This document shows positions 1 through 64,000 of a stretch of 64,000 nt of DNA, piece after piece. Each line of letters begins with the position of its first letter. Positions within the stretch are counted from its first letter, which is position 1. The translations under genes and the position numbers were made by a program. Source of the stretch: Burkholderiales bacterium. Lineage in GTDB: Bacteria; Pseudomonadota; Gammaproteobacteria; Burkholderiales; Burkholderiaceae_C. A model generated the notes under the pieces. That model ran no database searches. It saw only the letters and a list, made by a program, of their open reading frames with translations, and was not told the origin of the DNA. The stretch is taken from positions 62,001 to 126,000 of the forward strand of contig RXJQ01000044.1 in assembly GCA_003963115.1 (NCBI GenBank). The letters run 5' to 3'.

Positions 1-298
1 CCAGCGCCACCGTGGTGTCGGCGCAGAGGATGGGCGCCTCGGCCCAGGCCCTCTCTCGCTGAGCCCGGCGCGCAAGGCGTTCAACCGCAGCCTGCCATTT
101 GGCCAGGGTCACGCGCTGGACATAGTCCTCGGGCGACTCCCCTGCGCGTTCGGCTTCGAGCGACTCGGCATCCTCGTCGGGATCCGGCAGGAGCAACTCG
201 TGGCGCACGCCCAATTGGTCAAGCAACTGCTGACGCCTGGGGCTTTGCGACGCGAGATACAGCCAAGGTTGGGCGGTGGAAGCAGGATGATGGGTCAT
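1..298 (-). CDS. maf: Maf-family nucleoside triphosphate pyrophosphatase, 3' part cut by window edge
   Basis: The first 99 residues are visible. The frame opens [20 protein letters not shown] and continues [10 protein letters not shown], which is the Maf signature (family form LASxSPRRxxLL). It then reads to CADTTVAL, the family CADTxV motif near the active site, where the window ends. Maf proteins are house-cleaning pyrophosphatases that hydrolyse dTTP/UTP or modified nucleotides in the cytoplasm. The gene is the last visible member of a minus-strand run that includes nadD, rsfS and rlmH. In relatives maf usually follows rlmH directly; here a glycosyltransferase gene lies between. Whether it is the YhdE or YceF subtype cannot be told from this fragment. 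Confidence 0.9.
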
Positions 299-335
299 GC
301 CGCCATCCTACGGCATGGCTTTGGGCCTCGTCGTG

Positions 336-1892
336 TCACTGCCGGGCTTTGTCGCAGACCGTTTGAGGCAAGGCCATGGACAGCAGCCAGATGCTGCGCT
401 GAGGTGCCAGGCGCATGGGCCAATGGCTCTGGTTCACCTCCTCCTCGGATGTGGCGGGCCCGACCAGATGCCGCAAGCCAGTGGGCATGGGCTGGGGCTT
501 GTCCATCGTGACCCAGGCTGCGATACAGGGCGCGTGGGAGAGCTCGAAGTCGTCGGGCGGCGGCAGATCGACGGAGCCCGATGTCCAGGTGCTGTCACGC
601 GCATCCACCTGCGCCAGGATGCCCGCCAGGTGATCGTCACCCGTGATGACGCGCAGGGGCTGGTGGCCGTAGCGCCGGTGCAGATCCTCGGATATCGAGG
701 CAGCGGGCCGGTCCGTCCAACAGTTGACGCAGCGCTGTGCATTGACCCGGGGGACCCAGATGCGCAAACCCACGACGCTGAAAGCCAGCATCACCATGGC
801 CCAGGTGAGCAGAGCCATGCGTGTGCGCCAGACTGACAAGGCCTCGATGCTGTCCAGCGCCTGAAAAGCCCCCACGCACATGCAGACGGTGGCACCCGGG
901 ATCACCGGCCACAGCCAGCGGGGCGTGAAATGCGTGGCCTTCATGGCCATCAGCGTCACCAACAGGATCACCAAACCAACGCTGGTCTGCCAGGCGAGCC
1001 ACTGCCCAGCCGGCGTCCGCGACTTCGGCACACGCACGGCATGCCCTGCACGGACACGCCAGACGATCGCGGCCAACAGCAAGGGGGTCAGCAGCAGGTA
1101 CTCCAAAGAACCGATCAGCACATAGGCCAGTGGCTTCCACATCGGCGCGTGCTCATCGGAGATCACGATGCGCCTGGCCAGTGCCACCGAGCCACTGGGC
1201 TGCGTCAGCCACCAATGGGCATAGGGTGCAATGACAGCCACGAACACCAGCAGCGCCACCAGCATCCACACGAAGTGCATGCCAGGCGTCGCACGATCAG
1301 CCTGCACTTGATCTTTGCCGGTTCGCAGGATCATGACCCAAGCCGCCAACAAGCTGGAAACGCACCACAGCGCGGCATTGAGTTTGGACAGGCAGGCCAA
1401 GGCCGCCAGCAAGCCTACAAACGGCCACCAGCGAGGGCGCGCCAGTGCATGGATGACCGCAACCGAAGCCCACAAGGTGACCGCCGCCGCCAGGACCGTG
1501 TGCGTGAGACTGTCATGCACCCGCCACATGGCCAGCAGCAGCCCGAGGTGCGCCAGCACCACGCGCGCCTGTACGGAACGATCCGCCCCACAGGCCCGCG
1601 CCAACGCTTGCACACCGGCCAGCCACAGCACAAGGCAGAAGTAGCGCGCGATCTCCAGCGCCACTGCCCAGGACAATGACGCGGGCTTGAGCCACAGCAT
1701 CAGCCAGGTGTAGAGCGGAGGTTGCCGCGTGCCATACCCCAGCTGCCAGGACTGGGCAAAGTACACCTGTTCGGCGCTGTCAATGTCCAGGCCGTCCAGG
1801 CTGAAAGCTTTGAGCAAGCCGTAGGCCAATACCCAGACCGCCACAGCCACCCAGGCACTGAGCAGCGTGGGCCTCTTGATGAATTCAGGCAC
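336..1892 (-). CDS. GT39/ArnT-like membrane glycosyltransferase
   Basis: About 518 residues and mostly hydrophobic, with roughly ten or more predicted membrane segments. Near the N-terminus is GLDIDSAEQVYFAQSWQLGY followed by PPLYTWL, typical of the first periplasmic loop of polyprenyl-phosphate-sugar dependent transferases (PMT_2/GT39, ArnT-like), where the acidic residues are catalytic. A soluble C-terminal part of about 130 residues follows. The frame stays open to 1967, but that extension lies wholly inside rlmH. I therefore place the start at a GTG at 1890-1892, which overlaps the rlmH stop by 8 nt; no strong ribosome site is visible there. The acceptor (lipid A, glycan or protein) is unknown. 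The gene interrupts the usual rlmH-maf adjacency. Confidence 0.75.
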   Translation of the reverse strand: MPEFIKRPTLLSAWVAVAVWVLAYGLLKAFSLDGLDIDSAEQVYFAQSWQLGYGTRQPPLYTWLMLWLKPASLSWAVALEIARYFCLVLWLAGVQALARACGADRSVQARVVLAHLGLLLAMWRVHDSLTHTVLAAAVTLWASVAVIHALARPRWWPFVGLLAALACLSKLNAALWCVSSLLAAWVMILRTGKDQVQADRATPGMHFVWMLVALLVFVAVIAPYAHWWLTQPSGSVALARRIVISDEHAPMWKPLAYVLIGSLEYLLLTPLLLAAIVWRVRAGHAVRVPKSRTPAGQWLAWQTSVGLVILLVTLMAMKATHFTPRWLWPVIPGATVCMCVGAFQALDSIEALSVWRTRMALLTWAMVMLAFSVVGLRIWVPRVNAQRCVNCWTDRPAASISEDLHRRYGHQPLRVITGDDHLAGILAQVDARDSTWTSGSVDLPPPDDFELSHAPCIAAWVTMDKPQPMPTGLRHLVGPATSEEEVNQSHWPMRLAPQRSIWLLSMALPQTVCDKARQ

Positions 1893-2352
1893 GGTGATAA
1901 GGGTGGTTATTGCGCAGGGACCAGGCACGGTAGAGCTGCTCCAGGAGCAGCACGCGCGCCAGGGCATGCGGCAAGGTCATGTCCGACAGGCGCAAGGTCT
2001 CGTCGGCAGTTTGTTTGAGTTGCGGGTCGATGCCATCGGCACCACCGATGATGAAGGCCACGTCTCGGCCATCGTGGAGCCAGGCTTCGGTACGCTCGGC
2101 AAGCTGCACGCTGGTCAGGCGCGTCCCACGCTCATCGAGGATGACGCGGCGCACACCCCGCTCCAGCGCGGCCTCCATGCGGGCGGCTTCGGCCTGCATG
2201 ATGCTGACAACGGGCTTGCCTTCGCGAGGCTCCGCCTTCAGCGCCTTGACCTCCACCTTCCAGTCGGGCGGGAAGCGCTTGAGGTAGTCCTCGCACGCCT
2301 CATTGGCCCAATCCGGCAGGCGGTGGCCGATGGTCACGACCGTGAGCTTCAT
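1885..2352 (-). CDS. rlmH: 23S rRNA (pseudouridine1915-N3)-methyltransferase RlmH
   Basis: 155 residues, the normal length of the family. The N-terminus MKLTVVTIGHRLPDWANEAC and the C-terminal SPOUT knot sequence FIIGGADGIDPQLK with LSDMTLPHALARVLLLEQLYRA identify RlmH. This enzyme uses S-adenosylmethionine to methylate pseudouridine 1915 in helix 69 of 23S rRNA on assembled 70S ribosomes. It lies 31 nt downstream of rsfS in the same direction, the conserved rsfS-rlmH pair, and its stop overlaps the proposed start of the glycosyltransferase. Confidence 0.97.
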   Translation of the reverse strand: MKLTVVTIGHRLPDWANEACEDYLKRFPPDWKVEVKALKAEPREGKPVVSIMQAEAARMEAALERGVRRVILDERGTRLTSVQLAERTEAWLHDGRDVAFIIGGADGIDPQLKQTADETLRLSDMTLPHALARVLLLEQLYRAWSLRNNHPYHRA

Positions 2353-2383
2353 GGCACCAGTGCGCGTACTACCTCAGCGGGCA

Positions 2384-3121
2384 TCAGCGCGCCGTCTTCT
2401 TTGGGGCAGCCTTCTTGGCGGCGACCTTCTTCACGGCGACTTTCCGGGCGACTGCCTTCTTGGCCGCGACCTTCTTCACAGCCACCTTGCGTGCCGGCGC
2501 CTTCTTGGCCTCGGGCGCGTTGACCACGATCTTCTTCACGGTCGAGGAAGAGAAGGCCTTCTTGGCTACAACCTTTTTGGCCGCAGCCTTCTTGGCAGGC
2601 ACCTTGGCTGCAACCACCTTCTTCGCAGCTGGCGCCTTCTTGGCAACCACCTTTCGAGTGGGCGATGTCGTCGCGGCCCTTTGGGCGGATGTCGTCTTGC
2701 CCGATGCCTTCTTGGGCTTGACGGGCGCCTCGTCTTCTTCCTGCGGCTCGGAAGCCTTCACCAGACCGGTCTTGGCGACCTTGAGCTTGAGGGTCACGGG
2801 CTTCTCACCCCAGATCTCTTCGAGCTGGTAGTACTGGCGGATGGCCGGTTGCATGATGTGGACGACCGCCGCGGCGCAGTCCACGATGATCCACTCACCG
2901 TTGTCCTCGCCCTCGGTCCGCATGACCTGAAAGCCTGCTTCCTTGACCGCCTTGCGCACGCTGGACGACAAAGCCTTGGTCTGACGGTTGGAAGAGCCGG
3001 TTGCGATGACCACCCGCTCAAACAGGGGCGAGAGGTGCTCGGTGTTGAACACGACGATGTCTTGTGCCTTGACATCTTCCAGACCATCGACGATGGCGCG
3101 TTGCAGTTTGCGAATGTCCAT
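2384..3121 (-). CDS. rsfS: Ribosome silencing factor RsfS with long Lys/Ala-rich C-terminal tail
   Basis: Residues 1 to about 117 are a standard RsfS (DUF143) domain: MDIRKLQRAIVDGLEDVKAQ, ATGSSNRQTKAL, GEWIIVDCAAAVVHIM and YYQLEEIWG. This domain binds uL14 on the large subunit and blocks subunit joining under starvation. Residues from about 118 to 245 are an extension built of acid and then KKA/AKK/VAKK-type repeats, very basic and probably disordered, like histone H1 or AlgP tails. Family members are normally about 105-130 residues, so this copy is roughly doubled. The start overlaps the nadD stop by one base (TAATG), which suggests translational coupling. There is no sign of a frameshift joining two genes: the frame is continuous and the tail has no separate start with a ribosome site. 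Confidence 0.95.
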   Translation of the reverse strand: MDIRKLQRAIVDGLEDVKAQDIVVFNTEHLSPLFERVVIATGSSNRQTKALSSSVRKAVKEAGFQVMRTEGEDNGEWIIVDCAAAVVHIMQPAIRQYYQLEEIWGEKPVTLKLKVAKTGLVKASEPQEEDEAPVKPKKASGKTTSAQRAATTSPTRKVVAKKAPAAKKVVAAKVPAKKAAAKKVVAKKAFSSSTVKKIVVNAPEAKKAPARKVAVKKVAAKKAVARKVAVKKVAAKKAAPKKTAR

Positions 3122-3741
3122 TAAGTGCTTGAAGCCGGGGGGGCGGCGTAGAGTTGATGGGTTGCAATATAGCGCGCGACACCGTAGGGCAACAGGTCGG
3201 GCACCAGTGAATACGGATCTTTACCACGGCCAAGCCGGGTACGGATATCGGTTGAGGACACGTCCAGTGGCGGCAGGGGCAGTTCGACCACGCGGTAGTT
3301 CAGCCCCTGCATGGCCTGCGGCGCGGCGGGCAGATCATGCCCTCTGCAGGCCACGGCCAGCGTCAGGACTTGCAACAATTCGTGCCAGCCCTGCCAGGTC
3401 GGGAAGTTCGCAAACTGGTCCTGCCCGATGATCAGGAACCATTGAGCAGGCTGCGTGGACCGCGACTGTAACGCACGCACGGTATCCAGTGTGTAAGAAG
3501 GCCCTTGCCTGCGCAGCTCGATCGGGTCGACCGTGAAGCGTGGCTCGTGCGCGGTGGCCGCCTCGACCATGGCCAGCCGGTGCTCGGGTGCCGCCAGTTG
3601 CCGCGCCTTCTGCCAGGGCTGCCCGACGGGGATCCAGCGCACTTCGTCGAGCGTCAGATGACGCAGGGCGAGTTCGGCCAGCTCGACATGGGCACAGTGA
3701 ACCGGGTCGAAACTGCCGCCCATCAGGCCGATGCGGCGCAC
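3121..3741 (-). CDS. nadD: Nicotinate-nucleotide adenylyltransferase
   Basis: 206 residues. The N-terminus MRRIGLMGGSFDPVHCAHVE contains the GGSFDPxHxxH nucleotidyltransferase motif, and WFLIIGQDQFANFPTW and SSTDIRTRL are further NadD signatures, the last being the ISSTxIR phosphate-binding motif. The enzyme adenylates nicotinate mononucleotide to deamido-NAD in cytoplasmic NAD synthesis. Four bases separate it from hemF upstream, and it overlaps rsfS downstream by one base, so it sits in the middle of a tight operon. Confidence 0.97.
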   Translation of the reverse strand: MRRIGLMGGSFDPVHCAHVELAELALRHLTLDEVRWIPVGQPWQKARQLAAPEHRLAMVEAATAHEPRFTVDPIELRRQGPSYTLDTVRALQSRSTQPAQWFLIIGQDQFANFPTWQGWHELLQVLTLAVACRGHDLPAAPQAMQGLNYRVVELPLPPLDVSSTDIRTRLGRGKDPYSLVPDLLPYGVARYIATHQLYAAPPASST

Positions 3742-3745
3742 AGCC

Positions 3746-4672
3746 TCAGACCCAGGCCCGTGCGGGCAGGAAATCGGTGTAGAGCCGGGCCTCGGGCGTG
3801 CCGGGCTCGGGCTGCCAGTCGTAGCGCCACTTCACGATGGGCGGCATGGACATGAGGATGCTCTCGGTGCGCCCACCCGATTGCAGGCCAAACAGGGTAC
3901 CGCGGTCCCACACGAGGTTGAACTCGACATAGCGGCCACGACGGTAAGCCTGGAAGTCGCGCTCGCGTTCACCGTAAGGCATGTTGCGGCGGCGCTGCAG
4001 GATGGGCAGATAGGCCTGCGTGAAGGCATCGCCCACCGAGCGCATCATGGCAAAGCCGCCCTCGAAGCCCAGCTCCGAGAAGTCGTCGAAGAAGATGCCG
4101 CCCACGCCACGCGCTTCATGGCGGTGCTTGAGGAAGAAGTACTCGTCGCACCACTGCTTGAAGCGCGGGTGCTTGTCTTCGCCAAAGGGCGCCAGGGCGT
4201 CCTTGCAGACCTGGTGGAAGTGGCGCGCGTCCTCTTCTTGGCCATAGTAGGGCGTGAGGTCCATGCCGCCGCCAAACCAGGCCACCACGCTGCCATCGGG
4301 CTTGTGCGCGGCCAGCATGCGCACGTTCATGTGCACGGTCGGCGCATGCGGGTTGCGCGGGTGGAACACCAGCGACACGCCCATGGCCTCGAAGGGGCAA
4401 CCCGCCAGTTCAGGCCGGTGCTGCGTGGCCGAAGGCGGCAGGCTCGGGCCTTTCACGTGCGAGAAATTGCAGCCCCCGCGCTCCAGCACCTGCCCCTCTT
4501 CCACCAGCCGCGAGCAGCCATCGCCCTGCAGGCGTTCTTGCGGGCCCCGCACCCAGGCGTCCTTCACGAAGGGCGTACCGTCCTCGGCCTCGAAAGCGCC
4601 AACGATGCGCTCCTGCAGGTCCAGCAGGTATTGACGGACGGCTTCGGTGTTCAGGGTGGGGGTGGTGCTCAT
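3746..4672 (-). CDS. hemF: Oxygen-dependent coproporphyrinogen III oxidase
   Basis: 308 residues from the start [20 protein letters not shown]. The frame is open further upstream, but those residues run into the purD end and look unlike HemF. Recognised blocks are [53 protein letters not shown] and [20 protein letters not shown], which form the conserved core. The enzyme performs oxygen-dependent decarboxylation of coproporphyrinogen III to protoporphyrinogen IX in haem synthesis, without a metal cofactor in the best-studied members. It lies 28 nt downstream of purD. No anaerobic hemN is seen in this window. Confidence 0.97.
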
Positions 4673-4700
4673 GGTGGGCGAAGTGGCGACAAGCCTCAGG

Positions 4701-6002
4701 TCAACGCGCTTTGATGGCACGCCAGCCAATGTCGGTGCGGAACTGCATGCCATCGAACTGGATGCCGCGCATGTAATCGTAGGCACGCTGCTGCGCCAGC
4801 TTGGCCGATTCGCCCAGTGCCGTCACGCACAGCACGCGGCCACCGCTGGTGCGCACCTGGCCGTCATCGCCCATGGTCGTGCCGGCATGGAAGACCATGG
4901 CGTCATCGGCTTCGGCAGGCAGGCCCATGATCACGTCACCCCTCTTAGGGTCCAGCGGGTAGCCGCCGGCAGCCATCACCACGCCCAGCGCGAAGCGCCG
5001 GTCCCATTGCAGTTCGACCTGGTCCAGCGTGCCATCGGTGGCAGCCATGAACACATCGATCAGGTCGCTCTTGAGGCGCATCATGATGGGCTGCGTCTCA
5101 GGGTCGCCCATGCGGCAGTTGAACTCCAGCGTCTTGGGGTTGCCATTGGCGTCGATCATCAGGCCTGCGTACAGGAAACCGGTGAAGGGGATGCCGTCCT
5201 TGGCCATGCCTGCCAGCGTCGGGTTGATGATCTCGTGCATGGTCTTGGCATACACATTGGGCGTGACCACGGGTGCGGGCGAGTAGGCGCCCATGCCGCC
5301 CGTGTTGGGGCCGGCATCGGCATCCAGCAGGCGCTTGTGGTCCTGGCTGGTGGCCAGCACGTTCACGTTCTTGCCATCGGCCAGCACGATGAAGCTGGCT
5401 TCCTCGCCTTGCAGGAACTCTTCGATCACGACGCGCGGCGTAGCCTGCCCATCCACGCCAGCGTTGTGCTGCACGCCCAGCCGGTTGTCCAGCAACATCC
5501 AGTCGACGGCCTCATGGGCCTCGGCCAAGGTCATGGCCACGATCACACCCTTGCCGGCTGCCAGGCCATCGGCCTTGATCACGATGGGCGCGCCGTGCTT
5601 GTCCACATAGGCGTGTGCGGCGGTGGCATCGGTGAAGGTCTCGTAGAAGGCCGTGGGGATGCCATGGCGCTTCATGAAGTCCTTGGCGAAGGCCTTGGAG
5701 CTCTCCAGCTGCGCTGCCTTTTGCGTCGGGCCGAAGATGCGCAGGCCGCGTGCGCGGAACTCGTCCACCACGCCGGCCGCCAGCGGGGCCTCGGGGCCGA
5801 CCACGGTCAGGTTGATCTTGTTGTTCTGGGCGAAGTCAGCCAAAGCCTTCACGTCGGTGATGGGCACATTGACCAGACGCGGATCGCGCGCCGTACCGCC
5901 ATTGCCCGGCGCCACATAGACCTTCTGGGCCTTGGGGGACTGGGCCAGCTTCCAGGCCAGGGCGTGCTCGCGGCCGCCCGAGCCGATGACAAGGATATTC
6001 AT
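4701..6002 (-). CDS. purD: Phosphoribosylamine--glycine ligase
   Basis: 433 residues, full length for PurD. The N-terminus [20 protein letters not shown] is diagnostic, followed by [16 protein letters not shown] and the ATP-grasp region containing [32 protein letters not shown] and [10 protein letters not shown]. It makes glycinamide ribonucleotide, the second step of purine synthesis. It is 16 nt downstream of yebC and leads into hemF. Confidence 0.98.
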
Positions 6003-6018
6003 ACGGTGCTCAATCTCT

Positions 6019-6741
6019 TCAATTCAACTCGGCGTTGTGGAACACATCCTGCACGTCGTCCAGGTCTTCCAGTACATCCAGCAACTTCTGCATGCGGGCG
6101 GCATCGTCGCCCGTCAACTCGATCGTGTTCTCGGCGCGCATGGTCACTTCGGCCACTTCAGGTTTCATGCCAGCGCCTTCCAGCGCGTTCTTCACAGCCT
6201 CGAAATCAGCGGGCGAGCTCAGCACCTCGATAGAGCCATCATCGTGGGTGATGACGTCTTCGGCGCCGGCTTCCAGGGCCACTTCCATGACCTTGTCCTC
6301 GCTCACGCCCGGCGCAAACAGGAGTTGGCCCACGTGCTTGAACTGGAAGGCCACCGAGCCTTCCGTGCCCAGGTTGCCGCCATACTTGCTGAAGGCGTGG
6401 CGCACCTCGGCCACCGTGCGCACCCGGTTGTCGGTCATGCAGTCGACGATGATGGCCGCACCGCCAATGCCGTAGCCCTCGTAGCGGATTTCCTCGTAGG
6501 TCACGCCGTCGAGGTTGCCCGTGGCCTTGTCCACATTGCGCTTGATGTTGTCGGCCGGCATGTTGGCCGCCTTGGCCTTGTCGATGGCCAGGCGCAGGCG
6601 CGGATTCATGTTGATGTCGCCGCCACCCTGGCGCGCCGCCACGATGATTTCACGCGTGATGCGGGTCCAGACCTTGCCGCGCTTTTCGTCCTGGCGGCCT
6701 TTGCGGTGTTGGATATTGGCCCACTTGGAATGACCGGCCAT
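6019..6741 (-). CDS. yebC: YebC/PmpR-family (TACO1-like) regulator or translation factor
   Basis: 240 residues from [20 protein letters not shown], the invariant N-terminus of the family; a GGAG element lies about 10 nt upstream. The body contains [29 protein letters not shown] and [18 protein letters not shown], all conserved. Members were described as DNA-binding regulators, and more recently some as translation factors easing stalls at polyproline; which role applies here is not visible. It is the first gene of the minus-strand run leading to purD and hemF. In other bacteria yebC is often beside ruvC; not here. Confidence 0.95.
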
Positions 6742-6782
6742 GGCGTCTTGCTCCGGGAAAAATCTGTTTTTGAACGACAGAA

Positions 6783-6809
6783 CGCGCCCCGGCACAAGTC
6801 CGGTGCGCG
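6783..6809 (-). other. GC-rich hairpin upstream of yebC
   Basis: CGCGC-C-CCGG and CCGG-T-GCGCG form a nine-pair stem with one mismatch and a 7-nt loop, 42-68 nt upstream of the yebC start. There is no T-run in either direction, so it is not a simple terminator. It may lie in the yebC leader or next to its promoter. Confidence 0.35.
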
Positions 6810-6811
6810 CA

Positions 6812-6835
6812 CAAAAATGCTCAGCTCAAGCTGAG
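6812..6835 (-). terminator. Rho-independent terminator after the exported repeat protein
   Basis: Read on the minus strand, CTCAGC TTGA GCTGAG is a perfect 6-bp stem with a 4-nt loop, followed after CA by five T. It lies about 90 nt beyond the stop of the exported repeat protein and just before the yebC leader, so it would insulate yebC from the upstream gene. Confidence 0.75.
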
Positions 6836-6926
6836 TGATACGGCGATTTTACCTTTTGCCCGGGTTGACCTCGATCAGGTATCGATCGGCCCGCTCCCAC
6901 CCCCGACTTGCACTTCGGAAAAGGCC

Positions 6927-7364
6927 TCAATGGCCGCGACGCCAACCCCGGTCGTCATCGCGGTCACGCCAGCCCTCGTTCCAGGCGAAGCGGTCGTCAT
7001 CATGGTGATGGTGACGCCAACCTCCCCAGCCACGCGGCTCGCAGTGGCGGGGCCTGTCATAGACCACCACGGGTGCGGGCACATAGCCATACACCGGGCT
7101 CTCCACCACCACGGCGGGCGGGGCATACACCACCGGAGGCGGCGCATACACGACCGGTGCGGGCGCATACACCACCTGCTGAAAAGGCGCCACGCCCCAG
7201 CGCGTATTCGACACCGCGGTGGACACGCGCCCCACGCCCTGCATAGGTGCATCCACATTCACCGACCAGTAGACGCCACCGCCCGCATGGGCGCCGACGG
7301 ACGCGGCCACCAACCCAGCCGCAAGGACAAGACGAGACAGCGATGCAAAACGGGAAGTGTTCAT
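6927..7364 (-). CDS. Exported protein with PVVYAPP repeats and His/Asp-rich C-terminus
   Basis: 145 residues from MNTSRFASLSRLVLAAGLVA, with AAGGAG about 7 nt upstream. Residues 1 to about 28 form a Sec signal peptide with a likely cut after GAHA. The mature protein starts GGGVYWSVNVDAPMQGVG, continues to a run of near-repeats PVVYAPPPVVYAPPAVV, and ends in an Arg/Trp/Gly-rich segment containing HHHHDDD. This resembles the many small periplasmic or surface proteins of Burkholderiales with valine-proline-tyrosine repeats, whose function is unknown. The His/Asp cluster could bind metal, but that is inference. It has its own ribosome site and terminator, so it is probably monocistronic. Confidence 0.85.
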   Translation of the reverse strand: MNTSRFASLSRLVLAAGLVAASVGAHAGGGVYWSVNVDAPMQGVGRVSTAVSNTRWGVAPFQQVVYAPAPVVYAPPPVVYAPPAVVVESPVYGYVPAPVVVYDRPRHCEPRGWGGWRHHHHDDDRFAWNEGWRDRDDDRGWRRGH

Positions 7365-7452
7365 GATGGGCTCCTTATGAGCCCTCAACGGCCCAGTCGC
7401 CCATCCGGACGACACGGGCCCACGCGACTTTGTAAGCCTGTGTAGGGACCGC

Positions 7453-8742
7453 TCAGTGCTGGTGGTGATGCCCGTCGCTGCGCGCCAGCGCCATCAACTG
7501 ATCAACCTCAGTCTTGTAGACAACCATATTGCGCCGATGCCAGAGCCCGATCAGCGCCATCACGGATGCCACCACCAGGCCAAACAGGGTGATCGCCTGG
7601 AAGGCCGTGAACCCGACCGACGTGGCCCCCGCATACAGACCACCCAGCGCCAGGATGCAGGCCTGCTCGTTGAAGTTCTGCACGGCGATCGACCGCCCCG
7701 CACCCATCAGGTTGTGGCCGCGGTGTTGCAGCAGGGCGTTCATCGGCACCACGAGGTAACCCACGCTTGCACCCAGCAGCACCAGGAAAGGCACGGCCAC
7801 CGTCAGGCTGGTGATCACATTGAGCCCTAGCATCAGCAGGCCCATGGCCACACCCAGAGGAATCAGCTTGGTGGCCAGGTCCAGCCGCATCGACACCGAG
7901 GCCACGACCGCGCTGACGGCCGTGCCGATCACGACGACCCCCGCCAGCGAAGACGCCTGCGTGGTCGAATAACCCAGCGCCGCAGCCGCCCACGGGAACA
8001 CGATGACGCGCATATTGCCCGACACGCCCCACACCAGCGTGGTGCTGGCCAGGGAGATCTGGCCGAGCTTGTCGCGCCACAGGCGCATATTGCATTGCCA
8101 GAAGTCGCGCAGCAGCTCCATGAAATGCCCGCTCATGGGCTGCAGCACGGCCTCGGTGCGCGGGATGCGCAGGTTGAACAGCGCCGCGATCGCGTACAGG
8201 ACGATCATGGAAGCCACGGCGGCCTGCCAGGGCTGGTCGACGCCAGTGTCGATCACCGGGAAGTCAAAGCTCAGCAGGACGGATGACAGCCTGGCGCCCA
8301 CCAACTGCCCACCCAGCAGCACGCCCAGGATGATGGAGCCAACCGTCAGGCCCTCGATCCAGCCATTGGCTTTCACCAGCTGGGAAGGCGGCAGCAACTC
8401 GGTCAGGATGCCGTACTTGGCTGGCGAGTAGGCGGCAGCGCCCAGGCCCACCACGGCATAAGCCAACAAAGGGTGCAGGCCACTCAGCATGAGCAGGCAG
8501 CCCACCACCTTGATGCTGTTGGCAATGAACATCACCTTGCCCTTGGGCAAGGCATCAGAAAACGCCCCGACGAAGGGTGCGAGCACGACGTAGAACAGCG
8601 CAAACATCGGCGCCAGAAACGGCATCTGCCAGGACGGTGCGTGGCTGATCTTCAGCAATTCGACGGCGGCCACCAGCAAGGCGTTGTCGGCCAGCGAGCT
8701 GAAAAACTGCGCCGCCATGATCGTGAAAAAACCTTTTTTCAT
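7453..8742 (-). CDS. lplT: Lysophospholipid transporter LplT (MFS)
   Basis: 429 residues starting MKKGFFTIMAAQFFSSLADN, the typical LplT opening; the open frame reaches 8826 but the extra residues are not family-like. About 12 membrane segments are apparent. FVGAFSDALPKGKVMFIANS is the loop 2-3 MFS motif, and AYSPAKYGILTELLPPSQLV is the LplT signature. The protein flips lysophosphatidylethanolamine across the inner membrane for re-acylation. In enterobacteria it is paired with the acyltransferase Aas; here it is divergent from alr and no Aas is in the window. The C-terminus ends in HHHQH. Confidence 0.92.
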   Translation of the reverse strand: MKKGFFTIMAAQFFSSLADNALLVAAVELLKISHAPSWQMPFLAPMFALFYVVLAPFVGAFSDALPKGKVMFIANSIKVVGCLLMLSGLHPLLAYAVVGLGAAAYSPAKYGILTELLPPSQLVKANGWIEGLTVGSIILGVLLGGQLVGARLSSVLLSFDFPVIDTGVDQPWQAAVASMIVLYAIAALFNLRIPRTEAVLQPMSGHFMELLRDFWQCNMRLWRDKLGQISLASTTLVWGVSGNMRVIVFPWAAAALGYSTTQASSLAGVVVIGTAVSAVVASVSMRLDLATKLIPLGVAMGLLMLGLNVITSLTVAVPFLVLLGASVGYLVVPMNALLQHRGHNLMGAGRSIAVQNFNEQACILALGGLYAGATSVGFTAFQAITLFGLVVASVMALIGLWHRRNMVVYKTEVDQLMALARSDGHHHQH

Positions 8743-8951
8743 GCGCGAGCGTCGAGGGGGTTCATATCCGGTCGGTCCAACAAATGCTGCCTCAAGACAT
8801 GTCCGCGCCAAGGCACCGATCACCATGAGAGCCGCCGGTTATAGCACGACACCCTCCCGCCACCTCGCTGCCAGCGCGCATTTCTGATCACCACGCCACG
8901 CAAACGGGGGCCAGGCAAGCCCGACTTGGCGAGACTGGCAAAATCTCGCTC

Positions 8952-10073
8952 ATGCCGCGCCCGCTTGAAGCCCTGATCCACCTCGACGCCCTGCACCACA
9001 ACCTCCAGCGTGCCCGCGAATGCGCGCCCGACGCCCGCGTCTGGGCGGTCGTCAAGGCCAATGGCTATGGCCACGGTTTGCAGCGCGTCTATGAAGGCTT
9101 GCGCGCAGCCGATGGCTTTGCCCTGCTGGACATCGCCGAGGCGCAAAAACTGCGCGACCTCGACTGGCGCGGCCCCATACTGCTGCTCGAAGGTGTGTTC
9201 GACGCCCGCGACCTGGAGTGGTGCTCCCGCCTGGGCCTGTGGCACGTGGTGCACTGCGACGAACAGATCGACTGGCTCGCCGCGCACAAGACCGAATGGC
9301 CACACCGTGTGTTCCTGAAGATGAACACGGGCATGAACCGCCTGGGTTTCCAGCCGCACGCCTTCCGCAACGCCTGGGCGCGGCTCAGCGCCTTGCCCCA
9401 AGTGGACGAGGTGTCGCTCATGACGCACTTCTCGGATGCCGACGGCCCGCGTGGCATCGCCCATCAGGTGACGGTGTTCCACGCCCACGCAGGCGACCTC
9501 AGCGGCGAGCGCAGCCTATGCAACAGCGCCGGCACCCTGCGCCACGCCAGCGACCCCGCCGTGCGCGGCGACTGGGTGCGCCCCGGCGTGATGCTCTACG
9601 GCGCCTCGCCCGATTACCCCGAGCATGATGCCGCCCACTGGGGCTTGAAGCCCGCGATGACCCTGCAATCGCGCCTCATCGGCATCCAGCACCTGCAGGC
9701 CGGCGACACCGTGGGCTACGGCAGCCGCTTCACCGCCCCCGGCCCCATGCGTGTCGGCGTGGTGGCCTGCGGCTATGCGGACGGCTACCCGCGTCATGCA
9801 CCGGATGGCACGCCCGTGCTGGTGGACGGCCAGCGCGTGCCGCTGGTCGGCCGCGTCTCCATGGACATGCTGTGCGTGGACATCACGCACCTGCCCCAGG
9901 CCCAGATCGGCAGCCCCGTCACCTTGTGGGGCCTGGCGTCGGGTCATGGCACGAGCGCCGGCGTGCTGTCGATCGACGAGGTGGCGCGGCACTGCGGCAC
10001 CATCGGCTACGAGCTGATGTGCGCGGTCTCGCCGCGCGTGCCTGTCCAGGTGCTCAACCACCCCTTCCCTTGA
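8952..10073 (+). CDS. alr: Alanine racemase
   Basis: 373 residues. The PLP-lysine motif is [11 protein letters not shown] near residue 35, and the catalytic tyrosine region is [39 protein letters not shown] and [17 protein letters not shown] are further Alr blocks. The enzyme converts L-alanine to D-alanine for peptidoglycan. It is transcribed away from lplT, with 209 nt between their starts holding both promoters. Confidence 0.97.
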
Positions 10074-10116
10074 TCCACCCTGATTCACGTGCCGATATCG
10101 GCATACGGCTTGCATC

Positions 10117-10163
10117 GTCAGGCAGGCCTCGCCATTCACCTTTGACAACCTAATCTGCCTGAC
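10117..10163. repeat. 9-bp perfect inverted repeat in front of the thioesterase gene
   Basis: GTCAGGCAG (10117-10125) and CTGCCTGAC (10155-10163) are perfect inverted copies 29 nt apart. The second copy ends 6 nt before the first possible ATG of the next gene. It could be an operator or a leader stem that affects ribosome access; no T-run follows. Confidence 0.5.
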
Positions 10164-10169
10164 AAGACA

Positions 10170-10697
10170 ATGAACATCGCTGCGGAACGACACATGGACA
10201 TCGACCACCAACGCCATCAACTGCGCATGACCGTGCTCATGACGCCAGACATGGCCAACTTCTCCGGCAATGTGCATGGCGGCACCATCCTCAAGCTGCT
10301 CGACCAGGTGGCCTATGCCTGCGCCAGCCGCTATGCCGGCTGCTATGTGGTCACACTGTCGGTGGACCAGGTCACCTTTCGCCAACCCATCCACGTGGGC
10401 GAGCTGGTGACCTTCCTGGCCTCGGTCAACTACACCGGCACCTCATCGATGGAGATCGGCATCAAGGTGATCGCCGAGAACATCCGCACGCAGGTCGTTC
10501 GGCATGCCAACAGCTGTTTCTTCACCATGGTGGGGGTCGATGACCAGGCCAAGCCCACGGCGGTGCCACCCCTGACACCGAGCACACCCGATGAAGTCCG
10601 CCGCTTCAACTCGGCCAAGCTGCGCAGGCAGCTGCGCCAGGAGCTGGACCAGCGCTTCAAGGCCATCCAGGCCGAGACGGGTGACGTGGCGGGCTGA
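10170..10697 (+). CDS. Acyl-CoA thioesterase, YciA-like hotdog fold
   Basis: 175 residues from the first ATG. A second ATG at 10194 (MDIDHQRHQLRMT) has GGAA 6 nt upstream and may be the true start, giving 167 residues. The hotdog core is clear: MTVLMTPDMANFSGNVHGGT, then TILKLLDQVAYACASRYAG, VTLSVDQVTFRQPIHVGEL and SSMEIGIKV. The family hydrolyses acyl-CoA to free CoA in the cytoplasm and acts as a hexamer in studied members. A charged C-terminal helix (RRFNSAKLRRQLRQELDQR) follows the fold. radA starts 45 nt downstream. Confidence 0.9.
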   Translation: MNIAAERHMDIDHQRHQLRMTVLMTPDMANFSGNVHGGTILKLLDQVAYACASRYAGCYVVTLSVDQVTFRQPIHVGELVTFLASVNYTGTSSMEIGIKVIAENIRTQVVRHANSCFFTMVGVDDQAKPTAVPPLTPSTPDEVRRFNSAKLRRQLRQELDQRFKAIQAETGDVAG

Positions 10698-10742
10698 CCC
10701 CGCGCATCGGTCCCATTGAAACCATGCCCGACAATCGCCGGC

Positions 10743-12119
10743 ATGGCCAAAGAAAAAACCGTCTACACCTGCAGCGAATGCGGCGGCGTCAGCCCAAAGT
10801 GGCTGGGCAAGTGCCCGCACTGCCATGCCTGGAACACGCTCGAAGAAACCCGCGCCGAGCCCGCTTCGGCTGGCAAGAACCGCATGCAGGCCCTCAGCCG
10901 TGGGCTCAATGCGGCACAGCCTGTCGCCACGCTCTCCGAGATCGAAGCGGCCGACGTGGCCCGCACGCCCACAGGGCAGGAGGAACTGGACCGCGTGCTG
11001 GGCGGCGGCATCGTCGCTGGTGGCGTGGTGCTGATCGGTGGCGACCCGGGCATCGGCAAGTCCACCCTCCTGCTGCAAGCGCTGGACGCGCTGTCCCGCC
11101 AGATGCGCGTGCTGTATGTGACCGGCGAGGAAAGCGGTGCCCAGGTCGCCATGCGCGCTCACCGACTGGGCCTGGAAGGCACCCAGGTGCGCGTGCAGGC
11201 CGAGATCCAGCTTGAAAATATCATCGCCACGCTGGAAGCCGAGAAACCTGCCTTCTGCGTGATCGACTCGATCCAGACCTTGTTCTCCGACCAGCTCAGT
11301 TCGGCCCCGGGCTCAGTGGCGCAGGTGCGCGAGTGCGCCGCCCACCTCACGCGCGTGGCCAAGTCCAGCGGCTGCACCATGGTGCTGGTGGGCCACGTGA
11401 CCAAGGAAGGTGCGCTGGCTGGCCCCCGCGTGCTGGAGCACATCGTCGACACCGTGCTGTATTTCGAAGGCGACACGCACAGCAGCTTCCGCCTGGTTCG
11501 CGCCATCAAGAACCGCTTCGGTGCCGTCAACGAGATCGGTGTGTTCGCCATGACGGACAAGGGCCTCAAGGGCGTGAGCAACCCCAGCGCCATCTTCCTG
11601 TCCACGCACAGCGAGCCGGTGCCGGGCTCCTGCGTGCTCGTGACGCTGGAAGGCACGCGCCCCTTGCTGGTGGAAATCCAGGCCCTGGTGGATTCAGGCG
11701 GCCCCAGCCCGCGCAGACTGAGCGTGGGCCTGGAGCGCGATCGCCTGGCCATGTTGCTGGCCGTGTTGCACCGCCATGCGGGCATGGCCTGCTTCGATCA
11801 GGACGTGTTCGTCAACGCCGTGGGCGGCGTGCGCATCAGCGAGCCTGCGGCCGACCTGGCCGTGCTGCTGTCCATCCAGAGCAGCCTGCGTGGGCGCGCC
11901 CTGCCCAAGGGCTTCATCGCCTTTGGCGAAGTGGGTCTGGCCGGTGAAGTGCGCCCTGCCCCACGTGGCCAGGATCGCCTGAAGGAAGCCGCCAAGCTGG
12001 GGTTTTCAGTGGCCCTCGTACCCAAGGCCAATGCCCCCAAGAAGCCCATCGAGGGTTTGACCATCCATGCCGTGGACCGCGTGGAGGAGGCCATCGAACT
12101 GGTGCGCGCCCTGATGTGA
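10743..12119 (+). CDS. radA: DNA repair protein RadA
   Basis: 458 residues from MAKEKTVYTCSECGGVSPKW. A four-cysteine zinc finger (CSEC...CPHC) opens the protein. A RecA-like ATPase follows, with Walker A GGDPGIGKSTLL near residue 100 and the RadA-specific IKNRFGAVNEIG. A Lon-like C-terminal domain carries GGVRISEPAADLA and GEVGLAGEVRP. RadA promotes branch migration in recombination and repair. The ORF could begin 9 codons earlier, but the zinc-finger start matches the family. It converges on murJ with 40 nt between. Confidence 0.97.
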   Translation: MAKEKTVYTCSECGGVSPKWLGKCPHCHAWNTLEETRAEPASAGKNRMQALSRGLNAAQPVATLSEIEAADVARTPTGQEELDRVLGGGIVAGGVVLIGGDPGIGKSTLLLQALDALSRQMRVLYVTGEESGAQVAMRAHRLGLEGTQVRVQAEIQLENIIATLEAEKPAFCVIDSIQTLFSDQLSSAPGSVAQVRECAAHLTRVAKSSGCTMVLVGHVTKEGALAGPRVLEHIVDTVLYFEGDTHSSFRLVRAIKNRFGAVNEIGVFAMTDKGLKGVSNPSAIFLSTHSEPVPGSCVLVTLEGTRPLLVEIQALVDSGGPSPRRLSVGLERDRLAMLLAVLHRHAGMACFDQDVFVNAVGGVRISEPAADLAVLLSIQSSLRGRALPKGFIAFGEVGLAGEVRPAPRGQDRLKEAAKLGFSVALVPKANAPKKPIEGLTIHAVDRVEEAIELVRALM

Positions 12120-12159
12120 CGGGTGACGGCGCGCATGAGCCGCACAGCCGCAATATGGC

Positions 12160-13722
12160 TCAGCCCTTGATCGCCTGCTTGAGATTCAAGCCCGATGCCA
12201 TGAGCGTGCCGAAATACACCACGGCCGCGCCGATCAGGCACAGCGTCAAGGCGCCCACACGCACCATGGCATGGGCACGCAGGCCGATCCAGTCGATGTG
12301 CTCGGACGCCAGCCACAAGCCCACACCCAGCAGGGCTGTGGCCACCACCACGCGCACGCTGAAAGCCATCCAGCCAGGCGAAGGTTGATAGCGCTGGGCC
12401 TTGCGCAAGCCCGTCAGCAGCCAGCCCGCGTTCACCATCGAGCCCAGACCGATGGACAGCGCCAGACCGGCATGCCCCAGCACAGGCACGAAGATGGCAT
12501 TGAAGATCTGCGTGATGATCAGCACCGCGATGCCGATACGAACCGGCGTCTTGATGTCCTGCGTCGCGTAAAAGCCCGGCGCCAGCACCTTCACCCCGAT
12601 CAGACCCATGAGGCCCACACCGTAGCAGGACAAGGCCAGCACGGTCTGCTTCACGTCGTTCGGGGTGAAATGCCCGTAGTGGTAGAGCACGGCCACCAGC
12701 GGCTTGGCAAACACAAGCAGCGCCACGGCACAGGGCAGCGCCAGCAGCACGACCAGGCGCAGGCCACGGTCCAGCAACGCGGAGAACTGGTTCACGTCGC
12801 CACTGGCCTGCGCGCGCGACAACTGCGGCAGCAGGACCACGCCCAGCGCCACACCCAGCATGGCGGTGGGGAACTCCATCAGGCGATCGGCATAGGTCAG
12901 CCAGGACACGGCCCCGGCCCCCAGGTGCGACGCGATCTGCGTATTGACCAGCAGCGAGAGCTGCGACACCGACACACCCAGCACGGCCGGCGCCATCTGC
13001 CGCAGGATGCGGCCCACACCAGGGTGCGCACGTGCCTTGCGCCATGCGGCCAGCGTCAAGCCGACGCGGGGCACCATGCCGATCTTGAGCAAGGCTGGCA
13101 CCTGCACGACCAGTTGCAGCACACCACCAATCATCACGCCCACGGCCAGCGCATACACCGGCTCCGTGCCATGCGCCCGACAAAGCGGTGCCACGAAAAT
13201 GGCCGCACCGATCACCGACAGGTTGAGCAGCACCGGCGTGGCGGCCGGCACGGCAAAGCGGCTCCAGGTGTTGAGGATGCCGGCGCTGAGGGCCACCAGC
13301 GACATGAAGCCGATGTAGGGGAACATCCAGCGGGTCATCACCACGGCCGAATCAAAGCCCCCGCTTTCCTTCAGGCCCGAGGCCATGGCCCAGACCACGA
13401 CAGGCGCGCCCACCACGCCCAGCACGCACACCAACGTCAAAATGCCGAAGAGGACGGTACCCACGGCATTGACCAGATCGTGCGTGGCTTCGTCGCCGTT
13501 GCGGGCGCGGCTTTCAGCCAGGATGGGCACGAAGGCCTGTGAAAACGCCCCTTCGGCAAACAGGCGGCGCAGCAGATTGGGGATGCGGAAAGCGACGTTG
13601 AAGGCGTCGGTGGTGGCGCTGGCGCCGAAAGCCGCTGCGATCAGCAACTCCCGAACCAGACCGGTGATGCGCGACGCCAGGGTCAGCAGGGAGACGACGG
13701 ACGCGGATTTCAGCAAGCTCAT
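12160..13722 (-). CDS. murJ: Lipid II flippase MurJ (MviN)
   Basis: 520 residues from MSLLKSASVVSLLTLASRIT. About 14 membrane segments are apparent. GLVRELLIAAAFGASATTDA, FRIPNLLRRLFAEGAFSQAF and the later VSWLTYADRLMEFPTAMLGV are the MurJ signatures, including the arginines lining the lipid II cavity. It moves lipid II across the inner membrane for peptidoglycan synthesis. It is divergent from rpsT; murJ and rpsT are neighbours in many betaproteobacteria. Confidence 0.97.
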   Translation of the reverse strand: MSLLKSASVVSLLTLASRITGLVRELLIAAAFGASATTDAFNVAFRIPNLLRRLFAEGAFSQAFVPILAESRARNGDEATHDLVNAVGTVLFGILTLVCVLGVVGAPVVVWAMASGLKESGGFDSAVVMTRWMFPYIGFMSLVALSAGILNTWSRFAVPAATPVLLNLSVIGAAIFVAPLCRAHGTEPVYALAVGVMIGGVLQLVVQVPALLKIGMVPRVGLTLAAWRKARAHPGVGRILRQMAPAVLGVSVSQLSLLVNTQIASHLGAGAVSWLTYADRLMEFPTAMLGVALGVVLLPQLSRAQASGDVNQFSALLDRGLRLVVLLALPCAVALLVFAKPLVAVLYHYGHFTPNDVKQTVLALSCYGVGLMGLIGVKVLAPGFYATQDIKTPVRIGIAVLIITQIFNAIFVPVLGHAGLALSIGLGSMVNAGWLLTGLRKAQRYQPSPGWMAFSVRVVVATALLGVGLWLASEHIDWIGLRAHAMVRVGALTLCLIGAAVVYFGTLMASGLNLKQAIKG

Positions 13723-13755
13723 GCCGGGGATTATAGGAAGCGCCTGGCAGCTCTC

Positions 13756-13784
13756 TTGGCAAACCAGCGGCACCGCGCTATAAT
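13756..13784 (+). promoter_or_regulatory. Sigma-70 promoter of rpsT
   Basis: TTGGCA (13756-13761) and a perfect TATAAT (13779-13784) are separated by exactly 17 nt. Transcription would start near 13791, giving an 87-nt leader before rpsT. The element lies between the divergent murJ and rpsT starts. Confidence 0.85.
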
Positions 13785-13805
13785 CTTGGGCTTTCCAACC
13801 AACTT

Positions 13806-13868
13806 AGCCCTGTGGGGTGCGAATTGCAGTAATGGCAACAAAGCCATTTGGCAGGCATTCACAGGGCT
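13806..13868 (+). promoter_or_regulatory. Structured 5' leader of rpsT, possible autoregulatory site
   Basis: AGCCCTGTG (13806-13814) pairs perfectly with CACAGGGCT (13860-13868), ending 9 nt before the rpsT ATG. Inside that stem, AATGGC (13831-13836) pairs perfectly with GCCATT (13843-13848) around an AACAAA loop. The long-range stem would hold the ribosome-binding region. rpsT is known to be autoregulated in E. coli; that this leader does the same here is inference. Confidence 0.5.
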
Positions 13869-13877
13869 CACAAGATC

Positions 13878-14171
13878 ATGGCATCTGCATCCAAAGCCAA
13901 GAAAACCGTCCGTATCGCCTCGGGCCGCAAGCGCGCTCGCCAAGACGTCAAGCTGAACGCCGCCAACTCGGCCCTGCGTTCCAAGTTCCGCACCGCCGTC
14001 AAGGGCGTGCTGAAGGCTGTGCAAGTTGGCGACAAGGCCAAGGCTTCTGACGCTTTCAAGTCCGCTCAAAGCGTGATCGATTCGATCGCCGACAAGGGCA
14101 TCTTCCACAAGAACAAGGCTGCCCGCCACAAGAGCCGCCTGTCGGCCAAGATCAAGGCCATCGGCGCCTGA
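13878..14171 (+). CDS. rpsT: 30S ribosomal protein bS20
   Basis: 97 residues from [40 protein letters not shown] and [19 protein letters not shown] are typical bS20 helices; the protein is small, very basic and helical. It binds 16S rRNA early in assembly of the small subunit. A ten-codon upstream extension to 13848 is possible but would begin inside the leader stem, so the internal ATG is preferred. A strong terminator follows, so this is a single-gene unit. Confidence 0.97.
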
Positions 14172-14215
14172 TCAGGTAGTTTGATCATCTCGGGGCCAAG
14201 GCCCTGGTGACGCAC

Positions 14216-14240
14216 AAAAGCCCGCTTCGGCGGGCTTTTT
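14216..14240 (+). terminator. Rho-independent terminator of rpsT
   Basis: AAAAGCCCGC TTCG GCGGGCTTTTT: a 10-bp stem closed by a UUCG-type tetraloop and followed by T-rich sequence, 44 nt after the rpsT stop. Confidence 0.93.
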
Positions 14241-14307
14241 GTTTGGCTGATCGACATCGCCTGGTCAACCGACCGCACTACGCCGGTGGCGCGAGGCGTC
14301 AAAACAA

Positions 14308-14655
14308 TCAACCGCGAGGGGCGTCCGGCAGCAGACAGGCCTCGACCACCTGCAAATCGTTGTCACGCGCGAAGTTCATGACGAAGTCCCAGGCCATGGG
14401 CTCAATGTCGCGCAGGGCCTCGTTGACCACCACGCACTTGAGGTTGCCCATGCTCGTGGGCACGCAATAAGGCGAATAGCCGATATGGGCGATGGCCCCC
14501 ATGGCCGCCCCACCGGGGCGGAAACAGGACATGGCGCCAGCAAGGCGCTCCGCCCAATCACTGGGCCTGAATGGCTTGCCCTGGCTGGTGAGGCCCTGGA
14601 TGAAGATTTCGCGAGGTTTGGGAGGGGTGTGGTTGGTTTGGGAGGGCGTCGACAC
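14308..14655 (-). CDS. DUF3579 family protein
   Basis: The conserved part reads PREIFIQGLTSQGKPFRPSD, WAERLAGAMSCFRPGG, then CVVVNEALRDIEPMAWDFVM. This is the DUF3579 domain found beside arginine-synthesis genes in Burkholderiales; its function is unknown. I place the start at a GTG (14653-14655) that has GGAAG about 8 nt upstream and gives 115 residues, close to the usual family length. The frame remains open to an ATG at 14805, but those 50 residues are not family-like and use less G/C-biased codons. It is divergent from argD. Confidence 0.8.
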   Translation of the reverse strand: MSTPSQTNHTPPKPREIFIQGLTSQGKPFRPSDWAERLAGAMSCFRPGGAAMGAIAHIGYSPYCVPTSMGNLKCVVVNEALRDIEPMAWDFVMNFARDNDLQVVEACLLPDAPRG

Positions 14656-15056
14656 GTTGGCGCTTCCGACGAGCTGTGCAATGGATGAATTGACAGGCGC
14701 AGCGACAGATTGTGTCTGGCAGCTGCGGGGAACAAGGGCAACGCCGAGCGGGTAACCCGGCACATGTGCCCCGGTGATGGTCACGGTCTGAGTGAGCGTT
14801 TCCATGCGTGACAGCTTCTTATTGTCGCGGACACGTTCACCTATCGCAACATTGATGCCAATAGCCCGTGCCCCTCAGTGGGTCACGCGCTTGACACCTC
14901 GCATTTCCCCATCCGTCCAACGGAAATAGCTGGTGCGTGCAGGCGCAAGTGCCCGGCCCGCATTCCCCGGTCGCATCCTTTTACATAGAATGTGTTCTGG
15001 CGCAGTGCCTGCTGCGCCGTTTTTCTTTGTGCAAACGAACCCGAGAACCCGACGCC
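14656..15056. other. Intergenic region between the DUF3579 gene and argD
   Basis: This region separates two divergent genes. It holds a possible upstream extension of the DUF3579 frame (to 14805). A TAGAAT (14986-14991) could be a -10 box for argD, but no convincing -35 is visible 17 nt upstream. A lone TTGACA near 14892 has no matching -10. No RNA gene or long repeat was seen. Confidence 0.4.
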
Positions 15057-16259
15057 ATGAACGCCCCCGTGTCGATGCCCCATGTGATGCCCACCTATGG
15101 CCGCCTACCGATCGCCCTGTCTCACGGCGAAGGCGTCCGCGTATGGGACACGGAAGGCAGGCGTTATCTGGACGCGCTCTCCGGTATCGCGGTCAACACA
15201 CTGGGTCACAAGCACCCCAAGCTGGTGCCCGCCCTGCAGGATCAGATCGAGAAGATGATCCACTGCTGCAACTACTACCAGGTACCGCTGCAGGAGGAAC
15301 TCGCCCGTCTGCTGGTCGAGCGCTCGGGCATGAGCAACGTCTTCTTCTGCAACTCGGGCCTGGAGGCCAATGAGGCGGCCCTGAAGATCGCGCGCAAGTA
15401 TGGCCACGACAAGGGCATAGCCCGCGCCGAAGTCGTGGTCTACGAGAAAGCCTTCCATGGCCGCTCGATCGCCACCTTGTCGGCCACCGGCAATCCCAAG
15501 GTGCATGCCGGCTTCGAGCCACTGGTCGAAGGCTTCGTGCGTGTGCCGCTCAATGACATCGAGGTGCTGGAAGAAGTCGCCCGCACCCGCCCCAATGTGA
15601 CCGCCGTTTTCCTGGAGGTGATCCAGGGCGAAGGCGGCATCAATCCGGCCCGCGCCGAATACCTGCAGGCCGTGCGCGAGCTGTGCGACAAGCAAGGCTG
15701 GCTGCTGATGCTCGATGAAGTGCAATGCGGCATGGGCCGCACGGGCAAGTGGTTCGCCCACCAATGGGCTGGCATCCAGCCCGATGTGATGCCGTTGGCC
15801 AAGGGCCTGGGCTCGGGCGTGCCCATCGGCGCGGTGGTCTGCGGGCCCAAGGCGGCCAATATCCTGCAACCCGGGAACCATGGCACCACCTTCGGCGGCA
15901 ACCCGCTGGCCATGCGCGCGGGTGTCGAGACCATCAAGATCATCGAAGACGACCAGTTGCTGGCCAACGCCACCCGCGTGGGCAAGCACCTGCAAGATGC
16001 CCTGCACCGAGAACTGGGCGAGCTCAAGGGCGTCAGCGAGATCCGCGGCCAGGGCCTGATGATCGGCATCGAGCTGGACCGCCCCTGCGGCGTGCTGTTG
16101 CAACGCGCGGTCGATGCCGGCCTGCTGCTGAGCATCACGGCCGACAAGGTCATCCGCCTGCTGCCGGCCCTGATCGTCACACAGGAAGAAGCCGACGAGA
16201 TCGTGGCCACGCTGGTGCCCCTGGTCAAGGCCTTCCTGGCCGAACCAAGCGCCGCTTAA
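15057..16259 (+). CDS. argD: Acetylornithine/succinyldiaminopimelate aminotransferase
   Basis: 400 residues from MNAPVSMPHVMPTYGRLPIA. Class III aminotransferase with VFFCNSGLEANEAALKIARK, the FHGRSIATLSATGNP block, LMLDEVQCGMGRTGKW, and the PLP-lysine region PLAKGLGSGVPIGAV. It transaminates N-acetylglutamate semialdehyde to N-acetylornithine in arginine synthesis, and often the equivalent lysine-pathway step. The frame extends 40 codons upstream, but those residues do not resemble the family. argF follows with 30 nt between, forming an argDF unit. Confidence 0.96.
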   Translation: MNAPVSMPHVMPTYGRLPIALSHGEGVRVWDTEGRRYLDALSGIAVNTLGHKHPKLVPALQDQIEKMIHCCNYYQVPLQEELARLLVERSGMSNVFFCNSGLEANEAALKIARKYGHDKGIARAEVVVYEKAFHGRSIATLSATGNPKVHAGFEPLVEGFVRVPLNDIEVLEEVARTRPNVTAVFLEVIQGEGGINPARAEYLQAVRELCDKQGWLLMLDEVQCGMGRTGKWFAHQWAGIQPDVMPLAKGLGSGVPIGAVVCGPKAANILQPGNHGTTFGGNPLAMRAGVETIKIIEDDQLLANATRVGKHLQDALHRELGELKGVSEIRGQGLMIGIELDRPCGVLLQRAVDAGLLLSITADKVIRLLPALIVTQEEADEIVATLVPLVKAFLAEPSAA

Positions 16260-16289
16260 CCCGACCCTTGAATCCGCATGAAGCCCGGT

Positions 16290-17210
16290 ATGAGCCTGAT
16301 CAAACACTATCTGCAGTTCAAGGATCTGCGTGAGCAGGAGTACGACTACCTGTTCGAGCGCGCGGCCCTCATCAAGCAGCGCTTCAAGAACTACGAGAAG
16401 TACACGCCGCTGGTGGACCGCACCCTGGCCATGATTTTCGAGAAGGCCTCCACGCGCACGCGGGTGAGCTTCGAGGCTGGCATGTACCAGATGGGCGGCT
16501 CGGTGGTGCACCTAACTACGGACGGCAGCCAGTTGGGTCGCAGCGAACCCATCGAGGACAGCGCCAAAGTGATCTCGCGCATGGTCGACATCGTGATGAT
16601 CCGCACCTACGAGCAATCCAAGCTCGTGAAGTTCGCGGCCAACTCGCGCGTGCCCGTCATCAACGGCCTGACCAACGAGTACCACCCCTGCCAGATCCTG
16701 GCCGACATCTTCACCTACATCGAGCACCGCGGCTCGATCAAGGGCAAGGTGGTGGCCTGGGTAGGCGATGGCAACAACATGGCCAACACCTGGCTGCAGG
16801 CGGCCGAGATCCTGGGCTTCACGGTGCACGTGAGCACGCCCAGCGGCTACGAGATCGACCCGCAAGTGGCCGGCATCAGCGACACGTCCTGCTACAAGGT
16901 CTTCAAGGATCCGATGGACGCCTGCCGTGGCGCCGATCTGGTCACCACCGATGTGTGGACCTCGATGGGCTACGAGGCCGAGAACGAAGAACGCAAGAAG
17001 GCTTTTGCCGACTGGTGCGTGGACCTCGACATGATGGCCGTGGCCCATGCCGATGCCTTGTTCATGCACTGCCTGCCAGCGCACCGAGGCGAGGAGGTCC
17101 AAGCCGAGGTGATCGACGGGCCACAGTCCGTCGTATGGGATGAGGCTGAGAATCGCTTGCATGTGCAAAAGGTACTCATGGAGTACCTCTTGCTCGGCCG
17201 GATCGGCTGA
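16290..17210 (+). CDS. argF: Ornithine carbamoyltransferase
   Basis: 306 residues from MSLIKHYLQFKDLREQEYDY; an ATG 12 nt upstream is an alternative start. The carbamoyl-phosphate motif is ASTRTRVSFEAGMYQMGG, HPCQILAD binds ornithine, WVGDGNNMANTW is the SMG-loop region, and FMHCLPAHRGEE is the catalytic cysteine block. It makes citrulline from ornithine and carbamoyl phosphate. Its stop lies 6 nt from the stop of the convergent chemoreceptor gene, with no obvious terminator between. Confidence 0.97.
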   Translation: MSLIKHYLQFKDLREQEYDYLFERAALIKQRFKNYEKYTPLVDRTLAMIFEKASTRTRVSFEAGMYQMGGSVVHLTTDGSQLGRSEPIEDSAKVISRMVDIVMIRTYEQSKLVKFAANSRVPVINGLTNEYHPCQILADIFTYIEHRGSIKGKVVAWVGDGNNMANTWLQAAEILGFTVHVSTPSGYEIDPQVAGISDTSCYKVFKDPMDACRGADLVTTDVWTSMGYEAENEERKKAFADWCVDLDMMAVAHADALFMHCLPAHRGEEVQAEVIDGPQSVVWDEAENRLHVQKVLMEYLLLGRIG

Positions 17211-17216
17211 TCAGCC

Positions 17217-18590
17217 TTAAAAGCGATAAGCCAGGCGCAAACCACCCCAGTGGCGTCCCGCCACGGTGATCGGTGCCGCCACTTCCTTGAGCAGCACAAA
17301 CTTGCCACCGCCCATGTCGCGGCGGTAGGTCTGCAGCAGGAAAGGCCGCTCATTGCGAGCAGAGGCCAGCCCTGTGCGGTCATTGAAGATGCGACGCCAG
17401 CGCGAGTTGGCCGTGTTCCACACCACGTCGCCTGGTCGCTGCTGATGGCAGTAGACCTTGTTGTGCGTGGAGATGTAGCCATTGCGGTCTGCGGCAATGC
17501 AGAACACCACACCCGGCAACGCCTTGAGCACCTCTTCCTGGATCGCAGGGAACTGCGCATCGGTCAAGGCATTGAACCTGGTGGCATGCTGTTGGGGCTG
17601 GGTACCGCTGATTGGCTGGTAGTTCTCGTCGAACAGATGCTCCATGCTGATCTTGCGTGAAGCCAAGGCAGACTCCAGCGCCGCAGCAATGCGCGCAGCC
17701 GTACTTTGCACCAACTCGATGTAGGGCGTGTCGGCCGTGTAGACACCAGAGGCAGCGATCATTTCCATCAAACGCTCGGATACCGTCAGGACCGCATCGC
17801 TGCGCTTGAACGCCGCGCCCAGTTCCTGGCGGGCCTTGCCGACCTCACCCTCCATCAGGCTGATCTGCTCATTGATGCCCTGTGTCAGTTCGCGACTGGC
17901 ATCCGCCGCAGAACTGATGCGCTGCACGCCCTCTTCCACGCCATGCAGCGCTTCATGGAAGCGGGGGCGGCTGTCCTTGCCTTTGGATACCGATTCCGCC
18001 TGATCAGACAGATCGCTGGCCAAAGACTGGATACGCTGATCGAGCCGGCCAATCGTGCCCATGATGGCCTTGGAGATGGACTCCACCTGCGTGGACAAGT
18101 CCTTGACCGCATCGGCCACGACCGAAAAGCCCGCACCAGCCTCACCGGCGCGCTTGGCTTCAACGGAAGCATTGAACGCAACCAGCCGAGTCTGGAGCGC
18201 CACCTGGGCAATCTGCTGCGCCGCATCCGACACCTGATGAAGGGTCTCCACCACGCCGCTGACTTCGCGTCCCACGTGGGTCACGCAATCGCGAGCCAGT
18301 TGCATCGAGCTCATGCCGGCCACGGTCTCTGCATGAATCTGGTCCTGCGACTGGACGATGTCTTGCAACTTGGCGATCAGGCTGGCCAGGGTTTCGGACT
18401 GGTGATTCGTGACGGCCGTCGCATCTTCCAGGCTGCCTCGCAACTGGGCCGCTTCACAGCCCAGGCCACTGGTATCACGCTCCAGCTTCTCGGCCAGTTC
18501 CATGACCGCCATGCGCCCAGCATGCGGTGCATTGACCTCCACCTCGGTGGGCTCGATCGCGGTCGGCTTGCGTCGGAACAAGGTCAACAT
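17217..18590 (-). CDS. Soluble methyl-accepting chemotaxis protein with C-terminal Cache-like domain
   Basis: 457 residues, no signal peptide and no membrane segment. Residues 20-270 are heptad-rich; ALQTRLVAFNASVEAKRAGE with AGAGFSVVADAVKDLSTQVE is the MCP signalling hairpin tip that contacts CheA/CheW. The last 110 residues contain DRNGYISTHNKVYCHQQRPG, RRIFNDRTGLASA and ITVAGRHWGGLRLAYRF, a pattern like Cache ligand domains, which are usually extracellular and N-terminal. So the order is reversed and everything is cytoplasmic. It lies 36 nt downstream of fliA at the end of the flagellar operon, which fits a role in chemotaxis. The ligand is unknown. Confidence 0.85.
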   Translation of the reverse strand: MLTLFRRKPTAIEPTEVEVNAPHAGRMAVMELAEKLERDTSGLGCEAAQLRGSLEDATAVTNHQSETLASLIAKLQDIVQSQDQIHAETVAGMSSMQLARDCVTHVGREVSGVVETLHQVSDAAQQIAQVALQTRLVAFNASVEAKRAGEAGAGFSVVADAVKDLSTQVESISKAIMGTIGRLDQRIQSLASDLSDQAESVSKGKDSRPRFHEALHGVEEGVQRISSAADASRELTQGINEQISLMEGEVGKARQELGAAFKRSDAVLTVSERLMEMIAASGVYTADTPYIELVQSTAARIAAALESALASRKISMEHLFDENYQPISGTQPQQHATRFNALTDAQFPAIQEEVLKALPGVVFCIAADRNGYISTHNKVYCHQQRPGDVVWNTANSRWRRIFNDRTGLASARNERPFLLQTYRRDMGGGKFVLLKEVAAPITVAGRHWGGLRLAYRF

Positions 18591-18626
18591 GGACTCTCTT
18601 CTACCCTGTCAGCTATGCCGCCCTGA

Positions 18627-19340
18627 TCACCATTCACGCAGCTTGACGCGAAGGCGGGCAATGGACTGGCTGTGCAGCTGGCAAACGCGCGACTCCGTCA
18701 CACCCAGCACGGCTGCGATTTCCTTGAGGTTCATGTCCTGCTCGTAGTACATGCTCATCACGTACTGCTCGCGTTCGGGCAGGTTCTTGATGGCCTCCAC
18801 CAAGGCGTGGCGCATGCGCTGGTCTTGCAGCAGGCTCAAGGGGTCGTTGCCCTCGTCGGTCACGTGACGGTCGAGGTAATCGTTGTCGCCGTCCTCGCCG
18901 CTCATGTCCTCCAGGTAGATGAGCTGCGTGCCGCGCACCTTGCCCAGCATCTCCTGGTAGTCGGCCAGGGTCATGCCCATTTCCTTGGCGATCTCGCTCT
19001 CCTGCGGCGCACGGCCCAGGCGCTGCTCCAGCTTGTGGACGGCAGACTCGATGTCGCGCTGCTGCTTGCGGGTGCCGCGACTGAGCCAGTCGGCGCCGCG
19101 CAGCTCATCGAGCATGGCACCGCGGATACGCTGCGTGGCAAAGGTTTCGAACTGCACACCCTGGCCGGCATCGAAACGGTTGAGCGCATCGGTCAGGCCG
19201 ATCATGCCAACCTGAATCAGGTCGTCGATCTCGACGTTCGCAGGCAGCTTGGCAATCATCTGGTGAGCCAGACGGCGCACGAGCGGACTGTATTGGCGCA
19301 GCATCGAGTCGAGTTCGAGTCGTCCTTTGGCGGTGTACAT
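18627..19340 (-). CDS. fliA: Flagellar sigma factor FliA (sigma-28)
   Basis: 237 residues from MYTAKGRLELDSMLRQYSPL, with GGAG 8 nt upstream; the frame can extend to 19361. Region 2 reads IDDLIQVGMIGLTDALNRFD and FETFATQRIRGAMLDELR; region 4 ends LKEIAAVLGVTESRVCQLHS. FliA directs transcription of late flagellar and chemotaxis genes. It follows the FlhG-like gene by 22 nt in the flhB-flhA-flhF order seen in polar flagellates. Candidate target promoters were seen upstream of flhB and upstream of the CheX-like gene at 30.9 kb. Confidence 0.97.
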   Translation of the reverse strand: MYTAKGRLELDSMLRQYSPLVRRLAHQMIAKLPANVEIDDLIQVGMIGLTDALNRFDAGQGVQFETFATQRIRGAMLDELRGADWLSRGTRKQQRDIESAVHKLEQRLGRAPQESEIAKEMGMTLADYQEMLGKVRGTQLIYLEDMSGEDGDNDYLDRHVTDEGNDPLSLLQDQRMRHALVEAIKNLPEREQYVMSMYYEQDMNLKEIAAVLGVTESRVCQLHSQSIARLRVKLREW

Positions 19341-19362
19341 GCTCTGCTCCATGAACTTCAAA

Positions 19363-20205
19363 TCAATTGAGTACGGGGGAGACGCTTGAGGGCAAGGCGG
19401 CCCCTGGCGACATCAGTTGGTCGAAGGCCGCATCGCTCAATGCCAGCGGCAGGGCCGTGCGCAACAGACCGGCGGCCATTTCCATGAAACGCGGATGCGG
19501 GTCTGCGGTGGCGGGCTCGCGCGGGTCCAGCAAGAGCCAGTCGCGCTGGGCCACACCTAGAAAGTCATCGGCACAACGGGCCAGGCGCTCGGCCACGGGC
19601 TGGGCCTGCTGGCTGCGGGCGGTGGCACACACGAGCAGGTCGTAGGCCATCCAGCCACCGCGCTGACTGACGGTCTTGACGGCCGCGTAGGCGTCTTTGA
19701 GGCCTTCAGCCAGGTCGTTGGTGAACAGCAGAGGGCGCAGGTTCGTGCCGCGTGCGCGTTGCGCGAACAGGCGCACGATCTCGCTGGCGGATGCGTGAAC
19801 GAGGATGACGTCGCTTTGCGGCGAGGCATCGGCAATCATGTCGAGCAGACCGCTGCATGAACCGCGGGCATCGACATGACGCAGCGGCAGGCCACGTGCG
19901 GGCATGTAGCTCACCTGGTCCGACAAGACCTCGATGCCTTCGGCGAGATCGAACTCGGCCAGTTCACAAGGCGGACGGGCCTGCTCGCTGGCATCGATCA
20001 CCAGCACCTTCAGGTTGAAGCTGGCATAGGCTGCGCAGAGCCACTCCAGAACCAAACCACCACAAGCCGTGCTGGGGTTGGCCACCACGGGCACGAACCT
20101 CAGAACCCGAGAGGCAAACATCTGCCTCATCCCCTGCGCCTGGTCCACCGGGTGGTGGGCGCGGGTACCGTTTGAGCTGACCTGGAAGCTGTCTAAGCGG
20201 GTCAT
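19363..20205 (-). CDS. FlhG/FleN-like MinD-family protein lacking a P-loop
   Basis: 280 residues, in the place of flhG between flhF and fliA. The fold pattern of a MinD ATPase is kept: RVLRFVPVVANPSTACGGLV, where the Walker A loop should be, then NLKVLVIDASE for strand 2 and VILVHASASEIVRLF later. The loop ANPSTACGG has none of the lysines of the family KGGxGKT motif. I infer a nucleotide-binding-deficient relative of FlhG. FlhG normally limits flagellar number by acting on FlhF. The call rests mainly on position and fold pattern, so family membership is moderate in confidence. Confidence 0.65.
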   Translation of the reverse strand: MTRLDSFQVSSNGTRAHHPVDQAQGMRQMFASRVLRFVPVVANPSTACGGLVLEWLCAAYASFNLKVLVIDASEQARPPCELAEFDLAEGIEVLSDQVSYMPARGLPLRHVDARGSCSGLLDMIADASPQSDVILVHASASEIVRLFAQRARGTNLRPLLFTNDLAEGLKDAYAAVKTVSQRGGWMAYDLLVCATARSQQAQPVAERLARCADDFLGVAQRDWLLLDPREPATADPHPRFMEMAAGLLRTALPLALSDAAFDQLMSPGAALPSSVSPVLN

Positions 20206-20247
20206 GTGTGGGCTGTCTTGTTGGTATGGAGTGGTGACAAGCTGCTA

Positions 20248-22017
20248 TCAAACGTGACGGGGTTGGGCCGGTGTGTCGTTCGCCGTGGACGCCGAAAACA
20301 CCAGGCTGACCTCGTTGGGGTCGAGCCGGTACGCTGGGTTGAGGCTGGCTCGGAGGGCGCGGTGCACCAGGGCCTGGGCGGACAGACGATGCCAATCTTC
20401 AGGCACACGTTGGCCGTTAGCCACACCCAAAACTTTCAATTTGTGACGAATTAACGCATCCAGCGCCGGACCCAGCTTCACGGCCTCGTCCAGCTTGGAC
20501 AGGACCACGCCGACACAGGCTTCCGCACGGTAGGAGTGCATCACGTCCTCGATGGAATCGCCCTGGGCGGCCGTGTTGATCACCAGCAGTTTTCGGATGC
20601 TGGGATGCGTGAGCATGTCCAGCAGCTCCTTGGTGCGGCCATCGCGCTGGGCCATGCCAGCGGTGTCGATCAGGATCAGCTTCTTGCCCGACAGCAGCTC
20701 CAGCAGGTCTTCCATGGCGGCGCGGTCATGGGCCATGTGCACGGGCACACCCAGGATGCGGCCATAGGCGCGCAGCTGTTCGTGGGCGCCGACGCGGTAG
20801 GCGTCCAGCGTGATCAGGCCCAGGTTGGACGCCCCGTGCTTGGCGGCGAAGATCGCGGCCAGCTTGGCAGTAGAGGTGGTCTTGCCCACGCCGGTGGACC
20901 CGATCATGGCGAACACGCCGCCTTGGTCTTCGATGGGCAACTCGTGGTCGGCGGTATTCAGATTGCGTTGCAGCACCTGGGTCGCCCACTGCACTTCGTC
21001 ATGCGCACCGTTGCTGACCTCGGCAGGCATGGCGTCGAGCATCTTGCGGACCAGCACAGCCGAGAAGCCGGCATCCAGCAGGCGCTGGGCCAGTTGGGCT
21101 TGCGAGGGGCTGCGGCCCAGCTTCTCGATGAAGGCCATCGTCTCGAAGCGCTCCTTCATCATGGCGCGCATGGCACGCAGCTCACCCAGCATGGTGGCGT
21201 TGGCATCTTGCGCGGCCTTCAGGGCGGCCATGGTCGCGGCATCGGGCTGGGCCACGCGCACTTCATTGGGGGCGGGCTTGACCTTGTCGATGGTGAGATC
21301 AGCGTGCTCGCTGCGCAGGGGCACAACCTGAGCTTTGGGTTGTTGCTGCGCCTGCTGAACGGCTGCCTGTTGTTGGCGCACGGGCAGAGCGGGCGATTGA
21401 GGCGCAGCCTGGCGAGGTGCCACCGGGGCCTGGCGCACGGGCTCGTCCCATTGCTGATCGGCTTCAGAACGGCGACCGCGCATGCCTTCGCCAGCCAGGT
21501 CCACCGAGCTTTGCACTTCAGGGCGCTTGGGCTTGGCCTGGGCAAAGCGCTGGTTGAGCTGTTCTTCTGGCGGCAAGGCCATCGCGGGCTCGGTGCGGGC
21601 CTGCATCGCGGCCTGGCGGCGCTTGAGCATGCGCTCACGCACATAGTCCTGGAAGGACAGCGTGCTCATCGCCAGTTGCTTGACGTCATCCTGCACGGTG
21701 CTGGCCAGGTTGGCCATGGTGTCCTTGGCCTGCTTGGCCATGGCCTTCTTGGGCGGCACGCTCACGGGCTCGCGCTCGCCACGAGGCTCCATGCGAGGCT
21801 CGGCACGGCCTTCCGAGCGGGGAGCCATTTCAGGCGCGTCTCGCTCAACAGCATAGTGATCGATGGACGGCACGCTGTCAGCGGCCATCGCCAGGATCTC
21901 GATCCCGCCTTCGGCTGCGGGCTTGGTGGACAACACGACCGCGTCGTTGCCGAAAGCGGCCTTCACCTTCTGCATGGCCTCGCGGCTGGTCCGTCCAGTA
22001 AAGCGTTTGACGTTCAT
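20248..22017 (-). CDS. flhF: Flagellar biosynthesis GTPase FlhF
   Basis: 589 residues. The N-terminal MNVKRFTGRTSREAMQKVKA is the FlhF B-domain start. A long Gln/Ala/Pro-rich middle part (about residues 60-250) is probably disordered. The C-terminal SRP-type GTPase has G1 GSTGVGKTTSTAKLAAIFA, then GLITLDAYRVGAHEQLR, LILIDTAGMAQRD and LSKLDEAVKLG. FlhF places the flagellum at the pole. Its start overlaps the flhA stop (ATGA). Confidence 0.96.
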   Translation of the reverse strand: MNVKRFTGRTSREAMQKVKAAFGNDAVVLSTKPAAEGGIEILAMAADSVPSIDHYAVERDAPEMAPRSEGRAEPRMEPRGEREPVSVPPKKAMAKQAKDTMANLASTVQDDVKQLAMSTLSFQDYVRERMLKRRQAAMQARTEPAMALPPEEQLNQRFAQAKPKRPEVQSSVDLAGEGMRGRRSEADQQWDEPVRQAPVAPRQAAPQSPALPVRQQQAAVQQAQQQPKAQVVPLRSEHADLTIDKVKPAPNEVRVAQPDAATMAALKAAQDANATMLGELRAMRAMMKERFETMAFIEKLGRSPSQAQLAQRLLDAGFSAVLVRKMLDAMPAEVSNGAHDEVQWATQVLQRNLNTADHELPIEDQGGVFAMIGSTGVGKTTSTAKLAAIFAAKHGASNLGLITLDAYRVGAHEQLRAYGRILGVPVHMAHDRAAMEDLLELLSGKKLILIDTAGMAQRDGRTKELLDMLTHPSIRKLLVINTAAQGDSIEDVMHSYRAEACVGVVLSKLDEAVKLGPALDALIRHKLKVLGVANGQRVPEDWHRLSAQALVHRALRASLNPAYRLDPNEVSLVFSASTANDTPAQPRHV

Positions 22018-24122
22018 GCGTGGCCTCCGATCAGGGTACCGATGCGAATCGAATGTGTCTCAGGAATCTCGCTGTGACCCAGCACCTTGAGACGAGGTGC
22101 GGCGCGCTTTAGCAATCTGGCCACGGTGGGACGGATGGCATCCGGCACCAGCAGGCAGGCGGGGTGGCCCATGTTTTCCTGACGCTGCGTGGCCTCAGAG
22201 GCCTGGCGGGTCAGGTGGTCGGCCACGCCTGGATCGAGCATGGGGCCGCTGGGCGATGTCAGGGCTTGCGTGAGCAGGCGTTCCAGATCGGGGTCGATGG
22301 CGATCACGTCGAGCTCGCGCACCGGGCCGTAGATCTGCTGGACGATGGCCGGCGCCAGACCGATGCGGATGCGACGTGCCAGCTCGGCCGGGTCGTTCAC
22401 CACGTTGGGGCTGGAAGCGGCCTGCTCGGCGATGGTCTCCACGATGGAGCGCATGTCGCGGATGTGCACGCCTTCTTCGAGCAGGAGCTGCAGCACTTTC
22501 TGCAGTGTGGAGATGCCGACCATCTTGGGAATCACGTCTTCGATCAGTTTCGGAGCCAGTTTCGTCACATGTTCGACCAGTTGTTGGGTCTCTACTCGAC
22601 CCAGCAGCTTGGCCGCATGGAGTTGCATCAAGTGTGAAAGATGGGTGGCCACCACGGTCGAGGGATCAACGACGGTGTAGCCCGCCATTTGCGCGGCATC
22701 GCGCTGGCGCTCTTCCACCCACACGGCCGGCAGGCCGAAGGCGGGATCGACGGCGGCCGTGCCCTGGATCGGGTTGACCACATGGCCCGGGTTGATGGCC
22801 ATGAGCATGTTGGGGAAGACCTCGCCCTCGCCCACCACAGCGCCGCGCAGTGTGATGCGGTAGAAGCTGGGCTTGAGCTCCAGGTTGTCCTTGATGTGGA
22901 CAGATGGCGGCAAAAAGCCGACTTCTTGCGCGAATTTGCGTCGAACGCCCTTGATCCGCGTCAGCAGGTCGCCGCCGCGCTCCTTGTCGACCAGCTGGAT
23001 CAGCCGGTAGCCCACCTCCAGGCCCAGCGTGTCGACGGGCTGCAGGTCTTCCCAGGTGGCTTCGCCATTGGGGTTGGCCACTTCGGACGAGGTCTTCTCG
23101 ACCGGCTTGGGCGCATTGCGGGCCGCCTCCTGCTTCTCGTGCAGCTTCCAGGCCCACCAGCCCAGGCCACTGCCCATGGGCAGGAACACGAAGCTGGGCA
23201 TGCCGGGGATCACACCCAGGATGGTCAGGATGCCACCAGCCACCCCGATGACCTTGGGGTTCTCGAACATCTGGCCCATGATCTGGGCGCCCACGTCCTT
23301 GTCCTTGCCGACGCGCGACACCACCATGGCGGCCGCCACCGAGATCAGCAAGCCCGGAATCTGGGCGACCAGCGCGTCACCGACAGCCAGCAGCACGTAG
23401 GAACTGGCTGCATCACCGGGTGACATGTCATGCTGGACCACGCCGATCACGAAGCCGCCGACGATGTTGATGAACAGGATCAGGATGCCGGCCACCGCGT
23501 CACCACGCACGAACTTCGAGGCGCCGTCCATGGAGCCGTGGAATTCGGCCTCCTCGCCCACTTCCAGGCGACGGCGCTTGGCTTCCTTCTCGTCGATCAG
23601 GCCGGCGTTCAGGTCGGCGTCGATCGCCATCTGCTTGCCGGGCATGGCGTCCAAGGTGAAACGGGCACTCACTTCGGCGATACGCTCAGAACCCTTGGTG
23701 ATCACCACGAAGTTGATCACCACCAGGATCGCGAACACGATCAGACCCACCGCGAAGTTGCCACCGATCAGGAAGTGCCCGAAGGACTCGATCACGTGAC
23801 CCGCGGCGCCCGCGCCTGTGTGGCCTTGCAACAGCACCACGCGGGTCGAGGCCACGTTCAGCGACAAGCGCAGCAAAGTGGTCAGCAGCAGCACCGAGGG
23901 GAAGGCCGCAAAGTCCAGCGGGCGCACCATGGTGGCCGCCACCATCATCACCATCAAGGCCGTGGCGATGTTGAAGGTGAAGAACACGTCCAGCATGAAG
24001 GCCGGCAGGGGCAGCACCATCAAGGCCAGCACGCACACGACCACCAAGGGGGCGGCCATCACCTGCAGGTTCTTGTGTTGCCCTCCGAACAGGGCCTGGA
24101 GTCTGAGCAAAGCCGGGTTCAT
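22014..24122 (-). CDS. flhA: Flagellar type III export protein FlhA
   Basis: 702 residues, about eight N-terminal membrane segments followed by a large cytosolic domain. GSERIAEVSARFTLDAMPGK and AIDADLNAGLIDEKEAKRRR form the conserved FHIPEP region between membrane segments; later blocks are PGHVVNPIQGTAAVDPAFGL and GVHIRDMRSIVETIAEQA. FlhA is the export-gate ring of the flagellar secretion system. It overlaps flhB and flhF by 4 nt on each side. Confidence 0.98.
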   Translation of the reverse strand: MNPALLRLQALFGGQHKNLQVMAAPLVVVCVLALMVLPLPAFMLDVFFTFNIATALMVMMVAATMVRPLDFAAFPSVLLLTTLLRLSLNVASTRVVLLQGHTGAGAAGHVIESFGHFLIGGNFAVGLIVFAILVVINFVVITKGSERIAEVSARFTLDAMPGKQMAIDADLNAGLIDEKEAKRRRLEVGEEAEFHGSMDGASKFVRGDAVAGILILFINIVGGFVIGVVQHDMSPGDAASSYVLLAVGDALVAQIPGLLISVAAAMVVSRVGKDKDVGAQIMGQMFENPKVIGVAGGILTILGVIPGMPSFVFLPMGSGLGWWAWKLHEKQEAARNAPKPVEKTSSEVANPNGEATWEDLQPVDTLGLEVGYRLIQLVDKERGGDLLTRIKGVRRKFAQEVGFLPPSVHIKDNLELKPSFYRITLRGAVVGEGEVFPNMLMAINPGHVVNPIQGTAAVDPAFGLPAVWVEERQRDAAQMAGYTVVDPSTVVATHLSHLMQLHAAKLLGRVETQQLVEHVTKLAPKLIEDVIPKMVGISTLQKVLQLLLEEGVHIRDMRSIVETIAEQAASSPNVVNDPAELARRIRIGLAPAIVQQIYGPVRELDVIAIDPDLERLLTQALTSPSGPMLDPGVADHLTRQASEATQRQENMGHPACLLVPDAIRPTVARLLKRAAPRLKVLGHSEIPETHSIRIGTLIGGHA

Positions 24123-25306
24123 ACATCAATCTCCGGTGATTCTTCTTGGGCGAGCTTGGCCTTCAACTTGGCCGATTGCTGGGGATCGAGCTCGGCGGGC
24201 ACGTCCAGATCAGGCAGGTTGCCCGGCATGGGCGAGCGGCCCGTCAAGGCATTGCGAAGCTGGAACACGTAAGCCAGCACCTGGGCCACAGCGCTGTAGA
24301 GCGCCACGGGCACTTCCTGGTCCACTTCGGTGTTGGCATAAAGCGCACGTGCCAGAGGCGGGGCCTCCAGCACGGGGACACGGTTTTCGGTGGCCAGGTC
24401 GCGGATGCGAAAGGCCAGCAGATCCAGCCCCTTGGCGACCACACGGGGGGCGCCCATCGTAGCCTCGTCGTACTTGAGCGCCACAGCATAGTGGGTCGGG
24501 TTCATCACGACCAGATCGGCCTTGGGCACGGCGGCCAGCATGCGTTTGCGGGCCATCTCGCGCATCTTCTGCTTGATCTTGCCCTTGACCTCGGTGTTGC
24601 CCTCCTGCTGCTTGAACTCTTCCTTGACTTCCTGGTGGCTCATCTTCATCTTCTCGGCGAAGAGGAATTTCTGCAGCGGCCAGTCGATGATGGCAAACGC
24701 TGCGATTACCAGCAGCATGGAGCCCAGCACCTCGCCCAGGGTCATGCCCAGGTCGTGGATGGCAGCAGGCAAAGGCTGCGACAGCAGGCCCACCAGGCTG
24801 GGCCAGGCCTTGTACAGGAAGGTGGCACCGGCCGCACCCAGGATCAGGCCCAGGGCCGAGGCCTTGAGCGCGTCGATCATCTGCTGCTTGGAGAACACGT
24901 TGCCGATACCGGCGAGCGGGTTGAGCTTGCCGAAGTTCGGGGAGATGACCTTGAAGGACATCACCCAGCCACCGGCCATCACGCTCGCGGCGGCAGAGGC
25001 CAGGCCGATGCTCAGGCTGAAGGGCACGATGATCATCAGGGCCTCGGAGGTCCAGATGGCGAGGCGGTCCAGCATCACGTCGCCGTTGGCCACCGAACGC
25101 GCGTCGAAATGCAGGCCTGCATCCAGCAGTGCCTGCATCTTGCTCATCCACATGGGCGTGAGGCCCATGAGCACGCCCGTGGCGGCCAGGAGCACCAGGA
25201 AGTGGCCCAGATCCTTGGAGCGAACGACCTGGCCCTCTTCGCGCGCTTTCTGAAGCTTGCGCGCCGAGGCTGGTAACTGCTTGTCTTGAGAACCTTGGTC
25301 AGACAT
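24119..25306 (-). CDS. flhB: Flagellar type III export switch protein FlhB
   Basis: 395 residues: short charged N-terminus with ARKLQKAREEGQVVRSKDLG, four membrane segments, and a cytosolic domain with the autocleavage site inside VVMNPTHYAVALKYDEATMG (cut between Asn and Pro in NPTH). It controls the switch of export from rod/hook to filament substrates. It is the first visible gene of the flagellar operon; a sigma-28-like element lies upstream. Confidence 0.98.
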   Translation of the reverse strand: MSDQGSQDKQLPASARKLQKAREEGQVVRSKDLGHFLVLLAATGVLMGLTPMWMSKMQALLDAGLHFDARSVANGDVMLDRLAIWTSEALMIIVPFSLSIGLASAAASVMAGGWVMSFKVISPNFGKLNPLAGIGNVFSKQQMIDALKASALGLILGAAGATFLYKAWPSLVGLLSQPLPAAIHDLGMTLGEVLGSMLLVIAAFAIIDWPLQKFLFAEKMKMSHQEVKEEFKQQEGNTEVKGKIKQKMREMARKRMLAAVPKADLVVMNPTHYAVALKYDEATMGAPRVVAKGLDLLAFRIRDLATENRVPVLEAPPLARALYANTEVDQEVPVALYSAVAQVLAYVFQLRNALTGRSPMPGNLPDLDVPAELDPQQSAKLKAKLAQEESPEIDV

Positions 25307-25636
25307 GGTGGGCGAAGGACGGCTACTTGCTGAGCATTCTTCGCGACCACCCGGAAATCTTTAGGCGGATAAGAGGGGTCCGCCACGGGCTATTCGCCCC
25401 CCATTTCGCCTGACGCAAGCGGTCAAACCAGGGAAAGCGGACTGGGTGTGAATTGCTTCACGACCTTGGGGCAAAGAGGGGGTTGGCAAGAAAAAAAGCG
25501 CCAGATTTCGACAGCCGTAGGTCAGGCTGGGATTAACCATGTCGGCCATTGATTGCCTCCAACCACCCACCCAAGGGTTAGCCCCTTGCCCAGATAAGAC
25601 GATCGGACAGGGCAAGCCCGCCAGAATACGCGCTCT
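25307..25636. other. Intergenic region between divergent flhB and the AraC-type gene
   Basis: About 330 nt. It holds a sigma-28-like element for flhB, and an inverted repeat CTTGCCC (25585-25591) / GGGCAAG (25610-25616), spaced 18 nt, shortly before the regulator gene. No RNA gene or open frame on either strand looks real. Confidence 0.5.
25337..25363 (-). promoter_or_regulatory. Candidate sigma-28 (FliA) promoter of the flhB operon
   Basis: On the minus strand TAAAGATT, an 11-nt spacer, then GCGAAGAA. The -35 part matches 7 of 8 positions of TAAAGTTT and the spacer length is right; the -10 part matches only 5 of 8 of GCCGATAA. It ends about 30 nt before flhB. Confidence 0.35.
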
Positions 25637-26644
25637 ATGCAAGTTTCCCCGTTGAACCTCAAAGTCATGGCCCACATCCTTGAGATCGAGGGCCACAGCA
25701 AAGCCGGCGCTTTCAAGCGCTGCGGCCTCGCGCTGGAAGACTTCGAAGACGAGAACGGGGAATGGGTGCCCCTGTCGCAGTTCATTGCGCTGGTGGATGC
25801 CGCCGTCGCCGAAACGCGGGACCCCGCCTTTGGCCTGGTCGCCGGCAAGAGCCTGGCCCTCACACGCTATGGGGTCATGGCCTCGGTGGCCCTGTTCACG
25901 CCCAGCCTGCGCCAATTGATCAGCGACATCGACCGCTTCGCCGTGCTGCTCCTGGACCGCGCCGAGTTCTCACTGGAAGAAGACGGTGACCGCGCCCATC
26001 TGACCATTCGCCCCGTCATGCGTGAAGGGGCGGCCGGGCGCTTTCGTTATGACTTCGTGGCCACCGGCGTCGTGCAGATGCTCAAGTTCCTGGGCATGAC
26101 CGATGCCGACCTCCATGCCGTGGAATTGCCCTTTGCCTGCGAGCCCGAACTGCTGCCCAGGTACGAAAGCAATTTCGGCCCGAACGTGAAGTTCAAGCAG
26201 CGCATCAGCCGCGTGAGCTTCAACCCGGCCTTGCTGGACCTCCCCCACACCTCGCACGATCAGCTGTCCTACACCGCCGCCCGCACGCGGGCCGAACTGG
26301 CTCTGACAGCGCAGCGCAGCCGCATCGACACGGCCGAGCGCGTGCGGCAATGGCTGATGGCATCCTTCCCCAAACAGCCGAGCATCGTGGAAACCGCCCG
26401 GCACCTGGGCTTGAGCGAGCGCAGCCTGCGCCGGCATCTGTCCACCCTCCAAACAAGCCATCAGGACCTGACGCAGGAGTGCCAGTTCCTCAAAGCCCGC
26501 AGCCTGCTGGCCGAGGGGCAGCTGTCCATCAAGCAGGTCGCCGACGCGCTGGGCTTTTCTTCGGTCACCAGCTTCCACCGTGCCTTCAAGCGATGGACCG
26601 GCACCACGCCGGTCTTATGGCGGGGTGAGCAGGTCAGCCCCTGA
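25637..26644 (+). CDS. AraC-family transcriptional regulator with arabinose-binding-type N-terminal domain
   Basis: 335 residues. The N-terminal 200 residues fit the Arabinose_bd-type domain (family PF12625) of OruR/ArgR-like regulators. The C-terminal part is the AraC double helix-turn-helix: PSIVETARHLGLSERSLRRH and LSIKQVADALGFSSVTSFHR followed by AFKRWTGTTPVLWR. The effector is unknown. It is divergent from flhB and converges on the porin-linked pair, so neither neighbour identifies its target with certainty. A CTTGCCC/GGGCAAG inverted repeat just upstream could be its own operator. Confidence 0.9.
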   Translation: MQVSPLNLKVMAHILEIEGHSKAGAFKRCGLALEDFEDENGEWVPLSQFIALVDAAVAETRDPAFGLVAGKSLALTRYGVMASVALFTPSLRQLISDIDRFAVLLLDRAEFSLEEDGDRAHLTIRPVMREGAAGRFRYDFVATGVVQMLKFLGMTDADLHAVELPFACEPELLPRYESNFGPNVKFKQRISRVSFNPALLDLPHTSHDQLSYTAARTRAELALTAQRSRIDTAERVRQWLMASFPKQPSIVETARHLGLSERSLRRHLSTLQTSHQDLTQECQFLKARSLLAEGQLSIKQVADALGFSSVTSFHRAFKRWTGTTPVLWRGEQVSP

Positions 26645-26664
26645 CTGAAGACGCTCATTACCCC

Positions 26665-26702
26665 AAAAGAAACGGGCCAGGCGTTCATCGCGCCCGGCCC
26701 GT
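26665..26702 (-). terminator. Strong terminator after the phosphate-binding-like gene
   Basis: ACGGGCCaGGCG / CGCCcGGCCCGT form a 12-position stem with one mismatch and a 7-nt loop. Read on the minus strand it is followed by TTTCTTTT. It ends the minus-strand porin operon and may also serve the convergent AraC-type gene. Confidence 0.85.
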
Positions 26703-26728
26703 CTCGTTTGCTTCTCGGGTGTCCCGGA

Positions 26729-27133
26729 TCAGTCGATGGTGAAGACGACCTTCACGCTGCTGTCGACTGCCGACTTGTCAATGTAGCCAATCGCTTTGGG
26801 GTCCGTCGCCACGGCCTTCTTGATGGACTCGGCATCAGGCAGCATCAAGGGCGCTTGCCCTTTGCCGGTGAACACCACGCGAGCCCACACGGCCTTGACC
26901 TGTGCGGGATCCCGGTCGGTCAGCTTCTTGTAGAAATGATCCCGCATGGGCGAGCCCTCAGGCAGATCGATGGCCTTGAATTCGAAACTGCGCCCGAGGT
27001 ACAGGTTGGCCAGAATGTCCTTGGAGATGGGCGCGCCATTGGGCCCCATCACCACGGCCAATTGAGCTTGAACTGCACTGGCTCCCAACAGCAGTCCGCA
27101 CGCGAACAGACCTTGCATCAACGTTTTCTTCAT
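26729..27133 (-). CDS. Small PstS-like periplasmic binding-type protein
   Basis: 134 residues from MKKTLMQGLFACGLLLGASA, with GGAGG 6 nt upstream. A Sec signal peptide is cut after AVQA. The mature part LAVVMGPNGAPISKDILANL, YLGRSFEF, WARVVFTGKG and KKAVATDPKAIGYIDKSA matches the short proteins annotated as phosphate ABC transporter substrate-binding-like. They cover only one lobe of a PstS fold (about half the usual length), and no pst transporter genes are nearby. It lies 12 nt behind the porin gene. A sensing or binding role together with the porin is inference. Confidence 0.85.
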   Translation of the reverse strand: MKKTLMQGLFACGLLLGASAVQAQLAVVMGPNGAPISKDILANLYLGRSFEFKAIDLPEGSPMRDHFYKKLTDRDPAQVKAVWARVVFTGKGQAPLMLPDAESIKKAVATDPKAIGYIDKSAVDSSVKVVFTID

Positions 27134-27145
27134 GTTGGCCTCCAT

Positions 27146-28372
27146 TTAAAAAACGAAGTCAACAGCCACGCTGTAGACATTGACACGGCGATTGGAGGTC
27201 GCGGCATCGGGGTAAACAAAGGAGGTACCGTCACGGGCATACACCTGGGTGATCTGCCCCTTCAAGGCAACCCCATTGGCCCAGTCGTAACGAAGGCTGC
27301 CGCTGACGCTGTGAGTGGGCTTGGCAAGACCCAGATCATCCTTGGAATGCCCGTAGACCAGCATGGGCAACCAACTGCCAAAGTGCCATCCACCACCGAA
27401 GTAATATGAAGTGGTTGCTGCTAGAGGTTTATCCGCAAAGTACTGGTCATAGAGTGCGGCTGGCACGCCACCCAAGGCAGCGCTGTAAAGGGCTGGCCCC
27501 GTAGATGGCAGTTTATTTTGTCTGCGCCGCGCCACCTCCGTCATGAACAACGCGGTGCCATTGTCATACTGAAGGCCCAAACTGGTAAACCGGTCTTTCA
27601 TCCTGAAATCAACTGGCGGCAAGGCCGTCAGTGATGGATCCAGAAAACCCAAGATCGGCGCAGAAAGAGGTGAAGTACCTTCCACGACACCAAAGCGCAC
27701 CAGCCAGTCGTTGTACTCACCCGCCAGATTCAGGCTCTTGACGTTACGCGCCCGAGTTGCCAACACAACATCGCCAAATGAAATACTGTACGAGCTGCGC
27801 CCAAAACTCGGCTGGACCGTGAAAATGGCCGGGCCAACAGGAATGCGCCATATGGCTTGCGCACCATCCACAGAGGTCAATGGCATCCCCCCGTAGACTT
27901 CCAGTGGCGCACGCAGCCAAGGCTGCGCGTACCCCACATTGCGAGAATCCGAAATCATGAAGGCGGGCAATACAACTCGCCCAAGCCTGAAACTCAAATT
28001 CGACGTGGGTGCATATTGCGCGTAGGCCCATTCGAAGTTGATGTCCATATCGTTGTTTGAATCAACGGCATCATCGACACGCCTGCGCTGCCCCAACAAT
28101 TGCAAGGTCGCAGAGAATTCTGGCGTCACCGTGGTGGTGCCCTGCAAGCCCAACCGGGAATCCACACCAAAATCTGGCTTGCGCGTTGCACCTTTCGCCT
28201 GCGAAAAAGACGAGCGATATTCCAGGCCCTTCTCGTCGATGGAAGTCAGGCCCAAAGTGCCATAGCCACTGATCTTGGTCGATACGTCGGCCATGGCCTG
28301 GGTCGCCGCCGACAGCCCCAGTCCGCAGGCCCCAAGGGTCACGGCAAGTTGCCGCCAATGGAGATTCTTCAT
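27146..28372 (-). CDS. Outer-membrane porin-like beta-barrel protein
   Basis: 408 residues from MKNLHWRQLAVTLGACGLGL, with GGAG 7 nt upstream; the signal peptide ends near TQAMA. The mature chain begins DVSTKISGYGTLGLT, alternates polar and hydrophobic residues, and ends VNVYSVAVDFVF with a terminal Phe, the outer-membrane assembly signal. VDSRLGLQGTTTVTPEFSAT resembles the first strands of general porins. Substrate is unknown. The gene is visibly lower in G+C than its neighbours and uses more A/T-ending codons, a possible sign of transfer. It forms an operon with the PstS-like gene. Confidence 0.85.
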   Translation of the reverse strand: MKNLHWRQLAVTLGACGLGLSAATQAMADVSTKISGYGTLGLTSIDEKGLEYRSSFSQAKGATRKPDFGVDSRLGLQGTTTVTPEFSATLQLLGQRRRVDDAVDSNNDMDINFEWAYAQYAPTSNLSFRLGRVVLPAFMISDSRNVGYAQPWLRAPLEVYGGMPLTSVDGAQAIWRIPVGPAIFTVQPSFGRSSYSISFGDVVLATRARNVKSLNLAGEYNDWLVRFGVVEGTSPLSAPILGFLDPSLTALPPVDFRMKDRFTSLGLQYDNGTALFMTEVARRRQNKLPSTGPALYSAALGGVPAALYDQYFADKPLAATTSYYFGGGWHFGSWLPMLVYGHSKDDLGLAKPTHSVSGSLRYDWANGVALKGQITQVYARDGTSFVYPDAATSNRRVNVYSVAVDFVF

Positions 28373-28688
28373 ATAACGCTCCAGTAGAGAGTTGAGTTTG
28401 TTGACCACCCATCAGTGCTGGGTACGCCCTAGAACCCCAGAAGCCGACCCTTTTAGTGGGCTATATGACTTCGCTTCCGGTGATTGATGGCGCCATCAAT
28501 CCGAGTCCGAAAACACATCCCATGTTTTCAGGACACAAGCCTACTGCACCCCCCGCAATTCGGGGGAGCGTTTTTCATGCATTCGCGAAAAGGCAACAAC
28601 CAGTTACCCAGAGGAAACCCACAGATCCTGGGCCTTATCGGTCGTTATTCACGAATTGAGGCTACCCGCTCCTTTTTAGGATGCAGAA
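28373..28688. other. Intergenic region between divergent porin and DUF1631 genes
   Basis: About 316 nt, A+T-richer than average. It contains the 20-bp palindrome described separately and a short stem CCCCCG-CAATT-CGGGGG (28550-28566) that lacks an adjacent T-run. Both promoters should be here, but no clear -35/-10 pair was found. Confidence 0.5.
28482..28501. promoter_or_regulatory. Perfect 20-bp palindrome, likely operator
   Basis: GATTGATGGCGCCATCAATC is identical to its reverse complement over all 20 bases. It lies 110 nt upstream of the porin start and 187 nt upstream of the DUF1631 start. Its length and symmetry fit a dimeric repressor or activator site; the protein that binds is unknown. 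Confidence 0.6.
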
Positions 28689-30761
28689 ATGGCAGGCCCT
28701 TCCCCTTACCACCAGCACATCGACCAATTGCTTGGCCGAAGCCCCGAGCTGGCCGCTCAATTGGTGGCGCAAACCCAGGACGCGCTGCGCGCCGCCAGCC
28801 CTGATCTGGCCATGGCGCAAGACCGCAGCCTGCTGTTTCAGGTGGCCGAAGCCATCCAGTCCCATCGCGCGGCGCTGGTGGAGGCCCTGAGCACGCACAT
28901 CCGCAATGAAGTGCAAGGCTCGATCAAGCCCACGAACCATGGCACCGATCGACCACTCGAAATCAAATTGGACCAATTGACGCTGGTCGACGAAGCCCAG
29001 GCCGAGCAGGACATCGAAATCTCCCGCACCGTCCAACTCATCGATCTGGCCGCCGAATGGGAGTGGCGCGAGTTCCAGGCCTTCTGCGCCACCTTGCAAG
29101 GCAACACCACACTCAAAGGCCTGCCAGACAACCCCTTTCGGCCTGCCGTTTATGCCCGAGCCCTGAGCAGTGCTGCGCAGCAAGTCCTGCCCCTCGCCGC
29201 CAACGAGCGCCAGATGCTGCTGCGTGTCAGCGGTCGCGTGCTGGCGGATCTCCTCAAGTCCTTCTACGCCCAGGCTTGCGCAGATTGGCGCCAGCAGGGT
29301 TTCAATCCCCTGGCCTACAAGGCCGTCAAGCAGCCCCCCAGCCGACCTCACCCAACCGGCCACGACATCACACAGCCGGGCGCCTTGCAAAGCCTGCTGG
29401 ACAAGCTGCCTGCATCCATGCAGCAAGGCAATGCCCCGCTGCCGCCGCGTGCTCCGGTCCCTGCCATACCGGGCCAGCCATTGACCTTCCAGGCTTTGCA
29501 CGACGCCACCGAGGCTCAAGCGCCATCAATGGGTCAGCCACGCACTTACACGCAAGAGCAGGTCATGAACCTGCTGACCCGTCTGTTCACACAGATGCAT
29601 GCGGACCAGGGCGTGCAGCCCGCCATCAGGCAGATGATCGGTCAGTTGCAACCGGCCGTGATGCGCGTGGCAGGTCAGGATCCGCTGTTGCTGCAATCAG
29701 ACCAACACCCCGCCTGGCGTCTGATCAACCAGTTGGCATCCTATGCTTCGGGCTACACCGAGCCCGATCAAGTTGGCCTCACAGACTTCCTGGCCTTCAT
29801 CCAGCCCCGCATCCAGACACTCGTGCCGCCTCCCGGCCCAACCCTGGCCCAGTTGGAAAAGGCCTTGCTGGACATCCAGCAGTTCATCGAACAGCAAAGC
29901 CAGACTCAGCTGCAAGCAGCACCACAAGCCGTGGCGCAATTGCAAGAGGCCGATCTGCGCCTGTCCTTGCGACCCATCTTGCTGCAACAGGTCGAGCAGC
30001 AAACCACGGGCATCAAAATCAAGCCCAGCATCCGCGACTTCCTGCTGGGCCCCTGGGTGGACGTGCTCTGCCTGGCCATGGTCACAGGCTCCCCTGAAGA
30101 CGATGAAGCACAGGCCATGATGGCCACCGTTGACGACCTCATCCACAGCCTGCAGCGACCTCGCACCCTCGAAGCGCGCGAAGCCCTGCGCCAGGTGCTG
30201 CCCGACCTGATCAAGCGCCTGCAGCACGGCATGGCCCGCATCGAGATGCCGCAAGCCGAACAAGATGCCGTGCTCAAGGAGCTGATGGGCATCCATGGCC
30301 ATCACCTGCTGGCCACACCCAAGCCCGCCAAGCCCCCTGCCGAACCCAGTGCCCAAGAGCTGGTTGCCCGGATGCGCGCCGAGATGGCAGCCGCACCACC
30401 CTCACCCGATCAGCGCCGCCACCCCAAGGCCGTGGACACCCACATCGGCTCGCTGCCCACCGTTCCGATGATGTATGGGGATGAGGCCGGCGCGCCCTCG
30501 CCGATGAACTGGGCCGACTCGCTGCACAAGGGCATGTGGTGCAAGCTCTTCATGCAAGGCCAATGGACCACGGCGCGCCTGCTGTGGACCAGCACCAACC
30601 GCCAGTTCTATATGTTCACCAGCGACAAGGCTGGCCGCATGCACTCGATGACCCGCCGCGCCCTGGAGCGGCTGCGCGCCGAAGGGCTGGCCACCAGCCT
30701 CGAAGACCGCAGCCTGATGCAGCGCGCCGTCGACAGCGTTTTGCAGGATCTTGACAGTTGA
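28689..30761 (+). CDS. DUF1631 family protein
   Basis: 690 residues, cytoplasmic, no membrane segment. The C-terminal region reads MNWADSLHKGMWCKLFMQGQ, then WTTARLLWTSTNRQFYMFTS and AGRMHSMTRRALERL, which is the DUF1631 hallmark; this part resembles the barrel used by PilZ-like proteins. The middle part is rich in Gln and helix-forming sequence. The biochemical role of DUF1631 is unknown. AGGA lies about 10 nt before the ATG. It is followed, after a 146-nt gap with a new promoter, by the CheX-GGDEF-CheY genes, so a link to cyclic-di-GMP signalling is plausible but unproven. Confidence 0.85.
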   Translation: MAGPSPYHQHIDQLLGRSPELAAQLVAQTQDALRAASPDLAMAQDRSLLFQVAEAIQSHRAALVEALSTHIRNEVQGSIKPTNHGTDRPLEIKLDQLTLVDEAQAEQDIEISRTVQLIDLAAEWEWREFQAFCATLQGNTTLKGLPDNPFRPAVYARALSSAAQQVLPLAANERQMLLRVSGRVLADLLKSFYAQACADWRQQGFNPLAYKAVKQPPSRPHPTGHDITQPGALQSLLDKLPASMQQGNAPLPPRAPVPAIPGQPLTFQALHDATEAQAPSMGQPRTYTQEQVMNLLTRLFTQMHADQGVQPAIRQMIGQLQPAVMRVAGQDPLLLQSDQHPAWRLINQLASYASGYTEPDQVGLTDFLAFIQPRIQTLVPPPGPTLAQLEKALLDIQQFIEQQSQTQLQAAPQAVAQLQEADLRLSLRPILLQQVEQQTTGIKIKPSIRDFLLGPWVDVLCLAMVTGSPEDDEAQAMMATVDDLIHSLQRPRTLEAREALRQVLPDLIKRLQHGMARIEMPQAEQDAVLKELMGIHGHHLLATPKPAKPPAEPSAQELVARMRAEMAAAPPSPDQRRHPKAVDTHIGSLPTVPMMYGDEAGAPSPMNWADSLHKGMWCKLFMQGQWTTARLLWTSTNRQFYMFTSDKAGRMHSMTRRALERLRAEGLATSLEDRSLMQRAVDSVLQDLDS

Positions 30762-30844
30762 ATGAAACCGACATGAGCGCCACTCACCTTACGGGAATTT
30801 GTCACGCGGCCCCTGTCGCGATTTCGCCCGCACGCCTAAAGCAC

Positions 30845-30871
30845 TCAAGCTCTCGACCACACTGCCGTATA
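30845..30871 (+). promoter_or_regulatory. Candidate sigma-28 (FliA) promoter
   Basis: TCAAGCTC, 11-nt spacer, GCCGTATA. TCAAG and GCCG at this spacing match the FliA form TCAAG-N14-GCCGATA used in Pseudomonas and relatives. Transcription would start near 30880, 28 nt before the CheX-like gene. Confidence 0.55.
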
Positions 30872-30907
30872 GGGATTTGATCAGGCCTTTTGAAGGACCG
30901 AAAAACC

Positions 30908-31495
30908 ATGGACGCACAAGACAGTACGCGATCGTCCGCCGATGGACTGCGCACACTCCTGCGAGACGTCTCCGTCATCCAGGCCAGCCAGTATTTCGAT
31001 GGTCAGCCCATTGAACTGATTCCCTCCCCGTCTGAATACCAGTTGGGCCAGGTGCTCACCCGCTACATCTCAATGGTGTTGCTCACCAGCGGCGAGCTGC
31101 GCGTGGTGTTCAAGGTGCACTTCAACCCTGAGCAGATCCGCGCCTACCGTCAGTCCAAAGGCAGCCAGCCTGCTGATCTGGGCGACAGGCAGATCGTCGA
31201 CTTCATGAAAGAGCTCACCAACCAGATGGGTGGGCGTGTGTGCCGCATCTTCGATGCCCACCAGATGTCGATGGGCATGAGCGTGCCATTGTGCACGCGC
31301 GGCATCTACGAGATCTATGCCGACTACACGCCCAAGAGTGGTGCCATCGTCAAGTTCGGCGACTTCTGGCGCCTGGAAGGCCCATTCCAATCCATCTACT
31401 GCAGCTGCTACGTTGAACTGATGACCAAGGACGATCTCTCCGGCATCAAAGCCGAAGACGAGGCTTCTCAAGAGGGGGAACTGGACTTTCTATGA
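30908..31495 (+). CDS. CheX/CheC-like protein, putative response-regulator phosphatase
   Basis: 195 residues from MDAQDSTRSSADGLRTLLRD, with AAGGA upstream; the frame extends two codon blocks further. The segment IVDFMKELTNQMGGRVCRIF gives D98, E102 and N105 in the order DxxxExxN, and P127 follows 21 residues later in SMGMSVPL. The CheC/CheX/FliY phosphatase signature is (D/S)xxxExxN-x22-P, so the match is one residue short. The rest (LTSGELRVVFKVHFNPEQI, YEIYADYTPK) also fits a beta-rich CheX-like fold. It overlaps the diguanylate cyclase gene (ATGA), and a CheY-like regulator follows, which would be the natural substrate. Recognition is by motif only. Confidence 0.6.
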   Translation: MDAQDSTRSSADGLRTLLRDVSVIQASQYFDGQPIELIPSPSEYQLGQVLTRYISMVLLTSGELRVVFKVHFNPEQIRAYRQSKGSQPADLGDRQIVDFMKELTNQMGGRVCRIFDAHQMSMGMSVPLCTRGIYEIYADYTPKSGAIVKFGDFWRLEGPFQSIYCSCYVELMTKDDLSGIKAEDEASQEGELDFL

Positions 31496-32898
31496 GCAGC
31501 ATCAACGAACTTCTGGCGTCGCACCGTGTGCTCTCCATGCTGGAGAGCGCCTGCGAGTACAACGAACAGATCCTCGACAACATCCCCAGCGTGTTCGTGG
31601 TGCTCAATCAGCACAACCGCGTGATCCGCGCCAACAACGCCTTCTGCGAACTTGTCGGCCGCAGCATGGAAGACGCGCTGCACCAGGACTTCGTCTCGCT
31701 GTTCACCAGCGAGAACCGCGAGATCCTGTTGCACCATTTCAAGCATCTGCGCGGTGACAAGCACCACAACGCCAACATCCGTTTCAAGCTGGAGATCGGT
31801 GGCACCGACGAGATCCAGACCGCCAAGCCCTTCTTCTGGCGCCTGTTCCAGATCGAGCACACCAGCAAGTCCGAAGGTCAGGTCATTTCATTGGTCGGTG
31901 ACGACCTCTCCAGCCTGTACCAATCGGAGCTCAAGCTCACGAGCATCTTCGGCAGCATCCCGCTGGGCCTGATGGTGGTCGACAGTCAGGGCACGGTGCA
32001 GGAGGTGCTCTCCGAGTACTGCCATGTGCTGCTCAACGAGCACGGCCTGATCGGTGCGTCTTTGAGTGACATCCTGCTGAAGCACAACCCCGACATGCAC
32101 ACCGAACTCAATGACGCCTTTGGCGTGCTGCGTGACTTAGAAGGGCACTTCACCTCCGAGTTCGCCACCGGGGAAGGCACGATGAGCCGACTGCAGCAGT
32201 TGCAGATCGAAGATGGCAGCCACACCGGCAAGTGGATCAAGCCGCGCTTTCAGCCCATCGCCAAGAACAATGTGATCGACCGCTACATGGTCATCCTCGA
32301 AGACGTCACGACCAGCTACCTGGCCCAGCGCCAGATCGAGCGCGCCAACATCCTCGGCAAGCAAGCGCAAGCGCTGTATGAATGCGCCATCCGCGACCCA
32401 CTCTCGGGCCTGTACACGCGCCTGTTCATGAACGACAGCATCAGCCGCCTGATCGCTTCGGCCAAAAGGGGCAACCTGCTGGAGCTGTCCATCGTCATGT
32501 TCGACCTGGACAACTTCAAGAGCATCAACGACACCTATGGCCACGATGCGGGCGACCAGGTCATTCGCGAGTTCGGCCGCATCATCCGCACCTGCACGAG
32601 GGACACGGACATCTCGGTGCGCTACGGCGGCGAGGAGTTCGTGCTGGCCCTGCCCTGCAACGACAGCGATGAGCAAGGCGGCGCCATCGTGGCCGAACGC
32701 ATCCGCGCCAAGCTGGCCGACACCCTCATCAAGCTGCCCAATGGCAAGACCGTTCGCGTCACCACCAGTTGTGGCGTGGCCTACTGCCATGCCAACGACA
32801 CGCTGGAAGGCCTGCTGCAGCGCGCCGACCAGTACCTCTACACCGCCAAGCACAACGGCAAGAACCGTTTGCAAGTCGAGTCAAACGAAGGAGAATGA
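31492..32898 (+). CDS. PAS-GGDEF diguanylate cyclase
   Basis: 468 residues, no membrane segment. The first 300 residues hold two PAS-like parts: ILDNIPSVFVVLNQHNRVIR and IFGSIPLGLMVVDSQGTVQE. The GGDEF domain starts at RDPLSGLYTRLFMND, with FDLDNFKSINDTYGHDAGDQ and the active site RYGGEEFVLAL (GGEEF at 379-383). RDTD at 370-373 sits five residues before it, an intact RxxD inhibitory site. So the enzyme should make cyclic-di-GMP with product feedback. It overlaps the CheX-like gene by 4 nt and its stop overlaps the leader of the CheY-like gene. Confidence 0.95.
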   Translation: MSSINELLASHRVLSMLESACEYNEQILDNIPSVFVVLNQHNRVIRANNAFCELVGRSMEDALHQDFVSLFTSENREILLHHFKHLRGDKHHNANIRFKLEIGGTDEIQTAKPFFWRLFQIEHTSKSEGQVISLVGDDLSSLYQSELKLTSIFGSIPLGLMVVDSQGTVQEVLSEYCHVLLNEHGLIGASLSDILLKHNPDMHTELNDAFGVLRDLEGHFTSEFATGEGTMSRLQQLQIEDGSHTGKWIKPRFQPIAKNNVIDRYMVILEDVTTSYLAQRQIERANILGKQAQALYECAIRDPLSGLYTRLFMNDSISRLIASAKRGNLLELSIVMFDLDNFKSINDTYGHDAGDQVIREFGRIIRTCTRDTDISVRYGGEEFVLALPCNDSDEQGGAIVAERIRAKLADTLIKLPNGKTVRVTTSCGVAYCHANDTLEGLLQRADQYLYTAKHNGKNRLQVESNEGE

Positions 32899-32900
32899 CC

Positions 32901-33263
32901 ATGCCCCGGATTTTGGTGATCGACGATGCCAAGACCATGCGCGACACGCTCAAGGACCTGCTGATCCCGGCGGGCTTTGACGTGCTTGAAGCCGAGAACG
33001 GCGAGAAGGGCCTGGAGGTGCTGGGCACACAACAACCCATCGACCTGGTCATCTCCGACCTCAACATGCCCGGCATGGACGGCCTGACCATGTGCGGCCA
33101 CATCAAGGAACAGGGCTACAACACGCCCGTGTTCATGCTGACCACGCAGACCAGCCCTGACCTCAAGGCCAAGGCCAAGGAGTTCGGCGTGGTGGCCTGG
33201 ATCGTCAAGCCGCACAAGGACGACATCCTGCTGGGTGGCATCCGCAAGGTCTTGAAGCTCTGA
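32901..33263 (+). CDS. CheY-like single-domain response regulator
   Basis: 120 residues from MPRILVIDDAKTMRDTLKDL; AAGGAG lies 7 nt upstream, which decides this ATG over one 6 nt earlier. The acidic pair is in VIDDAK, the phosphoacceptor Asp in DLVISDLNMPGMDGLTM, the Thr in FMLTTQTS and the Lys in IVKPHKDD. It has no output domain, so it probably acts by binding a partner, such as the cyclase, a motor protein or the CheX-like protein encoded just upstream. A terminator follows directly. Confidence 0.95.
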   Translation: MPRILVIDDAKTMRDTLKDLLIPAGFDVLEAENGEKGLEVLGTQQPIDLVISDLNMPGMDGLTMCGHIKEQGYNTPVFMLTTQTSPDLKAKAKEFGVVAWIVKPHKDDILLGGIRKVLKL

Positions 33264-33285
33264 TCGTCGATCAAGCCGCCAAAGA

Positions 33286-33314
33286 AAAAGGGGCCTCTTG
33301 ACCAGGCCCCTTTT
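33286..33314. terminator. Bidirectional terminator between the CheY-like gene and spoVR
   Basis: AAAAGGGGCCT / AGGCCCCTTTT form a perfect 11-bp stem with a 7-nt loop. T-rich ends appear on both strands, so it can stop both convergent transcripts. Confidence 0.9.
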
Positions 33315-33341
33315 CCTTTGTTGACACGCAGCCGCTGGTGA

Positions 33342-34892
33342 CTATTCCATATTGGCAGGCACCACCGTCCATTGCTGGCGGACATCGCCGACGCCATTGA
33401 CGCTTTCCAGGTGCACCGGGAAGCCCCACAGACGGGCCACGTGCTTGAGCACCTCACGGGTGCTGTCATGCAGCGGGCGGTCATTGTGCTGTGCATGGCG
33501 CAAGGTCAGTGAACGGTCACCACGCAGGTTCACGCTCCACACCTGGATATTGGGCTCGCGCGAGCCCAGGTCATATTGGTGAGAGAGCATCTCGCGCAAG
33601 GCGCGGTAGCCGCCCTCGTCGTGGATGGCACTGACCTCGTATTCGCTTTCCTCCTCTTCATCGCGGATGGCGAAGAGGCGGAAGTCGCGCATGATCTTGG
33701 GCGACATGAACTGGCCGATGAAGCTCTCGTCCTTGAAGTTGCGCATCGCATAGTCCAAGGTCTTGAGCCAGGCGTGGTCCTTCGGGTTGGCACCTTCGGC
33801 CGAGCCGGCGAAGTCGGGGAACCAGATGCGGTCTTCCTCGGTGGGGTGCTCGCAGATGCGCTTGAGGTCCGTGTACATCGCAAAGCCCAGCGCATACGGG
33901 TTGAGCCCGCTGTAGGCACGGTGCCCGACCGGCGGCTGGAAGACCACATTGGTGTGCGACTGCAGCCACTCCATCATGATGCCGTCGGTCAGGTAGCCGT
34001 CGTCATACATGGTGTTGAGCAAGGTGTAGTGCCAGAACGTGGCCCAGCCTTCATTCATGACCTGGGTCTGGCGCTGCGGGTAGAAATACTGCGCCACCTT
34101 GCGCACGATGCGTACGATCTCGCGCTGCCAGGGCTCCAGCAGCGGCGCATGCTTTTCGATGAAGTACAGCAGGTTCTCTTGCGGCTCGGACGGGAAGCGG
34201 CGCACCGCCTCTTCCTCGGGACGGTCCACACGACGCGGCAGCGTGCGCCACAGGTCGTTGACCTGCTGCTGCAAGTAGGCCTCGCGCTCTTCGCGGCGGG
34301 CCAGTTCCTTGTCCAGCGAGAGCTTGCCCGGGCGGCGATAGCGGTCCACGCCATGGTTCATCAAGGCATGGCAGGAGTCCAGCAACTCCTCGACGGCTTC
34401 CAGGCCATGGCGCTCTTCGCAGCGCGCCACATAGTTCTTGGCATAGACCAGGTAGTCGATGATGGAGCCGGCGTCCGTCCACATGCGGAACAGATAGTTG
34501 CCCTTGAAGAAGCTGTTGTGGCCATAGGCCGCGTGCGCGATCACCAGGGCCTGCATGGCCATGGTGTTCTCTTCCATCAGGTAGCTGATGCAGGGATTGG
34601 AGTTGATGACGATCTCATAGGCCAGCCCCATGAAGCCGCGGCGGTAGTTCTTCTCCGTGGCGATGAACTCCTTGCCGTAGGACCAGTGCCGGTAGTTCAC
34701 CGGCATGCCCACGCTGGCGTAGGCGTCCATCATCTGCTCGGCAGTGATGATTTCCAGCTGGTTGGGATAGGTGTCGAGCTTGTAGCGCTGCGCGGTCGCG
34801 CGGATCACATCGTGGTAATCCTCGATCAGCTCGAATGACCAGTCCGAGCACCCCGGCAGGGGTTTCATGTGGGTCTGAAGTTGGGCGCTCAT
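33342..34892 (-). CDS. SpoVR family protein (YcgB)
   Basis: 516 residues from MSAQLQTHMKPLPGCSDWSF, preceded by GGAGGG. Conserved blocks are MPVNYRHWSYGKEFIATEKN, IVINSNPCISYLMEENTMAM, AHAAYGHNSFFKGNYLFRMW, and NEGWATFWHYTLLN with its histidine, all typical of SpoVR/YcgB. The molecular role is unknown; in Bacillus it affects spore cortex, and in Gram-negatives it is co-expressed with yeaG and yeaH in stationary phase and stress. It is the last gene of that operon, 22 nt after yeaH. Confidence 0.95.
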   Translation of the reverse strand: MSAQLQTHMKPLPGCSDWSFELIEDYHDVIRATAQRYKLDTYPNQLEIITAEQMMDAYASVGMPVNYRHWSYGKEFIATEKNYRRGFMGLAYEIVINSNPCISYLMEENTMAMQALVIAHAAYGHNSFFKGNYLFRMWTDAGSIIDYLVYAKNYVARCEERHGLEAVEELLDSCHALMNHGVDRYRRPGKLSLDKELARREEREAYLQQQVNDLWRTLPRRVDRPEEEAVRRFPSEPQENLLYFIEKHAPLLEPWQREIVRIVRKVAQYFYPQRQTQVMNEGWATFWHYTLLNTMYDDGYLTDGIMMEWLQSHTNVVFQPPVGHRAYSGLNPYALGFAMYTDLKRICEHPTEEDRIWFPDFAGSAEGANPKDHAWLKTLDYAMRNFKDESFIGQFMSPKIMRDFRLFAIRDEEEESEYEVSAIHDEGGYRALREMLSHQYDLGSREPNIQVWSVNLRGDRSLTLRHAQHNDRPLHDSTREVLKHVARLWGFPVHLESVNGVGDVRQQWTVVPANME

Positions 34893-34914
34893 GGGGATAC
34901 CCTCCGGGTGGCGC

Positions 34915-36213
34915 TTACGCGTCCACACCTTCCTTCTTGAACAACTCGCGGAACACTGGGTAGATCTGCGAGGGATCGAGCACCTTGCGCATCGCGAAGT
35001 GCTTGTGCTGCTCCGCGAGAACGAGGTATTCGTCCCACAGGTTCTGCTCGGTCTGGGCCACCTGCACATAAGCGTAGTAACGCACCAGGGGCAGGATCTT
35101 CTCTTCGATGATCTCGCGGCAGCGGCTGGAGTCGTGGTGCCAGTTATCGCCGTCGGAGGCCTGGGCCACGTACAGGTTCCACTCGCTGGTCGGGTAACGG
35201 GCCTGGATGATCTCGTCGAGCAGCACCAGCGCGCTGGACACCACCGTGCCGCCGGTTTCGGTTGCGTGGAAGAACTCGTCTTCGGTCACTTCCTGGGCTT
35301 GCGTGTGGTGGCGGATGAAGACCAGCTCGATCTTGTCGTAATGCCGGGTCAGGAACAGGTACAGCAGGATGAAGAAGCGTTTGGACAGCTCCTTGCGCTG
35401 CTCGTCCATCGAGCCCGAGACGTCCATCACGCAGAACATCACGGCCTTGGTGGTGGGCACCGGCACCTTGATGCGGCTGCGGAAACGCAAGTCGATCGGG
35501 TCGAGGAAGGGGATGCCCCTCATGCGGCCATACAGGTGCTGCAGCTTGGCCTCGATCTCCTCGATCTCGGTGGCGTGCTTGTGCACGAGGGCATCGTCGC
35601 CGTCTTCCTGCTCGGCGCGCAATTGGGCCAGGCGCTCTTCAAGCTCCTGGATCTCGCGGCGTGAAGACGCGCCCAACGCAATCCGGCGGCCCAGCGCACC
35701 GCGCATGGAGCGCACCACGTGCAGGTTGTTGGGTGTGCCATCGCTGGAGAAACCCGCGCGGTGGCTCTTCCACTCAGGTACCTCAGCCAGGGCCGTGCGC
35801 ACCAGATTGGGCAAGGCCAGGTCCTCGAAGAAGACCTGCATGAACTCTTCCTTGCTCAAGGAAAAGACAAAGTCGTCTTCGCCTTCGCCGGAATCACTGG
35901 CCTGGCCAGAGCCACTGCCCTGCCCGCCACCGCCTTGCGGCTTCTCGATGCGGTCACCCTTGACATACTCGCGGTTGCCAGGGTGCACCACCTCGCGTAT
36001 GCCGCCTTCGCCGTGGCGGAACACAGGCTGGGACAAGTCCTTCTTGGGGATGGCGATGTCTTCGCCCTTTTCGATGTCGCGGATGCTGCGGCCATTGATG
36101 GCACGCTGCACCGCTTCTCGCACTTGGTCTTTGTATCGACGCAGGAAGCGCTCACGGTTGCCAACGGACTTGTTCTTGCCCGCCAGCCTTCGGTCAATGA
36201 TGTGTTGCCGCAT
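34915..36213 (-). CDS. yeaH: YeaH/YhbH family protein (DUF444)
   Basis: 432 residues. MRQHIIDRRLAGKNKSVGNR is the family start. A Gly/Ser-rich linker with GGGGQGSGSGQ is near residue 93. The von Willebrand A-like domain has the metal-site motif FCVMDVSGSMDEQRKELSKR. The family works with the PrkA kinase upstream, but its activity is not defined. 50 nt separate it from prkA. Confidence 0.95.
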   Translation of the reverse strand: MRQHIIDRRLAGKNKSVGNRERFLRRYKDQVREAVQRAINGRSIRDIEKGEDIAIPKKDLSQPVFRHGEGGIREVVHPGNREYVKGDRIEKPQGGGGQGSGSGQASDSGEGEDDFVFSLSKEEFMQVFFEDLALPNLVRTALAEVPEWKSHRAGFSSDGTPNNLHVVRSMRGALGRRIALGASSRREIQELEERLAQLRAEQEDGDDALVHKHATEIEEIEAKLQHLYGRMRGIPFLDPIDLRFRSRIKVPVPTTKAVMFCVMDVSGSMDEQRKELSKRFFILLYLFLTRHYDKIELVFIRHHTQAQEVTEDEFFHATETGGTVVSSALVLLDEIIQARYPTSEWNLYVAQASDGDNWHHDSSRCREIIEEKILPLVRYYAYVQVAQTEQNLWDEYLVLAEQHKHFAMRKVLDPSQIYPVFRELFKKEGVDA

Positions 36214-36263
36214 CCTGTGCTTCCATGTCTATCAAGCAGCCGAAGGCGCTCTGGGGAGGGTCA

Positions 36264-38186
36264 TCATGAACTCTTGCGCACCCGCAGATACCACTCGCAA
36301 AGCAAGCGAACTTGTTTGGCGGTGTAGCCCTTCTGAACCATGCGGTTGACGAAGTCTTCGTGCTTTTTGGCCTCGTCGGCGCTGGCCTTGGCGTTGAAGC
36401 TGATGACCGGCAGCAACTCTTCGGTGTTGCTGAACATCTTTTTCTCGATCACCGTGCGAAGCTTCTCGTAGCTGGTCCACAGAGGGTTCTTGCCACCGTT
36501 GTTGGCGCGGGCGCGCAGCACGAAGTTGACGATCTCGTTGCGGAAATCCTTCGGGTTGGCGATGCCGGCTGGCTTTTCGATCTTCTCCAGTTCGGCGTTC
36601 AGCGCACCACGGTCGAAGATCTCGCCGGTGTCGGTGTCGCGGTACTCCTGATCCTGGATCCAGTAGTCGGCGTAGGTGACATAGCGGTCGAAGATGTTCT
36701 GGCCGTACTCGGAGTAGCTTTCCAGATACGCGGTCTGGATCTCCTTGCCGATGAACTCGGCATAGCGCGGCGCCAGCATCTCCTTGATGTAGGCGATGTA
36801 CTTCTGCTCGGTCTCGGCGGGGAACTGCTCGCGCTCGATCTGCTGCTCCAGCACATACATCAGGTGCACCGGGTTGGCCGCAACCTCAGCCGGGTCGAAG
36901 TTGAAGACCTTGGAGATGATCTTGAAGGCAAAGCGCGTGGAGATGCCACTCATGCCCTCGTCCACACCGGCGTAGTCACGGTACTCCTGGATGGACTTGG
37001 CCTTCGGGTCGGTATCCTTGAGGCTCTCGCCGTCATAGACCTGCATCTTCGAGTAGATGCTGGAGTTCTCGGGCTCCTTCAAGCGTGTGAGGATGGCGAA
37101 CTGGCTCATCATCTTCAGCGTGCCAGGTGCGCAAGGCGCTTTCGACAGGGACGAACCCCGCACCAGCTTCTCGTAGATCTTGATCTCTTCCGAGACGCGC
37201 AGGCAGTACGGCACCTTGACGATGTAGATCCGGTCGAGGAAAGCCTCGTTGTTCTTGTTGTTGCGGAAGGCCTTCCATTCGCTTTCGTTGGAGTGGGCCA
37301 GCACGACACCATCGAAGGGAATGGCACCGAAACCTTCCGTGCCCTTGAAGTTGCCTTCCTGGGTGGCGGTCAGCAGAGGGTGCAGCACCTTGATGGGCGC
37401 CTTGAACATTTCGACGAATTCCAGCAGGCCCTGGTTGGCCAGGCACAGACCACCGGAGTAGCTGTAGGCGTCCGGGTCGTCCTGCGCGTAGGTCTCGAGT
37501 TTGCGGATGTCGACCTTGCCGACCAGCGAGCTGATGTCCTGGTTGTTTTCATCGCCTGGTTCAGTCTTGGCGATGCCAACCTGCTTGAGGATGCTCGGGT
37601 AGCGCTTGACGACCTTGAACTTGCGGATGTCGCCGCCGAATTCGTCCAGGCGCTTGACAGCCCAGGGGCTCAGGATGCGTTGCAGGTAACGGCGGGGAAT
37701 GCCGTATTCCTTTTCGAGGATGGGGCCGTCCTCGACCGGGTCGAACAGACCCAGGGGCGACTCATTGACCGGCGAGCCCTTGATGGCGTAGAAGGGGACT
37801 TTTTCGGCCAGTTGCTTGAGTCGTTCGGCGATGGACGACTTGCCGCCGCCCACAGGGCCCAGCAAATACAGGATCTGCTTCTTTTCTTCCAGGCCTTGCG
37901 CGGCGTGGCGGAAGTAGCTCACCACCTGCTCGATGGAGTCCTCCATGCCGAAGAACTCTTCGAAGGCCGGGTAGATCTTGATCACCTTGTTGGTGAAGAT
38001 CCGAGACAGGCGCGGGTCATTGCGCGTGTCGATCATCTGCGGTTCGCCTATGGCCTCCAGCATGCGCTCGGCAGCCGTGGCAAAAGCCGATTTGTCCTTC
38101 TTGCAGATCTCGAGGTATTCCTCGAGGGTGTATTCCTCTTCGCGCGTACGCTCGTATCGCGCTGCGAAGTTGCTGATCACGTCCAT
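36264..38186 (-). CDS. prkA: PrkA family serine protein kinase (YeaG)
   Basis: 640 residues. An AAA-type N-terminal domain has Walker A in YLLGPVGGGKSSIAERLKQL; RIFTNKVIKIYPAFEEFFGM and VLAHSNESEWKAFRNNKNNE are PrkA blocks, and a kinase-like C-terminal domain follows. In E. coli the kinase supports survival in nitrogen starvation, and its transcription there involves sigma-54/NtrC and sigma-S. Here a sigma-54-like element lies about 145 nt upstream, consistent with that. First gene of the prkA-yeaH-spoVR operon. Confidence 0.96.
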   Translation of the reverse strand: MDVISNFAARYERTREEEYTLEEYLEICKKDKSAFATAAERMLEAIGEPQMIDTRNDPRLSRIFTNKVIKIYPAFEEFFGMEDSIEQVVSYFRHAAQGLEEKKQILYLLGPVGGGKSSIAERLKQLAEKVPFYAIKGSPVNESPLGLFDPVEDGPILEKEYGIPRRYLQRILSPWAVKRLDEFGGDIRKFKVVKRYPSILKQVGIAKTEPGDENNQDISSLVGKVDIRKLETYAQDDPDAYSYSGGLCLANQGLLEFVEMFKAPIKVLHPLLTATQEGNFKGTEGFGAIPFDGVVLAHSNESEWKAFRNNKNNEAFLDRIYIVKVPYCLRVSEEIKIYEKLVRGSSLSKAPCAPGTLKMMSQFAILTRLKEPENSSIYSKMQVYDGESLKDTDPKAKSIQEYRDYAGVDEGMSGISTRFAFKIISKVFNFDPAEVAANPVHLMYVLEQQIEREQFPAETEQKYIAYIKEMLAPRYAEFIGKEIQTAYLESYSEYGQNIFDRYVTYADYWIQDQEYRDTDTGEIFDRGALNAELEKIEKPAGIANPKDFRNEIVNFVLRARANNGGKNPLWTSYEKLRTVIEKKMFSNTEELLPVISFNAKASADEAKKHEDFVNRMVQKGYTAKQVRLLCEWYLRVRKSS

Positions 38187-38329
38187 ACAGACCTCCGAAC
38201 CATCGACTTACGCCATCGATGCCCGTGATCTGCGCCGTAACCGCCTGGTGAACTTGGCGCGACCACACAAGCATCGCCTTCACACCAAAGATCGAGGAAA
38301 TCACCCAACTGGCAAGCCCGGATAAAGAA

Positions 38330-38344
38330 GCTGTTTCTGTGCCA
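38330..38344 (-). promoter_or_regulatory. Candidate sigma-54 promoter of the prkA operon
   Basis: On the minus strand TGGCACAGAAACAGC: a perfect TGGCAC -24 element with GG and GC exactly 10 nt apart, as required for sigma-54. The -12 box CAGC differs from TTGC at two positions. The start of transcription would be about 130 nt before prkA. Confidence 0.45.
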
Positions 38345-38446
38345 GATCAGTGACTTCGTTGTTGCCTATCTTGCACCTTTTTTGCCCCTTGCGTGCAGCA
38401 TGCGCACAACAAGGCACGCTTTCCCGATATTCCTGAGCTCATGGCG

Positions 38447-41029
38447 CTAGATATTGCTGCTGGCACGCACCTCTTCCATGCTGGTAATGCCTGAGAGGAC
38501 TTTCTCTATCCCGTCCTGACGCAGCGTGCGCATGCCTTCGTGCAATGCCTGATGCAGCAGGCTTTCCGCGTTAGCACCAGTCTGGATCATGCGGCGGATC
38601 TCACGGCTCACCACCATCAGTTCATGCAAGCCTGCCCGGCCTTTGTAGCCGGTCTGGTTGCACTGCGGGCAGCCTTTGCTGCTGTGCGTCATGAGCACCC
38701 CATCTCGGCCCAGACGCGGCATCCAGTCGGCCAGAATGGCTTCACGGGTTGGGCTCGCTTCGTGCTCGGGGAAGGCGTAGAGGTACTCCTTGAGCATGTC
38801 CTCGACATGCTGCTCGGACGCCGGCTCCGACACCCTGCAAGCGCTGCACAGGCGGCGCACCAGGCGCTGAGCCAGCACCACCAGCAGGGCATCGGCAAAG
38901 TTGAACGGGTCCATGCCCATGTCCAGCAGGCGCGTGACCGTCTCGGGTGCACTGTTGGTGTGCAGGGTAGACAACACCAGGTGGCCGGTCAAGGAGGCCT
39001 CGATGCCCATGTCCGCCGTTTCTTCATCGCGGATTTCGCCCACCATGATGACGTCCGGATCCGCACGCAGGAAGGCACGCAGCGCCTTGGCGAAGGTCCA
39101 GTCGATGCGGGGATTGATCTGCACCTGGCGCAGGCCAGGCTGAGTGATTTCGATGGGGTCTTCGGCCGTCCAGATCTTGCGCTCTGGCACGTTGATGAAG
39201 CTCAAGGCCGAGTGCAGGGTCGTGGTCTTGCCTGAGCCTGTCGGGCCCACGCACAGGATCATGCCATAGGGGCGCTCCAACGCCAGTTTCAAACGGCCGA
39301 GGTTGGTGTCGGCCAAACCGATCTTGTCCAACGGCAGCGGGCGCGCGGAACTCAGGATCCGCATCACCACGTCTTCCAGGCCATTGTTGGTCGGGATGGT
39401 GGCCACGCGCAGCTCCAGCCGGTACTGGGGCACGAAGCGCGCGAAATTGATCTTGCCGTCCTGGGGCTTGCGGCGCTCGGCAATGTCCAGGTCGCACATG
39501 ATCTTGATGCGGGCGATCATGGCGCTGCGGTAGTTGTGGGGCAGCTCCAGGTAGGGCACCAGCCCACCGTCCTTGCGGAAACGGATCTTGATCTTGTCGC
39601 GGCCCGGGTAGCTTTCGATGTGGATGTCGGAGACACCCTGGGTGTAGGCCTCGACGATCATGGTGTTGATCAGGCGCACCAGCGAGTTGTCGCTCTGCTC
39701 GATGGGGCGGTCTTCTTCCTGGAAGGCCTTGTTGTCCAGGCCCTCTTTCTCCAGATCTTCGACCAGCTTGCCCGAGTCCACCGACTCCAGGTCCAGCTCG
39801 GACGCATCGGAAAAAGCCGTGAACATCACCGAGGTGACGTCGGCACCCAGCTTGGCATAGGCATCGCGGATGGACCATTCGAGCTGGCTCTGGTTGGCCA
39901 GCACCGGCACGATCTTGCACTGGGTGACGAACTCCAGCTCCGAGAGAACCGTGCGCTTGCTGGGATCCTCCACCGCCACGATCAAGGCGCCCTCGTGCAG
40001 CAGCAGCGGCGCCACCATCAAGCGTGCGGCGATGTTGAAAGGCACTTTGTGCAGTGCGTCAGGGTCAGCCGGAAAGCGGTCCAGATCAACCAGCGGGTAG
40101 CCCATCTTGCGGGCCAGGGCGGCCAGCAGGTCCTGGCGCGAGACCATCCCCAAGCGCACCAGCAGCTCGCCCAGCGGCACCGTGCGATCGGTCTGCTGCT
40201 GCTTGAGGGCATCGTGCAGTTGCTCGTCGGTGATCAGGCCCAGCGCGATCAGGGCTTCGCCGATGCGCATCACCGGCATCCGGCTTTGGCGGTCGACGGC
40301 CTCGATCAACTGCTCAGGGGAGACCACTTTTTGCGTCAGGAGGATGTCGCCCAGGCGCTGGTTGCGCAGGTTGTTCTGCACCTCGACGGCTTGCGAGACC
40401 TGGTCCGCAGTCACGGCCTCGGCGTCGATGAGGGCCTGGCCGATCAGCGGGCCGATCTCCACGCCGGCGATGACTTCAGAAGGCACGAACAGGCGGTTGA
40501 CGGCGCCGTCTTCGTTGACAGGCGGAAAAAGAAAGAGGCCGAATTCGTTTTCGACATGGCCGATGGTGTCGCCTTCGAGCGTGCCGCCGGCCACCAGGTG
40601 AACGCGGTAGTCGGTGACGGGGCGCTCGGCCAGCACGCCGTCGCTGTGCTCGCTGAGGTCTTTCTGCTTGGCGGTCGGCTCGATCGCGCGGGTCAGCAAG
40701 ATCGTGCGGAACTGCTTGAAGCGCAGGGGCATGGTGGTGCGCGCCGGCGGCACCTGGATGTGGGCCACGCGTTCGGTGGGCACGAAGAAATTCAGGCGGC
40801 CCTGCATGACGCGACCATTGAGCCCCACGATCTGGCAGGGTTCGTGCTCCTGCTGCACACCGGCGGCCGGGTAAGTGGCAAACGGCGGCGTGGGCCAGCG
40901 GAAGGTCTGGCTGTCGAGTTCGCCGAACTGGTTGTCTGCAACGCCCTCCGCGCGGGCATCACCCTGCCGCCCATTGGGCGCCGGGGGGCCTTCGTCGCTG
41001 CGGGAGCCGAATTCGGATTTGTCAGACAT
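38447..41029 (-). CDS. Orphan GspE/PilB-type secretion ATPase with four MshEN-like repeats
   Basis: 860 residues from MSDKSEFGSRSDEGPPAPNG, with AAGGA 6 nt upstream. The first 190 residues are poorly known. Residues 195-287 hold four tandem 30-residue repeats, including RLGDILLTQKVVSPEQL and RIGEALIALGLITDEQL, which fit the cyclic-di-GMP-binding MshEN motif. The ATPase core has Walker A CVGPTGSGKTTTLHSAL, the Asp/His boxes (DPDVIMVGEIRDEETADMGI, LVLSTLHTNSAPE), and two CxxC pairs (LCSACR, CPQCNQ). This is a motor of type IV pilus or type II secretion. No pilin, PilC or secretin gene is near, so its machine lies elsewhere. Confidence 0.9.
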   Translation of the reverse strand: MSDKSEFGSRSDEGPPAPNGRQGDARAEGVADNQFGELDSQTFRWPTPPFATYPAAGVQQEHEPCQIVGLNGRVMQGRLNFFVPTERVAHIQVPPARTTMPLRFKQFRTILLTRAIEPTAKQKDLSEHSDGVLAERPVTDYRVHLVAGGTLEGDTIGHVENEFGLFLFPPVNEDGAVNRLFVPSEVIAGVEIGPLIGQALIDAEAVTADQVSQAVEVQNNLRNQRLGDILLTQKVVSPEQLIEAVDRQSRMPVMRIGEALIALGLITDEQLHDALKQQQTDRTVPLGELLVRLGMVSRQDLLAALARKMGYPLVDLDRFPADPDALHKVPFNIAARLMVAPLLLHEGALIVAVEDPSKRTVLSELEFVTQCKIVPVLANQSQLEWSIRDAYAKLGADVTSVMFTAFSDASELDLESVDSGKLVEDLEKEGLDNKAFQEEDRPIEQSDNSLVRLINTMIVEAYTQGVSDIHIESYPGRDKIKIRFRKDGGLVPYLELPHNYRSAMIARIKIMCDLDIAERRKPQDGKINFARFVPQYRLELRVATIPTNNGLEDVVMRILSSARPLPLDKIGLADTNLGRLKLALERPYGMILCVGPTGSGKTTTLHSALSFINVPERKIWTAEDPIEITQPGLRQVQINPRIDWTFAKALRAFLRADPDVIMVGEIRDEETADMGIEASLTGHLVLSTLHTNSAPETVTRLLDMGMDPFNFADALLVVLAQRLVRRLCSACRVSEPASEQHVEDMLKEYLYAFPEHEASPTREAILADWMPRLGRDGVLMTHSSKGCPQCNQTGYKGRAGLHELMVVSREIRRMIQTGANAESLLHQALHEGMRTLRQDGIEKVLSGITSMEEVRASSNI

Positions 41030-41215
41030 GTCGATCCTTGCGTCCGGGATGAGACACTGACACCCGGGGTTGGTTGCCATGCTATGAAACTGACCGCATG
41101 ATGATTGGGTCATAAAGCGGCCAAAATCACTCTATTGAGACCCGATCGACCTCAGATGCCCATTTCGTACCCAGTCTGGTGAAAGATTTGGCCGGCTGGC
41201 ACGACCAAGAACATG

Positions 41216-41232
41216 ACGCTCGACAAGAGCGT
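41216..41232 (+). other. Small hairpin in the bufferin leader
   Basis: ACGCTC-GACAA-GAGCGT, a perfect 6-bp stem with a 5-nt loop, 32 nt before the DUF2282 gene; TTTT follows after a short GC stretch. Too weak to call a terminator; it may modulate translation. Confidence 0.35.
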
Positions 41233-41264
41233 GCGTTTTCAACCTAATCTGCAAGGAAATCACC

Positions 41265-41567
41265 ATGAATCAACGTCAACTGCTGTCTTCTGCTCTCGCT
41301 TCCGTTCTGGCCCTGGGCCTGGCCCAAGCCGCCCATGCCGGCGACGAGATGTCGGCCAACAAGAACAAGGAAAAGTGCTTCGGCATCGTCAAGGCCGGCC
41401 AGAACAACTGCGCCAACCTGTCTGGCTCGCACTCCTGCGCCGGCGAATCCAAGGACGACAATTCGCCCGCCGAGTGGAAGCTGGTCGCCAAGGGCACCTG
41501 CGCGCAACTGGGCGGCCTGAATGCCGAGCAGGCCAAGGCGGCCCTGGCCAAGATCGCCAAGAAGTGA
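41265..41567 (+). CDS. bufA: Bufferin-type RiPP precursor (DUF2282, BufA-like)
   Basis: 100 residues. MNQRQLLSSALASVLALGLA with a cut after AHA is a Sec signal peptide. The mature core has four cysteines at 38, 49, 58 and 79 in EKCFGIVKAGQNNCA, SGSHSCAGESK and VAKGTCAQLGG, the DUF2282 pattern. DUF2282 proteins are the precursors of bufferins: periplasmic peptides whose cysteines are modified by a DUF692 (MNIO) enzyme and that bind copper in studied Caulobacter systems. Order precursor-MNIO-DUF2063 is intact, with 19 nt to the enzyme gene. AAGGA lies before the ATG. Metal and trigger here are not known. Confidence 0.9.
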   Translation: MNQRQLLSSALASVLALGLAQAAHAGDEMSANKNKEKCFGIVKAGQNNCANLSGSHSCAGESKDDNSPAEWKLVAKGTCAQLGGLNAEQAKAALAKIAKK

Positions 41568-41586
41568 TGCGGTTTGAGGACGTGCA

Positions 41587-42540
41587 GTGACGCTGCCGGG
41601 CTCGCCTCAGTCTCTGGTTGGCATCGGTCTGCGCCAGCCTCATGCGCAGGCCCTGCTGGCCCTGCGCCCTCCCCTGGGCTTCGTGGAGCTGCACTCCGAG
41701 AATTTTTTCGCCGATGGCGGTGCCAATCTGCAAGCGCTGGATGAGGTCCGGGCGCACTACCCGGTGAGCCTGCATGGCGTGGGGCTGTCGCTGGGGTCGG
41801 CCAGCGGGGTGGATGCCGCCCATCTGGACAAGCTGGCCCGGCTGGTGGTCCGCATCGACCCCGTGCGGGTGTCGGACCACGCCTGCTTCGCCCGGGTGGC
41901 CGCGCCCGGTTCGCCCCAGGCCGTGCACGCCAGTGATCTGCTGCCGCTGGCTTTCACGACTGCTTCGCAAGAGATCCTGGTGCGCAACATCCAGCAGGTG
42001 CAGGATCGCTTGCAGCGACCCATCCTCATCGAGAACCTGTCGGCCTACATGGCTTATGAGGACGACAGCATCCCCGAGGCGGAGTTCCTGGTCCAGACCT
42101 GCCGGCGCGCAGGCTGTCAGTTGCTGCTGGACCTCAACAACCTGGTGGTCAATGGTTTGAACCGGGCCCGGCGCGCCACCTGGCAAACCGCGCCAGGAAC
42201 GGAGCCCGATCGGGACCATGCCCTGGCGAAGGCGCGTGTCGAAGCCCTGGATTTTTTATGGAGCATCCCACCCAGCCTGGTCGGCGAGATCCACCTGGCC
42301 GGCTTTCGCTGGCCCGATCAGGCGGACAGGCTGGTGATCGATGACCACAGCCAGCGCGTCAGCCCCACCGTGTGGGACATCTACGAACAGGCTTTGACGC
42401 ACCTGGGCGAGATCCCGACCCTGATCGAATGGGATGTCGACCTGCCGCCGCTGGCCGTGCTGCTGGACGAAGCCCGGCTGGCCGCTCAGGCGATCACCCG
42501 CCAACGAGGTGGTGAGGCGGACTTCGAGGCGGACGAATGA
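41587..42540 (+). CDS. bufB: MNIO-family (DUF692) peptide-modifying enzyme, BufB-like
   Basis: 317 residues from a GTG start with GAGGA 6 nt upstream. A TIM-barrel enzyme of the multinuclear non-haem iron oxidase group. Likely metal ligands lie in FVELHSENFF, VSLHGVGLSLG, VSDHACFARV, LIENLSAYM, LLDLNNLVVNGLN, GEIHLAGFRW, IDDHSQRVS and LIEWDVDLP, all at conserved positions. Such enzymes oxidise cysteines in the precursor (to thiooxazole or related products in bufferins). The stop overlaps the next start (ATGA), so production of the partner is coupled. Confidence 0.94.
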   Translation: MTLPGSPQSLVGIGLRQPHAQALLALRPPLGFVELHSENFFADGGANLQALDEVRAHYPVSLHGVGLSLGSASGVDAAHLDKLARLVVRIDPVRVSDHACFARVAAPGSPQAVHASDLLPLAFTTASQEILVRNIQQVQDRLQRPILIENLSAYMAYEDDSIPEAEFLVQTCRRAGCQLLLDLNNLVVNGLNRARRATWQTAPGTEPDRDHALAKARVEALDFLWSIPPSLVGEIHLAGFRWPDQADRLVIDDHSQRVSPTVWDIYEQALTHLGEIPTLIEWDVDLPPLAVLLDEARLAAQAITRQRGGEADFEADE

Positions 42541-43418
42541 ACGCCGAAGCAGCCAGGATGGCCGCGCAGGCGCTGGCTTTCGAATCAGCGCGGCAGGACG
42601 CGGTGCTGGCTGCGCTGCGCGCCACCTTGCCGCCCGCCACGCCTTTGGACGCACAACAAGCCTGTTGGCCTGCCCTGACGCGAGCACGCCTGCGCACCGA
42701 CGCCAGCGGACTGAGGGCCTATCAGGTCAATGCCCGCGCCACGGCCCAGCGTGTGCTGCTCGACCACTTCCCAACCTTGGCTGCGATGCTGGGCAAGGAC
42801 GCGCTGCAAGCCTTGGCCGTGCAACTGTGGGACGCGCAGCCGCCCAGCAGCGGCGACCTGGGCGAATGGGGCGCAGCCCTGCCCGCCTTGCTGGCCCAGC
42901 ACCCCGATTTGCAAGCCTGGCCCTGGCTGGCCGACTGCGCCCGACTGGACTGGGCCCGCCACCAGTGCCTGCGCGCGGCCGATGCGGCGCTGGACGCCAA
43001 CAGCCTGCAACGCCTGGGGGATACGGCCCCTGAACAGCTTCAGTTGGTGCTGCAACCCTGCGTGCAAGTCGTGCACAGTGTCTGGCCTGTTGAGGCGCTG
43101 TGGGCGGCACACCAGTTGGAGCCGGCCCGGCAGGCGCAGGCTGCCAGCGAAGCACTGGCTCAGGTGAACGACAAGCAAGCGGTGGACGATGGGCAGACGG
43201 TGGTCGTCTGGCGACATCCATGGCAAGTGCAGATGAGCACGCTGGATGAGGACAGCGGCTGGTGGATGCGCGCCCTGGCCGATGCTCAGACAGAAGCCGC
43301 GCCGGCCTCCAACACCTCGCTGGCGACCCTGCTCGATCAGGCTCCGGCCGGTTTCGACTTCTCGGCCTGGCTGACCGCAGCCGTGGCGCAGGGCTGGCTG
43401 TGGCAGGTGCGCTGCTGA
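42537..43418 (+). CDS. bufC: DUF2063 partner protein, BufC-like
   Basis: 293 residues. The N-terminal domain reads LRAYQVNARATAQRVLLDHF, then PTLAAMLGKDALQALAVQLW, the DUF2063 (HvfC/BufC N-terminal) pattern seen directly after DUF692 genes. These proteins bind the precursor leader and deliver it to the MNIO enzyme. The C-terminal half is Ala/Gln-rich and less conserved. It ends 12 nt from the convergent tolA stop. No DoxX-type membrane protein or ECF sigma/anti-sigma pair, sometimes part of such loci, is present. Confidence 0.88.
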   Translation: MNAEAARMAAQALAFESARQDAVLAALRATLPPATPLDAQQACWPALTRARLRTDASGLRAYQVNARATAQRVLLDHFPTLAAMLGKDALQALAVQLWDAQPPSSGDLGEWGAALPALLAQHPDLQAWPWLADCARLDWARHQCLRAADAALDANSLQRLGDTAPEQLQLVLQPCVQVVHSVWPVEALWAAHQLEPARQAQAASEALAQVNDKQAVDDGQTVVVWRHPWQVQMSTLDEDSGWWMRALADAQTEAAPASNTSLATLLDQAPAGFDFSAWLTAAVAQGWLWQVRC

Positions 43419-43430
43419 CTCCGTCAGGGA

Positions 43431-44336
43431 TCAGAAGTCTTTCGGCTTGAACTCGATCTGCATCACGCCGGGCACCCGACCGTTCTCGTCTGGGGGCAGC
43501 ACCTCGGTGCGGTCGATGGCACGCACCACCGCGTCATCCCAGGAGGCCACGCCAGAAGGCTCGATGAGCTTGCGCGCGATGATGCGGCCATCTGGCGCGC
43601 AACGGACCTCGACCACGGCCTTGGGGTTGCCCGCGACCTCGTCGGTGAACACGATATTGGGCTTGATGCGGGCGCGGATGCGGCCACCATAGGCAGCACT
43701 TGGGCCCGCCGAGCGGCTGGACGTGCCCAGCGACCCGAGGTCCGACATCATGCGTTGCAAGGCGGCATTGCGCTGGGCCTCACGCTCGGCCGCAGCCTTG
43801 GCGTTGTCCACCTTGGGATTAGCCTTGGATTCTGGTGGCACAGGCTTGGCGGGCGCCGGCGGCACGACGGGCTTGGGTTGCGGTTTCTCTACCGTCTTCT
43901 CTGCCTTCTTGGGCAGCTTGGGCGGCTCCGTCTCGAATACCTCGATAGGTTGCTTGTGTTTGTGCTTCTTGGGCTCTTTCTTCGGCGTGCGCTCAAGCAC
44001 CACGTCCGGTACGGGCTGAGGCACAGGCGGCTCGGGCTCGGCGGCCTTGGGGGGCTCGGGCTGCGGCTCAGCCGGCGTGGGCTCGACCTTGGGCGGCTCA
44101 ACGGGTGCAGGTGGCGGAGCCTCGGGCGCGGCCGCACGCGGAATCTCGGCCCATACCTCGGCCTCCACCGCCTCCGGATTCGTCATCTTCCAGCGCACGC
44201 CCAGCGCCAGCGCGGCCACCAGCATGAGGTGCACGCCAAACGCCAGTGCCACGCCCGAAGTCCAGCCATCCGCCGTGCGCGGACGCAGATCGGGCCCGGC
44301 TCCCCCTGCTCCAATATGGAAGGCGTCAGCGTTCAT
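43431..44336 (-). CDS. tolA: TolA, cell envelope integrity protein
   Basis: 301 residues: a single N-terminal membrane anchor (GVALAFGVHLMLVAALALGV), a long Pro/Glu/Lys-rich region (about residues 68-190) that should span the periplasm, and a C-terminal TolA/TonB-like domain starting GGRIRARIKPNIVF and ending MQIEFKPKDF. It links the TolQR motor to the outer membrane. The linker is proline-rich rather than the Ala-Lys helix of E. coli TolA. It lies 3 nt after tolR. Confidence 0.93.
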   Translation of the reverse strand: MNADAFHIGAGGAGPDLRPRTADGWTSGVALAFGVHLMLVAALALGVRWKMTNPEAVEAEVWAEIPRAAAPEAPPPAPVEPPKVEPTPAEPQPEPPKAAEPEPPVPQPVPDVVLERTPKKEPKKHKHKQPIEVFETEPPKLPKKAEKTVEKPQPKPVVPPAPAKPVPPESKANPKVDNAKAAAEREAQRNAALQRMMSDLGSLGTSSRSAGPSAAYGGRIRARIKPNIVFTDEVAGNPKAVVEVRCAPDGRIIARKLIEPSGVASWDDAVVRAIDRTEVLPPDENGRVPGVMQIEFKPKDF

Positions 44337-44339
44337 GGC

Positions 44340-44783
44340 TCAGCTTCCAGTGGTCCTCACGGACAGGCCAACACGGGCCACACCCGCCTTTTGCAGCACG
44401 TCCATCACATGGACCACGGACTCATAGCGCACGTCTTTGCGGGCACTGATGATCACAGGCACGGCGCTCGCACCGCCTGCGGCTTCATCCTGCAAAGGCT
44501 TGACGCGCGCGGCCAGTTCGCCAACAGCCAGCGTGTCCACGTCCTTGCGGTCGATGCGCAGGCGGACGCGGTCGGCATCTTCCAGCACCAACTCGACCAC
44601 GCGCTCGGGCGCCTTGCGGGCCTTGCCGATGCTGGGCAGGTCCACCACGCCTGTAGGCAATAACGGCGCGCTCACCATGAAGATGATCAACAGCACCAGC
44701 ATCACGTCGATGAAGGGGACCATGTTGATCTCGTTGCGGGTGCGCCTGACACGGCGCCCACCTCGGGCATTGAGCTCGGCCAC
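44340..44783 (-). CDS. tolR: TolR (ExbD-type) protein
   Basis: 147 residues. One N-terminal membrane segment with the motor Asp in NMVPFIDVMLVLLIIFMVSA and a periplasmic domain. It forms the proton channel with TolQ. Two bases separate it from tolQ. Confidence 0.95.
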   Translation of the reverse strand: MAELNARGGRRVRRTRNEINMVPFIDVMLVLLIIFMVSAPLLPTGVVDLPSIGKARKAPERVVELVLEDADRVRLRIDRKDVDTLAVGELAARVKPLQDEAAGGASAVPVIISARKDVRYESVVHVMDVLQKAGVARVGLSVRTTGS

Positions 44784-44785
44784 GG

Positions 44786-45502
44786 TCAGCGCCCCTGCGG
44801 CATGCCGCGAGCCCCGTCAGCCGCAGCGGCCGGTGCGGCATTGCGCGCCAGGATGTTGGAGAACTCTTCCATGAAAGACTCCATCTGGATGGCGATGCGG
44901 TCGATGTCGCGGGCCAGGCGGTTGTAGGCCAGCACGGCCGGGATCGCCGCGAACAGGCCGATGGCCGTGGCCACCAGGGCTTCGGCGATACCAGGCGCCA
45001 CGGTGGCCAGCGTCACCTGCTGCATATTGGACAGGCCGGTGAAGGCATGCATGATCCCCCAGACCGTGCCGAACAGACCGATGTAGGGCGACACCGAGCC
45101 CACCGAGCCCAGGAAGTCCAGGCGCGCCTCGATGACGTCCATCTCGCGCTGGAAGCTGGCGCGCATGGCACGACGGGCGCCGTCGAGCAAGGTGGGCACA
45201 TCGCTCACGCGGCGTTCGCGCAGCTTCATGAACTCGCGCATGCCGGCCGCAAAGATGCGCTCTTGAGGAGAAGGCGGCCCCTCGCCACGCTGGGCATCCT
45301 GATACAGCTCCTGCAGCGTGCGACCGGCCCAGAATTCGCGGTCGAACTCCTCGTTGTCCTCGCGCACGCGCTTGAGGCCGATGAGCTTGCTGAAGATCAC
45401 GCTCCAACTTGCCAGCGAGACCAGCAGCAGCAAGGCCAGCACGATCTGCACCACCGCGCTGGCATGCATCACCAGCGCAAAGATGGACAAGTCTTGGTTC
45501 AT
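44786..45502 (-). CDS. tolQ: TolQ (ExbB-type) proton channel protein
   Basis: 238 residues from MNQDLSIFALVMHASAVVQI, with GGAGG 9 nt upstream; a TTG three codons earlier is less likely. Three membrane segments; GSVSPYIGLFGTVWGIMHAF and APGIAEALVATAIGLFAAIP are the channel motifs with the conserved Thr residues. It overlaps ybgC by 4 nt (ATGA). Confidence 0.95.
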   Translation of the reverse strand: MNQDLSIFALVMHASAVVQIVLALLLLVSLASWSVIFSKLIGLKRVREDNEEFDREFWAGRTLQELYQDAQRGEGPPSPQERIFAAGMREFMKLRERRVSDVPTLLDGARRAMRASFQREMDVIEARLDFLGSVGSVSPYIGLFGTVWGIMHAFTGLSNMQQVTLATVAPGIAEALVATAIGLFAAIPAVLAYNRLARDIDRIAIQMESFMEEFSNILARNAAPAAAADGARGMPQGR

Positions 45503-46005
45503 GAGGCGCAACCTCCGGGTTGGGAAATGGGGTTCGGTTGGGGTAAGACGGCGAGAATGCGGTCGGGGATGCGGCCGGGTCGGAGCTCATCCTGGCCAGC
45601 CTTGGCCTGAACCCAGCCGATGCGCACGCGCCCCTGGGTCAGCAGCACCTCATCTCGCCAGACCGCCTGCTCGAAGACCACGCTGGCACGGCCGACTTCG
45701 GCCACGTTGACGGTCACAGTCAGGCGGTCGTCCAGGCGTGCTGGCCTGATGTAGCGCAACTGGGTTTCGGCCACGATGAACATGCCCTCACCGGACTGGC
45801 GCATGCCTTCCTGCTCGAAGCCCAGAGAGGACAGCCACTCGGTGCGGGCGCGTTCCATGAACTTCAGGTAGTTGCCGTAGAAGACAATGCCACCGGCGTC
45901 GGTGTCTTCCCAATACACGCGCAAGACGTGGCGGAAGTGCGCTTGGGCCAAGGCGCTGGGCACAGCAGGCTCCACGGTGGACGGCATGGCGGACGACAGG
46001 CTCAT
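45499..46005 (-). CDS. ybgC: Tol-Pal-associated acyl-CoA thioesterase YbgC
   Basis: 168 residues from MSLSSAMPSTVEPAVPSALA. The hotdog signature with catalytic Asp is VYWEDTDAGGIVFYGNYLKF, followed by RARTEWLSSLGFEQEG. It hydrolyses short acyl-CoAs and belongs to the tol operon. An upstream ATG three codons earlier is possible. Confidence 0.95.
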   Translation of the reverse strand: MSLSSAMPSTVEPAVPSALAQAHFRHVLRVYWEDTDAGGIVFYGNYLKFMERARTEWLSSLGFEQEGMRQSGEGMFIVAETQLRYIRPARLDDRLTVTVNVAEVGRASVVFEQAVWRDEVLLTQGRVRIGWVQAKAGQDELRPGRIPDRILAVLPQPNPISQPGGCAS

Positions 46006-46096
46006 GGCCCACATTATCCAGGGGATCTGCCCCGATCCCGCGCGCGCACGCTGACCGCCCGGTCAAGCTATGTAAACAAGGCGCAAAAAAGGCCTG

Positions 46097-46615
46097 TCAG
46101 AGGAAATCGGGGGCTTGCACGGCCTGCAGGGTCACCTCGATGCCACCGTCCCGCTCGCGGCTGCGCAGCCACCACACGGCACCCTTGCGGATCGACAGGG
46201 GCAGATCCTGCCCGGTCAGCAGCCGGGCTGCCAACAGACCCAGCGTGGGCTGGTGCCCGATCAGCAGCACGGGATCGCGCCCTTTCGGCCAACGCGCCGC
46301 CGTCAGCAGGTCATCGACAGTCGCCAGTGGGTAGATGCTGCGCTCCGTCCGGAAAGAGCGCCCCAGGGCCATGGCCGTCTGTTGGGTGCGTTGCGCAGGG
46401 CTCACCAAGATGCGCGTGATTTCAGGTAGGCGCTGGTTGAGCCACTGGGCCATGCGCTCGGCCTGACGCTCGCCCTTGGGCGTGAGGGTGCGCGCCAGGT
46501 CTCGTGCCAGGTCGAAAGGTACGATGGAGTCAGGGCCGGCGGCCGACGCGGCTTGTTCGCTGCCCTCCAATGGCAAAGCATGGGCTTGCGCATGCCGCCA
46601 CAAAATCAGGTCCAT
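46097..46615 (-). CDS. sixA: Phosphohistidine phosphatase SixA
   Basis: 172 residues with GGAGGG before the ATG. The phosphatase motif is unusually written LILWRHAQA (family RHG/RHAxA), with SPAQRTQQTA and LLIGHQPTLGLLAARLL as the second-His blocks. SixA removes phosphate from histidine in phosphorelay or PTS proteins. It lies directly downstream of ppk1 (73 nt); both concern phosphate, but a functional link is inference. Confidence 0.88.
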   Translation of the reverse strand: MDLILWRHAQAHALPLEGSEQAASAAGPDSIVPFDLARDLARTLTPKGERQAERMAQWLNQRLPEITRILVSPAQRTQQTAMALGRSFRTERSIYPLATVDDLLTAARWPKGRDPVLLIGHQPTLGLLAARLLTGQDLPLSIRKGAVWWLRSRERDGGIEVTLQAVQAPDFL

Positions 46616-46688
46616 ACAGCCCTCCGATTTGATTGATGGCAGCGAGCTTATCGCGCCCGGTGGTCTGCCAAATGACAGTCGGTGACAG

Positions 46689-48734
46689 TCAGGTCAGGGC
46701 CTTGTAGCGTTCCATCAAGGCCTGTTGCGCGCTGACGCCATCGGTCGAGACGCGCTCGTAGCGCCCATCGCCACTTTGCCGCCAGGCATCACGGGTATCG
46801 AGCAAATAAGGCACAAGGCACTCGTCGATCACGCGCTGGCGCAAGGTGGCATCGCGCACGGGCCAGGCGGCTTCGATGCGGCGTGTCATGTTGCGGTTCA
46901 TCCAGTCGGCACTGGACAGGTACAGGGCCTCGTCGTCCTCGCCCGGGCCCCAGCGGAAGTACAGCACGCGTGTGTGCTCGAGCATGCGGCCCACGATGGA
47001 GCGCACCCGGATGTTGTCGGACAGGCCCGGCACACCCGGCGGCAGCACGCAGGCGCCACGCACGATCAGGTCGATGCTGGCGCCTTCCTGGCCCGCTTCG
47101 AGCAAGGCGGCAATCAGGGGCTCATCGGTCAGGGAATTGACCTTGAGCACGATGCGTGCCGGGTCGCCGCAGCGCGCCGCTTCGGCCACGCGCTTGATCT
47201 GGCGGATCAGCTGCGTCTGCATGCTGAACGGCGCCAGCATCAGGTGCTTGGTCGATTTTTGGTGCGTCAGGCTGGACAGCTGCTGGAACACCATGTCCAC
47301 GTCAGCGGTGATCTCGGCATTGCTCGTGAGGTGGCCCACGTCGGTGTAGAGGCTCGCCGTCTTGGGGTTGTAGTTGCCCGTGGACAGGTGCGCGTAACGG
47401 CGCAGGCGACTGCCCTCGCGGCGCGTGACCAGCATCATCTTGGCGTGGGTCTTGAGGCCCACGATGCCGTACACCACCTGGGCGCCCAGGGCCTCCAGAC
47501 GCTCGGCCCAGTTGATGTTGGCTTCTTCGTCGAAACGGGCCTTGAGCTCCACCACCGCCAGCACTTCCTTGCCACGACGCACGGCCTCCAGCAGCAACTC
47601 CATCAGCACGGACTCGCTGCCTGTGCGGTAGATGGTCTGCTTGATGGCCAGCACGTCGGGGTCGAAGACCGCTTCATGCAGGAACTGTACGACCGCATCG
47701 AACGATTCGAAGGGATGGTGCAGCAGACAGTCATGCTGACGCAGGTGAGCAAACAGCCCGGTCTGCGGCAGGCTCTCGGGCCAGCCCGCCTGATACGCTG
47801 GAAAGCGAAGCGGGTCGGCATCGGCCTGGTCGATCAACTGAGTCAGGCGTACCAGGTTGACCGGGCCGTTGACCCGGTAGAGCGCCTGGTGGTGCAGACC
47901 GAACTGCTCCAGCAGGAAGTCCGACAAATCCTTGGGACAGTTGAACACCACCTCCAGGCGCACGGACTGGCCGAATTGGCGCGTGCTCATCTTGGAGCGC
48001 AAGGCCTGGCGCAGGTCGGTCACGTCATCCTCGTCGACTTCGATGTCGGAGTCGCGCGTGAGCCGGAATTGCGAGAAGGCCTCGATCTGACGGCCGGCGA
48101 ACAGCTCGTCCAGGTGCGAGCGGATCACGCTGGAGAGCAGCACGAAGCACTGTTTGCCGTCCGATATCTCGTCGGGCAGGCGGATCACACGCGGCAACAC
48201 GCGGGGGATGCGCACGATGGCGATGTCGTTGTCGCGACCGAAGGCATCGCGGCCACCCAGGCGCACGATGAAGTTCAGCGTCTTGTTGGCGACCTGCGGG
48301 AAGGGGTGGGACGGATCCAGCCCGATGGGCACCAGCAAGGGCTGCACCTGCTTGTGGAAGAAATTGGCCACCCAGGCGCGCTGGGCCTCGTTGCGGTGTG
48401 CATGGTTGAGGATGTGGATGCCCGCGTCGCGCAGGGCCGGGCCGACCACATCGTTGAAGATCTGGTACTGGTTGTCCACCAACTGGTGGGCTTCCCTGGC
48501 AACGTCGGTGATGTACTGCGGGTCGATGCCGGTTCCGCGCGTGCGCGAGGCTTCCAACACATCGGCAAAGCGGACTTCGAAGAACTCGTCGAGGTTGGAC
48601 GAGACGATGCAGATGTAGCGCAAGCGCTCCAGCAGGGGGACGTCCTCGCGCGTGGCCTGCGCCAGCACCCTGCGGTTGAATTCGAGAATGGCCTGTTCAC
48701 GGCTCAGCAATTTCAAACGCGGGGCGGGCAACAC
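46689..48734 (-). CDS. ppk: Polyphosphate kinase 1
   Basis: 681 residues from a GTG start (LPAPRLKLLSREQAILEFNR follows). The N domain has YICIVSSNLDEFFEVRFADV, the catalytic domain IKQTIYRTGSESVLMELLLE, and the phospho-histidine is in VGLKTHAKMMLVTRREGSR; a second block is STGNYNPKTASLYTDVG. The enzyme makes inorganic polyphosphate from ATP, an energy and stress reserve. It lies 106 nt beyond polA in the same direction, with a terminator between. Confidence 0.96.
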   Translation of the reverse strand: MLPAPRLKLLSREQAILEFNRRVLAQATREDVPLLERLRYICIVSSNLDEFFEVRFADVLEASRTRGTGIDPQYITDVAREAHQLVDNQYQIFNDVVGPALRDAGIHILNHAHRNEAQRAWVANFFHKQVQPLLVPIGLDPSHPFPQVANKTLNFIVRLGGRDAFGRDNDIAIVRIPRVLPRVIRLPDEISDGKQCFVLLSSVIRSHLDELFAGRQIEAFSQFRLTRDSDIEVDEDDVTDLRQALRSKMSTRQFGQSVRLEVVFNCPKDLSDFLLEQFGLHHQALYRVNGPVNLVRLTQLIDQADADPLRFPAYQAGWPESLPQTGLFAHLRQHDCLLHHPFESFDAVVQFLHEAVFDPDVLAIKQTIYRTGSESVLMELLLEAVRRGKEVLAVVELKARFDEEANINWAERLEALGAQVVYGIVGLKTHAKMMLVTRREGSRLRRYAHLSTGNYNPKTASLYTDVGHLTSNAEITADVDMVFQQLSSLTHQKSTKHLMLAPFSMQTQLIRQIKRVAEAARCGDPARIVLKVNSLTDEPLIAALLEAGQEGASIDLIVRGACVLPPGVPGLSDNIRVRSIVGRMLEHTRVLYFRWGPGEDDEALYLSSADWMNRNMTRRIEAAWPVRDATLRQRVIDECLVPYLLDTRDAWRQSGDGRYERVSTDGVSAQQALMERYKALT

Positions 48735-48760
48735 CTGACTGCACTTCCTCTTGAGTGATC

Positions 48761-48791
48761 AAAAAACCAAATCCGCGCAAACAAAGCGCGG
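48761..48791 (-). terminator. Terminator after polA
   Basis: On the minus strand CCGCGC TTTGTTT GCGCGG, then ATTTGGTTTTTT. A 6-bp GC stem with a U-rich tail 50 nt after the polA stop; it also precedes the ppk start closely. Confidence 0.65.
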
Positions 48792-48840
48792 GGCTTTGAG
48801 TTTAGAGCCTCTCTGCAGTCAGGATGATGACAGTTTTGTG

Positions 48841-51720
48841 TCAGTGCGCAGCTTCCCAATTCGGGCCTGCCCCCACCTCGGCCAGCAAGGGCACACGCAG
48901 GCTGGCCACCGAGGCCATCAGGCGGGGCACCTCAGCCTTGGCCCAATCCAGCTCGGCTTCGGGCACCTGGAAGACCAGCTCGTCGTGCACCTGCATGATC
49001 ATCAGGGTGGCCTTGCCCTGGGCATCCAGCGTGTCCTGCACGGCGACCATGGCCAGCTTGATGAGGTCGGCAGCCGTGCCCTGCATGGGCGCGTTGATGG
49101 CCGCGCGCTCTGCACCCGCCCGGCTGGGACCGTTCGGGCTGTTGATCTCGGGCAGCCACAGGCGCCGGCCAAAGACCGTTTCCACATAGCCTTGCGCCTT
49201 GGCTTGCGCGCGGGTGTCGTCCATATAGCGCTTCACACCGGCAAAGCGGTGGAAGTAGCGCTCGATGTAGGCTGAGGCTGCCGAGCGCTCGATACCCAGG
49301 TTCTTGGCCAGGCCGTGCGCGCTCATGCCGTAGATCAGCCCGAAGTTGATGACCTTGGCATAGCGGCGCTGCTCGCTGGAGACCTCGTCGACCGGCACGC
49401 CAAAGACCTCGCTGGCCGTGGCACGGTGTACGTCCATGCCTTCGGCAAAGGCGCGCAGCAGGTTCTCGTCCTGCGAGATGTGGGCCATGATGCGCAGCTC
49501 GATCTGCGAGTAGTCGGCCGAGACGATGAAGTGGCCCGGCGGCGCGATGAAGGCCTCGCGGATGCGGCGACCTTCGGCGGTGCGCACGGGGATGTTCTGC
49601 AGATTGGGGTCGTTGCTGGCCAGGCGACCGGTCACGGCCACGGCTTGCGCATAGGTGGTGTGTACGCGGCCCGTTGCCTCGTTGATCATCAAGGGCAGCT
49701 TGTCCGTGTAGGTGGACTTGAGCTTGGCCATGCCACGGTATTCGAGGATGCGGGCGGGCAGCGGGTAGTCCTCGGCCAGCTTTTCCAGCACCTCTTCGTT
49801 GGTGGAGGGCACGCCGGTGGCCGTCTTCTTGACGACAGGCAGGCCCTGTTTGACGAAGAGGATCTCGCCCAGCTGCTTGGGCGAACCCAGATTGAAGGGC
49901 TGGCCTGCCAGTTCGTAAGCCTCCTGCTCCAGTGCGACGATGCGCTGCGCCAGTTCGTGGCTTTGCTGCCTGAGCAGATTGGCGTCGATGAGCACGCCGT
50001 TGCGCTCGATGCGTTGCAGCACGCGCGAGGTGGGCAGCTCGAAGCGCTGGTAGATGTCCAGCAAACCGGGTTCGGCCTGCAAGCGTGGCCAAAGGGTCTC
50101 GTGCACGTGCAGGGTCAGGTCGCTGTCTTCACAGGAGTACTGTGAGGCGCGTTCCACCGCCACCTGCGCAAAGGGGATCTGCTGGGCGCCCTTGCCTGCC
50201 ACGTCCTCATAGCTCAGGCCACTGCGGCCGAGGTAGCGCATCGCCAGGTCACCAAGGTTGTGCTTGCGATGGGCTTCGAGCACATAGCTCTCCAGCATGG
50301 TGTCATGCGCATAGCCTTGGATGTCGATGCCGTGGTTGGCCAGCACGTGCTTGTCGTACTTGATGTGCTGGCCGACTTTGCGCTTGCCCTCATCTTCCAG
50401 CCAGGGCTTGAGCTTGGCCAGCACCTCGTCAAGCGGCAACTGCTCGGGTGCATCGGGGCCTTCGTGCCGCAAGGGAATGTAGCAAGCCTGGCCCACCTTG
50501 TCGCTGAAGGACAGGCCGACGATGCGCGCCTTCATCGCATCCAGCGAATCGGTTTCGGTGTCGAAGGCCACGATGGGCGCGGCCTGGATGCGGGCCAGCC
50601 ATTTGTCGAACGTGGACCAGTCCAGAACGGTGTCGTAATGGGCTTGGAGCTGGCTCGCGGTGCTTGCCGCAGGCACCTCGTCGGCGATGGCGTCGACGGC
50701 CACGTCGGCATCGCCACCGAACAGGTCAGCCGTGGCGCTGGGCTTGGCCGCTGCGCTCGCCTTGCCGGCCTTGGCTGCTTTGGCGGCCGGGCTGGCCGCG
50801 CCACCACCGCCACCAAGGAGCTTCTCGACTTCGGCACGCGCGGTGCGAAAACCGTAGCGCGTGTAGAAGTCCAGCAGCGCGGGCAGATCGGGGGCCTTGA
50901 GCGCCAGCGCATCCAGTGAAGGCCACTGGGGCACATGGCCGGTGAGATCGCAATCGAGCTTGACGGTGATGAGGCGGCGGCCTTGCGGCAGCCAGTCCAG
51001 CGCCTTGCGCAGGTTCTCCCCCACCACGCCCTTGATGCTGTCGGCCGCGGCCATCACACCTTCGAGCGTGTCGTATTCGGCCAGCCACTTCACGGCCGTC
51101 TTGGGCCCCACCTTCTCGACGCCGGGCACGTTGTCCACCGTGTCGCCGATCAGGGTCAGGTAGTCGATGATGCGTTCGGGCGGCACACCGAATTTGGCCT
51201 GCACGCCAGGGATGTCCAGCACCTCGGGCGGCTTGGCCATGGTGTTGATCAACGAGACCTGCGGGTTGACCAGTTGGGCAAGGTCCTTGTCACCCGTGGA
51301 GATGACGACCTTGTGACCGGAGGCGACCGCCACCCTGGCCAGCGTACCAATGGCGTCATCGGCTTCTATGCCTGGGACTTCGAGCACGGGCCAGCCCAGG
51401 AGCTTGACCACTTCGTGAATCGGCTCGATCTGGGCGCGCAACTCGTCTGGCATCGAGGGGCGGTGCGCCTTGTACTCGGGGTACCACTCTTCGCGGAAGG
51501 TCGGGCCCTTGGCGTCAAACACGCAGACCGCATGCTCGGCACCGATGTGGTCTCGCAACCAGCCCATCATGTTGACCATGCCATGCAGGGCCCCCGTCGG
51601 CTCGCCTTGCGGCCCGCGCAGGTCGGGCATGGCATGGAAGGCGCGGTAGAGGTAGCTGGAGCCGTCTACCAACAGCAGGACGGGCGAGGAGTCAGGAGAG
51701 GGAGTGTCCGGGGCATTCAT
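48841..51720 (-). CDS. polA: DNA polymerase I
   Basis: 959 residues. The 5'-nuclease domain opens with VLLLVDGSSYLYRAFHAMPD and holds IGDTVDNVPGVEKVGPKTA. A 3'-5' exonuclease domain follows (VAFDTETDSLDAMKARIVGL), then the polymerase with SADYSQIELRIMAHISQDEN and VHDELVFQVPE. A segment of about 45 residues rich in Ala/Lys (AAKAAKAGKASAAAKPS) joins the nuclease to the exonuclease part. The enzyme fills repair gaps and removes RNA primers. Single gene with its own terminator. Confidence 0.98.
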   Translation of the reverse strand: MNAPDTPSPDSSPVLLLVDGSSYLYRAFHAMPDLRGPQGEPTGALHGMVNMMGWLRDHIGAEHAVCVFDAKGPTFREEWYPEYKAHRPSMPDELRAQIEPIHEVVKLLGWPVLEVPGIEADDAIGTLARVAVASGHKVVISTGDKDLAQLVNPQVSLINTMAKPPEVLDIPGVQAKFGVPPERIIDYLTLIGDTVDNVPGVEKVGPKTAVKWLAEYDTLEGVMAAADSIKGVVGENLRKALDWLPQGRRLITVKLDCDLTGHVPQWPSLDALALKAPDLPALLDFYTRYGFRTARAEVEKLLGGGGGAASPAAKAAKAGKASAAAKPSATADLFGGDADVAVDAIADEVPAASTASQLQAHYDTVLDWSTFDKWLARIQAAPIVAFDTETDSLDAMKARIVGLSFSDKVGQACYIPLRHEGPDAPEQLPLDEVLAKLKPWLEDEGKRKVGQHIKYDKHVLANHGIDIQGYAHDTMLESYVLEAHRKHNLGDLAMRYLGRSGLSYEDVAGKGAQQIPFAQVAVERASQYSCEDSDLTLHVHETLWPRLQAEPGLLDIYQRFELPTSRVLQRIERNGVLIDANLLRQQSHELAQRIVALEQEAYELAGQPFNLGSPKQLGEILFVKQGLPVVKKTATGVPSTNEEVLEKLAEDYPLPARILEYRGMAKLKSTYTDKLPLMINEATGRVHTTYAQAVAVTGRLASNDPNLQNIPVRTAEGRRIREAFIAPPGHFIVSADYSQIELRIMAHISQDENLLRAFAEGMDVHRATASEVFGVPVDEVSSEQRRYAKVINFGLIYGMSAHGLAKNLGIERSAASAYIERYFHRFAGVKRYMDDTRAQAKAQGYVETVFGRRLWLPEINSPNGPSRAGAERAAINAPMQGTAADLIKLAMVAVQDTLDAQGKATLMIMQVHDELVFQVPEAELDWAKAEVPRLMASVASLRVPLLAEVGAGPNWEAAH

Positions 51721-51765
51721 GCCCCGGATTGTGAGGCTGATTGCTGGCTTGGTGAGCCAACCCGA

Positions 51766-52374
51766 TCAGAACTCCAGCGCGCCACCGATGCTGAACAGGT
51801 AGTAGCTCTCGTGGCCTTTGACGATGTAGTCGAAGTTCGACAGCATCTTGAACTCACGGGTGACATTGAATGCCAGGCCGGCACCCAGGTAAGGCGCGCT
51901 GCCGTAGTCATTGACGCGGTCCGTGTTGCCATTGGCGTAGGCGATGTTCTGGGCACGACGGGTGAAGGCCCAGCCCACGCGCAACTGGTTGGTGAAGTCG
52001 TTGAGCAGTTCGACTTCCCAGTTGATGCCCAGCGTCAGGGCGCGCATCTTCTGGCGAACGGCCGACACGCCGGTGGCCGCTGCCGTGGCGGTGTCATTGG
52101 CACGGTCCAGGCCACCGAACATCATGTAGTTCACTTCGGCAGCCAGGCCCGGGGTCATGCGCTTGCCGCCAAAGAACTTGCCGCTGAAGGTGGTGCGGTT
52201 GCAACTCGTGCCGCACTCCCATTGCGCGGCACCGACACCGAAGGTACCGCCAAAGTAGATGCCCTCTGGGCTGGATTGGCGTTCCTGGGCCATGGCCGAC
52301 AGGCTCACCAGCGACAGCGCTGCAACCAGCGCGGACAGGGACTTGGACATCTTGCTCTGGGCTGTAGTGCTCAT
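51766..52374 (-). CDS. Small outer-membrane beta-barrel protein
   Basis: 202 residues from the first ATG; an inner ATG at 52350 (MSKSLSALVAALSLVSLSAM) starts directly on the signal peptide and may be the true one. The cut is after SAMA. The mature chain IYFGGTFGVGAAQWE, then LAAEVNYMMFGGLD, alternates like an eight-stranded barrel and ends FSIGGALEF with a terminal Phe. CGTSC is a short Cys pair likely to form a disulfide. No enzymatic motif seen; function unknown. A 12-bp palindrome lies directly upstream. Confidence 0.8.
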   Translation of the reverse strand: MSTTAQSKMSKSLSALVAALSLVSLSAMAQERQSSPEGIYFGGTFGVGAAQWECGTSCNRTTFSGKFFGGKRMTPGLAAEVNYMMFGGLDRANDTATAAATGVSAVRQKMRALTLGINWEVELLNDFTNQLRVGWAFTRRAQNIAYANGNTDRVNDYGSAPYLGAGLAFNVTREFKMLSNFDYIVKGHESYYLFSIGGALEF

Positions 52375-52379
52375 GATGC

Positions 52380-52391
52380 GGAACCGGTTCC
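52380..52391. promoter_or_regulatory. 12-bp palindrome next to the barrel protein start
   Basis: GGAACCGGTTCC is perfectly symmetric and lies 5 nt before the first ATG of the barrel protein. It overlaps the purine-rich stretch that would act as ribosome site for the downstream ATG. It may be an operator or chance. Confidence 0.35.
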
Positions 52392-52616
52392 TCGTTATCG
52401 GAAAAATGCACGTCCCCCATGAAACAGTGGGACAGGGATTTCAATATCTCGCGAAGTCTGCCACAGCGACTCCTACAATCACACGCTCGTCTTCCCCCGA
52501 AGCCTGAGGGTTTACGCCTAAGCAGTGAGCCAACGCAACAACTGCTCGCGGGTTTCCGCGCTGGCGCACCGTTTTGTCGCAGGGGGACCCCGTCTTTTCG
52601 ATGCTTGATCTCTCAC

Positions 52617-53588
52617 ATGGCCGTTTTCACTGAAGTGTCCCCGCAAGAAGCGGCGGGACTGCTGTCCGACCTGGGTCTGGGCACACTGCAATCCATGCAC
52701 GGCGCGACCTCCGGCATCGAGAACACAAACTACTTCGTCGGCACCGACAAAGGCGAGTACGTGCTGACCCTGTTCGAGCGCCTGAGCTTCGAGCAGTTGC
52801 CCTTCTACCTGAACCTGATGGACCACCTGGCGCACCGCGGCATCCCGGTGCCAGCGCCGCAAGCCAATCAGGCCGGTGAGATCCTGCACACGCTCAAAGG
52901 CAAGCCCGCTGCCGTGGTGACGCGCCTGAAGGGCCGCAACCAACTGGCGCCTCAAGCTGCCGACTGCGCGCAGGTGGGCGCCATGCTGGCGCGCATGCAT
53001 GAAGCCGGGCGAGACTACCCCGCACAGCAGCCCAATCTGCGCGGGCTGGCCTGGTGGGTGGACACGGTCCCCGTGGTGCTGCCCTACCTCAATGCGAGCC
53101 AGGCGGCCTTGATCACGTCCGAGCTGGCCTTCCAGCAGAACCTGGCTGACTCGGCCGGCTACAAGGCCCTGCCTCATGGTGCCATCCACGCCGATCTGTT
53201 CAGAGACAACGTGATGTTCGATGGCCCAGCCCTGTCGGGCTTCTTCGACTTCTACTTTGCGGGCTGCGACACCTTCGGCTTCGACATCGCCGTGTGCCTC
53301 AATGACTGGTGCATCGACCTGGCCACGGGCGAGCTGGACCCGGTCCGCGCCAAGGCCTTCGTGGCGGCCTACGATGCACAGCGACGCCTGACTGACGAGG
53401 AGATCACCCTGTTGCCTGCCCTGCTGCGTTCGGCCGCGCTGCGCTTTTGGACCTCGCGCCTGTGGGACTTCCACCTGCCACGCGACGCCGCCATGCTGCA
53501 GCCGCATGACCCGGCCCACTTCGAGCGGGTGCTGAGCTTGCGCCGCGACAAGCCCTGGACCTACCAGCGCGACACGAGCACCATCTGA
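52617..53588 (+). CDS. thrB: Homoserine kinase, aminoglycoside-phosphotransferase-fold type
   Basis: 323 residues from MAVFTEVSPQEAAGLLSDLG; the frame is open 66 codons further upstream but without family similarity. TSGIENTNYFVGTDKGEYVL is the nucleotide-binding part, HGAIHADLFRDNVMFDG the catalytic loop, and SGFFDFYFAGCDTFGFDIAV the metal loop. It phosphorylates homoserine in threonine synthesis. This is the ThrB type of betaproteobacteria and pseudomonads, not the GHMP type of enterobacteria. The next gene starts 2 nt after its stop. Confidence 0.95.
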   Translation: MAVFTEVSPQEAAGLLSDLGLGTLQSMHGATSGIENTNYFVGTDKGEYVLTLFERLSFEQLPFYLNLMDHLAHRGIPVPAPQANQAGEILHTLKGKPAAVVTRLKGRNQLAPQAADCAQVGAMLARMHEAGRDYPAQQPNLRGLAWWVDTVPVVLPYLNASQAALITSELAFQQNLADSAGYKALPHGAIHADLFRDNVMFDGPALSGFFDFYFAGCDTFGFDIAVCLNDWCIDLATGELDPVRAKAFVAAYDAQRRLTDEEITLLPALLRSAALRFWTSRLWDFHLPRDAAMLQPHDPAHFERVLSLRRDKPWTYQRDTSTI

Positions 53589-53590
53589 GC

Positions 53591-54388
53591 ATGAAACTCA
53601 AACTGGTCAAGGCATCCCAGGGCTGGGTGTGGGTCAGGCAAGGCTTGCTGGCTTGCCGGCAGCAGCCGCTGGGCTATATCGGGCTGCTGGGGCTGAGCAG
53701 CATGGCCTCCATGGCCTTGATGATCGCGCTGCAAAGCATCGGGCTGGCGATCGCGCTGGGTCTGCTTCCCAGCATCTGGCTGGGCTTCATGCTGGCGACC
53801 CGGCGCGTGCTCACCGGGCAGGTCATCACACCCGCAGTACTGATCGAGCCTTACAGGGCGGACGCCAAGGTGCGACGCGAACTCATCGTGCTGGGCGTTT
53901 TGTATGCGCTGGCCATGCTGGGTGCCACACAACTGGCCACCTGGCTCGGGCCGGATCTGTCCGTGCTGGAAGACATCCAGGCCAAAGCCCAGGATTTGGG
54001 CGACCTGGTCACCGACCCGGCCGTTCAACAAAGCATGCTGCTGGACCTGGCCCTGACCTTGCCCGTGACATTGCTCTTTCTGCACGCCCCAGCCTTGATC
54101 CTCTGGGCGCGCGTGCCGGTGGCCAAGGCCCTGTTCTTCAGCGCGGTGGCCATCTGGCGCAACCTGGGCGCCTTCGTGGTGTTCGGGCTGGGCTGGCTCG
54201 GCGTGCTCTGCGCCTTGGCCGTGGCTGCCAGCGTGCTGGCCCTTGTCTTGCCCGTTCCCTTGCTGGTCAATGTGATCACCATGGCCGCCAGCATGTGGCT
54301 GGCCGCTGGCCTGTATGGCTCGCTGTACTTCACTGTCGTGGACTGCTTCGACCCCAAGCAGCCCCCCGAGGACGGCGCCCAGGCTTGA
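53591..54388 (+). CDS. BPSS1780-type membrane protein
   Basis: 265 residues with about six membrane segments and a start MKLKLVKASQGWVWVRQGLL that is typical of this Burkholderiales family. Blocks include LPSIWLGFMLATRRVLTGQ and NVITMAASMWLAAGLYGSLY. Function unknown. It is two bases behind thrB and converges with oxyR 30 nt on, so it is probably co-transcribed with thrB. Confidence 0.85.
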   Translation: MKLKLVKASQGWVWVRQGLLACRQQPLGYIGLLGLSSMASMALMIALQSIGLAIALGLLPSIWLGFMLATRRVLTGQVITPAVLIEPYRADAKVRRELIVLGVLYALAMLGATQLATWLGPDLSVLEDIQAKAQDLGDLVTDPAVQQSMLLDLALTLPVTLLFLHAPALILWARVPVAKALFFSAVAIWRNLGAFVVFGLGWLGVLCALAVAASVLALVLPVPLLVNVITMAASMWLAAGLYGSLYFTVVDCFDPKQPPEDGAQA

Positions 54389-54418
54389 GCCGGGCAGGCT
54401 TGCGCGCTTGTCAGGCGC

Positions 54419-55342
54419 TCAGGCCGTCAGGCGCTGCACGCCATCCAGCGGGCAGGCGTAGATGGCGTTGCGCAATGCCGCGATCGCCTCGTAGCGCGTG
54501 AAGCTGCGACGCCAGGCCAGCACCACACGGCGTGTGGGCACGGGCTCTTCGAACGGCACGAACACCAGGTGCGGATGCGGCTCCTTGGGCACGGACAGCA
54601 CGGGCACCACGGTCACGCCCATGCCGGCAGCGACCATGTGCTTGATGGTCTCCAGCGACGAACCCTCGAAGCTCTTGCGGATGCCTTCGGCATCGCTGGA
54701 AAAGCGCGCGAACTCCGGGCAGACCTCCAGCACGTGATCGCGGAAGCAATGCCCCGCGCCCAGCAGCAGCATGGTCTCGCGCTTGAGTTCCTCGGCGCTG
54801 ATGCGTTCGCGCTGTGCCAGCGGATGCGTGCGCGGCACGGCCACCATGAAGGGCTCCTCATACAGTGGGGCCACGGCCAGGTTCGTGTCCATGAAAGGCT
54901 CGGCCAGGATGGCGCAGTCCAGCTCGCCAGAGCGCAGCATCTCCAGCAGCTTGACGGTGAAGTTCTCTTGCAGCATCAAAGGCATCTGGGGCACGCGCGC
55001 AATGGCCGTGCGCACCAGGTCAGGCAAGAGATAGGGCCCGATGGTGTAGATCACACCCAGGCTCAAGGCACCGGCCAGCGGGTCCTTGCCACGCTTGGCG
55101 ATCTCCTTGATGGCCTGGGCCTGCTCCAGCACGGCCTGGGCCTGGCGCACGATCTCTTCGCCCAGCGGCGTGACGGTGATCTCGACGCTGCCGCGCTCGA
55201 ACAGCCTCACGTCCAGCTCGTCTTCGAGCTTTTTGACGGCCACCGACAAGGTGGGCTGGGATACGAAGCAGGCTTCGGCGGCGCGCCCGAAATGGCGTTC
55301 ACGCGCGACGGCCACGATGTAGCGAAGTTCGGTCAGCGTCAT
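54419..55342 (-). CDS. oxyR: Hydrogen peroxide-sensing regulator OxyR
   Basis: 307 residues. The LysR helix-turn-helix is RHFGRAAEACFVSQPTLSVA. GAGHCFRDHVLEVCPEF carries cysteines at 199 and 208, exactly the numbers of the redox pair of E. coli OxyR, so it should form the peroxide-induced disulfide. ENFTVKLLEMLRSGELDCAI is also typical. It controls catalase/peroxiredoxin genes in relatives. recG lies 59 nt upstream in the same direction, a common oxyR neighbour in betaproteobacteria. Confidence 0.96.
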   Translation of the reverse strand: MTLTELRYIVAVARERHFGRAAEACFVSQPTLSVAVKKLEDELDVRLFERGSVEITVTPLGEEIVRQAQAVLEQAQAIKEIAKRGKDPLAGALSLGVIYTIGPYLLPDLVRTAIARVPQMPLMLQENFTVKLLEMLRSGELDCAILAEPFMDTNLAVAPLYEEPFMVAVPRTHPLAQRERISAEELKRETMLLLGAGHCFRDHVLEVCPEFARFSSDAEGIRKSFEGSSLETIKHMVAAGMGVTVVPVLSVPKEPHPHLVFVPFEEPVPTRRVVLAWRRSFTRYEAIAALRNAIYACPLDGVQRLTA

Positions 55343-55401
55343 GGGCTTCGATTGTGCTGTAAGTGCCCTGGCTGTCGTGAGGACATCGTCCGCATATCCC
55401 G

Positions 55402-57573
55402 TCAGGCCTTGAGGAATTCAGACTTGGCACCCAACCAACGCTCCACGTGTCGCTGTGCCGCCTCGGGGTGATCCCGCAACATGGCTTGGGCCACCTGACG
55501 TGCCCGGGCCACCAGCCCCTGGTCTTCGTTCAAATCGGCAAAGCGCAACAGCGCCGCGCCCGATTGGCGCGAGCCCATGAACTCGCCCGGGCCGCGGATC
55601 TCCAGGTCACGGCGCGCGATCTCGAAGCCATCGGTGGTCTCGGCCATGGCCTTGAGGCGCTGCTTGCCCGAATCCGACAAGGGCGAGGCATACAGCAGCA
55701 CGCAGACGCTGGCCACGGCACCGCGCCCCACCCGGCCACGCAACTGGTGCAACTGGCTCAAGCCAAATCGTTCGGCATGCTCGATCACCATCAGGCTGGC
55801 ATTGGGCACATCCACCCCCACTTCGATGACAGTGGTGGCCACCAGCACCGACAGTTCATTGCGCGCGAAGCGGCCCATCACCTCGGCCTTCTCTGCTGCG
55901 GGCAGGCGCCCATGCAGCAGGCCCACGCCAAAGCCTTGCAGCGCTTCGCTCAGCTCCTGATGGGTCTGCGTGACATTGCTCAGGTCCAGCGGTGGGCGCT
56001 TGTTGCTGGCGCGGCCAGCCTGCTCGTCCGCAGCCTGGTCGCTGTCTTCGGTCTCATCGATCAGCGGGCAGACCCAGTAGACTTGGCTGCCCTTGGCCAC
56101 CTCGTCGCGGATGCGCTCGATCACGTCGGGCCGGCGCGTGTCTGCGAAGACCTTGGTGACGATGGGTGTGCGCCCCGGCGGCAGCTCGTCGATCGTGCTG
56201 ACCTCCAGATCGGCCAGATAGGTCATGGCCAGGGTGCGCGGGATGGGCGTGGCACTCATCATCAGCAAGTGCGGCTCCAGCTCGCTGCTCTCCAGCTTGC
56301 GGCGCAGTTGCAGGCGTTGCGCCACGCCAAAGCGGTGCTGCTCGTCGATCAAGGCCAGGCCCAGTTTCGCGAACTCGACCTGGTCCTGGATGACCGCATG
56401 CGTGCCCACCACCAGTTGCGCCTCGCCCGAGGCCACCGCCTCCATCTGCGCGCGCTTGGCTTTGGCTTTGAGGCTGCCCGTGAGCCAGGCTACCTTGACA
56501 CCCAGCGGCTCCAGCCAGCCCACCAGCTTGCGAAAGTGCTGCTCGGCCAGGATCTCGGTGGGCGCCATCAGTGCGCACTGCCAACCAGCATCGATGGCAA
56601 TCGCCGCGGCCAGGGCCGCCACCACGGTCTTGCCCGAACCTACATCGCCTTGCAGCAGGCGGTGCATGGGGCGCGGCAGGGCCAGGTCTCGCGCGATCTC
56701 CTCGCATACCTTGCGCTGCGCCCCCGTCAACTGAAAGGGCAGTATGGCCCGCAGGCGCTCCTGCAAGCCTTGCGGCACGGCCTGCAAAACTGGCGCCTTG
56801 AGATGGGCCCGCTTGGCCCGGGCCTGCATCTGCGACACCTGCTGGGCCAACAGTTCCTCGAACTTGAGACGCTGCCAGGCGGGGTGGCTGTGGTCCTCCA
56901 GCGAAGACAGCGACACCTCAGGCGACGGGTGGTGCAGGTAGTGCAAGGCCTCGCGCAGCCCGGGCCAACGGCCTGTCACATGCTCGGGCGGGATGAGCTC
57001 GTCCAGCTGCACGCGCGACAAGGCCGAGGCCACGGCCTTGCGCAGATAGGCCTGAGGCAGGCCGGCACTGGTGGGGTAGACAGGTGTCAGCGACGTGGCC
57101 AGCGGCGTGTTCTCGCTGACGATGCGCACCGTGGGGTGGACCATCTCGCGGCCCCAGAAGCCATGCCGCAGTTCGCCCCGCACCCGCAGGCGCACACCCG
57201 GCGCCCAGCTCTTTTGCTGCGAGCCGTAGAAGTTCAGAAAACGCAGCAGGGCCTCGCCCGTGCCATCGTCCATGCGCACGAGCAACTGGCGCCGGCTGCG
57301 AGCCTCGATGCGGTTGTCGGTCACCACACCTTCGAGCTGGACGGTATCGCCATCGCGGGCATCGCGCAGCAAGGTCAGGCGGGTCTCGTCTTCGTAGCGC
57401 AGGGGCAGGTGCAAGGCCAGGTCGATGTCACGCACCAGGCCAAGCTTGTCCATGGCTTTTTGCGGCGCCGAACGCGCAGGCTTGGCCGAGGCATCCGGCG
57501 TCTTGCCTGCCTTGGCGGTACTGGAAGCCGCGTTGACCGCGGACGCGCCTTGCGCCACCTTGCTGATCCTCAT
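55402..57573 (-). CDS. recG: ATP-dependent DNA helicase RecG
   Basis: 723 residues, slightly longer than E. coli RecG because of an Ala/Lys-rich N-terminus of about 37 residues. The wedge/OB region has [20 protein letters not shown]; helicase motifs are [37 protein letters not shown] and [20 protein letters not shown], then [20 protein letters not shown]. It reverses stalled replication forks and resolves junctions. Confidence 0.97.
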
Positions 57574-57749
57574 CCTGTTGTGGGTCGACAGCGTGCCATT
57601 CTGCCCGTGAAGGCCACTTCATTTGCCTCTCTCACAGACCCGCTCACGGGTGCCCCCACATCAACCTTAACCAATTTTTCGGACAAGCAAGGCTTGCGGC
57701 GACAATAACGGGTTTTCCTTGGCACGGGACTCGTCCGTCCCTCAATGGC

Positions 57750-58796
57750 ATGAGCGCTTCTTCCTACACCCTGGGCGATTTCGATTTTCATCTGCCGCCC
57801 GAACTGATCGCCCAACACCCCGCTGCAGAGCGCAGCGCCTCCAGGCTGCTGGACGGCCGTGGCGATCAGCCTGTCGACCGCATCTTCCGCGAGCTGCCCG
57901 AGCTGCTCCAGGCCGGCGACCTGCTCGTATTCAACAACACACGCGTCATCAAGGCCCGTCTGTATGGCCACAAGGCCTCGGGCGGCGCGGTTGAGGCGCT
58001 GGTTGAGCGCGTGCTGCCCGGCAAGGAGGTCTGGGCCCACCTGCGCGCCAGCAAATCACCCAAGCCCGGCAGCACCGTGCGTTTCGCCGACGCCTTCGAG
58101 GCCGAGGTGCTGGGCCGTGGCGGCCCAGATGGCGGCCTGTTCCACCTGCGCCTGTCGGGCGACCCCTTGACGCTGCTCGAGCAGCATGGCCACGTGCCCT
58201 TGCCACCGTACATCACGCACGCAGACGATGAAGACGATGTGCGGCGCTACCAGACGGTGTTCGCCTCCGCGCCGGGTGCAGTGGCTGCTCCCACGGCCGC
58301 ACTGCATTTCGACGAGGCCTTGCTCGCCGCACTCAAGGCACGAGGCATCCGGACCGCCGAGGTGACCCTGCATGTGGGTGCCGGCACCTTCCAGCCGGTT
58401 CGCGCCGACAACCTGGCCGAGCACAAGATGCACAGCGAGTGGTTCAACGTGCCCGACACCACCGTGCAAGCCATCGAAGCCACCAAGGCGGCTGGCGGCC
58501 GGGTCGTGTCGGTGGGCACCACCACCTTGCGTGCGCTCGAATCTGCCGCGCTGGGTGCGCCCGCCGGGCAGATCCTGCAGGCCGGCAGCCGTGACACCGA
58601 CATCTTCATCACCCCGGGTTTTGCATTCAAGGTGGTGGACGTGCTGATCACGAACTTCCACCTGCCCAAGAGCACGCTGATGATGCTGGTCAGTGCGCTG
58701 GCGGGCTACGAGCACATCCGTGCGCTCTACCAACATGCCATCGAACAGCGCTATCGCTTCTTCAGCTATGGCGACGCGATGCTGATCCAGCGATGA
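57750..58796 (+). CDS. queA: S-adenosylmethionine:tRNA ribosyltransferase-isomerase
   Basis: 348 residues. [60 protein letters not shown] and [20 protein letters not shown] are QueA blocks. It adds the epoxycyclopentanediol part to preQ1-tRNA, making epoxyqueuosine. It is divergent from recG. The companion tgt is two genes away, behind a kinase gene 22 nt downstream. Confidence 0.98.
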
Positions 58797-58818
58797 ACGA
58801 CACACAAATACAAAAGCC

Positions 58819-62327
<3,509 letters not shown>

Positions 62328-62357
62328 TCTTTGGTTTGCTCGCTCTTTGAGGGTTGA

Positions 62358-62465
62358 GCGCTTTGTCGGTACACCGCGAGTCGGGTGATGAGGCGGAAGG
62401 CCGCCACTGTAGAGTACCACCGGCTGTCACCTCATCCACCACCCGGCGGTGCACCGACAAAACGC
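62358..62465. repeat. Long imperfect inverted repeat downstream of tgt
   Basis: The two arms (62358-62393 and 62430-62465) share GCG, TTTGTCGGT, CACCG, CGGGTG and TGAGG in mirror order, about 28 pairable bases, closing on an inner hairpin GGCGG-AAGG-CCGCC (62392-62405). There is no T-run after it. It could fold as a stable RNA or cruciform; it is the only such structure seen in the window. Function unknown. Confidence 0.6.
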
Positions 62466-62524
62466 CCTCCCCAGCACCAGCACCAGCACCAAAGTCAACC
62501 GAGCAATCAGCCATACTGCACCCC

Positions 62525-63046
62525 ATGCTATCCACCCTGCTGGGCACCCTCAAGCGCTGGCTGACCACCATCGGCATCTGGTTCATCGCTGCCATCCTGC
62601 TGTTCGAAGAGTGGGGCTGGGAGCGCCTGGCCGCCATCCTGGCCTGGGTCGGCCGTCTGCCTGGCCTGCGCTGGATCGAAGGCCGCATCCGCACCCTGCC
62701 GCCCTATGCCGCCCTGGCCCTGTTTGGCATCCCCCTGCTCACCCTCCTGCCCGTCAAGCTGCTGGCGCTTTACTGGCTGGGGCACGGGCACAAGCTGCTG
62801 GGCATCGGCGTCATCATCGCGGCCAAGCTGGGTGGCACGGCCATCACCGCGCGCCTCTTCATGCTCACGCAGCCCACGCTGATGAAGCTGGCCTGGTTCG
62901 CACGCTGGTTCGAGAGATGGATGCGCTTCAAGGAGCGCGTGCTGTCCCGCGTCAAAGCCAGCAAGGCCTGGCAGCAGTGGACCGGTTTCAAGCGCAACGT
63001 CAAAGCTTTGCTTGGCAGAATCAAGTCGCTGTGGCGTCGCCCGTGA
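62525..63046 (+). CDS. Small inner-membrane protein of unknown function
   Basis: 173 residues starting MLSTLLGTLKRWLTTIGIWF. Three or so membrane segments: IGIWFIAAILLFEEWGW, YAALALFGIPLLTLLPVKLL and LGIGVIIAAKLGGTAITARL. A basic, Trp-rich tail follows (RWFERWMRFKERVLSRVKAS). No family I can name; similar short membrane proteins occur in Burkholderiales. The preceding 40 nt carry CAGCAC-type tandem repeats. It converges on the EEP-family gene. Confidence 0.75.
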   Translation: MLSTLLGTLKRWLTTIGIWFIAAILLFEEWGWERLAAILAWVGRLPGLRWIEGRIRTLPPYAALALFGIPLLTLLPVKLLALYWLGHGHKLLGIGVIIAAKLGGTAITARLFMLTQPTLMKLAWFARWFERWMRFKERVLSRVKASKAWQQWTGFKRNVKALLGRIKSLWRRP

Positions 63047-63067
63047 TCACCACGACCAAGGCCTGAC

Positions 63068-64000
63068 TCATTGCCGATTCAACAAGAGATCGGCGATCAC
63101 CGGCCTGTGCTGCGAGCCCACCGAGCCACCCACTTCCACCTGCTGCACACCGATGTCGTTGGACACCAGGATGTGGTCGATCCGCAGGAAGGACACGCCC
63201 AGCTTCAAGGAATGCCCATGCGTGTAGCCATAACCCAGACCCGCTGAAGAAAACGCATCCCGCATCCCCGTGTGCAGCAAGGTCTGCACGACCATGGATG
63301 ACTCCGGTGCGTTCAAGTCGCCAGCCACGATGCGCGGCCGGGTCATCAGCCTCAAATGCTCGGCCAGCACGCCCGACTGCACAAGGCGGTCGTTCATGTT
63401 GCCGCTCCAGACTTGCAGGCCATTGAGACCCTCCTTGCGCGTGGCGTTCAAGCCATCACGGGGCGTGGTGAAGTGCACGGTGACCAGATCCACCTCCTTG
63501 CCATGCGCCTGCAGCACACAGTGCACGAAGCTGTGCTTCTGATCGCGATAAGGAATCCAGCCCGGCGCGCAGTCCCGCATAGGCAGGCGGCTGGCCACCA
63601 CATACTGCCCGAAGTTGTAGACCTGGCGCTCACCCATCATGGTCTTGTACAGCTCCGGCTTGGTCCGCTCCATGACCGACACCATCTCCCGGGCGTCCTG
63701 CATCACGATCACGTCCGGGTCGTGCAACATGATCTCCAGAGCCAGCTCATCGAAGCCATGAGGCCGCACAGAGGCCAGGAAGGCCTTGACGTTGTAGGTC
63801 ATGAAGCGGATGTGGCCATAGCCCTCGTCGGGATGTCCAATACACAAGCCCATGATCACGGTCAGCACCAGCGCCAGGCTGGCTGTCGACACCAGGCGCC
63901 AGACCCAGCCCAGCCACCAGCTCGCCACAAAGGCCGCCGCCGCCGGCAACAAAAAAGCAAAGTAAGGCAGGTACTGTGCCAAGGCCAGCGCCGGCCAGCG
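63068..64000 (-). CDS. Endonuclease/exonuclease/phosphatase (EEP) family protein, 5' end cut by window edge
   Basis: At least 310 residues. Two or more N-terminal membrane segments (YFAFLLPAAAAFVASWWLGW, then ALVLTVIMGLCIG) are followed by the EEP fold: IRFMTYNVKAFL, VDLVTVHFTTPRDG, RIVAGDLNAPESS and FLRIDHILVSNDI, with the final His in GSVGSQHRPVIADL. These hold the metal and catalytic residues of the DNase I/phosphatase superfamily. The frame reads to the window end without a clear ATG (only a TTG at 63982), so the start lies outside. Substrate unknown. Confidence 0.85.
   Translation of the reverse strand, partial: RWPALALAQYLPYFAFLLPAAAAFVASWWLGWVWRLVSTASLALVLTVIMGLCIGHPDEGYGHIRFMTYNVKAFLASVRPHGFDELALEIMLHDPDVIVMQDAREMVSVMERTKPELYKTMMGERQVYNFGQYVVASRLPMRDCAPGWIPYRDQKHSFVHCVLQAHGKEVDLVTVHFTTPRDGLNATRKEGLNGLQVWSGNMNDRLVQSGVLAEHLRLMTRPRIVAGDLNAPESSMVVQTLLHTGMRDAFSSAGLGYGYTHGHSLKLGVSFLRIDHILVSNDIGVQQVEVGGSVGSQHRPVIADLLLNRQ

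Follow-up and report, generated by a model that had tools for sequence, protein, structure and literature searches.

Taken together, our analyses favor a model in which the bufABC operon at positions 41265-43418 of the window (the whole 64,000-nucleotide stretch of DNA analysed here) is a type-1 (Buf1) bufferin operon and forms one half, the biosynthetic one, of a dispersed cluster, and we consider it likely that an unlinked ECF sigma factor encoded on contig C56 drives bufA, doxX and a type-2 bufferin operon of the same genome. Bufferins form a very large family that was recognised recently, and, by analogy with its characterised members, the product of the three genes is very probably a small periplasmic peptide of a known kind, modified and copper-binding. 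The host genome is Aquabacterium-like (Burkholderiales). Judged from sequence, its bufferin cluster looks dispersed with a regulator acting in trans, a picture that we draw from the promoter signature shared between loci and from the linked ECF and doxX genes of other Burkholderiales loci.

The operon comprises bufA, bufB and bufC, the core of a type-1 cluster, in the bufABC order given for Buf1 in PMC12452194. bufA (41265..41567, + strand) encodes a DUF2282 (Buf1) precursor of 100 aa (PF10048, 80.1 bits, cut-off 22.4) with cysteines at C38, C49, C58 and C79 and, judged by eye only, a Sec-type signal peptide at approximately residues 1-25 (MNQRQLLSSALASVLALGLAQAAHA). The four cysteine columns align in 90/90 precursors, the first three of them belonging to the selection pattern itself. 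bufB (41587..42540, + strand) encodes the MNIO maturase of 317 aa (PF05114, MbnB_TglH_ChrH, 284.1 bits, cut-off 25), and bufC (42537..43418, + strand) the DUF2063 partner protein of 293 aa (PF09836, 42.7 bits, cut-off 27.2). A sequence-only reading of this DNA had named these same three families, the four cysteines, the GTG start of bufB and the ATGA overlap of bufC with bufB, all of which hold, and its identification of a bufferin-type operon is well supported by the family matches, the invariant BufB positions and the match of the BufB structural model described below. Homologues of bufABC in the same order recur across many genomes, and the arrangement is therefore not due to chance. The C-terminal part of BufC is probably RRE-like, as suggested by a structural model (pLDDT 91.7) whose best Foldseek matches are 8hci_A (E 9.6e-4) and, weakly, 3dee/NGO1945 (E 0.022); against the HvfC model BufC scores 20.6, below the cut-off of 142.

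BufB scores 301.5 bits, in two stretches, against NF050167, the NCBIfam BufB equivalog, which has a cut-off of 310 and is the best-scoring of the five MNIO models listed for BufB. Nine positions of the protein are invariant in 30 sequences (H63, H98, E149, D182, N185, H236, D252, H254 and E281), and all nine are predicted iron ligands. The BufB model is closest to 3bww (E 2.6e-17), to which N185, D252 and H254 align, and via 3bww these three residues correspond to N175, D242 and H244 of site 3 in HvfB as described in PMC13419390. A helical insert of ~25 aa after residue 192 replaces a short loop. The absence of the NHG histidine was considered as a sign of lost catalysis and rejected, because many Burkholderiales BufB proteins likewise have a replacement for this loop while the predicted ligand positions are invariant. 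Separately, three congeners retain a bufB-derived gene in which eight of the nine predicted ligands are gone and which is apparently under purifying selection; in three congeners neither bufA nor bufC turned up at this locus, and our literature search found no paper combining MNIO with pseudoenzyme.

No doxX, sigma or anti-sigma gene lies next to the window operon, in agreement with the sequence-only reading as regards DoxX and sigma genes. Upstream, the divergent neighbour matches T2SSE (410.5 bits) and MshEN and is a type II/IV secretion ATPase; downstream, a convergent gene ends 12 bp from the operon and has a TonB_2 match of 70.0 bits (cut-off 22), which, with tolR- and tolQ-like frames read by eye beyond it, is the basis of the name tolA. 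The tail-to-tail arrangement with tolA to which that reading had drawn attention is present but not special, because a convergent tolA homologue within 5 kb downstream is common in relatives (40/80 named loci and 15/18 congeneric loci, L006-L023), including some with adjacent sigma and doxX genes.

Upstream of bufA, pattern matching places an ECF-type promoter at 41179..41205 (+ strand), with the -35-like element GTGAAAGATTT and the -10-like element CGAC (41202-41205). It carries a signature, TG[TA][AC]AG-N16/17-CGAC, that is present in 66/88 non-duplicate bufA upstreams, the window included. With a spacer of 15-18 nt, the pattern occurs in 68/90 bufA upstreams and in 0/89 stretches inside bufB, compared with a shuffle mean of 0.41; five of the 22/90 upstreams in which the signature is missing have an adjacent ECF of the family. 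These upstream counts leave out the 22/111 loci without a recognised precursor, the 88-locus counts exclude L035 and L036, which apparently duplicate L009 and L013, and all promoter shuffle controls (bufA, Neisseria-type match and Buf2) are mononucleotide, with loci counted regardless of kinship. The family-wide -35 (GTAAGG or GTCAGATT) agrees with GTMAGBWTT, the -35 consensus of Neisseria sigma-E given in PMC2893595. At most one mismatch to that -35, with CGAC or CGTC at 12-13 nt, is found in 35/88 upstreams (shuffles 0.3). The window site itself is degenerate at the -35 (GAAAGATTT), departing from the Neisseria sigma-E consensus at two positions, and has a spacer of 12 and the -10 CGAC; the -35 of the doxX promoter has three mismatches to the consensus. 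A terminator scan gives two terminator-like sites, compared with 1.7 in shuffles. The suggestion of the sequence-only reading that control of this copy may differ from known cases finds partial support: no doxX or sigma gene is adjacent, but the promoter is of a type common to relatives with an adjacent sigma gene, and a matching set of ECF, anti-sigma and doxX genes lies elsewhere in the same genome.

As a side finding, the bufA leader contains an inverted repeat, ACGCTC-GACAA-GAGCGT (41216..41232, + strand), near the inferred transcription start, which we retain because stems at the same offset recur in other leaders. Stems of at least 5 bp at 12-14 nt from CGAC, an offset picked after seeing the data, are present in 8/13 congeneric leaders (shuffles mean 0.25, largest 1), whereas in windows clear of the peak the count is at most 2/13. 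The hairpin position is kept across congeneric leaders while the stem sequences differ. Two of the 15 leaders are omitted from this count, L010 as too short and L012 as lacking the signature. Stems of at least 6 bp anywhere in the leader are a weak signal (4/13 vs 1.0 in shuffles, largest 4), and taken as a whole the leader does not fold more stably than its shuffles (z -0.02).

The candidate regulator is encoded at C56:77908-78561, unlinked to bufABC. This ECF gene is followed by a gene for a 78-aa anti-sigma protein with a zinc motif (ZAS, HX3CX2C; C56:77656-77892), which matches NF052368 antisigmaE at 66.5 bits (cut-off 50) and zf-HC2 PF13490 at 22.9 (cut-off 22.2), and directly after these two genes comes doxX (C56:77085-77597; PF07681, 54.2 bits, cut-off 23.6), whose product is below the cut-off of the HvfX model. 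A single signature thereby stands at three loci of the genome, before bufA, before doxX on C56 and before bufA2 of the type-2 bufferin (Buf2) operon on C28. The main competitor to control by the C56 ECF is that a different sigma factor, such as L121, the second ECF of the family in the genome (on C3), or a general ECF, reads the promoter of what is an ordinary bufferin operon, the C56 set being co-inherited for other reasons. L121 is ~42-52% identical to bufA-adjacent ECFs over the aligned part and branches among them, on a long branch, in a tree shown without support values; we found no signature upstream of the C56 ECF gene itself, and one weak sigma-70-like pair is present at 41074-41102 (0.2 in shuffles). 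However, the frame after L121 looks patatin-like by eye and no anti-sigma frame intervenes, and among the 15 congeners with the unlinked arrangement a second ECF match occurs only in G000 and G019, the copy in G019 having an internal stop, whereas the anti-sigma gene and doxX come after the C56 ECF gene, and doxX bears the signature at 12/17 congeneric C56-type ECF loci. We therefore regard L121 as a less likely regulator than the C56 ECF and this explanation as a whole as unlikely.

Among relatives, 34/80 named loci have a divergent ECF gene of the family no more than 1.4 kb upstream of bufB, and doxX follows bufC in 61/73 loci with enough sequence. Within the genus, an ECF of at least 73% identity is present in 14/15 congeners (our genome included) whose BufB is at least 59% identical and where doxX is not adjacent, compared with 3/27 of the remaining congeners (Fisher 1.7e-7, ignoring kinship). 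Against this, one congener with the same Buf1 (G024, 89% complete) carries the signature, and a search of it at E 1e-20 gave no family ECF.

The signature extends to Buf2 operons of the genus, 16/17 of which carry it (shuffles 0.025). This sample consists of 23 of the weaker MNIO loci, not all of them, from which six that are not BufA2 were dropped; two of the 17 (our genome and G013) were known to have the signature before counting, and a poorer choice of start gave 10/19. Genome-wide, GTGTAAGGA-N14/15-CGAC has 20 matches in 16 genomes vs 5 in the control, 14/20 of them at bufA, those outside bufA being no more numerous than control matches, and TGWMAGRTT-N13-CGACC has 17 matches in 42 congeners vs 3, with 11 at bufA. 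TGNNAG-N16-CGACCAA gives a weak signal (32 matches in six genomes vs 22 in the control; 4 vs 2 in our genome). Two of its four matches in our genome are the bufA and doxX promoters, the third lies 197 nt before a 301-aa frame, and for the fourth we found no frame of at least 90 aa starting within 400 nt. Further scan matches include a Buf2 operon, msrP twice, msrA, DUF1223, a redoxin gene, a lactonase-like gene twice (one of the two was run against Pfam) and others. Once promoters of bufferin operons and doxX are set aside, the genome-wide matches do not clearly exceed the controls, and as candidate regulon members the matches outside bufA are only suggestive.

Two further explanations fare worse. 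Control of the SigF/NrsF type, as in Caulobacter, with a diverged NrsF missed by the searches, would fit the similar layout of the Caulobacter promoter, GTAACC-N16-CGAA (PMC3511200), and the naming of NrsF in Buf1 clusters by the published landscape; yet the NrsF model (PF06532, E 0.001) has no match in our genome, with the Caulobacter control positive, and matches only 1/42 congeners and 5/50 genomes of named loci, and the family-wide -35 fits GTMAGBWTT. We have rejected SigF/NrsF as the regulator in our genome on the lack of a match to this model, and its operation through a diverged NrsF is very improbable. Least probable of all is that bufABC without doxX and a regulator is a decaying remnant heading for loss, as the three congeners in which no bufA or bufC was found at the locus and one congener with neither the bufA signature nor the doxX (G017) might suggest, given that the nine predicted BufB ligand positions and the four BufA cysteines are all intact, that dN/dS is ~0.21-0.24 vs two close relatives and that the signature is kept in 13/14 other congeners with the unlinked arrangement.

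In our model of regulation by the C56 ECF, BufA would be made with a Sec signal peptide, and in the cytoplasm BufB, as a multi-iron oxidase, together with BufC would convert the middle two cysteines, C49 and C58, to 5-thiooxazoles, as in characterised relatives, while C38 and C79 would form a disulfide. Modified BufA would then be exported to the periplasm and, again as in characterised relatives, buffer copper there. The bufA promoter would be read by the C56 ECF, which would also drive doxX and the type-2 operon on C28 and would be restrained by the 78-aa zinc-motif anti-sigma protein until a signal, presumably a thiol-reactive metal or oxidative stress, is received. A signature that links Buf1, Buf2 and doxX across unconnected loci predicts one shared regulator in a group of environmental bacteria, suggests that bufferin production is part of an oxidant/thiol-stress response, and offers a route to bufferin regulators and to further regulon members in cases where the genes lie apart. 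More broadly, we see an even chance that a single unlinked ECF/zinc-anti-sigma pair of the Neisseria sigma-E/MseR kind governs, in Aquabacterium, Buf1, Buf2, doxX and, in some congeners, MsrP, making bufferins effectors of a cytoplasmic thiol/zinc-sensing stress response. If so, copper buffering would be joined to methionine repair (MsrP is a periplasmic methionine sulfoxide reductase), and bufferins would serve neither a dedicated copper sensor nor SigF/NrsF.

Control of a bufABC operon by an unlinked ECF is itself already published: Caulobacter CC2907-2905, like the window operon, has three genes without doxX and is under the unlinked ECF SigF in trans, as described in PMC3511200. The available published text holds little on Buf1/Buf2 control outside Caulobacter and Cupriavidus, and our literature search found no dispersed bufferin regulon of this kind. 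The Caulobacter SigF operon combines GTAACC-N16-CGAA with the membrane protein NrsF, whereas here a GTMAG-type -35 and CGAC go with a short zinc-motif anti-sigma gene. Our operon shares its gene order, four-Cys DUF2282-type precursor, MNIO and DUF2063 protein with Buf1 clusters such as Caulobacter CC3254-3257 and Cupriavidus gigPABT, which often include DoxX. Cupriavidus has rpoQ, a sigma gene, and a predicted membrane anti-sigma gene divergent to gig; as of PMC10304878, a promoter had yet to be identified. In contrast to these Buf1 clusters, neither doxX nor the ECF gene adjoins the operon here, BufB has the helical insert in place of the short loop, and the genome has no NrsF match. A further close parallel is provided by Neisseria sigma-E/MseR and Haemophilus RpoE2/HrsE, which, as described in PMC2893595, PMC3240639 and PMC7907618, pair an ECF with a short anti-sigma protein as at C56, MseR having a ZAS motif and the Neisseria promoter a 12-13 nt spacer after GTMAGBWTT. 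Their regulon comprises a DoxX gene, three hypothetical genes, one of which encodes NGO1945, a DUF2063 partner, and msrAB. Those systems have an EGKCG/oxazolin-type precursor, and the Neisseria cluster lies with its sigma gene and has the -10 CGTC, whereas the targets proposed here, Buf1, Buf2 and doxX, occupy three loci and have the -10 CGAC.

Our results make a well-supported case for a model in which one unlinked regulator of the sigma-E/MseR type would act in common on bufABC, doxX and a type-2 bufferin (Buf2) operon; we infer the sigma factor assignment from synteny, promoter similarity and co-occurrence. The operon in the window, which the sequence-only reading had called bufferin-type, is a genuine Buf1 operon with ordinary biosynthetic genes, and all three are confirmed at the place given in that reading (bufA 41265-41567, bufB 41587-42540, bufC 42537-43418). 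Profile searches assign their products to DUF2282, to the MNIO family and to DUF2063, and BufB scores 301.5 against the NCBIfam bufferin maturase model (cut-off 310), the best among the five MNIO models listed.

All four BufA cysteines (C38, C49, C58, C79) are aligned in 90/90 collected precursors, the first three having already been required by the collection pattern. Nine BufB residues are invariant among 30 aligned sequences, and six of these (H63, H98, E149, D182, H236, E281) we take to be ligands. The other three (N185, D252, H254) correspond to the third iron site in an alignment with 3bww, and the residues of this site in HvfB are described as required for activity (PMC13419390). The structures nearest to the BufB model (pLDDT 89.1) are 3bww, TglH and MbnB. 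An insert of ~25 residues after N192 (residues about 192-218), modeled as a helical hairpin, replaces a short NHGFD-type loop; it is common to close congeners and is of variable, mostly shorter length in other Burkholderiales, the longest being found in one Methylibium record (L048). The BufC model (pLDDT 91.7) matches 8hci_A and, weakly, 3dee. Two collected loci (L079 5013-6803 and L021 1474-3372) each have one open frame, of 596 and 632 aa respectively, that spans both BufB and BufC; these are apparently natural fusions. In Buf1 bufferins the central cysteines are reported to be modified and the outer pair to form a disulfide, and the Caulobacter Buf1 is described as containing thiooxazoles and chelating copper (PMC12452194); by analogy, the chemistry and role of the window BufA would be those of the characterised Buf1.

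Alignment of congener upstream regions revealed a conserved block with fixed spacing, and the resulting ECF-type signature, TG[TA][AC]AG-N15-18-CGAC, is present in 68/90 bufA upstreams including that of the window (41179-41205), always with a spacer of 16 or 17, compared with 2/90 reverse complements, 1/90 reversed sequences, 0/89 stretches inside bufB and 0.41 in mononucleotide shuffles; without two duplicate loci the count is 66/88. A stricter genus form, TGNNAGATT-N13-CGAC, has a single match in the own genome, at the same window site, and 0 in controls. The meningococcal sigma-E consensus is given as GTMAGBWTT, 12-13 nt, CGTCTAAH (PMC2893595); its -35 element at no more than one mismatch, combined with CGAC or CGTC at 12-13 nt, occurs in 35/88 bufA upstreams (0.3 in shuffles), and the window promoter differs from this -35 at two positions. 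The layout is also similar to that reported for the Caulobacter SigF promoter, GTAACC-N16-CGAA (PMC3511200).

Upstream of bufA, GTCG follows the -10 CGAC by 3-16 nt in 26 of 61 signature-bearing loci (among them L020, L038-L042, L044 and L046-L049), making an inverted repeat from the -10 to the start region, against an expectation of 3.3 and a maximum of 9 in 300 shuffles; this repeat was not seen in the window. The window leader has another inverted repeat, ACGCTC-GACAA-GAGCGT (41216-41232), which would lie near the transcription start if the promoter acts as in Neisseria. Stems of at least 5 bp with differing sequences occur at the same offset after the -10 in 8/13 congeneric leaders (0.25 in shuffles). 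The overall folding energy does not support a conserved stem, as the whole bufA leader folds no better than shuffles. Tentatively, the hairpin may be an RNA stem at the 5' end of the message, where it could have a protective role.

A candidate for the regulator comes from another contig. Among 24 places in the own genome with a sigma region-4-like match, one, on contig C56, comprises an ECF gene (C56:77908-78561), followed by an anti-sigma candidate (77656-77892) and doxX (77085-77597), with TGTAAG-N16-CGACCAAG between the latter two (77625-77653). The 78-aa anti-sigma protein has an HX3CX2C motif and scores above the antisigmaE cut-off and narrowly above that of zf-HC2, and DoxX is above its Pfam cut-off and below that of HvfX. 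In named relatives, a divergent ECF gene of the same family lies at most 1.4 kb upstream of bufB in 34/80 loci, and doxX follows bufABC in 61 of the 73 loci with enough sequence. The ECF gene is adjacent in 29 and not adjacent in 24 of the 53 signature-bearing named loci; five further named loci have the ECF gene and lack the signature. Some of these loci also resemble the window in their outer neighbours, which are tolA and a gene for a type II/IV secretion ATPase. In the simplest reading, an ancestral locus flanked by these two neighbours combined ECF and anti-sigma genes with bufABC and doxX, the regulator and doxX now being located elsewhere in the window's lineage. The C56 set may have been moved or may be a related set that replaced the original one; in a tree given without support values the C56 ECF clade falls in a sister group of the bufA-adjacent ECFs and is not nested in them.

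Across the genus, 15 of 42 genomes (the own genome among them) encode a BufB of 59% identity or more in an operon after which no doxX was found; an ECF at least 73% identical to that on C56 is present in 14 of these 15 versus 3 of the other 27 (Fisher 1.7e-7, relatedness among genomes ignored). The 17 ECF loci comprise 12 with doxX preceded by the signature, 4 without a doxX match and 1 at a contig end. Three genomes with an ECF locus without doxX (G001, G035, G036) lack such a BufB, and one with bufABC and no doxX match at its ECF locus (G017) has a bufA without the signature.

Sigma genes are reported for Buf1 clusters and not for Buf2 (PMC12452194), so it would be informative if the same factor controlled Buf2 in trans. 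On own-genome contig C28, a second bufferin cluster, with BufA2, MNIO and DUF2063 genes (L004 5993-8028, minus strand), has an ECF-type promoter, GTGTAAGGA-N14-CGAC, 98 nt upstream. Examination of 23 weaker MNIO loci of the genus yielded 17 of the BufA2 type, and the signature is present in 16 of them (0.025 in shuffles, 0 in reverse complements), two of the 17 having been known to bear it before the count. G001 and G036 lack this Buf1 and keep the ECF and a Buf2 operon with the signature.

Putative extra targets include msrP (two congeners), msrA, DUF1223 and others; against control matches, one genome-wide pattern scan gave no excess and a second a modest one. For msrP, the signature sits ~70 nt ahead of a gene whose product, a molybdopterin oxidoreductase, is MsrP/YedY-like as judged by eye (L177, L181). 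Two genes similar to each other also have the signature in front of them in two congeners (L168 and L180, the latter gene just above the Pfam lactonase cut-off). YedY is listed in the Caulobacter SigF regulon (PMC3511200).

Neither bufA nor bufC is seen between the secretion ATPase gene and tolA in three congeners (G007, G014, G010). What they keep there is a bufB-derived gene (L244:2203-3108, plus; L245:2254-3159, plus; L243 about 2431-3261, minus) that is open over 301 codons; of its nine predicted ligand positions, the alignment shows eight to be altered or missing and E149 to be retained. With pairwise dN/dS of ~0.15-0.16, it looks like an MNIO pseudoenzyme under selection.

Finally, Caulobacter provides a known case of bufABC being controlled in trans by an ECF factor (PMC3511200), and the general arrangement is thus not new; the variant part, as we would call it, is the kind of regulator together with the dispersal over three loci.
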